Assembly (NCBI GenBank): GCA_024663395.1
Contig: JANFAH010000002.1
Coordinates: 5,332,001-5,396,000 of the forward strand
Direction of reading: 5' to 3'
DNA from: Pisolithus tinctorius
Lineage: Eukaryota; Basidiomycota; Agaricomycetes; Boletales; Pisolithaceae
DNA: 64,000 nt
Position 1 is the stretch's first letter. Every line of letters begins with the position of its first letter. The notes beneath the pieces were generated by a model. The model was not told the origin of the DNA. It saw nothing but the letters and a program-made list of their open reading frames with translations, and searched no databases. Shown one piece after another: positions 1 to 64,000 of the stretch. The translations under genes and the position numbers were made by a program.

Positions 1-463
1 CATCCAGCACTTTGCAGTTCGAACCGGTTCGTGGCCTCGAGGACATCACAGCACTAACATCATCGCTTAGGGCAGGTTCAGATGGTGTATCGTAGCTCTG
101 TGCGTGCTGGCAGGAACCCTTGCCTCCTCCCATTGTTCCCTCTTCGTCGCCCGATGCTCTTCAAGCTCTCGCTGCTGTCTGTGGCCGTTGAATGATTATT
201 ATTATTGGTGAGTACCTGCCAGCACTGATCTGAGTGTTTCACCCAGCTGACATGTTGCTATTCCCACTCCCATTATCTGCTTGGCGCTGATAGGCTTTCG
301 AAACCGATTTCCCACTCGCGACTTCGTCCACCATGATGCAGCATCTTACATCGACAAGTGGTAAGCCTAGTCTTTGTCAGCTGGGCGCTGGCTATGTCAG
401 CCAGCTCTTTTCGTCACTCCCCTGCTCGACTTCCTCCGGACGAGTCGCCACGCTCAGAGCATC

Positions 464-2282
464 ATGAGAGACTGTGAACTGTGGCCGGTCAGTACTTGAT
501 GACTCTCTTCCCTTCTGGCGCATTGATGTACTGTTCGTAATTAGCTTCTTATGCCTGCAGGAAGACCCTGCACACTCAGCGAGTTCGCTGCTGAGCGCTC
601 TGACCTCTCTGGTGACAAAGCAGGTTTGCTTGCTGTGGGGTTTAATGCCAGGTTAGTGGCCTGCCATGCTCGGTCCATCTCGTCCCTGACGAATGATACT
701 AGCGCTTGGATGTTTTCACTGCTTAACGTATTCTCATGGCATCGAGCCGGTACAGGTCAGTCCCATGAAATGCCCACCATCTTCCGTCACCTCTCCACCA
801 TCTCTCGGATGCTCCTCCACCCCTACTTTGTTTTCGATGGTCCAGACTGCCCTCAAATCAAGAGGGGAAAGGACGTCTTGGGCTGGTCCCCTCCATTGCT
901 CCTTGTGCAGCGCTTTCAGGAACTTCTGACGGCGTTTGGCTTCGATTGGCATGTGGTAGGTCGCTCACTGTGGATCTCGCTCAATGCTAATGCAACTCAC
1001 CAGGCTCCAGGAGAGGCAGAGGCAGAGCTCAGCTGCCATCAGTCATGTGGGTTTATTGATGCCATGGTGACCCCTTACAACGACGCACTACTGTTCGGTG
1101 CAACCTGCGTTCTCCATAGGTGAGTCTGTTCACACATAGAATCATGGCCGGTGCGACTGTCTGACTCTCCATAAACAATAGCATCCGTGGTGATGAAGAC
1201 GTGGAAGTCTACTCGGCAGAAGCCATAGAAAATAGTGCCGCCCTGGAATGGGGTGATCTCCTTCTGATCACGCTCATGAGCAGTGCAGACAGTGATGTAA
1301 GTACTGCATCTGGTACCCCGAATGCATTACCCAGTTCTGTGCGATTTACAGACAGGTTGCCGCTGGTGCGACACAGATGTCGCCTGCCGGTTGGTAGATT
1401 ATGGCTTTGGAAGGACCCTCCTTGAAGCTGCCATCTCACTCCAATTCATCGAGTTCATGGAATTCGTCACTAAGTGGCGCGATAATGTCTGTGAGGTACT
1501 AAGAACAGATCCTCAGCACTTCCTGGGATGTAGGTACCACGAGCTCGCTCGCATCATCAAGGAGGAATGCTTCGAGTTCCCTGACCCTGCCATCCTGGCA
1601 ATGTATCTGTCACCTCTTACCTCGTGGTCAGACGATGGACATTCCCCCATTACCTGTGTGATGTCTCGTCAGCCTAATCTCACCGCCCTGGCGGCATTCT
1701 GCTCGCAGTGCCTTGGCTGGCCACCAGATACTGTTCAGTCTGCGTTGATGGACGCTTGTGCTGGTGCAGCCATGCGTGCCCTTCTACAGGTGAGTTTCGC
1801 AATTATGCCAAATATGCCTATCCCATCTCATCATTCACCATATGCAGCTGCTGGGCAACGTCAATGGTGAGGGGCTGCGACGTGGCATTCAGGTCAACAG
1901 CTATTTCCACAAGTCGTTGCCTACCTACAGGCTCTCCATGCCAAGCTGGTTCCTTCCGTTGCCAGTGGAGGTGGATCTGTCAGCTGTTGTGCATACGTCA
2001 CCACTGGGCGAGGTCAGTAATGGTAACCCGTTCTATGAAATGGAGGTCCCTGCCATCGTGTTGGAATACTCGAGGCCCGACTTAGTGCAAGGCGCTGTCG
2101 CTCCATCCTCCCGGCCATCTTGCATGGAATTGGTGGATGAGGACGCTGGTCTTCGACTACCTGAGCCAATGGTTAATCTTGTTCCGCCAATTCCTGAAGC
2201 TAGAGTGATTGACTTGACAGGTGGCGAGGACACACCGTGTCTTGAAACTGGAGACGTTGTTCTCATGAGGAGTGAGGACTAG
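464..2282 (+). CDS. XPG/GEN1-like (Rad2 family) nuclease paralog, active site degenerate
   Basis: Multi-exon gene, start provisional at 464. Spliced exons give an XPG N-domain (GRPCTLSEFAAERSD, then VGFNARAW across an intron near 651-701), the block YFVFDGPDCPQIKRGK near 820-870, and the XPG I-region FDWHVAPGEAEAELS joined across an intron near 956-1003, then VTPYNDALLFGA. A helix-hairpin-like region follows near 1370-1440 (VDYGFGRTLLEAA), and a C-terminal chromatin-linker-like part ends at the stop at 2280. Rad2 enzymes cut flap or Holliday structures in the nucleus. Here the first catalytic Asp is Asn (GFNA where GVDA is usual), and the usual TDDSD is TPYND, so one further acidic ligand is lost. 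The GEAEAE acids and VFDG are kept. The frame stays open through all exons, which suggests a maintained but probably inactive paralog rather than a dead gene. Exon borders are inferred from GT-AG signals. Confidence 0.72.
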
Positions 2283-2459
2283 TCATGCCTAGTACATGTA
2301 TTTGTAGCATTGTATCAGTTCGTGAGTGGCACATTGCGTGCACTATTCATCCCATCCCTCACAAACTTTGAAGCCGTCAGCAGTGTACGGGTGCTCGTGT
2401 GATGTCAGTTTTGTTATGTTGTCCTTGGCCAGCTCCAGTCCGATGATGGCTCCCCTGGA

Positions 2460-2560
2460 GTCGCAAGCGAGGCTTGACGAAGAATACGCTCGCCTCATAC
2501 AGCACTGTCACAAGTCGACTTTCTTTTTCTTTTTCCCCTTCAGACAGCGTTGCTCCCCAC
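2460..2560 (+). repeat. Diverged single unit of the 58-bp repeat family
   Basis: The segment GACGAAGAATACGCTCGCC, followed by a pyrimidine stretch and CAGACAG...CTCCCCAC, matches the units of the large array at 5880-7512. It is an isolated outlying copy downstream of the XPG-like gene. The stretch 2560-2880 has no recognisable gene. Confidence 0.55.
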
Positions 2561-2879
2561 TTCTCAACAAATTATGGGGTGTGCGCGAGTCTATCTCATT
2601 GACTTCCCTGCCCGCTCTCGTTCTTGCGCTGTGTATCTGGCATCCTGATGCAACTGGACGATTGCTCTCTGTGATTGCCAACTCGGTCACATGCATCCCC
2701 CTATCTCCACGCCCCAATATTATCCGTCTCATTTATCTCACCTTCCTCGCATACTATATCTGGGGATCACACACAGCATGCCTATCTTATTCCTCATGAT
2801 TGTCAATTTTGCGATGCCCACAAATTGAAATATGCACTGGGCTTAGCCGGTGAGGTCTCATCGATACCACTGTCAAACC

Positions 2880-3440
2880 CGCCTCTGCGATTTCCTCCGC
2901 ACCCCCACCTATCCCCGTCGGTGTCGAAGATGTGTCAGCCAAAATTGCATCCGCATTGTCTTCGCAGGGGTACTCCTCGATGGAGCACATACACACCTTG
3001 CATCGAAGATGAAGACGTTCGCGTTCGTGTCACTCGCCATTTGGTAAACAGCTTTTGGCTGGGGTGGTACCCACCTCCACAACTTCCTTCACACCCCCAC
3101 CTATCCCCGTCAGTGTCGAAGATGCATCAGCCAAAATCGCATCCGCATCGTCTTTGCAGGGGTACTCCTCGATGGAGCACATACACACCTTGTCGTCGAA
3201 GATGGAGACGTTCGTGTTCATGTCACTCGCCGTTTGGTAAGCAGTTTTTGGCTGGGGTGGTACCCGCCTCTGCGACTTCCTCCACACCCCCACCTATCCC
3301 CGCCGGTGTCGAAGATGTATCAGCCGAAATCGCATCTGCATCATCTTCGCAGGGGTACTCCTCGATGGAGCACGTACACACCTTGTCGTCGAAGATGAAG
3401 ACGTTCGTGTTCGCGTCACTCGCTGTTTGGTAAACAACTT
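2880..3440. repeat. 192-bp tandem array, three units
   Basis: The string cacccccacctatccccg begins at 2900, 3092 and 3285, giving a period of 192-193 bp. Each unit also holds a block reading CTTGTCGTCGAAGATGAAGA and ends at TTTGGTAAAC. On the minus strand each unit is largely open in one frame (NTNVFIFDDKV, CSIEEYPCEDDADAI, SSTPAGIGGG), so the unit may descend from coding DNA. The FDDKV block also lies just inside the right terminal repeat of the 11105-19165 transposon (18676-18720). No intact gene is claimed. Confidence 0.75.
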
Positions 3441-3534
3441 ATGGCTCTACATCCATTTCATCGATACTAGAATTGCTTCCGTCCACCTTGCTGGAGTTTT
3501 GTAGATCAGTATCAACGAGAGCCCCCTGGAGTTG

Positions 3535-3569
3535 GAAATGAAGCCTCACGAAGAATATGCTCGCCGCGC
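3535..3569 (+). repeat. Left half of a 58-bp-family unit split by a solo LTR
   Basis: CACGAAGAATATGCTCGCC precedes the LTR. The matching right half (GTTGTGAGTTGTGGTCATTC, then GCAGACAGC) follows at 5409-5460. Joining the flanks through one GCGC copy restores one normal repeat unit, so this is the target site of the LTR insertion. Confidence 0.75.
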
Positions 3570-3894
3570 TGTCACACACCAAAGGTGTTGTGGACATGGT
3601 TACAGCTGACTCTGCCTAACTCGTCAACGAGTTGCGCACAATGCCCATGCATGCAGATGAAGACTAAAGGCCTCATGCGTAGAAAGACTGTTGGACGTGA
3701 ACAGTCATCCTTCGCACAAGATCGAGTCGTCAGTGCTAAAGAGAAAAGAGGAAGCGAGTTAAGCGTGCATTAAAGGTTTTTGGCGCCCGTGTACGGCATT
3801 CCGGTTTTCGTCGTATCTCCACCATTTCCAAAGATATCAACTTGGTTCGCATGCTCGCTTCAAGTGCTCAGCCCCACGATTCTTCCTTCCAAAT

Positions 3895-4452
3895 TTGGAG
3901 AGGATCCTCGCACCCTACACATTTCTACAGCACTCCATCCATCAGACGCTCATTTCGCTAAGTCCATCAATCATGGCCGCCTCTTCGTCAGTCGTCTCGC
4001 TTGTCTCATTTGCCAGAGACAGTGGCTACGTATATCTGCCAGGCGTTCCCACCAGCTTCCGTCCTGAAGCCCCCTGGTTCATCCCGTCGTTGTCAGCCCC
4101 ATCTCGTCCCATGCAGCTTGGTCAGCGTGTTCTCCTTGTCAGTATGACTTCCAGAAGGACATTCTTTGGTCACCTCAGGTCTGTCACTCAGTTAGAAAGG
4201 TCTTATGTGGTCGTTTCAGTCTCCCCCCTTGATGAAGCATATGGATCGTTCCTCCCTGCTCCCTGCACCGTCTTTATTCCAATCTCATCCATCATTCTTC
4301 CCACATTGCGACAGCTGCAGTATAATCTACTGTCCTCCAGCCTCCCTGATCGCATTCATGACGAGTATGACATGCATCTTGCCTTCCTACTGCAAGATCC
4401 AGCAGAAGACGTCCCCCCTTCTCCTCCTCCTCCATCAGAACCCTGTCCATGA
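3895..4452 (+). CDS. ORF of unknown function inside solo LTR copy A
   Basis: The 185-codon frame probably starts in reality at 3973 (MAASSSVVSLVSFARDSGYV). The product is unrecognised: Ser/Pro/Leu-rich, with a hydrophobic middle (CTVFIPISSIILPTLRQLQ) and a Pro-rich end (PPSPPPPSEPCP). The same frame is fully open in copy B at 61078-61635, with only scattered substitutions. Either it is selected or the two copies are too young to have decayed. An ORF inside an LTR is uncommon. No transmembrane call is made. Confidence 0.4.
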   Translation: MERILAPYTFLQHSIHQTLISLSPSIMAASSSVVSLVSFARDSGYVYLPGVPTSFRPEAPWFIPSLSAPSRPMQLGQRVLLVSMTSRRTFFGHLRSVTQLERSYVVVSVSPLDEAYGSFLPAPCTVFIPISSIILPTLRQLQYNLLSSSLPDRIHDEYDMHLAFLLQDPAEDVPPSPPPPSEPCP

Positions 4453-4884
4453 AGTTTTTGTTAACTTTGCTGAGAGGATGGAAGGGTGGGAGACGTGATC
4501 GCATATGCTCTCATTGCCCCACAGACCCCCAATGCCCTAGCCCCCTTTGACACCTGACTCATGCCCTTCAATTCTGGAATTAATACTTCCCTATCTGGAA
4601 ACACCATCCATCTGTCATGCCATCTTTGGGTCTAGAAATGTCTCCGCCGAGATCTGACTTGCATCGCCACCCCCTAATGTGATATCAGTGCGCTTACTCA
4701 GTTTCTGACTCTGTTTGACTCATTCTGTGATATTTTGACTATCCTTGACTCGTTCATTGCCAATACTTACCAATCCTCTCTGCTTGCTTACTTTTCATTT
4801 CTCACTTACTCATCATGATTACTCAGTCCTTACTCATTACTTACCAGGTGTTTGTGCCTTGTTTGTCACAAGCTGTGCTCCCCC

Positions 4885-4905
4885 CACAGTATATAAACCC
4901 CCATG
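4885..4905 (+). promoter_or_regulatory. TATA-like promoter element in LTR copy A
   Basis: The sequence AGTATATAAACCCCC near 4890 sits about 520 bp before the LTR end and is conserved in copy B near 62072. Its position fits a U3 core promoter. Transcription start and R boundary cannot be seen. Confidence 0.5.
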
Positions 4906-5481
4906 TACTTAGCTACCCACAATCAATTCAGAAGCAGTCCAGCAGTCAGTCCAGTGCCTATCTCATCGTCGACAGTTGAGGCTCCACGAAGGGGTCTATC
5001 TGTCATCATTTGTATACTTGGTAGTTGAGGCTCATTTGGAAGAGTCTACCTGCCTCCATTATTCATCTGAAGCTTCCTCTTAGTCAGCAGTCTTTGTCAT
5101 CCCTCCACTCCTGCGTAACTCGTCATTGACTTGCGCCAGGAGCACATCTTATTAAAGTCCATCATCCCAAGTCCTTTCAGCTGAACACCTTTGCTCTGTT
5201 CAGCATCCCCCATCCAATCATCACTTGCTTGTCTTCTCCTGCGTAACTCGTCGTCGACTTGCGCTAGGAGCACCTGCCATTGAAACTCCCCCCACTTTAG
5301 GTTTCTCTGCACTCCAGGTTCCGCGGAGGCAAACCACCACTCGCTTTTATTTGTCTTTTGGTGTTGGATTTGTTTGGTTTTCACCAGCATTCCACACTTT
5401 GACTCACAGCGCACAAGATCGTTGTGAGTTGTGGTCATTCATTTCCCCCGCGCAGACAGCTAATCCCATGTTGTACAATCT

Positions 5482-5725
5482 ATTGGTGAACCAGCTACTC
5501 AGATGATCATTAACACCTTCCACTACACCGGTGTATCCAGCAAAAATGTTGCACTCGATGCGCCTCGTCTGAAAGAAATCATCAACGTTGTGACCAATAT
5601 TGAAAACATGTTTGCGTGAACTTACCATATACTTGAAAGCTGATATCGCCTGGGACAGGATGCTGGCAAAGAACGCACAGCAAGAGCTCGCTTACACACT
5701 GCTTCAAACTTTGGTCTGGGAGGGC
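5482..5725 (+). pseudogene. RNA polymerase II largest-subunit (RPB1) pseudogene fragment
   Basis: The + strand reads [20 protein letters not shown] then [20 protein letters not shown], the near-invariant RPB1 block just before the trigger-loop region. After a frame change around 5610 it continues TIYLKADIAWDRMLAKNAQQ, ELAYTLLQT. Normal RPB1 is over 1,700 residues and essential; here only about 80 codons remain, with a +1 shift and a stop at about 5720, so it is dead. It is embedded between half-units of the 58-bp repeat family, downstream of LTR copy A. No intron is evident inside it. The stretch 5725-5860 shows nothing recognisable. Confidence 0.85.
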
Positions 5726-5859
5726 GAAGATCCACCATAAGTCACCACGGCTCCTTCAGCTGGTGTTCGATCATGCTAGAAGGGTGAATTGGTGAGCCAC
5801 ATCATTGCCCTGAGGAAGGCCCATTGATACCAACGTTAAAACAGTGGAGACAGGCTATA

Positions 5860-7512
5860 TCCAACGACGTCTCATCAAGGTCCCTCACACAGACAGCCTT
5901 TCTCCCCACTACAGGTATGCGAAACTTGACGAAGAGTGCGCTCGCCTTGTACAGGTGTGTTGCAGTCGTTCATTTGCCCTTGCACAGACAACCTTACTCC
6001 CTACTGCAGGTATTCGATGCTTGATCATTCGCTTCGCCTCGTACAGGTGTGTTGCACTCGTTCATTTTCCCTTGTGCAGACAGCCTTACTCCCCACTACA
6101 GGTATGCGAAGCCTGATCATTCGTTTCCGCTCACGCAGACAGCCTTACTCCCCAGCTGCAGGTATGCGAAGTTTGACGAAGAATATGCTCGCCTTGTACA
6201 GGACCACCATGAGTTGTGGCCATTTGCTTTTCCTTGCGCTGACAGCCTTACTCCCCAGCTGCAGGTATGTGAAGCTTGACGAAGAATATGCCCGCCCTGT
6301 ATGGGTCCATCGTACATCGCAGTCATTCGTTTTCCCTTGTGCAGACAGCCTAACTCCCCATTACAGTATGCGAAGCCTGATCGTCCGTTTCCCCTCGTGT
6401 AGACAGCCTTACTCCCTGTACGTTGCAGTCATTCATTTTCCCTCACGCAGACAGCCTAACTCCCCATTACAGTATGTGAAGCCTGATCGTTCGTTTCCCC
6501 TCGCGTAGACAGCCTTACTCCCTGTACATTGCAGTCATTCATTTTGCCTCGTGCAGACAGCCTAACTCCCCATTACAGTATGCAAAGCCTGATCGTTCGT
6601 TTCCCCTCGTGCAGACAGCCTAACTCCCCATTACAGTATGTACATCGCAGCTGTTCGTTTTCCCTCACGCAGACAGCCTAACTCCCCATTACAGTATGCG
6701 AAGCCTGATCGTTCATTTCCCCTCGCGCAGACAGCCTAACTCCCCATTACAGTATGCAAAGCCTGATCGTTCATTTCCCCTCGTGCAGACAGCCTAACTC
6801 CCCATTACAGTATGTACATCGCAGCTGTTCGTTTCCCCTCGCGCAGACAGCCTAACTCCCCATTACAGTATGTACGTTGCAGCCATTCGTTTTCCCTCGT
6901 GCAGACAGCCTAACTCCCCATTACAGTATGCGAAGCCTGATCATTCATTTCCCCTTGCACAGACAGCCTAACTCCCCATTACAGTATGTACATTGCAGCC
7001 ACTCGTTTTCCCTCACACAGACAGCCTAACTCTCCACTACAGTATGTGAAGCCTGATCTTTCATTTCCCCTCACGCAGACAGCCTTACTCCCCATATGTT
7101 GTGGTCATTCATTTTCCCTCACACAGACAGCTTAACTCCCCACTACAGTATGCAAAGCCTGATCTTTCATTTCCCCTCGCGCAGACAGCCTTACTCCCTG
7201 TATGTTGCAGTCGTTCGTTTTCCCTCGCACAGACAGCCTAACTCCCCATTACAGGTATGTGAAGCCTGATCTTTCATTTCCCCTCGCGCAGACAGCCTTA
7301 CTCCCCACCACAGGTATCCCAAGGTTGACGAAGAATATACCTGCCTCATACAGGACCATTGTAAGTTGCGGTCACTCATTTTCCCTCGCGCAGACAGCCT
7401 TACTCCCCACCACAGGTATGCCAAGCTTGACAAAGAATACGCCTGCCTCGTACAGGACCGTCGCAAGTTGTAGTCGTTCATTTTCCCTCATGCAGACAGC
7501 CTTGCTCCTCCC
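5860..7512 (+). repeat. 58-bp tandem array, roughly 28 units
   Basis: The core CAGACAGCCTWACTCCCC recurs every 57-59 bp (for example near 6342, 6401, 6449, 6507, 6554, 6612, 6670, 6729, 6787, 6844, 6902, 6961). Units alternate a TATGCGAAGCCTGATCGTTC type and a TATGTACATCGCAG type. Longer units near 5910, 6160 and 7320-7460 also carry a GACGAAGAATATGCTCGCC block. Nearly every unit has pyrimidines ending in GCAG, then about 22 nt ending in CAG, then GTATG, a layout that mimics acceptor, micro-exon and donor. Open frames across it are a by-product of the repeat. Confidence 0.85.
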
Positions 7513-7743
7513 TACTACACACCTGTCAAATACACATTCAATACTCTAGCATTACATTAGTACTACTTGACTTGCTGCACTTCATAGTACACACACGTCG
7601 AGACTTTCTGCCAAGTCCACTCGTGTATTAGAATTGAAATAAACGACTATTTGACATGGTAGCTAATGCCCCTGTGCTCGTGACTTCACACAACTCCCAC
7701 ATTGTGAAGTCAAGTTCGGGTCCATGATCAACGTCCTGTCATA

Positions 7744-10576
7744 ATGGCCAGACAGAAGGCATCGACTACCAAGTACCCTGCCTCGTCTGGGTCCCCGAAC
7801 AAGCCAAAAAAGAAGGTGAGGGTGTCTGCTGCAAAGGAACTGCCGAGCTTGCATACTGTCCATCAAATCAAGGAAGCCGGCAAGCAAACTCACCTGCGAG
7901 CAGCAAAGACGAGGGCAACATACTTTAGGCATGTCCGTCAAGCACGCTCATGGCTGGGGAGCCACTTTCCGGCAGAGGGGTCACCATCAGCTCTAAGCCA
8001 TGCTGTAGACAACTCGGAAGTCTACAGTGATCCCAATTTCAAGAACGTGTTTGAGTGTGTGCCAAACCAGTGCTCAGATAAAGCATTGGCACTTTACCTT
8101 TCATGGAAGGGATTCCAGGAGAATTGTAGCCAGAGCACGATCGACAGAATTCGAGCAGCGTTCAAGATGTTGTGGGACGAGGCGTGCGTGCCGTGACCAC
8201 TCATTTTACCCCTGTACTCATTGACTAATACCCTCAATGCACTGTTCCTCCCAACAGCGAGGGCACAACATTCCGCGGGCAATGGCATCACAACGACGCA
8301 TGACACCAATGGGAAGGTAACCCGGTCCTTTCAGCAGAAGTCGACAACATTGTTGCATCTATCAGGCACAAGGTTAACTCCGAAGGGGCTGAGCGAACGC
8401 ACTCAGGAGCCATGAAAAAGGAGTACATGGATCGGATCCTCACCTGGTCAGAATCTCTATGTCCCCTCGATGTCCCATTGCAGTATATTCGTCTCGCAAT
8501 GACAGGCTTGCAAGGGCTGCCGATGAGCGAGTGCTTGAGTAACAAGGCAAAGCTAGCAATCACACGGCACCTCGAATACTTGGCCTGTGGTGCCGTCGCA
8601 TTCACGCTCTGGACAAGGAAAGTGCTAGTGATCTATCTGTAATGTTAACAACGGTTTTGACAGCGACCCACAACAGGAACTACGAACTGGTGAAATTGAA
8701 GCGTGGAGATGTCCAGCTTGATGGGACTGTCATCAATGCTGTGTTCATGAAATACCTGCGAGGCGAGGAACATGCACTCACTATAAATGAGCTTAACACT
8801 TACTTTGAGATCCACTTGAGAAACCGAAAGGGATGGCAGAAAAAGCTGGACAAGGGGATGAGGGAAGCCGACTTGCGAAGTGCATCCATCCATCTTCATT
8901 GTGGTGTGGTGACGCATATCTGATCTTCTTCCTACCAAAGGTAATCGCTATAAGATTTATCCACGCCCCGATATGGGCAAGGCATGCGACGCCTTCCTAC
9001 GCCTTGTGTTCTGGATAAGGTGGGTCGAGCTTGTGCATCTCGACCGGCCAATGGCCGACGAGGACTTCCTGTTTCCCGCTATCGGTGTAAACAGCGTGCT
9101 GCAGCCGGGCGAGCCACTTTCCCATGACATGGTGCAGAAGTGGATTAACGAAGCGGTAGCGGGGTCCGGGATTCCTGGTACGTTCTCGACACATTGTTAC
9201 CATCAGGGTGGGGCACAATACAGATTCATGTTTGCCCCACTGGGGCAGTGATGGACCCTCGCACGGGTCCGGTGGTGGGGAGGGTGGGCAGAAGACGAGC
9301 ATGTGAGTTGCCCTCTTTCCTATCTGGGTGTGCAGCAGTTGATCAGCGTGTGTCATACTGACTTCTCTTTTGCTCCACGCCACCAATACAGCGCGATATG
9401 CTAATGCGCTACTTGCTTGACAAATTACACTGTTACAAAAACGACCACAGTGATGCGCTGCGTCCAGTCTCATGCGAGGCCGATGGTTCATTTGCAGGCG
9501 AAGCTGCACTCGCCAGGCCAGCCTCCACTGAGGCACTCAACATGGCCCACGCATCGCTAACAGCAGACGTGGCCTCGCTGCACTCGACCGTGAAAGAAGT
9601 CCACCAACAGCTCAGCGACATGAGCAACTTGGTCGCAAAGGCCCTAACCTTGCCCTCGACATACTTGGCTCGACCTGAAACAGTGTCGCATCAGGTAATG
9701 CCAGCGATCGGTGAGTCCATAAATGCTATAACAATTCTACCGCACCAACTGACTAGTTGCATGTATCAGTCCACTGGTCACCTGCACAGACCATGGCCTC
9801 GGTGCCTCCAGCAACCCAGTCCTTTTCCGTCCCAGCTGCCCAGTCCCACTTAAACGCATTCCCAGTCCTTTGGACCAGCACGACCTCATCATCCCCGGCA
9901 ATCCAGTCCGTTTCCATCCCAGCTGCCCATTTCTGCGCACCCGCCTTCAGTTTATAGCCAACTCTCGTGCAGTTCAGGATACCACGGGTTGTCCAGCCAT
10001 CAGACATCGATATCTCCATCTCGATGTCCCTCCCTTCTCATGTCAGACCACAGAGGACCAGTACCCACCCCTCAGTCCCTCTTCGCATCCCAAATGTGCC
10101 TGTCTTGCGTGTCGACGGGACACGGATGCCAAAATCCGACTCCTGGAGGGATGTAGTGCGCCACTGGATGGAAGGCGAGCCATGACTTGGCCTGTACGTT
10201 CCGCTCAAGGACTGGCCACACCACCACCGCAATGGGAAGCATGGGCGGCAGTTCAATACGAAGCACCACCAGCGAGGTGTCATCGCGACGGAATTCCTCA
10301 ATGAGTAAGTCAGTTTGTTTGCGTCACCACCTCCTGAGCTCCTCCTGGCAAACTCTGCCCTCTGAGTCTCTGATGATGTTTCCCTTCAGATTCCAAGGTG
10401 ACGAGGAAGCCTTCCTCAAGGCTTATGGAAGTGCCACCAGTCTAGGACACACAAGACTCCTCAAGGCGATCTTGGACGCTCGCAAACGGCATCCCAGAGA
10501 TGGGGAATGCCATCGTCACCTCGCCGACGAAGTCCATGACATTCCTTCGATGAGGCAATCCAGCAATGATCAGTAG
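7744..10576 (+). pseudogene. Tyrosine-recombinase-like gene of a fungal mobile element, inactivated
   Basis: Exon pieces run from MARQKASTTKYPASSG (7744) through core-binding helices (FRHVRQARSWLGSHF) and NYELVKLKRGDVQLDG near 8680, to the catalytic end FSTHCYHQGGAQYRFMFAPL near 9190-9245. After the break come WTLARVRWWGGWAEDEH and, past an intron, RDMLMRYLLDKLHCY with the presumed nucleophile Tyr. This fits phage-integrase-fold recombinases of Crypton or related fungal elements. Breaks: TGA at 8301-8303, TGA at 9249-9251 where Arg is expected, and TGA at 10183-10185 (family context EP-R-LGLYVPLKDW). The box-II HxxR Arg appears replaced by His (HCYH). The C-terminal tail (IPNVPVLRVDGTRMPKSDSW, then FQGDEEAFLKAYGSAT) is unassigned. 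Element ends were not found. Confidence 0.72.
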
Positions 10577-11098
10577 TGATGCACATCGACATCATTTTGT
10601 CTTTTTCTTCTCCTTCTTAATACTTAAACTACGTCGTCGTCGTCATCGTCATCTTCACATGCCGTACATATTACTGTCATACACATCGTATGGCAACTTC
10701 AATTTTCATTTTTTGGGGTCTCTCGAAGTCTGCTAGGTCACTGTGTAAGGTGACATGATCGTCATTCCGATCCTCCGAAATCACACCGTCGTGGTCACAC
10801 CATCATGGGGAACATCGTCGAGCGCAATCATCAACGATGCACTGCTTGCGAATGGTCTGACCATAGTACATGCGTATATAGCGGCGTGTAGAGATCGTAT
10901 GTAATGTATGTAATGAAATGGGTGATGTGTGCATACGATCCCGCGGAAGCTTCCAAGCTGGGGGCGATGAAGCCCGATCGCGCTCGATCGTGCTATTGCC
11001 AACGGGACGCGACCGCATACGGCATGCCCAGCCGTGCCGACGATGCTGGCAAGGGGGCCAATGGGGCCGAGGTGGCTGACGGTGGCTGAGGGGGACCT
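10577..11098. other. Intergenic stretch without recognised gene
   Basis: Contains a short GTCGTCGTCATCGTCATC tract near 10633 and GC-rich sequence up to the transposon boundary. No supported gene. Open frames here lack family signatures or splice context. Confidence 0.5.
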
Positions 11099-11104
11099 GA
11101 CGGC

Positions 11105-11403
11105 TATGGCGTAAAATCTGCACATTTATTTTTCGCGGCCGCACCGCCACACCACCGCGCCCATTCGGCCGTGTCGTTACTTGTCGCGGTTGCACAACCG
11201 CACTACCGCGCCCTCTCAACCGCGTCGTTACCTTCCACAACCACGCCACCGCGCTCATTCGACCGCGTCATTACTTTTCGCGGTCGCGCAACCGCACTAC
11301 CGCGCCCTTTCAGCCGCGTCGTTACCTTCCGCAACCACACCACCGCGCCCTCTCAGCCGCGTCGTTACCCTCCGCAACCACACCACTTGACCGCATGTCG
11401 CTT

Positions 11404-11434
<31 letters not shown>

Positions 11435-11573
11435 ACCATACTATGTGTATATTCGTATATGCCTACATAACATAACAATCAATCCCTGCGCATTAATGAT
11501 TGAATTTTGCATGAGGTATATAGAAACAACAATGATTGTATTGGCTAGTAAATTTACCAAGTGGTGGCGAACA
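11105..11573 (+). repeat. Left terminal inverted repeat of transposon copy 1
   Basis: Inverse of 18711-19165, with a few substitutions and a small indel. The outer ~290 bp are GC-rich and built of short direct sub-repeats (variants of CACCGCGCCC...CCGCGTCGTTAC), candidate transposase binding sites. The inner part has a (TA)n run at 11406-11432 followed by AT-rich sequence. The match stops inside GGTGGCGAACA. Confidence 0.92.
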
Positions 11574-11609
11574 CGAACACAAACATATCAATGAATGGTA
11601 TCGTAGAAG

Positions 11610-13300
11610 TTATTCAAATCTCTGACAACTCCAATGAAAAAAAACTTCGCCGTCTCCTCCCGGACAAGCTGCATCCTTCATCTCCTCCATCAAGGGAGAT
11701 CGACGAGGTGGAGAGTGAGATCGACGAAGTGAGGGAGACCGACGAGGGGAAGATGGCGGGGAGCGCGAGTCTTCGCAGTACTTGTCTCGCACGTAGTTGC
11801 GACCAAGTTCCCGAGTGTATTCCCCGTCGCGTCCATGTGGCCTGTAGTCGCACGAGCCGTCCGGGCTCCGAGCCGGGCCCTGACTGTGACCTTTGCTGTA
11901 GTCTCTCCGTGGGGTAGGTGAGCGTCGGGAACGTCGTCGGGATGTCTTGTATTGGTGAACGGTATGGTAGTAGTTGTCGAATGCTTGTTCAATACACTCC
12001 ATCCAGACACGATTAAGCCGACTAAATCGTTCCCCAACAAGGCCGTAGAAGGTGGAGTAAGAGCGCTCTTGCGAGCAACACTCAATAATCATGTTGATGA
12101 GCTCGATCTAACCAACGGTCATGAGTATGATTTTGAAGTAATTAAAATAACGATACTCACCTCTTCTCCTTCCTTCGACTGGATCTTCAAGAGCTTGTGG
12201 ACCGCTTCTTCGTAGTTGAGAGCATTCATGATAGTAAGGTATATCATTCGTCGTAGATTGACCAAGTTCGTCCCCGTCCGATCCAATATACCTTCTCGTT
12301 CTTTGGCCACCGAAGGGTCAAAATTATGACACAGGAGTGAAAGAGTCGCGTACCTTGCTCTTCTTCTTCCTTGCTTGACTCCTCTGGACCAGATTCATCG
12401 TCGGAGCCCTCTCCAAGAATCTCAGCTTTTATTGCTTTGTACTTTTCCTCGTTCTCCGTGTAATTGGGGTCGAACTTGAATATATCTGCCCGAACGCTTC
12501 AAATACTAAAACTGGTAACAAACGACAGAAACTCACTGAGCCCTTCTTGCGCCTGCAACTCCTCTTCCTTTACGAGGTCCAACCCGTCTGGTATGATTGG
12601 GTTGTCCTTGTACTTGTCTTTCCGGACCTGCATAAGCACCTCTATCATATATTGTACGCGATGACTGATGGTCCCCTCGTTGAGAACATCACGGAAACAG
12701 TCGAAAACGAGCGCATTTGCTTTCGGAGAGTTTTCCGCCAGAAACGCGCCGACCTCACGCATGAATCCAACCGCAATCTCAATCGAGTCGTCCGTTCAGC
12801 GCTCAAGGAGGAAGATGAGGGTTTCAAGCGCAATAATCTCATGTGCGACAGCTTGATTGACGAGGTGAGCAATGAAAGTTGTCGAAGAATGACAAACGGT
12901 CTGTCCGGCATGACATCAACGATTCAAAACAGGCAGGAAAGAATTGCGACTTACTTTGTCGTTACGCTTGAACGCACGCCGAAACTGGCTTATGAGCCGG
13001 GTTAAGACGAGCTCTCCTACTTGAGGAAGTTTTGTGTTGATAATGGCCACCAGAGCGGCGAAAACAGGTGTAAAGGGTAAGCTGGATGCCTGTGCTTTCA
13101 TGACGCTGCGGGCGAACGGTCCTCGACCTCGTATGAGGTTTTCTGAGAATGGTTCGGGAACGACCTGCTTGATGTCGGCGACGTTGACTCGGCTAACGAT
13201 ACCGGTGATCGATTTGCGCAGCGCGTCCCAGGATGACTGTAATCTTGACTTGACTAAACGTGGAGATGAAAAGTCGGTGGCCAGACAAGGATGATTATGT
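11610..13300 (-). pseudogene. Captured, truncated splicing factor CWC22 gene
   Basis: Minus-strand exons match the MIF4G half of Cwc22, an essential spliceosome protein: WDALRKSITGIVSRVNVADI, KQVVPEPFSENLIRGRG, PVFAALVAIINTKLPQVGEL, RLISQFRRAFKRNDK, then [20 protein letters not shown] and KANALVFDCFRDVLNEGTIS. MA3-type pieces follow (YLTIMNALNYEEAVHKLLKI and IIECCSQERSYSTFYGLVGE). The end then jumps to an Arg/Ser-rich tail (SPPSSPRRSPSLRRSHSPPR). Introns are retained, so capture was at DNA level. There is an in-frame TGA at 12796-12798. The N-terminus and much of the MA3 domain are missing. It lies wholly inside the transposon, next to the left TIR, and cannot replace the host gene. Confidence 0.85.
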
Positions 13301-13966
13301 CAGCAACTAGTCGTCCATATGGCTACAGCGGCTCAAAGGTGGTTACTCACTGCTCATGCGCACCGCTCGCCTGGCCACCGACTTTTCATTTCAGCGTTTA
13401 TGATAGTAAGATAATCTACTATGATTTTATTTGAAGTAAGTCTCGAGATGCGAGGCGTGGAGGCATTGGAAGGGGGGAGGGTAGCACGTGATTAGTAAGC
13501 AGCCACCAAGTGCAGATAAGATAGTACGAGGTGTAGTACTTCAGATCGCAATAGCACACTGCAGAATTACATATAATTTTGGTACTGTCCTCTAGTTAAC
13601 ACACAGGGCTCGAAGAATATGAATTTTTTGTGAAGAAATATGCAGTACTTGGATCACAATCTTGGTTATATGTGTAAAATCAGCCTATGTTTTTTTCAGA
13701 CTTATATAGCGGTAGAACTATTCTAATTTTTATACAAGAACCTGAATCTAATTTACCTGGTTCCGAATCTGCAAAAATACTGGCAATCTGACTTGAATTG
13801 ATTGAGATGTTCAGATTCTAAAATTTAGCCACTACATGTGTGTGATTTTGTTCGTTTAGCCGCACCCTCAGTTTTAAAAACAGCGGTAATTTGAAGGTCT
13901 CGAAGCACTATACATTGCGACAAACCCAAGTTACATTATAAGACGCTACATCTCTTTGTACAACGA
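13301..13966. other. AT-rich spacer between CWC22 fragment and BTB gene
   Basis: No gene recognised. It contains the right arm (13371-13388) of a short inverted repeat whose left arm is at 13265-13284, then AT-rich sequence. Copy 2 keeps only a short stretch between its BTB gene and the CWC22-derived remnant. Confidence 0.5.
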
Positions 13967-14909
13967 CTACGTAGGTATGATTTTGTGGACAAGGCGATCT
14001 TTAACGCGAGTAATGAATTGATGAGAATGCGCAAGTGGTTTGTTCAGGTTCATTATATGTGAAAACATATGCCTCTTACAATCCACACCGACCCGGCCAA
14101 ATTGCAATCCTTTGAAGTGATCGATAGCTTCGTCCAAACGCCGCGGGTTCCTTCCATCAAGGAGGAGTCGCCCCATACCGTTCCACCACACCGCAGCCCA
14201 ATCCTCGGCACACCCTTTGTGATCCTGACAGCTGCTAGAATGCACAATGGGAGGAAATTCTGCAGCGACCGTGCGGATGTACTCGTCCAAATGGGACCTG
14301 ACATAGACATATGCGACGTAAGTATCCATCCCCATCCGGACACGGTGAGACTTCTTAATCTTCGTCAGCAGGACTTCGCAAAGCCTAGTGAAACCTCTTT
14401 CGAAGATGGCCCGAATCTTGTACTCGATGCCTAGATAAACAAGTTCGGAAGGGTGGAAGAAGTATGCTCTCTCGATGACGCAAGAGGTGACGAAGCTGAG
14501 CATACGGGCGCTGCATTGGAAATGGCGGACGAATTCCAGCAAGTTCTTGAGGTCATCCAAGGAATATTTGGCGGAAGGACGGGGACTAGAACGAGCGAAT
14601 TCAGTAAGGGTCACCATCAGGGGAGTGCTCAGAGACTTACCACATGAACTTGAATTCGACGAACAAATCAAAAGTTTGCGCAGTCAAATTTTTTCCACCG
14701 AGAATAATTGGTTGCCCATCAACCTTCCCCTCCTGGCTGTCTGGCGCGTATTGGCCAAGCGAAAAGACGTCAGCGAAGAGTTTGGACTCGTTCACCAAGA
14801 TGTCGTGATTGAGTTTGTACAGCATATTCTCGACCCGGAAGATGAACGTGCCATTTTCGAAATAAAATTCAGGATGGTGGGTGACTGTCACTGGCGCTGA
14901 TTCAGTCAT
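13967..14909 (-). CDS. BTB/POZ-domain protein carried by the transposon (copy 1)
   Basis: Start ATG at 14909 (MTESAPVTVTHHPEFYFENG). The BTB fold follows: FIFRVENMLYKLNHDILVNE, SKLFADVFSLGQ, then TAQTFDLFVEFKF. One intron near 14590-14640 (donor G|GTAAGT) restores frame into PRPSAKYSLDDLKNLLEFVR. The rest is a conserved helical and Cys/His-containing C-terminal region (SSSCQDHKGCAEDWAAVWWN) ending LVHKIIPT. BTB proteins commonly dimerise and recruit cullin-3; agaricomycetes have large families of this type. It shares a 143-bp divergent promoter with the transposase and is conserved as an intact frame in copy 2, so it behaves as a core element gene rather than cargo. Its function in transposition is unknown. 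Confidence 0.85.
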
Positions 14910-15052
14910 GATTAAGGCGAAACGGCTGATGGAACAGTAAGGGAAATTATATATGTTATTGTTTATTTGTTGCCTTGTGTTCTCATACGTCCCACGTACT
15001 GTTACGTCGCATTCCGGGGTTTGGGCTTCAAGCTCGAAGACCCATCCCATCG
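14910..15052. promoter_or_regulatory. Divergent promoter between BTB and transposase genes
   Basis: Only 143 bp separate the two start codons. It contains AAATTATATATG near 14943 and a T-rich tract. Copy 2 has the same head-to-head layout over 123 bp (57096-57218). Co-expression of both genes is inferred from spacing only. Confidence 0.55.
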
Positions 15053-16989
15053 ATGGCGACATCGCTTCCCAGTTCCATCCCTCAGCTGCCCGCAAATACC
15101 ACACCGTGGCCAGAAAACCTCATCGTGGCGGTCGATTCGCTCTCCGACATTTATCGGCGTGCTTTCCAAGTGTGGACCCAAGAGGACAACGATCTAATTC
15201 GCCTCGAGTGTCATCTTGGCTTTCTGGAAGGAAACGCGATACATCTCCTTACAGCGATTGAAGAAGACCGTGTGGGCGCTGACCTGTCCGAGTGGCTCTC
15301 GGACGCCACTGAGCTAGTTGGGAAGCTGTATGCAGCGATTGCACGCTATCGAGACAGCATGAGGACTTGGTGAGCAAACTTAAAAAAATGGTTCTCAACG
15401 CTATCAGCCTAACATACACATTCTTCATGCTTAGTGTTGATGAGAACGTAGAAATACCAAAGCCGGTAGCAGAAGTTCACACCGGTTTACGAGGACGGCC
15501 GAGGAAGGTCATCGACATCGACATTCTCAAGGAGGTCGTTTCAAACTCAAGACACATTCGTTCCACTGAACTTGCGCGCCTTCTCAGAATCCATCGAAAT
15601 ACTCTGCGCCTTTACATGAGGTGCCACGGCATTGAGCGTACGTACACTGAGATTAGCGATGCGGACCTCGACAATCTCGTCAAGGAATTTAAGAAGAGAC
15701 GGCCGGAATCTGGACTTCGTTATATCATTGGGTTCATGCGGGCACAGGGGGTTCGCGTTCAGTATCGCCGTGTAATCCAGTCACTTTCTAGGGTGGATCG
15801 CCTCGGTCAAGCTTTACGAGACCGCCGTATGAAGACCAGGCGCAAGTATCATGTCAAGCGGCCCAATGCGTTATGGCACATGGACGGTCACCACAAATTG
15901 ATTCGGTGGGGGATCGTTATCCATGGATTCATCGATGGGTTTTGCCGCACGGTACGTTTATCAGTCGTCTAACTCGCAACATTCGTTGATTCATTCTTAG
16001 GTTACTGCGATACGTGCTAGCGATAATAATCGGTCGGCGACCGTCCTTCACGTATTTAAACAAGCGATTGAAGAATATAGTATGCCTTCCCGCATACGTG
16101 GAGACCACGGTGGTGAGAACCTTGACGTCGCAACCTATGTCATTATGAAGAATGGCCACCACCGAGGCTCGTTTATCTGGGGAACGTAAGTATATTTTAC
16201 ATTATTTTTGTATTCGTTGTTGCTAATCACACATGAATCTAGATCAACTCGAAATTGTCGTATTGAGCGTTTGTGGGTCGAAGTCGGATCTCAGTTCGCC
16301 AGACGCTGGCGCGCATTCTTCACTCGGCTTGAACGTATTCACTTGCTTGATGTCGACAACGCGTCGCATATCTGGTTACTCCATATACTTTTCCTCGACG
16401 ATATCAATCACGATTGTCAGGTGTTTCGAGAGGAGTGGAATTGCCACCCGATAGGTGGCCCAAGTGCTAACAACAAGAGTCCCAAGGTAAGATTTCAGTT
16501 TCGTTAGTTTACTACTCTACTCATTCCGTGATATACATATACAAGGATATGCGCCTGTTAGGTCAAATCAAGTTCGGCGTATACCAAGATCGTGAAGATC
16601 GTGAAGAGCTTGAGGGACTTGGCCTCGCTGACGATGAAGTAACGGATACGGCCGATGTGATCGCATGTCAACAGCAAGTACATATTAACCATGAAGCCGT
16701 GCACGTACCCTCACTTCGAAATCCGTTTAGGAGTGATGAAGACGAGCTAATCTTTTTCAGTGGTCTTCGTGAGGTAATTGCTCAGGACATCACACCAGAG
16801 AATTTCGGGTTGACGCCAGCAGAGTGGGGCTCGGACGGATATCCGACAATTGAAACTATTCGCATTGGTCGACATGCGGCCAAAGACGTAGACATTTCGT
16901 TAGCGGACTCAATTTGGTATTCCCGGGCACGTCTATGGTGCCAGGCTCTATCCACGTTGTCATATTACTTACTAAGTCTTAAACTTTGA
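15053..16989 (+). CDS. DDE (integrase-core) transposase, copy 1
   Basis: Start MATSLPSSIPQLPANTTPWP at 15053. The N-terminal helical part (WTQEDNDLIRLECHLGFLEG) is followed by an HTH-like block (GRPRKVIDIDILKEVVSNSR, then RIHRNTLRLYMRCHG). The catalytic core has D1 in WHMDGHHKLIRWG near 15880, D2 in RIRGDHGGENLDV near 16095, and E in RIERLWVEVGSQFARRW near 16260. With the intron at about 16186-16242 removed, 34 residues separate D2 and E. Introns near 15371-15433, 15952-16001, 16186-16242 and 16486-16545 all have GT-AG ends and keep the frame open to the stop at 16987. It should act on the 460-bp TIRs. Family: rve-type integrase-core proteins of agaricomycetes. All three acids are present, so activity is possible. 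Confidence 0.85.
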
Positions 16990-17070
16990 TCTAGTATGCT
17001 GGCACCAATTATAAATTGCACGGTGCTCTGTTCGTCTGTCTTTACGCCCCGTTTGTTCTTGCCCGTATCG

Positions 17071-18521
17071 ATGCCAGCCAGGGAGGGCCTCTGCCAGGGC
17101 GGTGATGGTACTTGCGACTGTGAAGTGTTCTTCCCCCAAAAAGACAACGCCGCCCACTGCTTGGAATGTCTGCATGGGATAAGCAAGCATCGCAACGCTG
17201 ATGGTACCTCGGTTGCCATCCAACCTCACCCTGCCGTATCCGGCTCGTCAAATGTGGCGAGAATATTCGAAGGCCTTGCTAACAAACGTCCCACCGGCTT
17301 GTCTCAGGTTGCTCAATTGGATCCCCGTCGCGAGGCGCTAGCAACGAAAACTTCAAAGCTAGTCCAGAAGGCAACTTCTACTACCGAGCGCAAGGCAAGT
17401 ATTTCCAGTGGTACGTCTGGATCGTTCAGATTAAGTATTCTATTCTAGGTGTCATCTCAGAGGCACGCAAGTAGTCAGAAATTTCATGTCGGTTCCGTCG
17501 CCATCGTAACTTGTGGATTGGATGTAAGTCTGTTTCTTCATTCCAATGTGCAGATTCTTACATCGCAAATCGAAATCAAGGCTAATGGTCGGTTGCTGAA
17601 AGACCCCTTACCCCTACCGCTTGCAGATAGGAAGATATTCATCCAGCAGCTCGAAGATCATGGATGTTACCTGCAACAAACGATCGAAATTGACACATCG
17701 TGGTCCCATGACGACGTCACCACCCATCTTCGTTCTTGGTTCCCCAAAGTCTTCGAACATTTCGATGCGCGTCGTGAGCAGGCTAATACCGCTTCCCAGA
17801 CTCAACCTGACTGGCAACTTCTCGTTCCGAATAATGGGAAACTCGAGCTCTCCACAGCGGTCCGCCCAAACGGTATTGTTCTTGCTCGTTTCAAGGGACG
17901 TCAGAAGGCAAGTATAGCCGATAGTAACTTGTGGTTTGGTACGTCACTACGGCGCGATAGTTGCGATCACTCATATTTTTTGAACAGTTACCCGAAACCC
18001 GGTTCCACTTGCTGTTTTCAACAAGTGGAAAGTTGAGTCGGACATTGTGGGAACGGACATCGAGGCGATGAGTGACGAGGGGAGTGAAGTGATTGAACTC
18101 TCGAGCTCTGTCGCTGAGCTCAACATCAACGCCGTGGCTGAGACAGGTAACGATTTCCAGCGCTATCATCTTTACTAACAGAATTAATGGGTTTTCTTCG
18201 AGTAGGCAAGAGGTCTCGCCCGATCACCGTCTTATCCTCCCCCGAGGCGACGGATCGGCGGTCCTTCCGCAAGAAACGCAAGGATCGTAAGTCATGTGTT
18301 CCCAGCTCTATGACGACATGCTAACCGAGCAATATCTACAGTTAACGCAAACGCACTGCCCACCTGGCCTTGTCAACCTGCGGGGCCCATTTCTGGGCCG
18401 GTGATGGTGAAAGAGCTCCTGTCTGACAGCGATGACAACACCCCGCCCAACCCATGGTCCGCTCAATTCGATCAAACGACGTTGCTGAAGGATGATGATG
18501 TCTCCGATATTGATCTGTGAA
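17071..18521 (+). CDS. Cys-rich protein of unknown function in transposon copy 1
   Basis: Start MPAREGLCQGGDGTCDCEVF at 17071. The pattern CxC near residue 15, then CLECLHGISKH, suggests one small zinc-binding module. A middle domain follows (EIKANGRLLKDPLPLPLADR, LRSWFPKVFEHFDARREQAN, NGKLELSTAVRPNGIVLARF). The acidic/Ser-rich tail carries a basic KRSRP and RSFRKKRKD stretch, possibly nuclear, and ends DDDVSDIDL. Six or so exons keep the frame; the first intron seems to use a GC donor (AAG|GCAAGT), the others GT. Similar zinc-plus-unknown proteins occur near integrase-core genes in agaricomycetes (from memory, not searched). It lies downstream of the transposase in the same direction and may be an accessory transposition protein. 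Confidence 0.65.
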
Positions 18522-18710
18522 CTTGCCAACCATTCCCTCTCCCCTCCCCGCTCACTATACGTCTGTCCCTAACAGTAGACTGATGTTCGTAATGCTTCAT
18601 TCAATGTGATTTGTGATTTCCAGTGATAACGTCTGCCCAAACGTGTCAAACGACTAACATTGATATGAGATCACCTTGTCATCGAAGACGAAGACATTCA
18701 TGTTCGCCAC

Positions 18711-19165
18711 CACTTGGTAAATTTACTAGCCAATACAATCATTGTTGTTTCTATATACCTCATGCAAAATTCAATCATTAATGCGCAGGGATTGATTGTT
18801 ATGTTATGTAGGCATATACGAATATACACATAGTATGGTTATATTATATATATATATATATATATAAAGCGACATGCGGTCGAGTGGTGTGGTTGCAGAG
18901 GGTAACGACGCGGCTGAGAGGGCGCGGTGGTGTGGTTGCGGAAGGTAACGACACGGCTGAAAGGGCGCGGTAGTGCGGTTGCGCGACCGCGAAAAGTAAT
19001 GACGCGGTCGAATGAGCGCGGTGGCGTGGTTGCGGAAGGTAACGACGCGGTTGAGAGGGCGCGGTAGTGCGGTTGTGCGACCGCGACAAGTAACGACGCG
19101 GCCGAATGGGCGCGGTGGTGTGGCGGTGCGGCCGCGAAAAATAAATGTGCAGATTTTACGCCATA
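18711..19165 (-). repeat. Right terminal inverted repeat of transposon copy 1
   Basis: Inverted match of 11105-11573, ending GATTTTACGCCATA at 19165 and followed by GACGGC. Contains the (TA)n run at 18844-18868. Immediately inside it, 18676-18710 shares the FDDKV-coding block with the 192-bp array at 2880-3440. Confidence 0.92.
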
Positions 19166-19171
19166 GACGGC

Positions 19172-19820
19172 GGTGACGTCACGGGTTTCCGGCCTCTCAG
19201 ATCACGTGCGTGCGCCCGCCGCAAATTGGCAGGTCTGCTTCACCGCCACTGCGAATTTCTCGTGCTAAGTAACCACATCTGGGGAATGTCGATTCGACAT
19301 GGTTGTGAATGAAGCGTGCTCAACGATGACGGCGAGACAATGAATACTTTTCTATGACATCACAACGTTGTAAGGTGGAAAAAATCGCGCAATGAAATTT
19401 GCAAGCGCAGTGCCAAACTCAGCATTTTTTTTTTGGAATTTCATCCTGCGCCCTGCCACGATTGCACAGCTCGTAAACCATTTATGGGTTCTCGGAATTC
19501 GGACCGTAGTCCGGCATGATCGTGCGTAACAGAAGATGAAGACAGTCCAGGACTGCTACGCGTCCTGGAATATTTCGCAGAATTATTTGGGGTGTACTGT
19601 TCCATAGTACGTGCGAGTAAAATGGGAAAAGTGCTACTTACAAGCCAATGCACTATGGTTTGCTTGAGTCTGATATTCGTTGCAGCCTCGGGCGAGTCAA
19701 AAGCCATCGAATCATTGTACGCAGGACATGTGTACCATGATTTACGCATACGTTTTCCAGCCAACTCTCCTGTAGCCTTGCCAGCTTCTTATCGCTATGG
19801 CACTACTAAGCGCCATTATC
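19172..19820. other. Spacer between transposon and kinase gene
   Basis: No convincing gene. It probably includes the 3' flank of the kinase gene. Overlapping frames on both strands near 19440-19930 show no family signature. Confidence 0.45.
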
Positions 19821-22193
19821 TTAACACAGGCGAGCATGTTTGTCTGGTTGGTCCTTCAGAGGCGGAGTGGTCCCCCGCTTCAGGGGGTGCTTCGACGCTG
19901 CAACTTGTCGGGCTTGATCCTCAAGGCGTTTTTTAGCAAGCTGGCGTTGCTGTGGAGTTCCCTCGGTATCTGTCAGGAGTTTAACACCGGCAGCCTTGTC
20001 TTCGTGTGGCCAGTCTGGATACCCAAGAGCGTCCTCGATGGTTTTCAGGAACCAGTCCGAACTTTGCAAACGCTCCATACCCAGATTATACTGGTCCGCA
20101 TGTTGAAGATTGACGGCATTCTCCTCGACCCGTCCTTTCTGGACATTAGTACGCTCGGATGTTTTCTCCTCTTCTTCAGTTGATGGTTGGCGATATAATG
20201 CTTGGAATGGTGAGGCGAGAGTCCGTATTAAGGTAAAAATTGGGGAATGCACCGCGGGTTTGAATGCTTGCGGAGGATAATCCCCTGACAACAAATAGTT
20301 CGCCTTGATATGTCCACCTTGCTCCTGGCCAGTCTCCGTCTTGGTGCTGCGATCATACAATAATGACACCAATTCCTTACGAACAGCTCCATCCATCTCA
20401 CTCGCAAGGTAAGTGAGGACGGTCCATCCGAGGACATGCACGAAAGATTCTAAGTCATCTGAGAGCTCGTGTGGCCGTCCAGGGTTCTTAAGTAACGCAG
20501 CAGAGACAAACTGCCATGTTACCTTCCAGGCATGTCAGAAGCATTTCGGGAATGGTGACAGCACCAAGTAACTCACGGAGTAATCATGGCTCTGCCGTGT
20601 TTCAGAACCATCTACGTTGTCTAAAAATCTAGCAGTTTCCCAATCAACTAAAATTCCTTCGCCATTGTCTTTCATAAGAATGTTGTCTGCGGTAATATCA
20701 CAGTGCAAAACATTTGCTTTCGTGTAAGCTTGCCAATGGGCTGTATACAGGGACGAATAAGCTGGACTGAAAACCCGTATGGTAAAGAAATCACTGACCA
20801 GTCATAGCATGGAGCACGGCCTGAGTTAGTTCTTTGGTGGACTTAAATTCAGTGAGACGACGCCCCACGAAACCAAGCACCAGCCTGTGAAGACGCCGGT
20901 GGCTAATCGGAAACAAGGCCATGTTTGAGCACTTGTCAGTTCTCGTTTCACCAAGAGGCACATCTCCTCCACCTATCAGTGGTGCGATGTGTTTGATGTC
21001 GTATGTCATTAAACGTTTGTAAACCTCGATTTCGGCGGGCACTTCGTCTGCTCGCCAGTACTCCTTAAGGAGTCCCTTACGAGGTTCACCATTGACAAAG
21101 TCACAGACAGGCACCGTGCGACTGGCCCGACCGATGAGAGAGAGGACGTTGAAGGGAAACCGAGGACCATAGAACAACTTGTCCCCACCTTCCTGCGGGA
21201 TGGTGAAGGCGAAAAGTGGAGTGTCTGCCTCTAATTTCAAAGCACCTCGGACGTTTTGTGCGTCTTCCTCAGAAAGGCTCGCAGGAGACACAGAAGCGTC
21301 ATGACCCCTCTGCTCACGCGATAAGTGAGAAAACCTCCAGAAAAAGTCTGTCAAAAGATCCAACTCCTCCAAATAATTGAAGCGGGCGCTGATGATTGCA
21401 CCAGCGCGGTCCCATCGCACAAACCTGGCGTGATCTTTGACAATGACAACCGAGAAAGCAAAGGTCCGAAACTGACAGCTGAACTGCGTGACCGCGTATG
21501 TAGTGATCTGGCCTCGCGTGTCGTTTGCTTGTACAGTGTCTTTTTCGAACGAACTATTGGGCTTCCCATCGGGGTCCTCGAAAGGGTCATACGACAGCGA
21601 GTATTTGGCCTCAATGCACATCTCCACTGTGGAAAAATCCGTCGTTTGAGAAGCGGCAGTGGCTTCCTCGTAAAGACAAAAGTCCGGTTTGAGAGAGCGA
21701 GTGCCCGTGGAAGGACTACTACTCGTATCCTCAAATTTCATACCCGGGGCAAATATCTGAAATGCTGTTTTCTACATGAACAATCGATGTCAATGCAAAC
21801 CACAAAAATAGTGATGGGACACTGACGAATGGTTTATAAATGGCCGCTTCTGATTTTGCCCCAGAGACACCCTTGCAGAGAGTCTCGTATTCCTTCTCGC
21901 TAAGACGAGGAGCAGGAGGGATGGAGTTCGAGCGAGGTAAATAGTCCTCTAGGAACTGTAAAGGGTCCACTGGACCAACATATCGGCACTTTGTTTCGTT
22001 TGCGAGTGTTGCTTTCATTTCATGTTGTAGGGCGGGTGGCTCGCCGCCGTAATGCGCAGTTCGAAGTCGTTTGGCGGGAGATGTGCTGCCAACATCGGCG
22101 GCTGGTTCGGCTTCATTGGAGGCGCTTTTGTTAGTATAAGTCGGTTCAATAGTGTCGCGCTTACCAGATTTTTTGTCGGCCATGGTACTCGAC
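19821..22193 (-). CDS. FunK1-type protein kinase
   Basis: Start MADKKSGKRDTIEPTYTNKS at 22193. The first exon joins at about 21770-21827 to FAPGMKFEDTSSSPSTGTRS and KPDFCLYE. The kinase region has EVYKRLMTYDIKHIAPLIGG, the catalytic loop HCDITADNILMKDN near 20670-20710, and LVDWETARFL replacing DFG. A conserved FunK1 segment (ELSDDLESFVHVLGWTVLTY) follows. The tail ends KRGTTPPLKDQPDKHARLC. Introns near 20790, 20520-20575 and 21770-21827 preserve frame. FunK1 kinases are expanded in multicellular basidiomycetes; substrates are unknown. The loop Arg of HRD is Cys here, while Asp and Asn are present, so activity is possible but atypical. No stop breaks were seen. Confidence 0.8.
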
Positions 22194-22406
22194 ACTGGAA
22201 TGGACCTCGGTCTGACCCTCAATGGCGTCGCTTAAAGGATGCGGTGAAATGAGACGACCAGGGCAGGGAAAGAAGCTATCAGTAACATGGCGGGGGGTTG
22301 CTAGCTTCCTTTTTGCCTCGCCCGTCGTCCGCGCCTCACACGTACCTTCTATTTTTCTCGCCCGGGATCCGCGCCTCCTCGAGCATACCTCCCTCGCAAC
22401 CTTATT

Positions 22407-22859
22407 TTAACTTTTTGAGAAATCGGTGCTTCCTATTCGCGAGATGCCAAACATTTTAAAGAACGGTGTCCCGGAAAACCCTACGACGCTATGGTAGTCA
22501 TCGTCAATTTCGTGAGTGAGAAGTGCACCTAGGCCCTGTCAATCGAAGCATCAAGAACCATACCGTGTGCTAGGTCAGAAAGAGGTGAAAAATACGCCAA
22601 GGGGAAGATAGACGGGAAAAGTACCTGCACGGCAAAGCCACTGGCGCGATCTGCATCTTTTCTAATCTCGATGGCAGCCTCGAGTACGTGTAGATAGTTA
22701 TCTGCGAAATAGAGACTCCGTCAAATTCTCTGTTTGCACCTAGTGCACATACGAAATCGGTCCGTGAACAAGTAAACTATCTAGCAGATACACATGTCGA
22801 ATAGCATAGTCTGGAGCAGTCAGGTGGAAACCCACAGACGCAAAAATCTGTTCCTCGTC
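22407..22859 (-). CDS. Putative small hypothetical gene fragment
   Basis: Three minus-strand segments look coding: DEEQIFASVGFHLTAPDYAI with DSLLVHGPISYVH (22859-22740), DNYLHVLEAAIEIRKDADRA (22701-22625, flanked by CAG and a GTAC donor) and GLGALLTHEIDDDYHSVVGF (22535 down to a stop at 22407). Candidate GT-AG introns of 50-90 bp separate them. More exons may lie upstream toward 23060. No family is recognised. It could be a decayed gene, since the first segment ends in a stop unless an intron is called there. Confidence 0.35.
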
Positions 22860-23605
22860 CCCATGTCGCATACGTATCAATTAGAATTGACAGAGTAAAT
22901 GCAAACGGAAGACAAAAGGTAAATAGAAGAAACGCACCTAATGAAACCCCCTAAATCACGCACTGCTACCCAAACCCAACAACATCCTCAGATTATCCCC
23001 TTAGCAACGCTTGGCGCGCTACTTACCTCCATCTCGAGCGTCGTTGCGGGCAAGGCACGCGTGAAGATGTTAGTGTCCGCTGCTTAATGTGGCGTAGCTA
23101 ATCAAGTTGGAAGATGGATCGTACAGGCAAAAGGGCAATGAAGGGGATAACCCTCCAATAGTAGTATCAGGAGGATTATCTGGGTTAATTTCCTATCATT
23201 AAGTCAGTCAGAAGCTTTCACTCTTTACAGACGTTGACCTCTTAGAAGAATCGTCAGTTTATTCCGAAAAATTTGCAGGTGGCTGTGCCCACAGCCACTG
23301 CAAATGCATGGGTGGGCCGCTGGGGAAGCGTGGGAGAAAGTGAGGGTCGGGCGACTTGCGGGCTGCACACGATCCTTGCCCGGTCATCGGTACTCAATTC
23401 AATGCTACTAAAAGCCACTGTACATAGGCCATGTAATTATGCACGAAATAAATGGGTATTCTGCGAAGAGACCCGCCCAAATTTTGCTAGATGAGTGGTG
23501 TTCAGGCGCGAGAAACGGTCACGTGATCGCGCCTCGCGCGCTTGCCAAAAAATTGGCACGGCCGCCCTCCCGCCTTATCTGAAAGTCACTTTACACACTT
23601 TACAA
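22860..23605. other. Intergenic stretch without supported gene
   Basis: Possible upstream exon of the preceding minus-strand gene near 23020-23060 (ARNDARDGG, then a GTAAGT donor). Otherwise nothing recognisable. Confidence 0.35.
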
Positions 23606-26373
23606 TTATTTTACCCAAATAGAGCGCACTTCACCCAACTTCTTCTCACTCATTTTTGACAGGAATATCGCTTTACTGTCTGCTGCCAGCAGGACAAGTT
23701 GGTGAGTGATCGTCAATTCCTCCATATCTTTCCCCTTGATGCGCAACGATGTGGTCAGGTCCTCCTTAACCATTCCGAACCTCTCCCCAAGGAGCCCAGC
23801 GTGAATTTTCGCAAGTCGATAAAGTACAATTGCATAGTGCCACGCTCCCAACGGTGTAGATACATATACCCATTCGTTCAACTAGCCTTTCAAAGAGGTA
23901 GACAATTTGATGATTAGTAAAGAGTCAAGTAGGTAACTGTGGCATTTCGTTGAGCATGCCACGCACATTGTCGTCACCTCGTAGGACTGCCGCAGGTAGG
24001 GACACAATAGGACCATCGGCCTCAACCCCATATACAGGAAAGTTCGTGATTCCGATGGCCTGCAAGAACTTGACTGACGCAGCGAGGTACATTCTGAGCT
24101 GGTTCATTCTTTTCGCCAGATCACCCGATTTCTTCTTGTGCTCTACCGCGACAATAGGTAGATCCAAAAGCGCGGCGCTCGGCCTAATTCGCAAATGCTC
24201 TATTCGAGAAGACATCGCGTCCACAAAGTCTTCTTCGTCCCCATCAGCGTGTCGAATGGAAGAAAGTGATGCAGAGCCAATAGTGTATCGTGTTTTTTTA
24301 GTATAGGAGGGACCCGGAAGATTCAGAGAGCTGCGGACCTCGACGTTGTGTTTATGCTTCGGTCCCCGTCCAGGGGATCGATTGGGACACCATCGTTGTG
24401 CCCAGATTCCTTGGTTGCATCGCCGCGCACGGAAGCCCGGGTCACATCGTTCCGCCTTGATGCTTTGGTTGCACCATTAGCACAAGCCTCGTCCGTCGGT
24501 GGAGCGCGATGGACGAGTGGGAACTGACCAAGATCTTCAACTGATACGTTCAAGAGCTTCACCCAAAGACACCCCAATGCATCACATTTTCCATCCTTCA
24601 GGAACATTCCAAGCCTTGTGACCGTCTCTGATCCTTTCTCCTCCTCCTCCGTATCACCCAGTCCGAAAACCAAGAATAGTACAAAGCGCTCTCTATTTCT
24701 CCATCTGCTGCTGCGGTCGAAGCAGGGGCAATGGCACGTGGATTGAGCCACCGTCTGGTGGTTGTGCGATCAAAGATTAGCAGGCGACCCATTGAAGTTT
24801 CAAATTCCTCTGGAATAGGCTGTAAGAAATCACTCTTGGGAAAGCGGAGGGTAGTTTCAAGACTAGAGGGTTATAAGAAATGATCCATTGTGTCGACAAC
24901 AATGTACGTTGGGCGAACTTGCAGATCTTCAAGATGTGCGATGGACTTCTCGCCACCCAAGAAAGTTCCCCGAACGAGACGTATGAGGAAGTCGAACAGA
25001 AGATGATCATAGTCATGATGCTACGATACTTCGTACTCATCGCCGATAGCCTTCTTTTCACGGGAACGGCGGGACGCTTGGAAGATTGCAGAGAAGCTCT
25101 GTTCAAGGATTCGCAGGTCAACTGGGAATTCATCTGGATGCAAAAGTTTCACTGCATTTTGGGACTTGAGAGCGGCAACACTAGCGAGTAGCTCTTAGAT
25201 GCATGGCTCAAGTGCAGCGTCAACGGGTGGTAGATCGTCCTATAAGTAACGATGAGCAAATGGAAATACACAACATACAACAACGCACTGACGTTTCACG
25301 TCGTCGGCCAAATGAAGCCCGTCATCGCAATGTATTCACGAGAGAACTCCGGATCAGATGCGAGAGACTTTGACGCTACTCGGCGATCCAATAGCCAATA
25401 AAATACCATTGGCCTCCGAGATGTCCACAAAGCTACCCAATAAAATGTTGATCAAAAGTGAAGGATGGCCCGTGAAAATACACACCGAGAACATGACATC
25501 TGCGAAAGGAAAGTTGGAACTGGCAGGTGCGCCTGCTATGTCCCCGCCTTCATCAGGTGTAACGATTTCCCTGGGTGGCCAATGATTACAAAAGGACACC
25601 ACTATGAGATAGCACTCACGGGACGGATGGAACTGCAGCGGGCTTGCGGGTCCGTGGTGGCATGTCCCTAATAGTCTGTTGGAGAAGAGGGGGAAGAAAA
25701 CGAGAGGACGAACTCTGAATATTCCTGGCTCCCCTGCCACGTTATAATCCTATTTCAGGTGTTCTTCATCTTTGAAGGGAAAACATCTTCCCGAACGTCC
25801 GAATCGATCCGCCAAGAACGGGTCGTGTGGGTTTGGGTCTCGGCGGCAATGGTACCCGTAACATTCCTAACTCCGTTACGGACGCCACATATGGGCGATT
25901 CTAGACTCATGAGCAGCCGCGAGACGGCAAGAGATACCAGCGGTGATGATATATCTAGGATGACAGACGTCTCTATACTGCCCAGATGCATGCGTGACTA
26001 AATACGAGGTCAGCTTTGGGGGAGTCAGAGGAACGTTAGGTACTCACGAGGATACCGTCTGGAGAGGCGTCCTCTAGCCATCCGACGTACAGACGAATGA
26101 TCGTGTCATATTTTAAGAATTCTATTGTGACTCCAATCAATGGGTCGCCGATGTGCCATACACGTCGCTGATAGAGTAGACTAGTGATCACCACTGGAAG
26201 ATACTTCTTGGTGGCCACGCAAAGCACAGGTATGTGACACGTAGATGGCAAAGAGGCAGATGGAGGATATGCGAGAAAGTGGGTCTCGAAGTGTGGGGAG
26301 AGAACTCCGGATCATCTTCCACCTCTTCTTCCACCTCTTCGACTGTCGTGGGCATTGCGAGGAACTTGGACAT
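23606..26373 (-). pseudogene. Decayed fungal gene of unknown function, 5' end separated by hAT insertion
   Basis: The ATG at 26373 begins MSKFLAMPTTVEEVEEEVED. Coding-like pieces follow: LLYQRRVWHIGDPLIGVTIE (26240-26040), LKSQNAVKLLHPDEFPVDLR and FLIRLVRGTFLGGEKSIAHL (25180-24900), LRIRPSAALLDLPIVAVEHK with KKSGDLAKRMNQLRMYLAAS (24200-24080), and a C-terminal piece ending GEVRSIWVK at 23606. VAVEHKKK resembles the E-x-K of a PD-(D/E)XK-like core, but this is only a suggestion. TAG at 25021-25023 and TAA at 24871-24873 interrupt otherwise continuous coding, and there is a frame change near 24650. The start codon lies 7 bp from a hAT element, so the original promoter is displaced. Confidence 0.5.
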
Positions 26374-26379
26374 CGTGAC

Positions 26380-27373
26380 TAGGGTTGTTCACAGGTACGG
26401 GTAACACCGCGGTATTTTGGTCACGGGTATGGAGGGTACGGGTACGGTGTGGTACAACTCCAACCCGTGCCAACACCGCACCCATACCCGCGGTGTACGG
26501 GTTTTTGGTGGGTAAGCCCCTGAAAATTTGTTTGTTTGTGTATGTGTATGTAGCACGGATCTCCGATTGTGGCTGGGTACGACGGGGTTCCTTCATAGTG
26601 CGGCAGGGCATCTATGCTGCTCTAGATTCACTTGACTTCATAAAACTGCGTTGCAGTCATGACGACCCGAAAACAGTGAGAGAAGGAAAAGTGGGGTGTA
26701 AAAGTTTGGCCCCCCCAAGAACTGGTAACGCCCAACCCGAGTCGGCTTTCCCTTCGAGTCATCATGCCTGCCACTTCACAGTCTGCAGAAAATGCTCGCA
26801 GGCAAGAAAAAATTGAGTCTGTTGCTGACGCCCTTAAGTGGTGGACCAAAATGAAAGAGAAGTATCCAAATCTTCACCGCATGGCTCTTGACTATCTCAG
26901 TGTTCCTGGTGAGTTCACTCATCTTGTTGTTTTAGCATGACCTTGGCTCACAGTCATGGGCTGTCCCATTCATCCAGCAACGTCTACCGCAGTTGAGCGG
27001 GTATTCTCACAGGGCCGACAGCTGTTGCATTTCACCCGTAATCGGCTGTCTGGAAACTCTGTGTGGGCCTTCTTGTGTCTTGGGTCATGGATGCGTCATG
27101 ATGTGGTATCACCAGAAGACCTTATTGCAATCATCCGGCAGAAGAGAAAACGTCCATCGGAGTAGTTGTTCTTAGTTAGTCAGCCCCTCAATGAATGTAG
27201 AATGATTGCTTTTTGACTGCACTACCCGCGGGTTTATACCACACCGCGGGTACTCAACAATACCGCGGGTAAGACGGGTCGGTGTCAACCCGTACCCGCT
27301 GGGGGTACGGTGTTGGCGGGTACGGGTACGGTGTTCATTTGTCGACCCGTGGTGTTACCCGTGAACAACCCTA
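26380..27373 (+). mobile_element. Non-autonomous hAT element (994 bp, 8-bp TSD)
   Basis: The ends TAGGGTTGTTCAC and GTGAACAACCCTA are inverted repeats extended by GGTAACACCGCGG-like blocks. The perfect 8-bp duplication ATCGTGAC lies at 26372-26379 and 27374-27381, diagnostic for hAT. Inside is only the transposase C-terminus (see next entry). The subterminal regions repeat ACCCGTACCCGC-type motifs on both sides. Confidence 0.92.
26760..27165 (+). pseudogene. hAT transposase C-terminal remnant (dimerisation domain)
   Basis: The frame DALKWWTKMKEKYPNLHRMA, LDYLSVP joins across a short intron (about 26909-26953) to ATSTAVERVFSQGRQLLHFT, RNRLSGNSVWAFLCLGSW. This is the hallmark hAT C-terminal dimerisation motif. 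The catalytic and BED parts are absent, so the element depends on a helper in trans. Confidence 0.85.
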
Positions 27374-27381
27374 ATCGTGAC

Positions 27382-28030
27382 CGACCGATGGTGGCCACTG
27401 GACCGGCCAACATTCGTCGCTAGGTTCCCCCTGCTCTGAGTGTCCATTGCCGTCCTCTTTTTCTTCCTTGACAGGCATTTTCTCGCAGATTGAAACGACG
27501 AGTACTAGTGGCGCGTTTGAGATTCTTTATCAACATATAAAGACTTCGCTGGGCAACTGCTATACATTGTGGGCAAGTGTACTGTATTTTCGTGTTTGTC
27601 GTCAAGGTAGGGAACGATCGTTATATGAGGAAACGAGCGCCAGGCGGACGGAGTAGAGACTAACCGGGATGTGCAAACATCATGCGCTCGTGAGTTAGCA
27701 TTGATGTGATCAACCTAGCTCCTCCAAAGCCTCGTCGTTCTGGTCAAGTTTCCCTCCTTTCTACCTCGCGATGGCTTTGCAAGGAGAACTCAGTCAAGCA
27801 TTCTTATCAACCTGAATTGCGAAGGCACACTTCTGGGGTGTCATCCTACACCGATCACAGGTTAGCGCTCTTCGGTTTCAGCTCATCTAGTCCGCCCCGG
27901 GCCAACACAAGGTTGCGTGGTCATAACGAATGATCGCAAATATGTTGTATGATTCACAATCCGAGCGACATAGTCATTGACAGGTATACCGATGCCGCTT
28001 CACTGCCTACTACCTCCATGCCAACGTACG
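27382..28030. other. Stretch without supported gene
   Basis: Right flank of the hAT insertion, presumably the original promoter region of the decayed gene to its left. Short frames on both strands lack recognisable families. Confidence 0.4.
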
Positions 28031-28600
28031 TCACCTGCTTGTCAGAGACGAGTTAACCGTTGTGCGTGTCAGATATGCAAGGATGCTCACCGCAATGCAA
28101 ACCTTCCTGTGGGCACCGAGGCCTTCACTTGTGTACGTCTTCCCACAATGCATGCACTGCAGCCTCACATGTAGGTGGCACTCCAGAATGTGTCGAGCAA
28201 CGTTTCCCCAACGCATCTCCTTAGAACACTCAGGCCATGGACAAGGAACACGGTCGCGATGCTTGCAATTAAGACCGTGGTGGAGGAGGTGAGAATAGAT
28301 GGAGGTGGTCGTCCCCTCCAGAGGGAATGTGCATCCGTCCCCCAGTAGGCAGGTGTGCGTTACCAATGGGTTAGCAGCAGGCAAGACCGAATGGAACCCG
28401 TGCACGGTTGCGCTGTTCACTGCTGAAGAAGTACTGGACGTTAGGGATGCTCTCTCACTGAGACTCGACGCTGCAACTCTGGATGCGCACGTTGATTGTA
28501 GGTGGGTACGGCTACCGTGACATACGAACCAATCACATGCGGCAGCTGGTATACAGTTTTGGGTGGGCTGTGTTGTATGATCATTATTTGTCATGGAGGG
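28031..28600 (-). CDS. Zinc-finger-like hypothetical protein
   Basis: The minus-strand frame likely starts near 28595 (MTNNDHTTQPTQNC). It is Ser/Ala-rich, then HTCLLGDGCTFPLEGTTTSI, HLLHHGLNCKHRDRVPCPWP, ECSKEMRWGNVARHILECHL and RLQCMHCGKTYTSEGLGAHR. The spacing of Cys and His pairs fits two or three C2H2-type fingers, so DNA or RNA binding is plausible. A donor (GTGAGC) near 28095 suggests a short further exon. It resembles small zinc-finger proteins common in agaricomycetes. No stop breaks seen. Confidence 0.55.
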   Translation of the reverse strand, partial: PSMTNNDHTTQPTQNCIPAAACDWFVCHGSRTHLQSTCASRVAASSLSERASLTSSTSSAVNSATVHGFHSVLPAANPLVTHTCLLGDGCTFPLEGTTTSIYSHLLHHGLNCKHRDRVPCPWPECSKEMRWGNVARHILECHLHVRLQCMHCGKTYTSEGLGAHRKVCIAVSILAYLTRTTVNSSLTSR

Positions 28601-29059
28601 GAGAGCAGTATCGCTAGCGAGGTAGAAGTTGCCTCCTTTCAACCAGGACATAGCTAGCACCGGATTGTAGAAATGCACCGTTCCCGAGGTATATATCAGT
28701 CATGTATATCACCATCCAGCTAGCCTTCCTAATGGAAAACGCAGAGAGATGAAGTCGGGTTCCGTCTGTGTTGATACACGCTCGCACAGGGACAGGACAG
28801 GACCCCGGACATAGACCTCCCGAGATCAAAGTTTTTGGTTAGTATCTCGTACTAAGTCAGTTTATCTCGGAAATAAGTCGATTTAAGCAAGGTTTCCGAC
28901 GGCACTGGCGTGCGTATGAAATTTTTGCCTGTATGCAGCAATGTTCCTCTTGACACGCAATTAATCCGGAGGTAACGCCCATTTGCACCTGGCGTGGAAT
29001 CCCATTAGTGCTCGCGGTCGGACGCCAGGACACATGCTGGGCAGGTAGTTGACGGAGAA
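28601..29059. other. Stretch without supported gene
   Basis: No recognisable product on either strand. May hold the promoter of the zinc-finger gene. Confidence 0.35.
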
Positions 29060-30170
29060 ACGACTCCAGATTCAAACGGGGGTGGCAGGGGAGACGGCAC
29101 TCCAAGGTACTCCCGTAATGGCAAGTCACGTACAACACCATCCATCTTCCTGCGACCTACAGGCTGTTTCCTGTTAAGTACCGCAAAGCACAGTTCCACA
29201 ACAGATGAAATAGGTATATCTGGCATCTGCCGTAAGCCTGTGAGAAACACGAGAGGTAGAAGGTGGTAGAACAACTTGAAGCAACGATCAAACTTGGTCG
29301 ATCGGAAAGAAACGTTATTCTTACCCACGAGTCTAAATCGTCACTTGTGGTCACTGTGCATTGAAAAACCCCGCCCACGATCCGCAGAGAGGAGGCGGAG
29401 TAATGCAAGGGTACCAAGGGCTGAAGCGCCGATGGCCCCCATCTTGCAATAGTCTATCGCTTTTGCCCTCACATAGCGGACACACGCTACCAATCTACAT
29501 GGCACAGGTACCTTTGAAGGTTTGCACTCTCTGAGTTCGGTGCTTGTGTTTGGGTCGTACTGGCGGGTAATGCTGACGTCGACCCCTGTGTGACACTCCC
29601 CGCAGCGGAGTTTCCCAGAAGGAAAATGTAATCCGCAGCGCCCATCTCAGGCCCATTTCCACTGTGGAGCCCACGATCAGTTGCGCGGAGATATGGGAAG
29701 GCCCGCAAAGGGAAAACCAGAGCAATGACTCCAAATTTGGGCCAAGTGACAGGGGGACAGTACTTGGAGCCAAGGAACGCACATAATGTTGTGTCGCGTA
29801 TAACACCCTCCGTCTTCTTGCGACCTACTGCAGTCTTGCAACAGATGAAATGGGTATCTAGTATCTACCATAAGCCTGTGAGAAACACGAGTGGTAGAAG
29901 GCGGTAGAACAACTTGACGCAACGTTCAAACTTGGTCGATCGGAAAGACAACGTTATTCTTACTCACGAGTCTTGGTCGTCACCTGGAAAACCCTGCCCA
30001 TGGTCCACGGAGAGGAGATGAAGTGATGCAAATGGCCCAAGGGCTGAAGCGCCGATGATTAGGGCTCTTCGCATCTGGCGATGAACTATCGTTTTTGCCC
30101 TCACATAGTAGATGCACGTTACCCACCTATATATCATAGACACCGTTGAAGGATCGCACTCTAGAGGCGG
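29060..30170. repeat. Diverged tandem duplication, period about 635 bp
   Basis: Blocks at about 29060-29530 and 29727-30170 align: AGCCTGTGAGAAACACGAG near 29235 and 29873, AAACTTGGTCGATCGGAAAG near 29290 and 29928, and TTTTGCCCTCACATAG near 29461 and 30093. Divergence is substantial and the second copy lacks about 35 bp. No product is recognised in either copy. Confidence 0.65.
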
Positions 30171-30479
30171 ATATATCTCGCGGGCGGCACTGCTAAACCC
30201 GAATTAGGGAGATCGTTGTTATAGGGCTACCCTGAATCTGTCCTACAGGGGAATTCTCTGTGGAACTCTGAACCACACGCACTGGCAGAGACGGGTGGCG
30301 GACACTTCGGATCAGGAGACTTGGGCGAGCTGACATGCCAACTTCACGAACCATTCTCCACGCTCCCGCAGCATGCTGCTGACTATGGCTGGCACGGTTG
30401 GACCCACACAAACTGACGCTAGTGGTGCGCAGCATACCAGGGGGCTGGAGGCATGCACTGAGCGACTGAGAGCACAATC

Positions 30480-31475
30480 ATATGCATGGTACTAAGCCAG
30501 TCCAAGTTATATTGCACAGTTATTCGGACATTTTTCACAGATGTATCTAAGCAGATAACTCAGTCGCGCGCAGACAGTGACGTCTGATATATTCACCTAA
30601 GCAGATAACTAGGTGCGCGGTAAGTATGGTAAAGTAAAAGAGAAAGTATCGTACTCACCTCAGTCGCGCGCAGACAGCGACAACGTCTGAGGTGATGGAG
30701 TTTACAGTGCTAGACTTGAATACTGTAGTTGTAACAAAAGACATGAGACATCGGGTGTTAAACCCGTCTACACATAACGAGGATTGTCTCGATGTGAGAC
30801 GCGCTACATTCTTCGTAAGTAATAAGAAACACGCACAGAAGTGCGAAACACTGTAAACACAATAAGCACAAAGGGCGCGAAAGTTACATAATTGCGCGCT
30901 CAATAGTAAGTGTAAAGTATGAAAGCCTTAGAACGGAAAGTAATTCTCACGCCTCGGAGCGGACGCGTTCAGACTACGCACGACTTGCCAAATCTAACAG
31001 TTTTGAGTAGAGTGTCCAGTCGTTTTTGTGAGCTGGATGGCCTGACGTCATTCTCGTCGGGTTGCCAAGTCGTTTGATCCGATAACGTGCAGAGGACGCA
31101 GACCGTGGTTAGGTCTAGTCCGCCCTGAGCGCTTCCACCACATCCGGAGCCCCCACCTTTCACTTGTATTACAACAGTCCGCGGGATTAGCGATGGGGCG
31201 AAGCGGCACCACACGTTCGCTGAGCTGCCCCGGTTACGTGGTAGTGTTCATTGTTATATCTCAGCATGATTTCTCCTTCGTTTGCACTACTATCAGGTTT
31301 CTCTACGTCTTCACTATATCTACCGGTTATGTCGAAAACTACTTTAGTACATTGGACGATTACGCAACTACCCCACTCGAAATGTGGTGTATATGCATGG
31401 GTTTCTTTTCAGAAAGACTAGCGTGAGGGGTAGGACCGCAGCCTCGGAGTCCGAGTCCACATAGTGTAGTCACAC
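30480..31475. other. Stretch without gene, contains short duplicated motif
   Basis: CAGTCGCGCGCAGACAG occurs near 30563 and 30661, with GACGTCTGA or CAACGTCTGA following. Otherwise no supported gene before the palindrome begins at 31476. Confidence 0.4.
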
Positions 31476-31679
31476 TTAGTCACAACACATGGGCAGCCTG
31501 TGCGCCAAAACACCAACACTTATATAGACCCCGAGACGGGCCCGCCTAAATAGATTAGCCAGTACACATGGACAGGCCCGAGGGACTAAAGTGTGAGCAA
31601 CATATGTACGGGCCCGTAAGTGCATTACCACAACATATGGGAGGGCCCGTGGTGGGTAAGGATGTTGAAACATTTAGAC

Positions 31680-32820
31680 GGGCCTGTGACCAATTAAGAA
31701 TACTGAGCTGCTATAAGATGTGGGCAGGCCTGTCCTGGTAGGTTACACCCCTGTCACAACATCAAGGCGGGCCTGCCTATCATAACATGGAGAGGGTCAC
31801 AACATAAGGACGGGCCTGGGAGGAATATCATTTATGGTGTTGCAACATATAAATGGGCCTGTTCATCATAAGCCATACCCCTGTCACAACATATGGACGG
31901 GCCTGTCAATAGCAAGATGTACCGCTGTTGAAACATAAAGACGGGCCCGTCATTAATATCATTTAATAGAGTCACAACATAAGGGCGGGCCCTTCAGTAG
32001 TATTATTTATATTGTTGCAACATATGGACAGGCCTGTCCACAGTAAGATGTACCTCTGATGAAACATAAAGACGGGCCCTTCAGTAGTATTATTTATATT
32101 GTCACAACATATGGGTGGGCCTGGCCCCAGTAAGATGTACCCTGTCAAAACATAAAGACGGGCCCGTCATTAATATCATTTAATAGAGTCACAACATATG
32201 GGTGGGCCTGGCCCCAGTAAGATGTACCCTGTCAAAACATAAAGACGGGCCCGTCATTAATATCATTTAATAGAGTCACAACATAAGGGCGGGCCCTTCA
32301 GTAGTATTATTTATATTGTTGCAACATATGGACGGGCCTGTCCACAGTAAGATGTACCTCTGATGAAACATAAAGACGGGCCCTTCAGTAGTATTATTTA
32401 TATTGTCACAACATATGGGTGGGCCTGGCCCCAGTAAGATGTACCCTGTCAAAACATAAAGACGGGCCCGTCACTAGTATCATTGAATAGAGTCACAACA
32501 TATGGACGGGCCTGTCCACAGTAAGATGTACCTCTGATGAAACATGAAGACGGGCCCATCAGTAATCTCATGTATAGCATCACGACATATGGACAGGCCC
32601 TTCAGTAGTATAATTTATATTGTCACAACATATGGACAGGCCCGTCCACAGTAAGATGTACCTCGGATGAAACATAAAGACGGGCCCATCAGTAATCTCA
32701 TGTATAGCATCACAACATATGGATGGGCCCTTCAGTAGTATTATTTATATTATCACAGCATATGGGCAGGCCCAGCCCCAGTAAGATGTACCCTGTTGAA
32801 ACATAAAGACGGGCCCGTCA
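31680..32820 (+). repeat. 43-bp GGGCC-rich array, left outer arm
   Basis: The core CAACATATGGACGGGCC, or the variants AAACATAAAGACGGGCC and CAACATAAGGGCGGGCC, recurs about every 41-48 bp (for example 31888, 31932, 31974, 32017, 32060, 32101, 32146). The terminal TIR sequence is itself one such unit. Intervening spacers repeat with a longer period (CAGTAAGATGTACC, AGTAGTATTATTTATATTG). The many GGGCCC sites make it rich in palindromes. Confidence 0.88.
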
Positions 32821-32824
32821 CTAA

Positions 32825-34545
32825 TGGATGTGGTATCCCTGGCACCCACTGAACAGCGGCTTTCAATGGACACCATGCTGGCATGAATTGGAGATGATTT
32901 GAGTGACCCAGATCTCACAAGCTGCAGTCTGGATGTATTTGGCATTAATTGGACTATTGCCAGCCATCCGCCCATCCACATTGAGCGGATGTGGCATCCC
33001 CAGCACCCCCTCAATATTGGCTTGCCATGGACACCATTCTGGCATGGATTGGAGCTAATTTGAGTGACCCAGACCTCACAAGCTGCACCCTTGGGGTATT
33101 TAGCATTAATCAGACTATTGCCAGCCATCCGCCCATCTGTATTGAGCGGATGCAGCATCCCTGGCACCTGCTCAACAGTGGCTTTCCATGGAAACCATTC
33201 TGGCATGAATTGGAGCTGATTTGAGTGACCCAGACCTCACAAGCTGCACCCTTGGTGTATTTGGCATTAATCACACTATTGCCAGCCATCCGCTCATCTG
33301 TATTGAGCGGATGTGGTATCCCCAGCACCCGCTGAACAGCAGCTTTCCATGGACACCATTCTGGCATGAATCGGAGCTGATTTGAGTGACCCAGACCTCA
33401 CAAGCTGCACCCTGGATGTATGTCCCATTAATTAGACTATTGCCAGCCTTCCGCCCATCTGTATTAGGCGGATGAGGTATCCTCAGCACCCGCTCGACAG
33501 CGACTTTCCATGGACACCATTCTGGCATGAATCGGAGCTGATTTGGGCATCTCAGACCTGTCCCAGACCTGACAAGCTGCACCCAGGATGTATGTCCCAT
33601 TAATTAGACTATTTCCAGCCTTCCGCCCATCTGTATTGAGCGGATGAGGTATCCTCAGCACCTGCTCAACAGTGGCTTTGCATGGACACCAGTCTGGCAT
33701 GAATTGGAGCTGATTTGAGTGACCCAGATCTCACAAGCTGCACCCTTGGTGTATTTGGCATTAATCACACTATTGCCAGCCTTCCACTCATCTGTATTGA
33801 GCGGATGTGGTATCCCCAGCACCCGCTGAACAGCAGCTTTCCATGGACACCATTCTGGCATGAATCGGAGCTGATTTGAGTGACCCAGACCTCACAAGCT
33901 GCACCCTGGATGTATGTCCCATTAATTAGACTATTGCCAGCCTTCCGCCCATCTGTATTGAGCGGATGAGGTATCCGCAGCACCCGCTCAACAGTGGCTT
34001 TCCATGGACACCAGTCTGGCATGAATCGGAGCTGATTTGAGTGACCCAGACCTCACACGCTGCACCCTGGATGTATGTCCCATTAATTAGACTATTGCCA
34101 GCCTTCCGCCCATCTGTATTGAGCGGATGAGGTATCCGCAGCACCCGCTCAACAGCAGCTTTCCATGGACACCAGTCTGGCATGAATCGGAGCTGATTTG
34201 AGTGACCCAGACCTCACATGCTGCACCCTGGATGTATGTCCCATTAATTAGACTATTGCCAGCCTTCCACCCATTTGTATTGAGCGGATGAGGTATCCTC
34301 AGCACCCGCTCAACAGCGGCTTTCCATGGAAACCATTCTGGCATGAATCAGAGCTGATTTGAGCGACCCAGATCTCACAAGCTGCACCCTTGGTGTATTT
34401 GGCATTAATCACACTATTGCCAGCCTTCCGCCCATCTGTATTGAGCGGACATGGTATCCCCAGCACCTGCTGAACAGCAGCTTTCCATGGACACCATTCC
34501 CACATGAATTGCAGCTGATATCCATGACCCAGATCATATCTGCCC
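32825..34545 (+). repeat. 161-bp array, left arm (about 10.7 units)
   Basis: Units contain GAGCGGATGTGGTATCCCC, CTTTCCATGGACACCATTCT and TTTGAGTGACCCAGACCTCA, and repeat at a 161-bp spacing; one unit has a short expansion near 33545-33565. Because 161 is not a multiple of three, the staggered ~85-codon minus-strand frames that start every 161 bp are repeat by-products, not genes. Confidence 0.9.
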
Positions 34546-35437
34546 ACCCCCCCTCATGCCCTTTGGAGTTTCTCCCCACAAATCCCCACAGTTTATTTTC
34601 ATCACTCCTCTGAATTTTATGGAATTACATAAGCCACAAAAAGCGCAGCCACTACTCCCAGAAACATGTCCTCATTTGGCATGTGCCTGATATCCAACAT
34701 TCCCACACACTGCCCTCATTGTCCCCAGCCTCCCCTTTCTTTCTGGGCTCTGTCCCTTCACTGTAGGCATTGTATAAGATAGTTACATGTACTATAAGTC
34801 CATTAGACCATCAATGAATGCTTTTCTGCCCATCCTAATGGGCCTAAATAATTCCAATGTCTGATTGGGGCAAAACCAGAAAAAGCAATTGCTTTTTTGA
34901 TATATTGGTCATATCTATCTATTTATTGTGTCCCCTTGAAGGGGCCATGTGTCCCTACAACATATCACAAGTTGATAGGCTGGGATGGCGTGCTTCAAGT
35001 GTAGTAAAACTGGCAATTATCTTAGGGGCTCAAACAAAAAAGTGTTCGCATTTTTGATATATTTGACATGGGCACTTGAAAAAGGAACTAGCTTTGAGGA
35101 TGGTTCTGTACCTACAACATATCAACGGCTCATTATGTGGGGCAGACACCTTGAGGTGTTGTGCCATGATCTCTTCCTGCTGGTATTTAGGGGTTTCATC
35201 ATGTGCTAGGCTGTTTACTGCTATTCTGACTATCTAGGCAGCACTGTAATACTGATTGGCAGTCACCACAACATTCCCAAGCTCATCCCTTCAGGGGAGA
35301 GCACTGGGGAACTGAAACAATCCTCCAGAGAGCGTGGGAAAAGGTGCAAAAAATTACGGAGACTTTCAAAACATATCAAAAACATGAAATTGCTCACCCC
35401 ACACAAGGTATGACATCCAATGGATTGTAGTGCTGAG
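34546..35437 (+). repeat. Single-copy inner arm, left
   Basis: Non-repetitive AT-rich DNA with no recognisable product, inverted exactly in 35656-36547. Short frames here have no family signature. Confidence 0.85.
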
Positions 35438-35655
35438 ATTTTGTTCATATGATAGGACCTCCTGGGACTATATTAGACCCACTTGAGTATAACACAACTC
35501 AGAACTTCAGACTTGGTGTTAGTCTCCTACACCTTGAGTAGTCAAATGTATCCATTGAATGACAGGTCCTAGTTTATCAATTTTTGCATCTTTGGGTTTG
35601 AATGACTGATGAATATAATATGTTACATGTATAAATATCCCATTACCAAGGGACA
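35438..35655. other. 218-bp central spacer of the palindrome
   Basis: Not self-complementary. It begins after GTAGTGCTGAG and ends before CTCAGTACTAC. AT-rich, no open frame of note. It would form the loop if the arms paired. Confidence 0.85.
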
Positions 35656-38600
35656 CTCAGTACTACAATCCATTGGATGTCATACCTTGTGTGGGGTGAG
35701 CAATTTCATGTTTTTGATATGTTTTGAAAGTCTCCGTAATTTTTTGCACCTTTTCCCACGCTCTCTGGAGGATTGTTTCAGTTCCCCAGTGCTCTCCCCT
35801 GAAGGGATGAGCTTGGGAATGTTGTGGTGACTGCCAATCAGTATTACAGTGCTGCCTAGATAGTCAGAATAGCAGTAAACAGCCTAGCACATGATGAAAC
35901 CCCTAAATACCAGCAGGAAGAGATCATGGCACAACACCTCAAGGTGTCTGCCCCACATAATGAGCCGTTGATATGTTGTAGGTACAGAACCATCCTCAAA
36001 GCTAGTTCCTTTTTCAAGTGCCCATGTCAAATATATCAAAAATGCGAACACTTTTTTGTTTGAGCCCCTAAGATAATTGCCAGTTTTACTACACTTGAAG
36101 CACGCCATCCCAGCCTATCAACTTGTGATATGTTGTAGGGACACATGGCCCCTTCAAGGGGACACAATAAATAGATAGATATGACCAATATATCAAAAAA
36201 GCAATTGCTTTTTCTGGTTTTGCCCCAATCAGACATTGGAATTATTTAGGCCCATTAGGATGGGCAGAAAAGCATTCATTGATGGTCTAATGGACTTATA
36301 GTACATGTAACTATCTTATACAATGCCTACAGTGAAGGGACAGAGCCCAGAAAGAAAGGGGAGGCTGGGGACAATGAGGGCAGTGTGTGGGAATGTTGGA
36401 TATCAGGCACATGCCAAATGAGGACATGTTTCTGGGAGTAGTGGCTGCGCTTTTTGTGGCTTATGTAATTCCATAAAATTCAGAGGAGTGATGAAAATAA
36501 ACTGTGGGGATTTGTGGGGAGAAACTCCAAAGGGCATGAGGGGGGGTGGGCAGATATGATCTGGGTCATGGATATCAGCTGCAATTCATGTGGGAATGGT
36601 GTCCATGGAAAGCTGCTGTTCAGCAGGTGCTGGGGATACCATGTCCGCTCAATACAGATGGGCGGAAGGCTGGCAATAGTGTGATTAATGCCAAATACAC
36701 CAAGGGTGCAGCTTGTGAGATCTGGGTCGCTCAAATCAGCTCTGATTCATGCCAGAATGGTTTCCATGGAAAGCCGCTGTTGAGCGGGTGCTGAGGATAC
36801 CTCATCCGCTCAATACAAATGGGTGGAAGGCTGGCAATAGTCTAATTAATGGGACATACATCCAGGGTGCAGCATGTGAGGTCTGGGTCACTCAAATCAG
36901 CTCCGATTCATGCCAGACTGGTGTCCATGGAAAGCTGCTGTTGAGCGGGTGCTGCGGATACCTCATCCGCTCAATACAGATGGGCGGAAGGCTGGCAATA
37001 GTCTAATTAATGGGACATACATCCAGGGTGCAGCGTGTGAGGTCTGGGTCACTCAAATCAGCTCCGATTCATGCCAGACTGGTGTCCATGGAAAGCCACT
37101 GTTGAGCGGGTGCTGCGGATACCTCATCCGCTCAATACAGATGGGCGGAAGGCTGGCAATAGTCTAATTAATGGGACATACATCCAGGGTGCAGCTTGTG
37201 AGGTCTGGGTCACTCAAATCAGCTCCGATTCATGCCAGAATGGTGTCCATGGAAAGCTGCTGTTCAGCGGGTGCTGGGGATACCACATCCGCTCAATACA
37301 GATGAGTGGAAGGCTGGCAATAGTGTGATTAATGCCAAATACACCAAGGGTGCAGCTTGTGAGATCTGGGTCACTCAAATCAGCTCCAATTCATGCCAGA
37401 CTGGTGTCCATGCAAAGCCACTGTTGAGCAGGTGCTGAGGATACCTCATCCGCTCAATACAGATGGGCGGAAGGCTGGAAATAGTCTAATTAATGGGACA
37501 TACATCCTGGGTGCAGCTTGTCAGGTCTGGGACAGGTCTGAGATGCCCAAATCAGCTCCGATTCATGCCAGAATGGTGTCCATGGAAAGTCGCTGTCGAG
37601 CGGGTGCTGAGGATACCTCATCCGCCTAATACAGATGGGCGGAAGGCTGGCAATAGTCTAATTAATGGGACATACATCCAGGGTGCAGCTTGTGAGGTCT
37701 GGGTCACTCAAATCAGCTCCGATTCATGCCAGAATGGTGTCCATGGAAAGCTGCTGTTCAGCGGGTGCTGGGGATACCACATCCGCTCAATACAGATGAG
37801 CGGATGGCTGGCAATAGTGTGATTAATGCCAAATACACCAAGGGTGCAGCTTGTGAGGTCTGGGTCACTCAAATCAGCTCCAATTCATGCCAGAATGGTT
37901 TCCATGGAAAGCCACTGTTGAGCAGGTGCCAGGGATGCTGCATCCGCTCAATACAGATGGGCGGATGGCTGGCAATAGTCTGATTAATGCTAAATACCCC
38001 AAGGGTGCAGCTTGTGAGGTCTGGGTCACTCAAATTAGCTCCAATCCATGCCAGAATGGTGTCCATGGCAAGCCAATATTGAGGGGGTGCTGGGGATGCC
38101 ACATCCGCTCAATGTGGATGGGCGGATGGCTGGCAATAGTCCAATTAATGCCAAATACATCCAGACTGCAGCTTGTGAGATCTGGGTCACTCAAATCATC
38201 TCCAATTCATGCCAGCATGGTGTCCATTGAAAGCCGCTGTTCAGTGGGTGCCAGGGATACCACATCCATTAGTGACGGGCCCGTCTTTATGTTTCAACAG
38301 GGTACATCTTACTGGGGCTGGGCCTGCCCATATGCTGTGATAATATAAATAATACTACTGAAGGGCCCATCCATATGTTGTGATGCTATACATGAGATTA
38401 CTGATGGGCCCGTCTTTATGTTTCATCCGAGGTACATCTTACTGTGGACGGGCCTGTCCATATGTTGTGACAATATAAATTATACTACTGAAGGGCCTGT
38501 CCATATGTCGTGATGCTATACATGAGATTACTGATGGGCCCGTCTTCATGTTTCATCAGAGGTACATCTTACTGTGGACAGGCCCGTCCATATGTTGTGA

Positions 38601-39617
38601 CTCTATTCAATGATACTAGTGACGGGCCCGTCTTTATGTTTTGACAGGGTACATCTTACTGGGGCCAGGCCCACCCATATGTTGTGACAATATAAATAAT
38701 ACTACTGAAGGGCCCGTCTTTATGTTTCATCAGAGGTACATCTTACTGTGGACAGGCCCGTCCATATGTTGCAACAATATAAATAATACTACTGAAGGGC
38801 CCGCCCTTATGTTGTGACTCTATTAAATGATATTAATGACGGGCCCGTCTTTATGTTTTGACAGGGTACATCTTACTGGGGCCAGGCCCACCCATATGTT
38901 GTGACTCTATTAAATGATATTAATGACAGGCCCGTCTTTATGTTTTGACAGGGTACATCTTACTGGGGCCAGGCCCGCCCATATGTTGTGACAATATAAA
39001 TAATACTACTGAAGGGCCCGTCTTTATGTTTCATCAGAGGTACATCTTACTGTGGACAGGCCTGTCCATATGTTGCAACAATATAAATAATACTACTGAA
39101 GGGCCCGCCCTTATGTTGTGACTCTATTAAATGATATTAATGACGGGCCCGTCTTTATGTTTCAACAGCGGTACATCTTGCTATTGACAGGCCCGTCCAT
39201 ATGTTGTGACAGGGGTATGGCTTATGATGAACGGGCCCATTTATATGTTGCAACACCATAAATGATATTCCTCCCAGGCCCATCCTTATGTTGTGACCCT
39301 CTCCATGTTATGATAGGCAGGCCCGCCTTGATGTTGTGACAGGGGTGTAACCTACCAGGACAGGCCCGCCCACATCTTATAGCAGCTCAGTATTCTTAAT
39401 TGGTCACAGGCCCGTCTAAATGTTTCAACATCCTTACCCACCACGGGCCCTCCCATATGTTGTGGTAATGCACTTACGGGCCCGTACATATGTTGCTCAC
39501 ACTTTAGTCCCTCGGGCCTGTCCATGTGTACTGGCTAATCTATTTAGGTGGGCCCATCTCAGGGTCTATATAAGTGTTGGTGTTTTGGCACACAGGCTGC
39601 CCATGTGTTGTGACTAA
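35656..39617 (-). repeat. Right arm of the palindrome
   Basis: Mirror of the left arm: single-copy DNA 35656-36547, 161-bp array about 36548-38268, 43-bp array about 38273-39413 and the terminal segment to 39617. The translated frames of the inner part are identical to those of the left arm. In the outer part, differences such as 31532 c/t, 31537 c/t and 31544 g/a (left base versus complemented mate) are seen. Confidence 0.88.
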
Positions 39618-39689
39618 ATGGACTACATGGGGTCCCGAGTCGGAGGGCAGACTGGCTGCCTCGCCCCTTCCTTATACAAGCCAGGGGGC

Positions 39690-40600
39690 GCCGAGGATGT
39701 ATAAAACTTAGTCCTCCAGTCAGGGTGACGCAGACTATTCTGCACAGTGTCCACCCCACACGCCATGGACTCAACGAACAACTCAACAGGCGTGTACGAT
39801 GCATCCAACACCACCACGATTGAATATCATACTAATATGACACTGCAATCCGCTAGTGGAGCTGGAGAGATACAGCCGAAGACGATAATAGGTATCATCT
39901 TGGGCATAAGTGAGTGTCTCGGCATGCTCCTACCCGCCGAGTAGTATATGATACATACCCCATTCCCCAGCGTGCTTCAAGTATTATCCTGGTCCTCTCA
40001 AGCTGGACGATCTCGTATTGGTTTCAGAAGCGCGCCAATCGACGCCTTGCCGAGGATGTATAAAACTTAGTCCTCCAGTCAGGGTGGCGCAGACTATTCT
40101 GCAGTGTCCACCCCACATGCCATGGACTCAACGAACAACTCAACGTTGTTGGATGCATCGTATGACACGCCTGTCATACTATGCATCCAACACGCTCCCG
40201 AGTTGGGCAATAACATTTATTGTGATTGGAGTCTTCAGTATGTTTGCCCTCCCCCCATTATCCACACCATCTACCTTCTCACACGATCCCGCTTACAGTT
40301 TCAGTTGTTGGTTTCATCTGGACGATTCTACGCGCCACGCTCTTCTTGCGTCGTAGCACACTTCCACTTCCACTGCCACTGTACACAGATGCATCCCCCT
40401 GGTCCAGACCGGTCATCCAGCCCCCTCCCCCGGCATATTCTCCACGTTCTGCTCCACCGCTGTACTCTGCACCAAAAGTCGTTCAGCTACGGTCCGCGCA
40501 AGCAAGCCTCGCCGAGTCAATTGCTTCATCAAGTCTGCGCAACTCGTATAATGAGGTGATGCTGCTGTCTTCTAGCTGGATCCCGAGTTAGTCAAACGCC
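39690..40600 (+). pseudogene. Small predicted membrane protein gene, promoter and start duplicated
   Basis: A block with TATAAAACTTAGTCCTCCAG and the start MDSTNNST occurs at 39690-39790 (ATG 39765) and again at 40046-40145 (ATG 40122). Copy 1 encodes an Asn/Thr-rich N-terminus with several N-x-S/T sites, then KTIIGIILGI and a GTGAGT donor. Copy 2 is followed, in another frame and after a GTATGT..AG intron near 40236-40295, by a hydrophobic run (VSVVGFIWTILRATLF) and a Pro/Tyr-rich tail (QPPPPAYSPRSAPPLYS). The parts would make a single-pass membrane protein, but they are not all in one frame. Function unknown. Confidence 0.4.
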
Positions 40601-40805
40601 GTCTTATGAAAGGAAACTTCACAAACTGCTGCTTGACAGGTTCTGGAAGACGCCCATTTTACCGTCCTTGACGGGCACCTTTCTGTCCGGGAAATGGCCC
40701 TTCCACATTGACGACTCACCTTGTGGACTTAATTGTCGATGCCAGCCATCCTACGTGGCTAATAATGGCATACCCTTTCCCCTTCTCCGCGCAAGTTATC
40801 TGGTA

Positions 40806-41226
40806 GACTGACATACCCACGCGGGTCGGGTGTAGTTTATGGCAGTGAATGAGTGAACTGCGTAACGATAAACCCATGCGTTATTTTGTTGTATTTCCCA
40901 GTGCCTTGCATCATCTCCAATACCTATATTACTCAGGCCTTCTTCTGTGCTCTTTGTTTTCCAATGGGCCATCACATTGCTGTTGTGTGGACTGTCCAGT
41001 GCCGCAGACTGCGCTTGCTATTGTATTCTCACTCCATGTATCTGCTGCCTCGGTCGCTATGTCAAGCTGTATATATAGCCACGAGGGTGCTTAACCTGAG
41101 CAATATAGGTATTGGAGATGATGCAAGGCACTGGGAAATACAACAAAATAACGCATGGGCTTATCGTTACGCAGTTCACTCATTCACTGCCATAAACTAC
41201 ACCTGACCCACGCGGGTACGTCAGTC
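40806..41226. mobile_element. 421-bp MITE with ~131-bp inverted repeats, TA target site
   Basis: GACTGACATACCCACGCGGG at 40806 is inverted at 41226. The arms match to about 40937 and 41094 with few changes. TA flanks both ends (40804-40805 and 41227-41228), fitting Tc1/mariner-type MITEs, although TA could also belong to the repeat. There is no coding capacity. Confidence 0.75.
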
Positions 41227-41330
41227 TACAATAGGCCATCGCATTGCTGTTGTGTGGACTATCCAGTGCCGCAGACTGCACTTGCTGTTGTATTCTCACT
41301 CCATATATCCGCCGCTCATCATGATGTTAG
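41227..41330. repeat. Flanking copy of the MITE interior
   Basis: GGCCATCGCATTGCTGTTGT and the next ~65 bp repeat the MITE interior at about 40967-41050 in direct orientation. After 41330 to the SCP2 gene at 41699 no gene is supported. Confidence 0.65.
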
Positions 41331-41698
41331 CGTATATAGCGCGTGCTAGAATGAGATCAGCGGTCGATGGTCTTTAGAAGGCACGGCGTTAACTGGAAAT
41401 AGAGTCGAGCCGTGTAGTGGCGAAGAGCAAGCGAGATACCAATCGAGAAGTTCTTTCGCCCCTTATCTTGTAATCACCTTGCACGACCTCGTGTTACTTC
41501 GTCACGTCGCACTCGCATCGCACACCCGCATCTTATCAGCAACACCTCAAAATAATTACACCCAACTTGACTCGAAGAAGTACATCACCGAGTAAGTGTG
41601 AGCACATACGAATCTATGAAGCTGGGTCATTACGATATCGGGAAAGCTGGCATCGTATTATGTCACTGAGGGGGGGAGAGCGGCAGCGTGGGAGGAGA

Positions 41699-42412
41699 TT
41701 AAAGCTTGGCTTTTCCTTTGGCGGTCTGTTATGCAAAGCAGCAAGTGAAGAGGCAGGAATGTAAGCGACGAGCGTGCCGCTGAGGAAGAGGCTAGACTGA
41801 CCTCGAGTATAGGAGTTAATTTGGTAGCTAGCATAGCGTTGCCTTTGGTCTTCAGTTTACCGGTCATGAATGCCTTTTGCCCGTCGAGCTGGGTTTTTGG
41901 ATTAGTTCAACGACAGAGAACAGATAAAGGGTTGTTTTTAATGTATATAAAACATGAGGGAACACGCTAGAGGGGAAGACTGAGCAGGGAACGATCGGAC
42001 CGAACCTTTCCATTAGCAAGCTGTGCAAAGGTGTCGTCACTCATCGATAGCACGACACCGGGTTTAGACTGGGCCGGTCCCTTGTACACTGTGCCCTTCT
42101 CTTTCATGTCAATAGTCCATACAGCTTCTTGTTTGTTTCCGTTGGTGATACGGAGTTCGAAGATACCATTTGCCTGTGCCCATGACGGTGCACGAATGTG
42201 TCAGTGTCGCGTGCAGTGGGGTGTAATGATAAGACACGCCACCTTTTTGATTTGGGCCTTCCGCTCTGCATCTGTGAAGCCTTCGAATGCAGTGCCGAGT
42301 CTCGACAAGATCTCCGAAGCCTGTTCATAATTCCAATTGATGTTGAAAAGCCCGCGACGCCCCTGGCTCGATGCAGACTTGCCTTGAATCCTTCAACTTT
42401 GATGTCGGACAT
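41699..42412 (-). CDS. SCP2 sterol/lipid-transfer domain protein
   Basis: Start MSDIKVEGFK at 42412. Spliced exons continue ASEILSRLGTAFEGFTDAER, ANGIFELRITNGNKQEAVWT, KGTVYKGPAQSKPGVVLSMS, DDTFAQLANGK, KAFMTGKLKTKGNAMLATKL and TAKGKAKL. This is a complete, stand-alone SCP2 domain of about 130 residues that binds lipids or acyl-CoA in a hydrophobic tunnel. The C-terminal AKL fits a type-1 peroxisomal signal, so a peroxisomal location is likely. Intron 1 has a GC donor (AAG|GCAAGT, about 42382); the others are GT-AG. It is divergent from MAF1 with 507 bp between starts. A broken copy of its 3' end lies at 54065-54276. Confidence 0.88.
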
Positions 42413-42919
42413 GGTAGTGTGGCTCTACTACTGGTGAACCGAGAGCGACGCGGTGGGAAGAACGAGAAAAGAGGTGTCTCGGGGCCATATAATGGGGGTC
42501 CTTGCCTGAATCATGTGATAAACTGGCTATCAACTCCACAACAACAACCTAATAGAAGAACCTTACACACTCTAGCTAGCCTCGGCATGTATAGTATTTT
42601 CTGCACCATGCAATACATATGATAGGGGGGGATTATGTAAAACAATATGAATGCACCAATCTCTGTCTCTTCAAACGGATGCCAGGTGTTGTTGGTTACT
42701 GCTTGAGACTGGCTGCGAAGCTTCTACATAAGATGGGAGACCCCATGCATTCAAGTACTAATAGTGCACCCGCTGTGCACGTTCGCCTGCACGTGTCTCG
42801 GAGTGTCACTCCAACATAAAAGGCAATCCCATCAAGTGCGCCGTCCTCACACCAACTGACCAACGCCCAGCCAGGCTCCAGCTCGCCGTCGCCCACCAAC
42901 GACGACGACGACGACCAGG

Positions 42920-44224
42920 ATGAAGTACATTGAATTCCCGCAGCTATCGCGCCTCGCACAGGCACTGACACACGAAGGTCCAGAATGTTCAGTCCACACT
43001 CGAATCGAAGCCTACTCGTGCAAGAACATCAAACGCGACAAGAAACTCTTCAAGTCTCTCGAACACGCATACACAGACGAAGTCGCTTGCTCGCCACCCC
43101 TACCGTCGTGGCTGGAACGTGAGCCAGAAGAAACGCCGTTCGGTCCAATGGACAAGGCGGCGTCGAGAAAGACGCTCTATCTCCTCATTGCGACACTCAA
43201 CATCGCATTCCCGGACCACGAGTTCTCAGACGTCAAGCCATCCCATTTCAACAAAGAGAAGAGCGGTGCAAGCGTGTTGAATGCACTCAGTACCACTTTG
43301 CTCTCTCCACACGCTCACTCCCGTACAGGGAGTATGCCCGCACCCAGAACATACTCGTCTTACCCACCCATATCCCCCGACGCCTTCCCTTCCTCAGTAC
43401 CCACCGCATCGTCAACCTCACCCCGCTCTCAGATCATACAAAGCCCGTATGCCCCGCCTCCCATCGTATCCGGCACACATCCTACCCTGTACCGAACGTT
43501 GGACGACGTCATCGGGCTCGGAGATTGTCAGGTCTTTTCCTACACCCCGGACCCTGACTCGGACCCCCACGCCAACGACTACTCCGACGACGAAGACGAC
43601 GTGGTGTCTGTCGCCGACGAGTACTCTTCTGATGACCCTGACTTCGACGATGGAGGCGCTACGTTCGAGTTCGATGCGGACGACCAGGATTTGGTCGCCC
43701 CCTCGAATTCGCTGTCCTCCCGAAGGAACTCGCGTCGTCCCCGCATACACCCCCGCAAAAACAGCAGCGATGTTAGTAGCAGGGGCACATCCTCTCCAGT
43801 TACCTCATCTTCACTGGCCATGTCAATGCCCAAGTCCAACTCCCCCGACACTTCCCCTGATACACGTTCCTACACTTACTCTCCCCCTTTCCACCGTCGC
43901 GTCCGCCTTAAGCGACGTGTAGGAGCACTTTTGTGGTCCTCCCACTGGTTCTTCCTCAACCCGAAATTGAAACGCATCCTGTTCATATCCGTGTGGGCAC
44001 ATACTAAACGGGGATGGGAAGATGAGGCGGATGAAGGGCTTATTGGAGAATCAGACGCCTCGTATACAAGGCATGGGGGATACGGGTACGGAAGGAAGGG
44101 CTTCGGTTTTGGATATGGCAACGAGTATGGTGGGTACGGTGAGAAGAGCGGGGAAAGGTTTTTCGGATGGGAAGGAGGCGTCGGGGCAGGCGCGAGGGCC
44201 TTGGGGTTGAGTGCGTTGGTCTGA
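42920..44224 (+). CDS. MAF1: MAF1, repressor of RNA polymerase III
   Basis: Single-exon 434-residue frame starting MKYIEFPQLSRLAQAL. The conserved A box contains RIEAYSCKNIKRDKKLFKSL. The B/C region has TLYLLIATLNIAFPDHEFSD with FNKE, then TLDDVIGLGDCQVFSYTPDP and, after a long Ser/Asp-rich insertion, SSHWFFLNPKLKRILFISVW. Maf1 integrates nutrient and stress signals (target of TOR and PKA in yeast) and binds Pol III and Brf1 in the nucleus to shut off tRNA and 5S transcription. The acidic, Ser-rich insertion (about residues 210-310) contains runs like SRRNSRRPRIHP, possible phosphorylation or nuclear targeting sites. The Gly/Tyr-rich tail is unusual. Intact. Confidence 0.93.
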   Translation: MKYIEFPQLSRLAQALTHEGPECSVHTRIEAYSCKNIKRDKKLFKSLEHAYTDEVACSPPLPSWLEREPEETPFGPMDKAASRKTLYLLIATLNIAFPDHEFSDVKPSHFNKEKSGASVLNALSTTLLSPHAHSRTGSMPAPRTYSSYPPISPDAFPSSVPTASSTSPRSQIIQSPYAPPPIVSGTHPTLYRTLDDVIGLGDCQVFSYTPDPDSDPHANDYSDDEDDVVSVADEYSSDDPDFDDGGATFEFDADDQDLVAPSNSLSSRRNSRRPRIHPRKNSSDVSSRGTSSPVTSSSLAMSMPKSNSPDTSPDTRSYTYSPPFHRRVRLKRRVGALLWSSHWFFLNPKLKRILFISVWAHTKRGWEDEADEGLIGESDASYTRHGGYGYGRKGFGFGYGNEYGGYGEKSGERFFGWEGGVGAGARALGLSALV

Positions 44225-45005
44225 ACGCATTCCGAACCAAGCTTTCGTTCACTCTTTTCCCTCCTCTTCCTTGAGCAATGACCAGCAAATGACGTGAGTT
44301 TTCTTTTGCGCATCCGCAACTGGAAGACGACGTTGACCGTCGTTTCACGCATGTACTACGATGAGTAGTGCGATGTCTCTTTTGTATCTCGTTGAATCCT
44401 TTGGGAGGACCCGGCTTGAATGCGTCTGGGCGAATATATTTTTCATTCCTCCGCGCTTCCTTTTCTCTTTTCCCCCAATCATTTCCATGTCCCGATTCGA
44501 TTCCCTCTTCAGTATGCCATCCCTCGTAATATGTATATATATGCGCACCTCTTCTACCGAGACTTTCACCCCAAATCGCCATTACCCCTTCTACACTTTT
44601 TTTCTCGTTGTGTCGGTTCGTTCCATCGAGTTGCCAAGATTGATTCGTTTCGACTCGTTATTTTGCCCTGCGATTCCCAGTTCTCTTGATAGTGTCTCGT
44701 CTTCGGCGAGTCTATTCGTCTACTGGCCTTGCTACAACTTCCGCGTCTTCTCCGAGTAGTTCCACTTCTACGTGAAGGGGGAGAGGAGGGGAAGGTAGAG
44801 TACGCTCTTGTATTTATAGGAACCAGATTTCTTGAACGTTCGAACATTTCCTCGAATTTGGTTGAATGGTGTGTTCTACACTGCAGGTGTGTGCGTGGTT
44901 ATCCCCCGTCCCTGATGCCCCTGTCAGGTTTCAGAGCCGCCGGATGTACGTACATACGCGCCGCACATGTAGATCTTGCGGAATGAATTGTGCGGAGAAA
45001 TCACA
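44225..45005. other. 3' flank of MAF1, no further gene seen
   Basis: C/T-rich sequence, presumably the 3' UTR of MAF1 plus intergenic DNA. No supported coding region. Confidence 0.5.
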
Positions 45006-45830
45006 CTAAAAATAACGAAAAAAGGCGCCCAGCCAAGGGCCGATATCGTCGTCGTCGCTTATTAGATCCCCAGTTGTAGATTGCACATACTGATTCAGGT
45101 ACTGCCAGTCACAATCCAGTGCCGTGGTGGCTATGATCCGTTCGACAGTGAGTGTGTCAGGTCGAGTCACGGGTAGTTGCCGTTCACGATCATTGACGGC
45201 CGCCCACAATGTAGGGTACATCGGTCGTATTTGAATGCGGGGAGAAACAAATAAAACGTGGAGAGGAGGCCTCGATATCGTTATTGGGTGCGAGGGTGGA
45301 ACTTACGTAGCGCGTTCCCGTGTTGCATTCGTATTGTTTAATATCCATAGTTTGACTTAGTGAGTTTATTAGGTGCGTGCTTGCTGACGTGTTTTGTAGC
45401 ATGGTTATTGAGGAAAGGGAGCCCGTCGTATAGTCGTATTCCTGCCAGTTCTCGTCGCAGGTGGTGGTGGTCCCACATATACATCGAAAGAGAGCACCGC
45501 AACGCACATTGTACATGGTTGATCTTGCCAATGTCGCAGAAGCGACTACTCTACCCCAGAGAACACTGAGTGACACCCATGCATTTAGTAGAGCACCCAG
45601 TGGTGCAATAGACGTTCTTGTACCTTGTCATATTCGGTCCGCGGTGGTGGTGGAACTTCCGGCTGTACGATCATATCGAGGTATGGCGGAGGTGGGTAAC
45701 AATAAGTAGAGCCGGTCCGGGCCGAGGACACATAAACCTGCGCGAGTGGTACCCCCAAGTAGTACCCTCGAGTAGGTGGTAAGGCGGTATGGCTGAGGAG
45801 GATAGGTACTTGGCACGATGGATCCGACAT
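45006..45830 (-). CDS. Hypothetical small protein, multi-exon
   Basis: Likely start MSDPSCQVPILLSHTALPPT at 45830, with PPPPYLDMIVQPEVPPPPRT, then candidate exons MDIKQYECNTG (about 45345-45315) and MYPTLWAAVNDRERQLPVTR, TALDCDWQYLNQYVQSTTGD, DDDDIGPWLGAFFRYF ending at 45006. GT-AG introns are plausible but not all proven. Tyr/Pro-rich N-terminus and acidic C-terminus. No family recognised. Confidence 0.4.
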
Positions 45831-46466
45831 TTTTATCGTAATTCCAGAGCCATACCTGCAACTTAGTGTCTGTGGGTGGTAAGCAAGTCTGCAGATCGCT
45901 ACTCCAGAGTCCTAGTACAAGCACAGAAAAAGAAAGGAGTCGCGATAACTTACAAGATTCCAGATGCGTTGGAGATCCTTGCACGAGATCACAAGCTAAC
46001 TCAGACTTGCTCCAAGCACCTCTCAGAAAGAGCAAAGGAGAGAGGAGACACTGAAACTGGAAAGATGATGACCCCCCCAAAAAAACGATTCGATTGTGAC
46101 ATCTGTGAAGAACTGAAAAGAGTGAATCGATCAAATCATCGATCCAAGTCATTTGTCCCCGTATGGAGGGCGCGGCTATATCCGAGACGGAACGGAGCGG
46201 AGCGGGACGGGCATGATTCCTTCCCATCGACGGCGTTGATGGGCATTACAAACCACCCTCCAGTCTGGCTAGATAGTAGGCGACCTTGGAGCTACGTGGA
46301 ATAAACAGAATATAGAAACAACATACGGGAATTATTAGACATCGTATTCACTGATACGATACCAACGCCGACGCGCCAGCGTCTCGGGATCGTTAACAAG
46401 GACACCGACGCATCGGCACCACTTCCAACTCGCCACTCCGTAAACACCTCCCATAGTCACCTCCGT
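45831..46466. other. Intergenic stretch without supported gene
   Basis: Frames on both strands near 45870-46300 lack recognisable signatures. Probably the promoter of the preceding minus-strand gene and the 3' flank of the OGT-like gene. Confidence 0.45.
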
Positions 46467-49400
46467 CTACTCCTCGTCGTCCCGAACCCGTATACACGTA
46501 TCCTCGCCATATTCAAACTGTCTCCCCTCAACCCACCGTTTCCACGCAGCGGCGTACCCCTTCTCCAAGTTCCGCGTCCACCGCGCCGTATCAAAAAGAG
46601 GCATCGATCTACGAGTCAGAAATAGCTGTTTGCGAAGCTCCATTAGCTCCCCTAAATCTTTGCCATCGCCGTTATACAAGAATTCGGAGCCAACTGCAGC
46701 GGATGAGCCCCCGCCTGCCTTGATATTGCGGAACGAGCTGGGGGTCTGAATGGTCATACCGTGACGCCGAAGGGAATTGGCAAGCGTCACAGCTCTATCT
46801 TCGTACTCCTCCCGACTGTGTACGACCATTTGCTCGCCTAGATCTGTTGCATACGCGACACTGGCTGCTACACGAGACGACATTTTATGCCTGTGACTTG
46901 GCCATGCACATGCAATGATCGGTGTACCAGACCATAGAACACTGAAAATGATTAGTAGTTTCAATCAAGGCAGGGAATAAAAAGAAGGGACGAGATCACC
47001 CACTCAGTTGCGACAGTGTGTGCGCTGCACTGTACGATACGTAGTCCGTCAGCCTCATCAATGACAGCTGCTCTCTGCGCATACGAAAACCGCAACATAC
47101 CTCAACAGTATCCAGTACCAAGTCTGCCACTCTACATCGATATATATGTACTTCCTTTACAGCAACATCCGTAAACCGAACGCGAGATGCGACTTCAGGC
47201 CCAGCCCATGCAGTGGCAGTTCGTATGAGGTTAGCTTCGCCTGCCGCGGGGAAACGGAGCAGCCAGAGGATACTCCTTGGCACCCGATACAGGATGCGGA
47301 GCCATGTCCAGAATATTAACTGACGAAACCATCTGAGATCGAGAGCAACGAAGAAAGTGAGGCGGACTTACAGGGTCAATCTGTGTCAGTAGTGTCAGTG
47401 TCGATTACGGTCATTTGGTGAGCAACGCCGAAAATTAACGATACCTTATAGAGCTGGTATCAAGAACTCATCAGCCGGGGCACGAATAGAGGGGCGGTAC
47501 CCCATACCTGGTTAAAATTCGCGAATATGACCACATCCCTAGGGGCACAATCATCCACGGTACGTAGCTTGGCATAACACGCTAACTTACTTCGGCAAAT
47601 CTGGAAAGATGGAAATTCGCGCTTCTTCGCGTCGGCGCATTTCGGCGAACCATAAGTCGGTTGGAGATCCAGGGTTGGAGGGTAAACTCTGCTCATCATG
47701 GCAGTAAGATTGTTTATGATCTGTGACAAAGAAGGAATGCTACAAGTTGTTGGAAAACATTGTTAGAAGAGTGTTGGTATGTACGAGTGCAGGATAACTC
47801 ACGGGCATGTAGATAGGGCATTCGGTACTGGGGGGAGGAATGTTTCAGCAAGTGGACACATTCGACTAGACGACGTACAAGATCCAATTTGTTGCTGGAG
47901 AAGACGGGTCACATCCTTCATTGACGGGAACACCAACGTCGGGACGACTGTCATCCCTTATTCTTGATGCACATCGTGCCGGGCGCGCGCTAACCGTTGC
48001 GAATAGGTCCCGAGGACAAGCCACCTCGTCGCAAACCAAGTAGTCGCACCAACCTGAGACCGTTTCAGACACCACTGCCGCACATCGGTGGATGCCGAGG
48101 TACATACCGGCTGCCAGGGTTCCGGCGTATCCCATAAGCGAAATCTGCACCGGGCAAGGACGTGCTGCAAAAACCTCGTTCCTCGCTCCTTTGGTGTACC
48201 CACCCAGATTAACAACTAAAAGCAAAAGCGTGGGTCTCACTGTAGGATTCAATCGAAAACACACTCACGGATATGGATCTGGTCTTGTACAATTTTGTCG
48301 ACGATGGCACTAGCAGACCATGACGAAACGTCAGTGAAACGGAAGGCTGTCTGGCGTTCGTAGTGTTGTCTGTGAAGAGAACCGTCCGAGGGACTCGTGG
48401 CATAAAGAAAAACGTTGAACTGTTGGCCGTTATGTAGAGAAAATACAGATTTCATGAGATGCGTCAGCGGATGGTCACTGCGGAAGGGTGATCAATGAGA
48501 TGTGTTGTAATGGGGAACTACTCGCATACTTGTAGTCGCTAGACACATAACCGATGTTGAGCTTCCCGCAAACGGGAGGAGGCGGAGGCGGGTATACGAC
48601 AGCAGTTTTGTTGGTATACGTTGTGGTAGTGTAGAACGCATTGATAGCGTTCCGGTGTGCAATGAGACGTATTGTTCGAGATGTGAGCGGTAACGTGAAC
48701 TATCAAATATGTAGCTCCACGTCTGCAACTGAGTCACATGTACTTACGGTATGGAATGGTAGTATGAAGGGCAACTTCGGATACCCTAGGGATGACAGGA
48801 CACCAGAGATGGGAAGGGTCACTCGGTTGGCGAGTGACAGCGAAGGTTGTGGCGTATCAGCGCGAACGGCTTGACCATATGACTTGATGTACCAAGTGCG
48901 CTGCATACGCGACAGGCACCACTCCAAGAGCCGTGTCAAGAAACTTGCTTCATTGTGATTGACTGACGTCACCGATGAGTCGTTCGCGAAGAACAGCTGA
49001 AATCGCTGTATCCACTCTTTTTCTTCAACAGGGAAGAGTGATCGTCCGCAGGCAAGTCGCACCAAAGCCATCCATTCCTCCAACGGCTTCGTGCGTAGGA
49101 GCCCCGTAACCTGGGTATCTGACAATTGCTTCTCACAGACTTCTATCGCCTTCCGCATCCAAACGTCTGACAGAGCAGATCAGCGTCGCATGGAATGAAA
49201 CCTCACGTCCACGTCACCTCTCTCTCCCCATTGGCAGACAGCATTCATGGAATGGCTAAGACCGCAATACGCGTCAGAGAAATTAGGGTTCACCGAAACG
49301 GCACGTAAATAGTAGGGTACGGCTTCCGCGCATTGGCCCTGTTACGAAATGGGTCAATGCTCGAACGTCGAGAACGATAACCGAGTCTTACCGTATCCTT

Positions 49401-50952
49401 GAGCGTATTCGCCATGTTTACCAAAGCAATGTCCAAGTCCGGGTGAACCGAAAGCGTGTAGTGAAATATTCTCCAAGATCACAACCTGAGTTGCAGAGTG
49501 ACAGGACATCGAGTGAGTGGAGGACGTACCCAATTGCATGCGTAGTATGACCTGCGTCCTTGAGCAGAGAGCCCAAGTTAGATAATAGATGAGGATGCGT
49601 CGGATCGACTTGCAACCCCTTTTCGTAATAGAGTCGTGCAATATCACGTCCGCTCATCGGTTGACCCTGAGGGCCGGTAACGGTTTCTCCAGGGCCAAGT
49701 CCGCAGAGCATGACGCCTATGTCGTTATATATGCAAGCATTAGGGAGCAAAGAAGCAGCGATATAGTGTAGCAATAGGACGATGCTGTCCGTCGTGAAAT
49801 AAGATTTCTTGCGTTGACCTAGAAGCATAGTACAGTCCGTAGATTGATAGCGTCGAGCGAGACTTAGAAGTACAGAAGCGGTTGCGGTCTTGATGTTCGT
49901 CGAGTATTGGTCATTTGCGGAGTTGGCGAGGCACGTAGTGAGGATGTTGGGAGAGTTGCCTTTCCGGGACGAGAACAGCAAAGCAGACAGGTGGAAGATC
50001 TGCTCCGGGAATAGGATGAGGTTGGGTAGGCTCCCCGTCGCTGGGTCGACCAAGGCTCGCGCCAGGTCGTCACCGGCATCGTGGACAGCTTGCATGACGT
50101 CGAAGTCCAGGTTACCTACACGTGTAAGAATACTAACATGACCACCTGACTTGAGGGCGCTGGCTATGTAAGGTGGCACACGAGACTCTCGGACAAAGGA
50201 CAAGGCAAGCCCTATGGTCCACGCCGCTAGAACGAAGTCCTGGTAGGTCACTTTGGAGGTAGAGCAGGGCGATTGCGGCGATTGGATCACCACTTCGATG
50301 GCGCGCATGTAACACTCAGTGGTCGCTGGCATAGTGTTGTCAATTCTATGCATAAGGTTCGCGATGTTCACAAGGACATTGAACAAGCGATGGACGGTTT
50401 GAGGATTTACCGGTGAAGACAACCGACCGTCGCCAGAGATAAGTTGACTGCAGGTGTGGCGGCACACATCCATGGTCTTCTCGGGCAGCGACGGAGACAC
50501 CAACAGCACGCCGAGGATGTTGTCCTAGGTCAACGTAAGCCATTTGAAACGTGCTGCGACAGAGAGACACCTACAAGAAGATCCCAGTCCGGGCATCCAC
50601 GCGCTGAGGACTGAAGATTGTCAGTCAACTCCCCAAGAGAGTACATAACGGTTGGAAAACAAGGAAGAGACATAGCACGATTTTGAAGTACAAGCCAGCC
50701 GGGCGTCAAGGGCGAACAACAAACCTGTCAAAAAAGGGTAGCACTGACATGAGATGAAACCAGTGGTTGTTCCGTAAGCTCGGAGCCCAACTGGTGTATT
50801 TGATTAGTCGGGTGGGGACATGTATGGACGACAAGGTGAGATATTGTGGAGAACGTAGCCTCGGCATCTCGGCAGACAGACGGGAGGGCGCACCCCGAAA
50901 GATAAATGAGGCACCCCGTGAACTCGGCTACCCTCTTTTTACTCCACTCCAT
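46467..50952 (-). CDS. OGT-like UDP-GlcNAc protein glycosyltransferase (GT41, TPR)
   Basis: The first exon probably starts at 50952 ([14 protein letters not shown]) and joins at a GTCAGT..ACAG intron (about 50724-50750) to [20 protein letters not shown]. The TPR part includes [20 protein letters not shown] near 49560. The catalytic half includes [13 protein letters not shown] near 48540, [40 protein letters not shown] near 48160, [20 protein letters not shown] near 47280, and VLWSGTPI with [20 protein letters not shown] near 46930-46850. It ends [16 protein letters not shown]. About ten exons, all GT-AG. GT41 enzymes add GlcNAc (or fucose in SPY types) to Ser/Thr of nuclear and cytosolic proteins. 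The start lies about 120 bp from the CDC16 stop. No lesions noticed. Confidence 0.85.
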
Positions 50953-51069
50953 GCGTCATGGCATACTTCGACTGGCATAGGTGGAAATACAGCCATTTTG
51001 GAACTTGGGTGGTTTTTGGAAGTTAGCGCAACCTACATCCCAGAGCTGTACCCCTCCACATCGCGGTGC

Positions 51070-53820
51070 TTAACCAACATTCATAGCTTCCTCCGAGCGG
51101 TTGCCATCGCCCGGCCTAGCCTCAACCCCCTTTTTGGTAAACTTGTTTTTCAACGAAGCCATCATGTCCCTGAACGCCTCCTCCCCACCCGGATATACTC
51201 TCTCCCACGAACCACACGCAATATTTGATTCTAGTGCGAGATTTAGCAACTCGATTATATGATTATTTATAGGATCAATGCTCAGCGCCTGTGATCATCC
51301 AATTAACGGACTTTCCGTCAACACAGGCAACCCACTTACTTCGTGGTACTTGACGATCGCTCTATCTACTTCGTCCTGGAAATGGTACACCATTCCAAGG
51401 AAGCCTAGACCTTGTCGATGTTGAGGTTCTATCTCTAAAACCCGTTGGTAATTCTTTTTGGCTTTCTCGTAATCTCTACACCAGGATAAAATTAGGGTGA
51501 CTATCCATGACTTCTCGCTTTGCAACCTACTTGAGCTTCCGGAAGCATGTTCCAAGATTCAAATACGTCGCTGTCCACGATCGTTCCGAACTCTGAGTGA
51601 TTTGTGCGAGCTCGAGCGAGCGCTCAAATAGTTGAGCCGCTTTTTGGTATCTTTGTAGGCGGTTCAGTACCTCAGCAACTTGAGTCACAGGTGAGACATA
51701 CTCTCCACGAGTGAAGGCCATCACTCCCAACTCGTTAATCAATAGAGGGTCGCTGTCACACGCAGCGTGCGCGGCATGTAAAGCCTCGTCGGCTAACTGG
51801 TGATTCGAGAGCACTATCTGCTCCATGCCGATGAAAAGCAAAGGCAAGTGCGAGCTATGTTTATTAGCAACATAAGTCACCCGTAGCCCAAGGGAACATA
51901 CCCCAAAAACATTCGCGCGCAGGTCGAGTAAGCGGTCACGGCATGGTCGTGTTCTCCTTCCATTGCAAACGTATGGGCGAATGCTATCCACGCAGGTGCA
52001 AAGCGAGGGTCCATCAGAGAAGTTTTGCTTATTTGCAACTCAGCACGCCAAGTCAACCTGTAGATGGGAAGACGTTATACCTAAAGTATTGCCTTGCTTG
52101 CGACCACTTGTCGGCACTGAGATACCATACCCCAACGGCATACCAACTAATGGGGTTCTCTGGTTCTTTGTCCACAAGCTCGTGCGCCAAAACAAAAAGT
52201 TTTGATCGCAAATGGGAAAGGTGATACATGCATGCGATATGCAATGGCAATGTGGCATCGTGGAATGTCACAAGCTCAAGAATCCTAGGAACGAACAGGA
52301 ATGAGACTGGAGATAACTCGTGGAGAACAGGGAATGACCTTGAGGTGATGGCGTAGCAATCTGCCCAGCGACGCTGCGTATACAGCGCATCTGCGAAGGT
52401 ATACAACACATCGGGGTTATCGGAAAGTCTGTAATCCTCCACTAATCGTTGACGGGTGAGAGCGTGCTCTTCTGCATGCTTGTATTTGCGCAAACGGGAT
52501 GTATACATTAATTGAATGAAATCGGCATCATCTGGCGTTTGTTGCTTGTAGGCAAGACCCTGAACGAACTCCCACTCTAATAAAACGGTCATTGAAGGTT
52601 ATGATAGTCCACCTACACGTTTCAAGACAACGCACCTTCGTCAGGGGTCATCATTTCTCCGCCAATGAGCTGACTGAATGCGTCATAGCACTTGACGTCG
52701 AGGGTGAGGGCTTCCATGAAGCACAACTTCGCTTGTTCTCCACGATTAAGCTTCAGCATAAGTATGCCTCGCAGATGACACATGGATGCCTCAACCTATC
52801 CAAATGAGAATTCATTCTGTGGAGTTCTGTTCATGGAGCTAACCTTGATACCGCCATCGACGTTGGGAACAGCGGCACCACTTCGTTCTGTACATGTGTC
52901 ACCTCGGCAGCCTGAGACCAAGAAAAAACAAACCCGAATGACGGAAAGGATTTGCCTCTCCAAGAATCTCCAATGCATCAGACCAGTTTCCTTGCCTTAC
53001 CTGGCATTGAGCGGCGAGGTATCGACAAGCAACGCTCATATCTACAAGCCTGGATACCCTTGTTTGAAGCTCTTCGGGAAGTTTAACGAGGGCCGCAGGA
53101 CCCATGGGTAGTCGTGGGGTTGATCCTGCCTGTGCCTCGATTTCCTTGCCCTTTCCCTTTGGGTCGAAGAAAACACTCCCTATTCCCGACACACCACTCA
53201 TCGGGTGAACAGCGCCGTTAGTCTCTCCTGGTTGCGAGGGTACGACAGCGGGGAACGGACGCGTCAGCAATCTTTCTGCGCGGGAGTACTGGTGAGTCAT
53301 GAAGTAGGTCTGGGCTAGCCAGAATGCATCGTTCGGATCGTCTGCATTTCGGATTAAACAAAAAAACCAAACAGGAAAAGATTCGATTTGACGTACTCGT
53401 CCACGAGAGGATTTTGTCGCCCCAGAACGAAGCTGTCTCGTACAGATGCTGCATCAACGCGTCGTGCCTCCACAGCCTCATCCTGTCGACCACTCCCCAC
53501 TCGCCATCCTCAGATTCTCCTCCTAATTCTGAGTCCTGAAAGACATCCGCCGTGTGGTTTGCGAGTGGATGACGACTGATGCTGGGTTGGGCACGCCGAT
53601 GACGCCTCGGGGACGACCTCGGAGAGTTATGAAGCATAGAGCAATTCGGGTCCAAGGCATACGGATAGGTGTTGCTCATTTCGCCAGTAAGAGAGCTCAC
53701 TATGGGTTGTGGGCCCAGGGAGAAAGACGAGCCGATCGAGCTCCGGTTCCGTGCGGTCGATGGTAAGCGCGGGACTGCGGGGACAACGAATGCCCCAGCG
53801 GGCGGTGGTGTGGAGGCCAT
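51070..53820 (-). CDS. CDC16: Anaphase-promoting complex subunit Cdc16/APC6
   Basis: Start [20 protein letters not shown] at 53820, then [28 protein letters not shown] and, after an intron, [23 protein letters not shown]-rich middle: [81 protein letters not shown]-terminal TPRs [12 protein letters not shown] and [20 protein letters not shown] lead to [20 protein letters not shown] and the stop at 51070. Cdc16 is a homodimeric TPR scaffold of the APC/C ubiquitin ligase that drives anaphase and mitotic exit in the nucleus. About ten short introns. The N-terminal Ser/Arg-rich extension fits mitotic phosphorylation sites. Intact as far as seen. Confidence 0.92.
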
Positions 53821-54064
53821 TATTGGCGCAGGTACGACCGTGACGAGAAGGAAAGCTCGTTGATTACTAAGCGACGAACGATCCCCCCCCTAAGACAGAA
53901 CTCGGCCTCGAGAAATCAAAGGGAGTACACTGAAGGCGAAGCAAAAGAACGTCGTCTGATGGGAAGGTGCGGTCCGTTTTGTTCCCTGCGTGGTCTTTCC
54001 CTTCTAACGTATCACTCTGTTTTTTTACCCACTTCATCTGTCGTGCTGTCGTCGTACTAATCCG

Positions 54065-54276
54065 AAACCCAGTTCGATGGCGAAAAGGCATTCATGACCA
54101 GTAAACTGAAGATCAAAGGCAACGCTATGCTAGCCACTAAATTAGCACCTCTACTCGAGGTCAGTCTCTAGGCTCTTCCGCAGTGACATGCTCGTCACTT
54201 ACATTAATCCTGTCTCTTGACCATAACAGACCGCCAGGGGAAAAGCCAAGCTTTATGTAATATCCTCCCCCGCTAC
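54065..54276 (+). pseudogene. Duplicated 3' fragment of the SCP2 gene
   Basis: Plus-strand DNA reads ETQFDGEKAFMTSKLKIKGN and AMLATKLAPLLE, then a GTCAGT..ACAG intron and TARGKAKLYVI. It matches the last two exons and the intron of the SCP2 gene at 41699-42412, in opposite orientation. The stop is lost, so the AKL end is read through. No upstream exons are present. The intron is retained, so it is a DNA-level copy. It lies between the CDC16 promoter and transposon copy 2. Confidence 0.88.
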
Positions 54277-54797
54277 TAGCATCAAGTCCAGCCTTATACA
54301 TGGATATAGCTTTACATAGCTTTACGATGTTTATATAAAGCAGTTACAAAGGTGAACCAAAGCAAGGCCAACGGACAATCAAGGAAAATCAAGGAATGAG
54401 GCCAGTAGTGATGACGTATGGCGTAAAATCTGCACATTTATTTTTCGCGGTCGCATCGCCACATCACCGCGTCCGTTCAGCCGCGATACCTATGTGCCGC
54501 GGCCTCACCACCGCGCCCAATCAGCCGCGTCACCCATACGTCGCGGCCTCACCGCCTCGCTGCCGCGCCTGTTCAGCCGCGCCCGTTACTTTCAACTATA
54601 CCACCATGTAATTGTATTATTGTATATAGTACATAGATGATGTTGCTCGTTGCAAACTCAGTGCAACCATAGAATAAATTTAATTGGAGAGCGTATTTCA
54701 TTTCTTCTGGTGCACTTGTTAATTCTCACTCGTCGTCGCCATACAGTGGGGAGGGGGAGAGTGTAGATATAATATGAGAGGAACAACATCAGATCTA

Positions 54798-55960
54798 CTA
54801 AGGACAGAGGGAGTGCAGGAAACTAAAGATCCTCTGCCAAATGAATGAATGAGCTGTGAAAGAAAAAGATGGGGAGGGACATATTAATACCTGGAATTCT
54901 CTCTGCGCAGACGGCTCCTCAACAATTTCAGTCGTCTCGCCCTCTAGGATTCCCCCTGGCAGCATCTCCTTCGGCACCAATCCCTCCCTGTCCTTGTGAA
55001 ATATAAGACTGGCTTCTACTTCTGCTTCGTGCATCCGGTTGCGCTTCTGTTCTTCGACGTCAGCTGCACATAGATAGTCTTCAAGTGCATGGAAAGCGGG
55101 TTGTGAAAGGAAGACTTGTAAGAGGCGGAGACGATTTTTGCAGATAAATCTTCAACACCAGCAGGTGTGGGTGCAGGTGCGGAGGAAGCCGGGGAAGTGG
55201 ATAACGTAGAATAAGACGGAGATGCCTCTGGGGTATCGGGAGCGGTGAAATACGAGGTGGGGATGGGGGTGCAGAGGAAGCCGGAGAAGTGGGTAACGTA
55301 GAGTAAGACAGAGACACCTCTGGGGTATCAGGAGTGGTGAAAAATTGGGCTGTACCTTGGCCATTGGATCCCTGTACCTCTGACAAAATTCGTCCGGAGT
55401 CATACCGACCTCAAACGCGCATGCATTCCTCTTCGCAACCCCGACCAACCCTGAGCTGCGTACCTGCCCTTTGACCGATCGTCCCTCGAGCTGATTCAGG
55501 AGTTGGGAGTCGTTCGGGTTGATACAGAACACAAACCAATTGTGTGTGTCTCCCGACGTATCAAAGAGCATATCGAGGGCAGCGCAGAACTCGCCTGCGA
55601 CGCACGGAGTACCTGTGTTCTGGGAAGTAGTGACGTCCTCATCCTCACGTTCTTCTTCGACGATGGGAGGAGTCATGCCAGTGGCAGCGTTGTTGCATGG
55701 CATACGACGAACAGTATTTTTCCAGGGTACCGGTGGCGGTGAAATACGAAGGCAGTGGGATGTATGTGGACTACAGGGGTAACGGATGGCGGTACGAGTG
55801 AGGGGGAGGATGGGGTAAAACGGTTCACGCTTGTGCGTCGCAGACGGTGGGAGGTTCATTCTCGGAGCGCTCGCCGGGGATCGCTCCTCTTCCCTGCGAG
55901 ATATCTTGTTGAAAAATGACAAAAAAAAGTCTGTCCGGTGTGACATCAACCTCGAATCCG
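54798..55960 (-). pseudogene. Captured chitin synthase fragment (myosin-motor class)
   Basis: Minus-strand frame with TPCVAGEFCAALDMLFDTSG, HNWFVFCINPNDSQLLNQLE, GRSVKGQVRSSGLVGVAKRN and FEVGMTPDEFCQRYRDPM. This is the end of the myosin-like motor domain of class V/VII chitin synthases. A second piece near 55030-54850 (RMHEAEVEASLIFHKDREGL, PKEMLPGGILEGETTEIVEE) fits the linker toward the membrane region. The catalytic QxxEY/QRRRW glycosyltransferase domain is absent. A roughly 85-bp block is tandemly doubled at about 55188-55350. It occupies the cargo slot that holds CWC22 in copy 1, so it cannot make chitin. Confidence 0.75.
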
Positions 55961-56035
55961 ACACTGAGAGTTGTACTTACCTTGTTATTATACTTAGTTG
56001 CGCTTCGAAATTAACTTATGAGTCAGGCCAAACGA
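55925..56035 (-). pseudogene. CWC22-derived remnant in transposon copy 2
   Basis: This stretch aligns to the exon-intron boundary of the captured CWC22 at about 12895-13015. Shared features: TCTGTCCGG and TGACATCAAC (intron acceptor side), the donor ACTTAC on the plus strand, and CTTATGAG further on. Identity is only moderate. It shows that the CWC22 capture predates the split of the two copies. Confidence 0.6.
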
Positions 56036-56131
56036 ACTTTGACTTCAATGAAGTCTTGTCAATTTACATGACGCGCCACCACATTTTCTACATACAATTA
56101 CAAAATGATGATCGATAACGCGTGATGAGGC

Positions 56132-57095
56132 CTACGTAGGTATAATGCTCTGGACAAGACGATCTCTAACATGAGTAATGAATCGGTGGGAGTGGGCGAG
56201 TGGTTTATTTACGTGCATTATATTTGAAAACATATACCTCTTGCAATCTTCGCCGACACGGCCAAACTGCAGTTTCTTGAAGAGATTAATAGCATCGTCG
56301 AAACTGTATGGGCTCCTTCCATTGAGGAGGAGTCGCCCCATGCCGTTCCACCACACTGCACCCCAGTCTTCTTCACACCCCTTGTGATCCTGACAGCGAG
56401 CGGCATGTACGATAGGGGGGGCCTCCACAGCGACTGTGTGGACGTACTCATCCAGGTGAGACCTGACATAAACGTAGGTGACGTAAGTTTCCATCCCCAT
56501 CCAGCGACAGTGAACCTTCTTGATCTTGGTCAGAGGGAGGTCGCAGAGCCTCATAAAACCTCTTTCAAAGAGCGCCCAAATCCTGTACTCGATGCCCAGA
56601 TAAATGAGTTCAGAAGGATGGAAGGAAAATGATTTCTCGATGATGCAAGAAGTAACAAAGCTGAGCAGGCATGTAGTGCATTGGAACTTGTGGATAAACT
56701 CTAGGAGGTTCTTGAGGTCATCTGCAGAATATTTAGCAGGTGGGCAGGGACTTTAGTAGGTGAAATCAGTAAGCGCATCAGAGCAGAAACTCGTAGACTT
56801 ACCACGTGAACTTGATCTCGAGGAACAAGTCAAAAATTTCTGTAGTGAGGAATCCGTCCTTCACAATAATCGGGTTCTGATCAGTGCGCCCCTCCCTGTC
56901 CTTGTCTTCCGGCACAAATTTTCCAAGTGAAAAGAGGTCAGAAAAGAAGGCTGACTCGTTGACCAAGATGTCGTGGTTGAGTTTGTAAAGGGAATCTTCG
57001 ACGAGGATAATGTACGTGCCGTTTTCAAAATAAAAGTCGGGATGGCGGGTGGCCGTCACGGTTGCTGGTGCTGAAGGACTACTCGATGGAGTCAT
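56132..57095 (-). CDS. BTB/POZ-domain protein of transposon copy 2
   Basis: Start MTPSSSPSAPATVTATRHPD at 57095, BTB core FYFENGTYIILVEDSLYKLN and HDILVNESAFFSDLFSLGKF. An intron near 56755-56805 (same position and phase as copy 1) leads to CPPAKYSADDLKNLLEFIHK, ending RDRLVQSIIPT. The frame is open throughout. Compared with copy 1 the protein has diverged clearly but keeps its length and the CQDHKGC motif (ARCQDHKGCEEDWGAVWWNG), consistent with selection before decay. A cullin-3 adaptor role is an inference from the BTB fold. Confidence 0.82.
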
Positions 57096-57218
57096 GATTA
57101 GGATGAAACGCTGGAGAGGATAGGCATAGAAAATTGTGCATCGATATTATGTCAGTTATTTGTTTGGCTGTATGTGGGTTTAGGCTTCATGTGTCCAGAC
57201 CTACGTACTCTGTTATCG

Positions 57219-57846
57219 ATGGCGACTTCGCTCCCAAGTGCCATCCCTCAGCTACCTGCAAACGCCACACCGTGGCCACCCAATCTCCTCACTGCTTTTG
57301 ATTCGCTATCTGAAATTTACCAGCGTGCTCTCCACGCCTGGACTCAAGAGGATAACGACTTGGTTCGCTTGGACTGCCACCTCGGCTTTCTGGAAGGTAA
57401 CGCGATGCATCTCCTTACTGCGATTGAAGAAGACCGTCTAGGATCCGATCTGTCTGACTGGCTGTCTCTGGCGGCCGAGTTAATTGGAAGACTGCATGCG
57501 GCACTTACATGTTATTGAGACAGCATGAGGACTCGGTGAGTACATTTGAACAAATGGCTGCTGACGCTAACAGTTCGTCACGCGAACTCATGATTAGTGT
57601 CAACGACACTGTAGGGATCCCAGAGCCTGTGACGGAAATTCACACCGGTTTACGAGGACGACCAAGGAAAGTCATCGATGTCGGCATTCTCGAGGAGGCC
57701 GTTTCAACTTCAAGGCAAATCCACACCACCGAGCTTGCGCGCGTCCTTGGAATCCATAGAAACACCCTGCGTTCTTACATGAAGTCTCACGGCATCGAAC
57801 GAAGATACACAAAGATTACAGATATGGAGCTCGATAACCTTGTTAC
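57219..57846 (+). pseudogene. DDE transposase of copy 2, truncated
   Basis: MATSLPSAIPQLPANATPWP from 57219 aligns to the copy 1 transposase. A TGA at 57516-57518 replaces the Arg codon of the YRDSMRT context (CGA to TGA). The second exon (GRPRKVIDVGILEEAVSTSR, IHRNTLRSYMKSHG) runs until the Copia LTR interrupts it just after MELDNLV. The catalytic domain is not in the window. Confidence 0.88.
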
Positions 57847-58117
57847 TGTTGAAGTGTTACCACCTTTACCTGACTTTTGCTTACATTGTACAAGCTTACA
57901 TAATAAATCTTCGCACTTAGGATGTTTGTTTTTCCTTCAGGTGTACCTCAGACTTCTTCTAACTGAAGCCTGAGGTAACTGTTCTCCTTGTTAATTAATA
58001 GCTACCTTACTGACTTACTACTGTAGTCCCCTTCCTAGGTTAGCTGTGAATATAGACTTCTTCTAACTGAAGCCTGAGTCTCCTTCCTAGGTCCCTCGTC
58101 TCGGCCTCCCTTCAACA
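57847..58117 (+). mobile_element. 5' LTR of a Copia retrotransposon (271 bp)
   Basis: Begins TGTTGAAG and ends CTTCAACA, the short terminal inversion of LTRs. Followed directly by a primer-binding site. The likely target duplication starts at GTTAC (57842-57846); the right copy is outside the window. It contains a 23-bp direct repeat ACTTCTTCTAACTGAAGCCT near 57950 and 58055. Confidence 0.88.
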
Positions 58118-58134
58118 GGTTATGAGCCCCGAGC
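58118..58134 (+). promoter_or_regulatory. Primer-binding site, half-tRNA-iMet type
   Basis: GGTTATGAGCCCCGAGC lies directly after the LTR. Its complement contains CTCATAA, the anticodon loop of initiator tRNA-Met, and not a tRNA 3' CCA end. Priming from an internally cleaved initiator tRNA is known for Drosophila copia. Confidence 0.7.
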
Positions 58135-60752
58135 AGCTCTAACCTTACAGTAGCAAACTCGAACCAAGTGGTACCACAGTATACAACAAGACATGTCATC
58201 TGGACCTTCGGTGTCAACGTCTCGGGCTCTAGGCCCATCCACAAGTGCAACTACATCAGCCTCTACTTCTACGAGAGTCTTGCAAGGCTCGAGTCGACTC
58301 TACGACATAGCTCCCCTTGCAGATGATGGTTCAAACTATCAAATGTGGAAATTCCGAATGCGAAAAGTCTTGACAGTTCGTGGCCTCTGGACCATTGTTG
58401 CTGGTACAGACATGGAGGTAAAACCTCCAGACCAGAAAACTCATCCTGACGAGTATGAGGAATGGCTCCTCAAGGACCAGGAAGCATGTGCACAAATCAC
58501 ACTCACACTCAAGGATGAACCCCTTAGCGGAGTACTATATGCGAAAACTGCTGCTGAGACATGGAAGAAACTCGGTGAGAGATACTAAGGAAAAGGAAAG
58601 CAGACTATTGCTTGCCTTATCAGCAAGTTGTTCCGAGGAACACTTGCAGATGACCAACCAATGGAGATGCAGCTGAATGCAATGCATCAGAAGGCTCACA
58701 TCCTCGCCTCGCTTGGACAACCACTCGAGGACTCACTTGTAGCCATTGCGATGGTCATCTCACTCCCATCGTCATACTCTACCCTCCGCACAATCCTAAT
58801 GTTGTCGAATGACAAGATAACTCCTGAGATGGTTATTTCCCAAGTCCTTGTCAAAGAAAAGTCACAACAAACTTCAAAATCACATTCTGCTCTTGCTGCA
58901 AAGACAAACACAGGCAAGAAGTCAAAAGCGGCAGACAAGAAGAAAAAAGAGAAGAAGTGTGCCTATGCACCATGTGGCAAGACAGGACACACAGAGGACA
59001 AATGCTACAAGAAGAAAGCGGACGAAGCAGCCAAAGCTCCATCCCAAAGTACCTTGCATGGGGATAAGGACAAGTCTAAGGAGAAGTCAGAACTGACAGC
59101 AAAGATTGTGGCCATGGCAGAAGAAGAGGAAGGCCCTCTTCACTTATTTGTAGCCCGCGCACGCCCAGAAACCAGCTCATCAGAGTGGGTCGTAGACTCT
59201 GGGGCATCCGCACACATGTGCTGCCAGTGGTCATGGTTTACGACATTCAGAAAACTGGTACTCTCTCAACCAGTGATCATCGGCAACGGCAGAACAATCC
59301 AAGCCATAGGCAAGGGGAGAATTGAACTCTCCATGCACCTCGAGGATGGATGCACAAGCAAAACCATCCTGCGAGACGTATACTATGTTCCTGATCTCGA
59401 CACGAATCTTGTGTCAGTCCCCTCTTTGGCCTCGAAAGGACTAAAGGTTACCTTTGGAGAACGGACATGCCAGGTTCATGCACAAGGCCAGGTTGTAGCT
59501 CTCGCCACCAAACGAAGATCCCTCTACATACTCGAAGCAAGTGTCGTATCAGGGAGCCATGCTGCCTATATCATCAATACCCCAGATGCACTCGATGCAA
59601 ATGAGCCATACATGGCCCTCACCTCTCGGACGACAATGTCCAAAGCTACTCTAATTACGTGGCACCGCCGTCTTGGACATGCCAATGTCAAACATGTCCT
59701 AAATCTGTTGGACAAGGACATGGTGTCTGGAATGGATATCATAGGGACCAGGGAGATTAGCACACGCACGTGCAAGGCCTGCCTCGAAGGCAAACAACAC
59801 CGGGAACCTATTTTGTCAAAGTCAGATGTGGAAAATCCACGCATACTACATCGGACCTACACAGATGTGTGTGGACCCATGGAGACAACAGCACGGACTG
59901 GCCACAAGTACTTTGTAACCTTCATTGATGGCCATTCACATCATCTAGTGGTAAAATTGGCTAAATCGAAGGACGAAGTCTTTGCACTCACGAAGCAGTA
60001 CTTCGAGAGAGCAGAAGCAGAGACAGGTTGTCGGCCAAACTACCTTCGCAGTGATGGTGGTGGTGAATATGGCTCGAAGGAATTCGAGGTCTACCTGAAG
60101 TCCAAAGGGATACACCATGAGAAGACAAATGCGTATACACCACAGGAAAACGGAGTAGCAGAGCGCATGAACCGCACCATTGTGGAGTCTGCACGTGCTA
60201 TGTTAAGTGACACTGGCCTACCCAACAAGTACTGGGGAGATGCAATCCTCCATGCAGCGCACGTAATAAATCGCCTGCCTACAAGGGCACTCAAGCAAGA
60301 TCTTACACCCTACAAAGCATACACAGGAAATAAACCAGGAATTTCTCATCTACGGGTTTTTGGATGCACAGCACATACCCACATACCTGAGGAAAAGCGG
60401 CAGAAGCTGGGAGTTAAGTCCATCGAATGTCAGTTCCTAGGCTACTCAGAGAACAAGAAGGCGTACACCTGTGTACAGAAGACTTCGGGTCAGATCGTGG
60501 AGTCGCGCGATGTCGTTTTTGATGAGGGAGATGGGACAGACAAATCCCGAGTTCAGATTGACATTGTCGTCAAGGAAACGAAGCCTCTAGCGCCTGCTAT
60601 CAGTGATCAGAACACTCGAGGGCACAAGTACCCACCTACAGAGGGAAATAGCAGCTCTGACAGCTCAGATGCGGCCTCAGAAAGAGGAAATAACCTAGTA
60701 CATGACTGGGGGGACATAGATGACACTACGGCTACTAATGGCGATGAGGCGA

Positions 60753-62602
60753 TGTCACACACCAAAGGTGTTGTGGACATGGTTACAGCTGACTCTGCCT
60801 AACTCGTCAACGAGTTGCGCACAATGCCCATGCATGCAGATGAAGACTAAAGGCCTCATGCGTAGAAAGACTGTTGGACGTGAACAGTCATCCTTCGCAC
60901 AAGATCGAGTCGTCAGTGCTAAAGAGAAAAGAGGAAGCGAGTTAAGCGCGCATTAAAAGAGTTTAGCGCCCGTGTACGGCATTCCGGTTTCCATCATATC
61001 TCCGCTGTTTCCAAAGATATCAACTCGGTTCACATACTCGCTTAAAGTGCTCAGCCCCACGATTCTTCCTTCCAAGTTTGGAGAGGATCCTCACACCCTA
61101 CGCGTTTCTACAGCACTCCATCCATCAGACGCTCATTTCGCGAAGTCCATCAATCATGGCTGCCTCTTCGTCAGTCATCTCGCTTGTCTCATTTGCCAGA
61201 GACAATGGCTATGTATATCTGCCAGGCATTCCCACCAGCTTCCGTCCTGAAGCCCCCTGGTTCATCCCGTCATTGTCAGCCCCATCCCGTCCCATGCAGC
61301 TTGGTCAGCGTGTTCTCCTTGTCAGTATGACTTCCAGAAGGATGTTCTTTGGTTGCCTCAGGTCTGTCACTCGGTTAGAAAGGTCTTATGTGGTCGTTTC
61401 AGTCTCCCCTCTTAATGAAGCATATGGATCGTTCCTCCCTGCTCCCTGCACCGTCTTTATTCCAATCTCGTCCATCATTCTTCCCACATTGCGACAGCTG
61501 CAGTATAATCTACTGTCCTCCAGCCTCCCTGATCGCATTCATGACGAGTATGACATGCATCTTGCCTTCTTACTGCAAGATCCAGCAGAAGACGTCCCCC
61601 CTTCTCCTCCTCCTCCATCAGAACCCTGTCCATGAAGTTTTTGTTAACTTTGCTGAGAGGATGGAAGGGTGGGAGACGCGATCGCGTATGCTCTCATTGC
61701 CCCACAGACCCCCAACGCCCTAGCCCCCTTTGACGCCTGACTCATGCCCTTCAGTTCTGGAATTAATACTTCCCTATCTGGAAACACCATCCATCTGTCA
61801 TGCCATCTTTGGATCTAGAGATGTCTCCGCCGAGATCTGACTTGCATCGCCACCCCCTAATGTGATATCAGTGCGCTTACTCAGTTTCTGACTCTGTTTG
61901 ACTCATTCTGTGATATTTTGACTATCCTTGACTCGTTCATTGCCAATACTTACCAATCCTCTCTGCTTGCTTACTTTTCATTTCTCGCTTACTCATCATG
62001 ATTACTCAGTCCTTACTCATTACTTACCAAGTGTTTGTGCCTTGTTTGTCACAAGCTGTGCTCCCCCCATAGTATATAAACCCCCATGTACTTAGCTACC
62101 CACAATCAATCAGGAATCAATTCAGAAGCAGTCCAGCAGTCAGTCCAGTGCCTATCTCATCGTCGACAGTTGAGGCTCCACGAAGGGGTCTATCTGTCAT
62201 CATTTGTATACTTGGTAGTTGAGGCTCATTTGGAAGAGTCTACCTGCCTCCATTATTCATCTGAAGCTTCCTCTTAGTCAGCAGTCTTTGTCATCCCTCC
62301 ACTCCTGCGTAACTCGTCATCAACTTGCGCCAGGAGCACATCTTATTAAAGTCCATCATCCCAAGTCCTTTCAGCTGAACACCTTTGCTCTGTTCAGCAT
62401 CCCCCATCCAATCATCACTTGCTTGTCTTCTCCTGCGTAACTCGTCGTCGACTTGCGCTAGGAGCACCTGCCATTGAAACTCCCCCCACTTTAGGTTTCT
62501 CTGCACTCCAGGTTCCGCGGAGGCAAACCACCACTCGCTTTTATTTGTCTTTTGGTGTTGGATTTGTTTGGTTTTCACCAGCATTCCACACTTTGACTCA
62601 CA
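60753..62602 (+). mobile_element. Solo LTR-like element, copy B (1.85 kb, TSD GCGA)
   Basis: Same TGTCACACACC...GACTCACA ends as copy A, flanked by GCGA at 60749-60752 and 62603-62606. Removing the element and one duplication (1,854 bp, divisible by three) rejoins the Copia frame as GDEA-IANDQVVSTPEPE, proving insertion into a formerly continuous polyprotein. It differs from copy A by scattered substitutions and an 11-bp net length change near 62105. Confidence 0.93.
61078..61635 (+). CDS. ORF of unknown function inside solo LTR copy B
   Basis: Counterpart of the ORF at 3895-4452, same 185-codon length, likely true start at 61156 (MAASSSVISLVSFARDNGYV). Substitutions are spread along the frame without stops or frameshifts. 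No family is recognised. Confidence 0.4.
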   Translation: MERILTPYAFLQHSIHQTLISRSPSIMAASSSVISLVSFARDNGYVYLPGIPTSFRPEAPWFIPSLSAPSRPMQLGQRVLLVSMTSRRMFFGCLRSVTRLERSYVVVSVSPLNEAYGSFLPAPCTVFIPISSIILPTLRQLQYNLLSSSLPDRIHDEYDMHLAFLLQDPAEDVPPSPPPPSEPCP

Positions 62603-64000
62603 GCGATTGCAAATGACCAGGTGGTTTCGACACCTGAGCCCGAAATTCAAGTCCAGAGTGAAAAAGGGGTTAGTGGGTCAAACCATGGGAACGACGAGGA
62701 CACACACACCTTGGAACGAAGGCGCCAGGCGACACCGATGCCTGGTCAATGCCCTGGGCCATCACGCACACCTCCAGGACCATATCCAGTCCCAATTCCA
62801 CCTCCAGGTGTCAGAAGATCATCTAGAATTCGAAAAACGCCTGTAAAAGATGATGATCAAAGGTATTTCATCAATGCCTATGAACGTGGACACTACCTGT
62901 GGTGGGGGACGCTGTGGGAAGGGACGAAGGTGGTGGGAGTGGTGAGAGAGTGCCAGAGAGCATGGAAATGGCGAGCGAAGGCGGTGATAGGCCTCATGGT
63001 GAACAGCAACACCACAACGCTTACCAAGCAAACACATCATGTGATCACGAACCCACAACCTTCGCAGAGGCAATGCGTCGTCCTGACGCTGATCGCTGGT
63101 ATGCAGCCATGGCTGATGAACTCATGACGTTTAAAAATATAGGATTATACGAGGAGGTTCCTTGGCCACCCGATCGAAAGATCATCGACTCGAAATGGGT
63201 CTACAAAATAAAACGAGGACCGACGGGCGAAATTGATAAATACAAGGCATGACTTGTCGCAAAAGGGTTTACACAGGTGCATGGCATTGACTACACAGAG
63301 ACATTTGCGCCCGTAGCCAAGTTCTCTACGATAAGAATTCTGCTTGCCCTCACTGCTAAGTACAACCTTGAAGTTCATGAGATGGACGTGAAATCTGCCT
63401 TTTTTAAATGGCAAACTCGAGGAAGAAATTTATCTTCATCCCCCTCCAGGTTTTCGTGACTCTAGCGACATTGTCTGGCGCCTTTATCATGCACTTTACG
63501 GACTCAAACAAGCTCCAAAATCCTGGTATACAAGACTTCGAGAAGTCTTCGAGTCACTTGGATTCACATGCAGCGACGCAGACCATAGCCTATTTTTTAA
63601 AGTCGACGATGGTGTCTTAATCATCGTAGCTGTGTACGTCGATGATAAACTAATCCTGTCAAAGAGCTGCGAAGCCATCAAACACTTAAAAACCCAACTG
63701 TCAGCCAAGTATGACCTCTTGGACTTAGGGGAAGCCTGTTGGATACTCGGGATGGAGATTATACGAGACCGTGACAAGGGAGTGATAGAACTCTCCCAAC
63801 GTCGCTATATAGAGTTGATCCTTGAGTGCATAGGCATGCAGGATGGCCAGACCATGTCCACACCCATCGAGCAAAACCTAAAACTCGAAAAACTTGATGC
63901 TCCCACATGTGATCTTCAGTCATATCAGTCAGCACTTGGCACACTGATGTATGCCATGTTGGCGACACGACCTGATCTCGCCTTCGCTGTAGGTGTACTC

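Follow-up and report, generated by a model that had tools for sequence, protein, structure and literature searches.

A foldback-shaped palindromic element in Pisolithus tinctorius is probably a non-autonomous KDZ transposon derivative

Structure and boundaries of the palindrome

The stretch of Pisolithus tinctorius contig JANFAH010000002.1 analysed here (64,000 nucleotides, hereafter the window) contains an 8.14-kb palindrome, which raises the question of whether it is a mobile element and, if so, what moves it and how its arms are kept alike. A sequence-only reading had described 3,962-bp arms with no net indel around a 218-bp spacer. This was confirmed, with positions in the two arms (31476-35437 and 35656-39617, 3,962 bp each) found to satisfy x + y = 71093 without any indel and with 10 arm-to-arm mismatches over 3,962 bp. 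Mirror identity per 100-bp bin was 0.96-1.00 in the arms and 0.17-0.35 immediately outside, and chance is therefore excluded as an explanation of the palindrome. The arms had also been described as a 43-bp array, a 161-bp array and a single-copy part. Both arrays were recovered using Tandem Repeats Finder, the 43-bp type at ~31882-32825 with its mirror at 38268-39292 and the 161-bp type at 32826-34533 with its mirror at 36560-38267, as was a non-tandem stretch inner to the 161-bp array. This inner stretch is single only within each arm, as relatives of the inner arm and of the spacer (32 genome matches, partial ones included) are present elsewhere in the genome.

The ends of the palindrome, previously taken to be those of the element, proved not to be its boundaries. 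Conserved, non-mirrored sequences of 18 or 17 bp are located outside it, one at each end, followed by a 7-bp target duplication (Table 1). Judged from these features, the unit (31458..39634, referred to as W; other copies are labelled L010, L011, L012, C6 etc.) is a mobile element that extends beyond the palindrome by 18 bp on the left and 17 bp on the right and is enclosed by a perfect 7-bp duplication, CCGAGTC. The arms of W contain no ORF of more than 153 codons, no KDZ transposase was found within W itself, and Rfam returned no match in W at gathering thresholds.

Table 1. Features of the palindromic element W (positions in the window)
Feature	Position	Strand	Basis or remark
Left target-site duplication CCGAGTC	31451..31457	.	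perfect 7-bp match to right copy
Whole mobile element W, 8,177 bp	31458..39634	.	both termini conserved, 7-bp duplication on either side
A terminus, 18 bp, non-mirrored	31458..31475	+	34-base A pattern in genome
Left subterminal region, degenerate 43-bp repeats; resembles the subterminal DNA at the ends of the 18-kb KDZ element	31476..32825	+
Left 161-bp tandem array, 10.5 copies	32826..34540	+	Tandem Repeats Finder
Left inner arm, 897 bp; homologue is the arm of a distinct palindromic element that makes 6-bp duplications	34541..35437	+
Spacer, 218 bp; either orientation relative to A end, depending on copy	35438..35655	.
Right inner arm	35656..36552	-
Right 161-bp array, 10.5 copies	36553..38267	-	Tandem Repeats Finder
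Right subterminal 43-bp-type repeats	38268..39617	-
B terminus, 17 bp, non-mirrored; minus strand reads GACCCC...	39618..39634	-	33-base B pattern
Right target-site duplication CCGAGTC	39635..39641	.	perfect 7-bp match to left copy

Copies, target duplications and empty sites

With up to 3 mismatches allowed, the A-end pattern (34 bases) was found at 118 places in the genome and the B-end pattern (33 bases) at 88. Inward-facing neighbouring ends no more than 60 kb apart formed 50 A-B pairs, one A-A pair and no B-B pair when the 100 A places listed of the 118 and all 88 B places were used. Many of the listed A-B pairs are 25-58 kb long and may be nested or mispaired. The 7-bp target duplication is perfect in eight of the 10 elements with both ends and has one mismatch in the other two.

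Empty sites with the flanks rejoined across the junction were identified for seven of nine elements tested, namely L010, L012, L016, L031 and L032 of the palindrome class together with L033 and K, and those of L010 and L012 were 100% identical over the query. Among the nine, none was found for L011 and C6. A clean empty site was also not found for W, for which the only candidates, two paralogous sites that lack the element, diverge at the junction.

Mirrored contigs are a recognised class of assembly artefact, and W might be seen as a fold-back chimera or a collapsed repeat. This is very improbable, as the 7-bp duplication encloses the whole unit, other copies lie at unrelated sites with different duplications, the arms carry arm-specific differences and are unequal in length in L010-L012, and empty sites exist for the five palindrome-class copies named above.

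A coding partner with the same ends

The sequence-only reading had proposed looking in the genome for further copies and for an autonomous partner sharing the ends of the element; further copies and a coding partner were found. An 18,093-bp element with the same A and B ends, flanked by the target duplication TCTGGAT, encodes KDZ (PF18758, 2.2e-26), CxC2 (1.7e-25) and Tet_JBP (1.6e-19) domains, as determined from a Pfam scan of ten ORFs in this one ~18-kb element. The absence of a KDZ partner had been suggested by a profile search that scored 150 of 463 candidates, and this was overturned when the 18-kb element was read. NCBIfam returned nothing for four transposon proteins. The TET/JBP protein also matched the solved relative CcTet (1.7e-23), which is placed close to the AG type of TET/JBP in Kojima 2025 (PMC12730594).

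KDZ matches are located inside 26 of 33 K-type A-B pairs versus 0 of 14 palindrome-class pairs, the pairs again coming from 100 of the 118 A places, those listed, and all 88 B places. This count took 49 of the 150 listed KDZ matches, and neither the remaining listed matches nor those listed in the profile search showed any inside the 14 palindrome-class intervals when compared by eye. Of 41 KDZ matches with at least 85% identity, 15 were outside every listed A-B pair.

As W shares its ends with the ~18-kb KDZ elements, and KDZ matches are distributed in this way between the two classes, it is likely that W is a non-autonomous KDZ derivative. We assign a probability of about 0.83 to the reading that W is a non-autonomous, foldback-shaped, Kyakuja-like KDZ derivative that is moved in trans by its ~18-kb relatives, and that its symmetry arose via an older palindromic insert and conversion. 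We infer both the trans-mobilisation by the partner transposase and the conversion between arms from sequence comparison, rather than from observed events. Mobilisation in trans, already suggested for a non-autonomous element by the sequence-only reading, would best account for the lack of long ORFs, the copies with their 7-bp duplications, the empty sites of other copies and the coding partner. The hairpin-mediated duplication put forward as an alternative to mobility bears instead on the mirroring of the arms, to which it is a possible route.

Under a different explanation, the palindrome would be maintained as a putative source of hairpin RNA silencing the autonomous KDZ family, for which Mu-killer is the comparison case. 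Consistent with this, 765 of the 8,157 21-mers of W are also present in the 18-kb partner, where they match mainly its left 2.1 kb. However, BLAST returned no match in the partner for three parts of W, namely its 161-bp array, its inner arm and its spacer, and we regard this role as improbable.

Comparison with known elements

The description of W as foldback-type holds for its shape, as its inverted repeats are long and contain tandem arrays, but does not extend to kinship with FB or Galileo. If W belonged to the Drosophila FB or Galileo elements proper, this would account for the build and, in the case of Galileo, for the 7-bp duplication; such membership is extremely doubtful, as the same-ended partner encodes KDZ, CxC2 and TET/JBP domains and no P-type transposase match was obtained with Pfam among the ten ORFs of one 18-kb partner. 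According to the accessible text of PMC3573991, Galileo (P superfamily, Drosophila) likewise has long inverted ends with tandem repeats, gene-less copies and 7-bp flanking sequences, and one TIR is proposed to have been extended by repair from the other. It differs in its P-superfamily transposase and its longest TIRs of ~1.26 kb, and its tandem-repeat numbers vary independently between TIRs, whereas the arms described here are equal in length in W and within 1 bp in C6, although in L010-L012 one arm is 322 or 483 bp longer than the other.

Foldback and Tetris elements of Drosophila are similar in being gene-less with tandem arrays in the arms, and homogenisation was suggested in two of three complete Tetris copies (PMC4079207, as far as the text was available). 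In the same source, most foldback elements are held to be Mutator-like, with exceptions, and Tetris is a suggested Mutator with 8-10-bp duplications for which an autonomous partner was not found, in contrast to the 7-bp duplications and the partner present here.

Closer similarities are found among KDZ elements. TET+ Kyakuja, DNA transposons of Agaricomycetes with Boletales among the orders reported, share the 7-bp target duplication, the 5'-CA start and a KDZ transposase with a TET/JBP dioxygenase (Kojima 2025, PMC12730594, accessible part). Two Laccaria Kyakuja families in that source have CA..TG termini and no TIRs, whereas the partner termini are CA..TC and the A and B subterminal regions are similar (88% alike over 182 columns in L033), and the elements are therefore termed Kyakuja-like and not filed as Kyakuja. 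The Cryptococcus KDZ1-3 elements are active DNA transposons encoding a KDZ transposase with a CxC domain, but have 139-241-bp TIRs and 4-8-bp duplications (PMC12810828). A palindromic derivative is not mentioned in the accessible text of PMC12810828, and a palindromic gene-less one is not described in that of PMC12730594.

A literature search whose coverage excluded most subscription journals recognised no fungal foldback or palindromic KDZ element, and a palindromic derivative in the superfamily of KDZ elements with TET/JBP was not met in the literature searched. W belongs to a fungal family of foldback shape whose coding partner resides in the same genome.

Origin of the centre

The homology of the inner arm (Table 1) indicates that the centre of W is derived from another palindromic element, one with 6-bp duplications (GTTTTC, TATGGG, CTGAGT and GAGCGC). 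The 14.5-kb parent of this core includes a KDZ domain (PF18758, 2e-45) and shows the IS3EU features of a 6-bp duplication, a TIR of more than 30 bp and TAYGG..CCRTA ends. The junction between 161-bp array and inner arm is identical in both arms of W, and beyond that junction the stand-alone core element has ~440 bp of extra arm plus its own ends.

A second core type was considered for palindrome-class pairs that lack the spacer, and was dropped after two of the five such pairs were read, namely L031, which lacks the centre and retains one inner arm, and L032, which contains a different palindromic insert; the other three pairs are C2:91480, C42 and C7:2271084.

On the favoured reading of W as a KDZ derivative, the transposase of the ~18-kb relatives would recognise an A end together with a B end and the repeat-rich subterminal DNA, excise the 8.2-kb unit and reinsert it, duplicating 7 bp of the target. 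The older palindromic element, which makes 6-bp duplications and is itself derived from another KDZ-domain transposon, would have come to lie inside a KDZ derivative, and repair or conversion between the inverted arms may then have copied the B side from the A side, sparing just the final ~17 bp. Continuing conversion and crossing-over would preserve the likeness of the inner arms and invert the spacer. The two unlike tips would be retained through this homogenisation, perhaps by selection, because mobility probably needs both A and B ends. As for the direction of copying, 12 of the 88 B places form a different class whose B sides also have CACATG, as on the A side, and which has KDZ matches in two of two pairs; CACATG alone is therefore no proof of copying from A.

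Homogenisation of the arms

Twenty copies were fetched, and L015, L019, L021 and L028, which lack one arm, were excluded, leaving 16 that were compared together with W (17 elements). In 12 of the 17, the arms differ at 0-4 of ~430 inner sites, an identity that assembly polishing could have raised, compared with 0-6.1% divergence from the closest other element. Larger inner-arm differences were found in L017 (9), L020 (15), L018 (17) and L026 (25), and one arm of L016 is rearranged.

Concerted sites, defined as those fixed in both arms of one element against the other, were counted against vertical sites over the inner 1,380 columns, where the ratios were 31:0 for L012/C6, 29:0 for W/C6, 15:0 for W/L012, 9:1 for L011/L012 and 5:0 for L010/L011, although misalignment of arrays with differing repeat numbers may inflate concerted counts, most of all in the outer arm. 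For W/L010 the ratio was 1:1 in the inner columns and 0:5 in the outer 1,000 bp. Over the innermost 500 bp of the 161-bp array, an element's own arms are identical in W, L009, L012 and C6, with 3-21 differences to the nearest other element. The B arm of L010 has 3 differences to the W arms versus 7 to its own A arm. In a tree of the 17 elements minus L018 and L026, arms from W, L010 and L011 cluster by one near-spacer difference and not by element. The spacer is in one orientation relative to the A end in six copies with both ends and in the other in four. Together, these comparisons suggest that the arms tend to evolve in concert, unevenly between copies.

Alternatively, each copy may have become palindromic recently and independently, by hairpin or fold-back replication at birth, with no continuing conversion. 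Exact palindromes are known to arise, and would be expected, from fold-back priming, the arms of W differ at just 10 of 3,962 sites, and those of L012 and C6 are identical across the outermost 600 bp as well. However, copies with arms 6-13% apart have the same spacer and arm boundary, which points to one origin. Within the outer 1,000 bp, W and L010 have arm-to-arm differences in common that whole-arm copying at birth would have erased. L023 and L024 represent one common insertion, with the same 6-bp duplication and flanks 97-99.5% alike, yet their arms show 5 concerted sites, plus 5 vertical sites at the outer rim. Independent origins are therefore unlikely, and continuing conversion is preferred.

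Nine of the 10 arm mismatches in W are CpG transitions, which weakens an explanation of their clustering in the outer arm as purely the result of conversion. The contrast persists at CpG alone, with 8 of 21 CpG sites differing in the outer arm versus 0 of 58 in the inner arm (Fisher p 8e-6), with the caveat that L010 shares five of the nine outer differences. As the partner encodes a TET/JBP-type dioxygenase and nearly all arm differences in W are at CpG, the element links methylation to subterminal repeats and mobility in one testable system. The copies also form a natural series for measuring inverted-repeat homogenisation and the reach of conversion tracts, and bear on why two unlike tips persist in an otherwise mirrored molecule.

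More tentatively, these may be palindromic transposons that symmetrise themselves as arms convert each other and spacers invert, perhaps during repair of the excision gap or of a hairpin, leaving the unlike ends untouched; at least three families would have been symmetrised here, through a palindrome-making process that may be general to the host or its transposases. The three families in this genome to which such a process would apply are the 7-bp KDZ family, the 6-bp KDZ-domain/IS3EU-like family and a TA-flanked Tc1-like family.

The palindromic element and its coding content

The palindromic element W, in the window at C2:5332001–5396000, is genuine and mobile: a KDZ derivative of foldback shape that is non-autonomous. 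Its arms obey the mirror relation claimed in the sequence-only reading (x + y = 71093), with 10 mismatches in 3962 positions and no indels, and the layering of the arms (43-bp-type repeats, 161-bp tandem array and inner arm, from the outside inward) was as first described. Arm-to-arm identity per 100-bp bin was 0.96–1.00 within the arms and 0.17–0.35 directly outside them. No open reading frame of more than 153 codons was found in the arms with ATG, GTG or TTG starts allowed, and the frames listed there repeat along with the 161-bp unit.

Coordinates and target duplications of the elements and other features
Feature	Location	Duplication	Description
W	window 31458–39634	7 bp	arms 31476–35437 and 35656–39617
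K	C2:1403791–1421884	TCTGGAT	18,093 bp, coding
C6 copy	C6:1651698–1664024	7 bp	
L033	C2:712532–713744	CTGAGAA	1,211-bp miniature
L021	C4:3013300–3023100		KDZ fragment with core arm
L023 and L024		GTTTTC	core-type
L025		TATGGG	core-type
L027		CTGAGT	core-type
L026, L028			core-type, one end only visible
14,538-bp element		GAGCGC	core-type ends
L032 insert	L032:1976–3547 (C23)		1,572 bp
Stretch with a gene start	window 39690–40180		
94-bp repeats	window 11131–11386, 18884–19144		
Open frame	window 58589–60802		737 codons

Termini, target duplications and empty sites

In aligned copies, conserved sequence continues past the palindrome limits, with CACATAGTGTAGTCACAC on the A side and, reversed, GACCCCATGTAGTCCAT on the B side, and TTAGTCACAAC adjoins both tips on the inner side. 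A 7-bp duplication lies directly outside the two termini. Both ends were present in 10 of 14 sequences inspected, and the duplication was perfect in eight of these (W, L010, L012, C6, L031, L032, L033 and K) and one base off in two (L011 and L016).

The rejoined flanks of nine elements (W excluded) were searched together, and among the 40 of 158 candidates scored, joined, element-free sequence spanning the junction was found elsewhere for seven: identity was 100% for L010 (one site) and L012 (four sites), 97% for L031 (154/193 bases), 96% for L016, 93% for K, 91% for L033 and 88% for L032 (176/193 bases). No such site for L011 or C6 was among those 40. Two paralogous loci without the element were found for W, yet their junction sequence has diverged, with agreement at 22 of 61 positions. 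Pisolithus assemblies are described as comprising primary and secondary (allelic) scaffolds (PMC10066745), thus some of the copies may be alleles.

A coding partner shares the ends

At up to three mismatches, the A and B patterns occur at 118 and 88 places, respectively, in the 92.5 Mb genome, and this search, of the kind proposed in the sequence-only reading, did recover further copies and a coding element, K, sharing both ends. The A–B distance is ~18 kb in several pairs, K being the sole element of this size that was read. K encodes KDZ (PF18758, 2.2e-26), CxC2 (1.7e-25) and Tet_JBP (1.6e-19) domains, and the closest KDZ relatives are from Pisolithus tinctorius (85–88%). The match between W and K is confined to the subterminal regions of K, which have GGGCCC-rich repeats in common with W and carry 38 and 29 GGGCC/GGCCC words per kb, versus 0.9 elsewhere in the window.

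When adjacent ends pointing inward at most 60 kb apart were counted (100 listed of the 118 A places, and the 88 B places), there were 50 A–B, one A–A and no B–B combinations. KDZ matches lay inside 26 of 33 K-type and all three other pairs, and in none of the 14 palindrome-class pairs; 26 of the 41 KDZ matches of at least 85% identity fell inside a listed pair. Many of the pairs, at 25–58 kb, may be nested or wrongly matched. The shared ends, duplications and A–B pairing suggest that W was moved in trans.

After TTAGTCACAAC, K-type B sides read CATATA, and palindrome-class B sides (23/88, 0–1 mismatch) read CACATG, as on the A side. Since a third class with another B tip (12/88), which has KDZ matches in 2/2 of its pairs, also carries CACATG, this motif on the B side alone is not proof of copying from A.

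The core and its stand-alone relatives

The spacer matched 32 places in the genome, part of them partially. Several of the copies that have diverged further belong to a distinct palindromic element, bounded by TATGGAAAGC...GACAATC and flanked by 6-bp duplications, and stand-alone elements of this core type (L023/L024, L025 and L027) are 2.7–3.6 kb long. The 14,538-bp element has inverted ends of ~1.26 kb that are 86% alike, matches the 218-bp spacer over 103 bases and encodes a KDZ domain (2e-45, Pfam); its ends and duplication fit those given for IS3EU by Kojima (PMC12730594), whereas its gene is KDZ by Pfam.

In W, the 161-bp array stands in place of the outer ~440 bp of the core arm and the core ends, the changeover falling at an identical position left and right; a single array/inner-arm junction, copied from arm to arm, would be simpler than two identical events. 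At L021, a KDZ fragment is found next to 43-bp-type repeats, along with one core arm and spacer, possibly a fossil of the core inside a KDZ derivative before symmetrisation.

Similarity between arms

Over ~430 inner sites, the two arms of an element differ at 0–4 in 12 of 17 elements, and at 9 in L017, 15 in L020, 17/327 in L018 and 25 in L026; one arm of L016 is rearranged. Inner-site distance to the nearest other element ranges from 0 (W, L010, L011) to 6.1%. An arm tree of 15 elements placed both arms together in L014, C6, L020, L022, L024, L025 and L027, left those of L009, L012, L017 and L023 without resolution, and sorted those of W, L010 and L011 by one near-spacer difference (left arms of W and L010 with the right arm of L011). 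An element's two arms match exactly over the 500 bp of 161-bp array adjoining the inner arm in W, L009, L012 and C6; the count of differences there is 1 in L014, 7 in L010 and in L011, and 13 in L017, and the L010 B arm is 3 from W versus 7 from its own A arm.

Concerted to vertical sites in the inner 1,380 columns numbered 31:0 (L012/C6), 29:0 (W/C6), 15:0 (W/L012), 9:1 (L011/L012), 5:0 (L010/L011) and 1:1 (W/L010). In the outer 1,000 columns W/L010 gave 0:5, therefore their A and B arms were inherited separately in that region, and the other five pairs gave 75:0, 68:0, 30:0, 9:0 and 7:0, where differing arrays may misalign. L023/L024, which have one insertion in common, gave five concerted sites, plus five vertical at the outer rim, and L025/L026 gave 4:1.

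Relative to the A end, the spacer lies one way in six elements (W, L009, L010, C6, L016, L017) and in reverse in four (L011, L012, L014, L015), as arm–arm crossing-over would give, and a near-spacer arm difference moves together with it. The concerted sites and spacer flips point to conversion between arms.

CpG decay

CpG to TpG/CpA changes account for 9 of the 10 arm differences in W, and CpG observed/expected is 0.14 in the inner arm and 0 in the spacer, compared with 0.9 for the remainder of the window, a pattern consistent with methylation-linked decay. At CpG sites alone, the arms differ at 8/21 in the outer 690 bp and 0/58 further in. The miniature L033, with A and K-type B ends, has a CpG observed/expected of 0.05.

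Relationship to known elements

Two TET+ Kyakuja families have 7-bp duplications and CA..TG ends without TIRs, and on Boletales the same paper reports only TET+ Kyakuja (Kojima 2025, PMC12730594). These closely match the W/K family but the termini here are CA..TC, and the family is therefore named Kyakuja-like. W resembles Galileo in its repeat-bearing long ends, 7-bp flanking sites and gene-less copies, and extension of one Galileo end by repair from the other has been proposed; however, Galileo belongs to the P superfamily (PMC3573991) and the foldback Tetris is assigned to Mutator (PMC4079207). W works like these foldbacks but belongs with KDZ; foldbacks may have independent origins in different lineages (PMC4079207).

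Other features

Directly downstream of W are a TATA-like word and a gene start (MDSTNNST...), and a second copy, 96–98% similar, follows this stretch. The two 94-bp repeat arrays appear by eye to share one unit in opposite orientations (repeat-finder consensus).

The palindromic L032 insert, which we take to be a Tc1-like element, has its outer 533 bp on each side mirrored without mismatch and CAGTGAGGGACAAAAGTG as its ends, flanked by TTA and TAA; a genome search gave 889 first-look candidates, 40 of which were scored. The long open frame in the window encodes a Copia-type gag-integrase.
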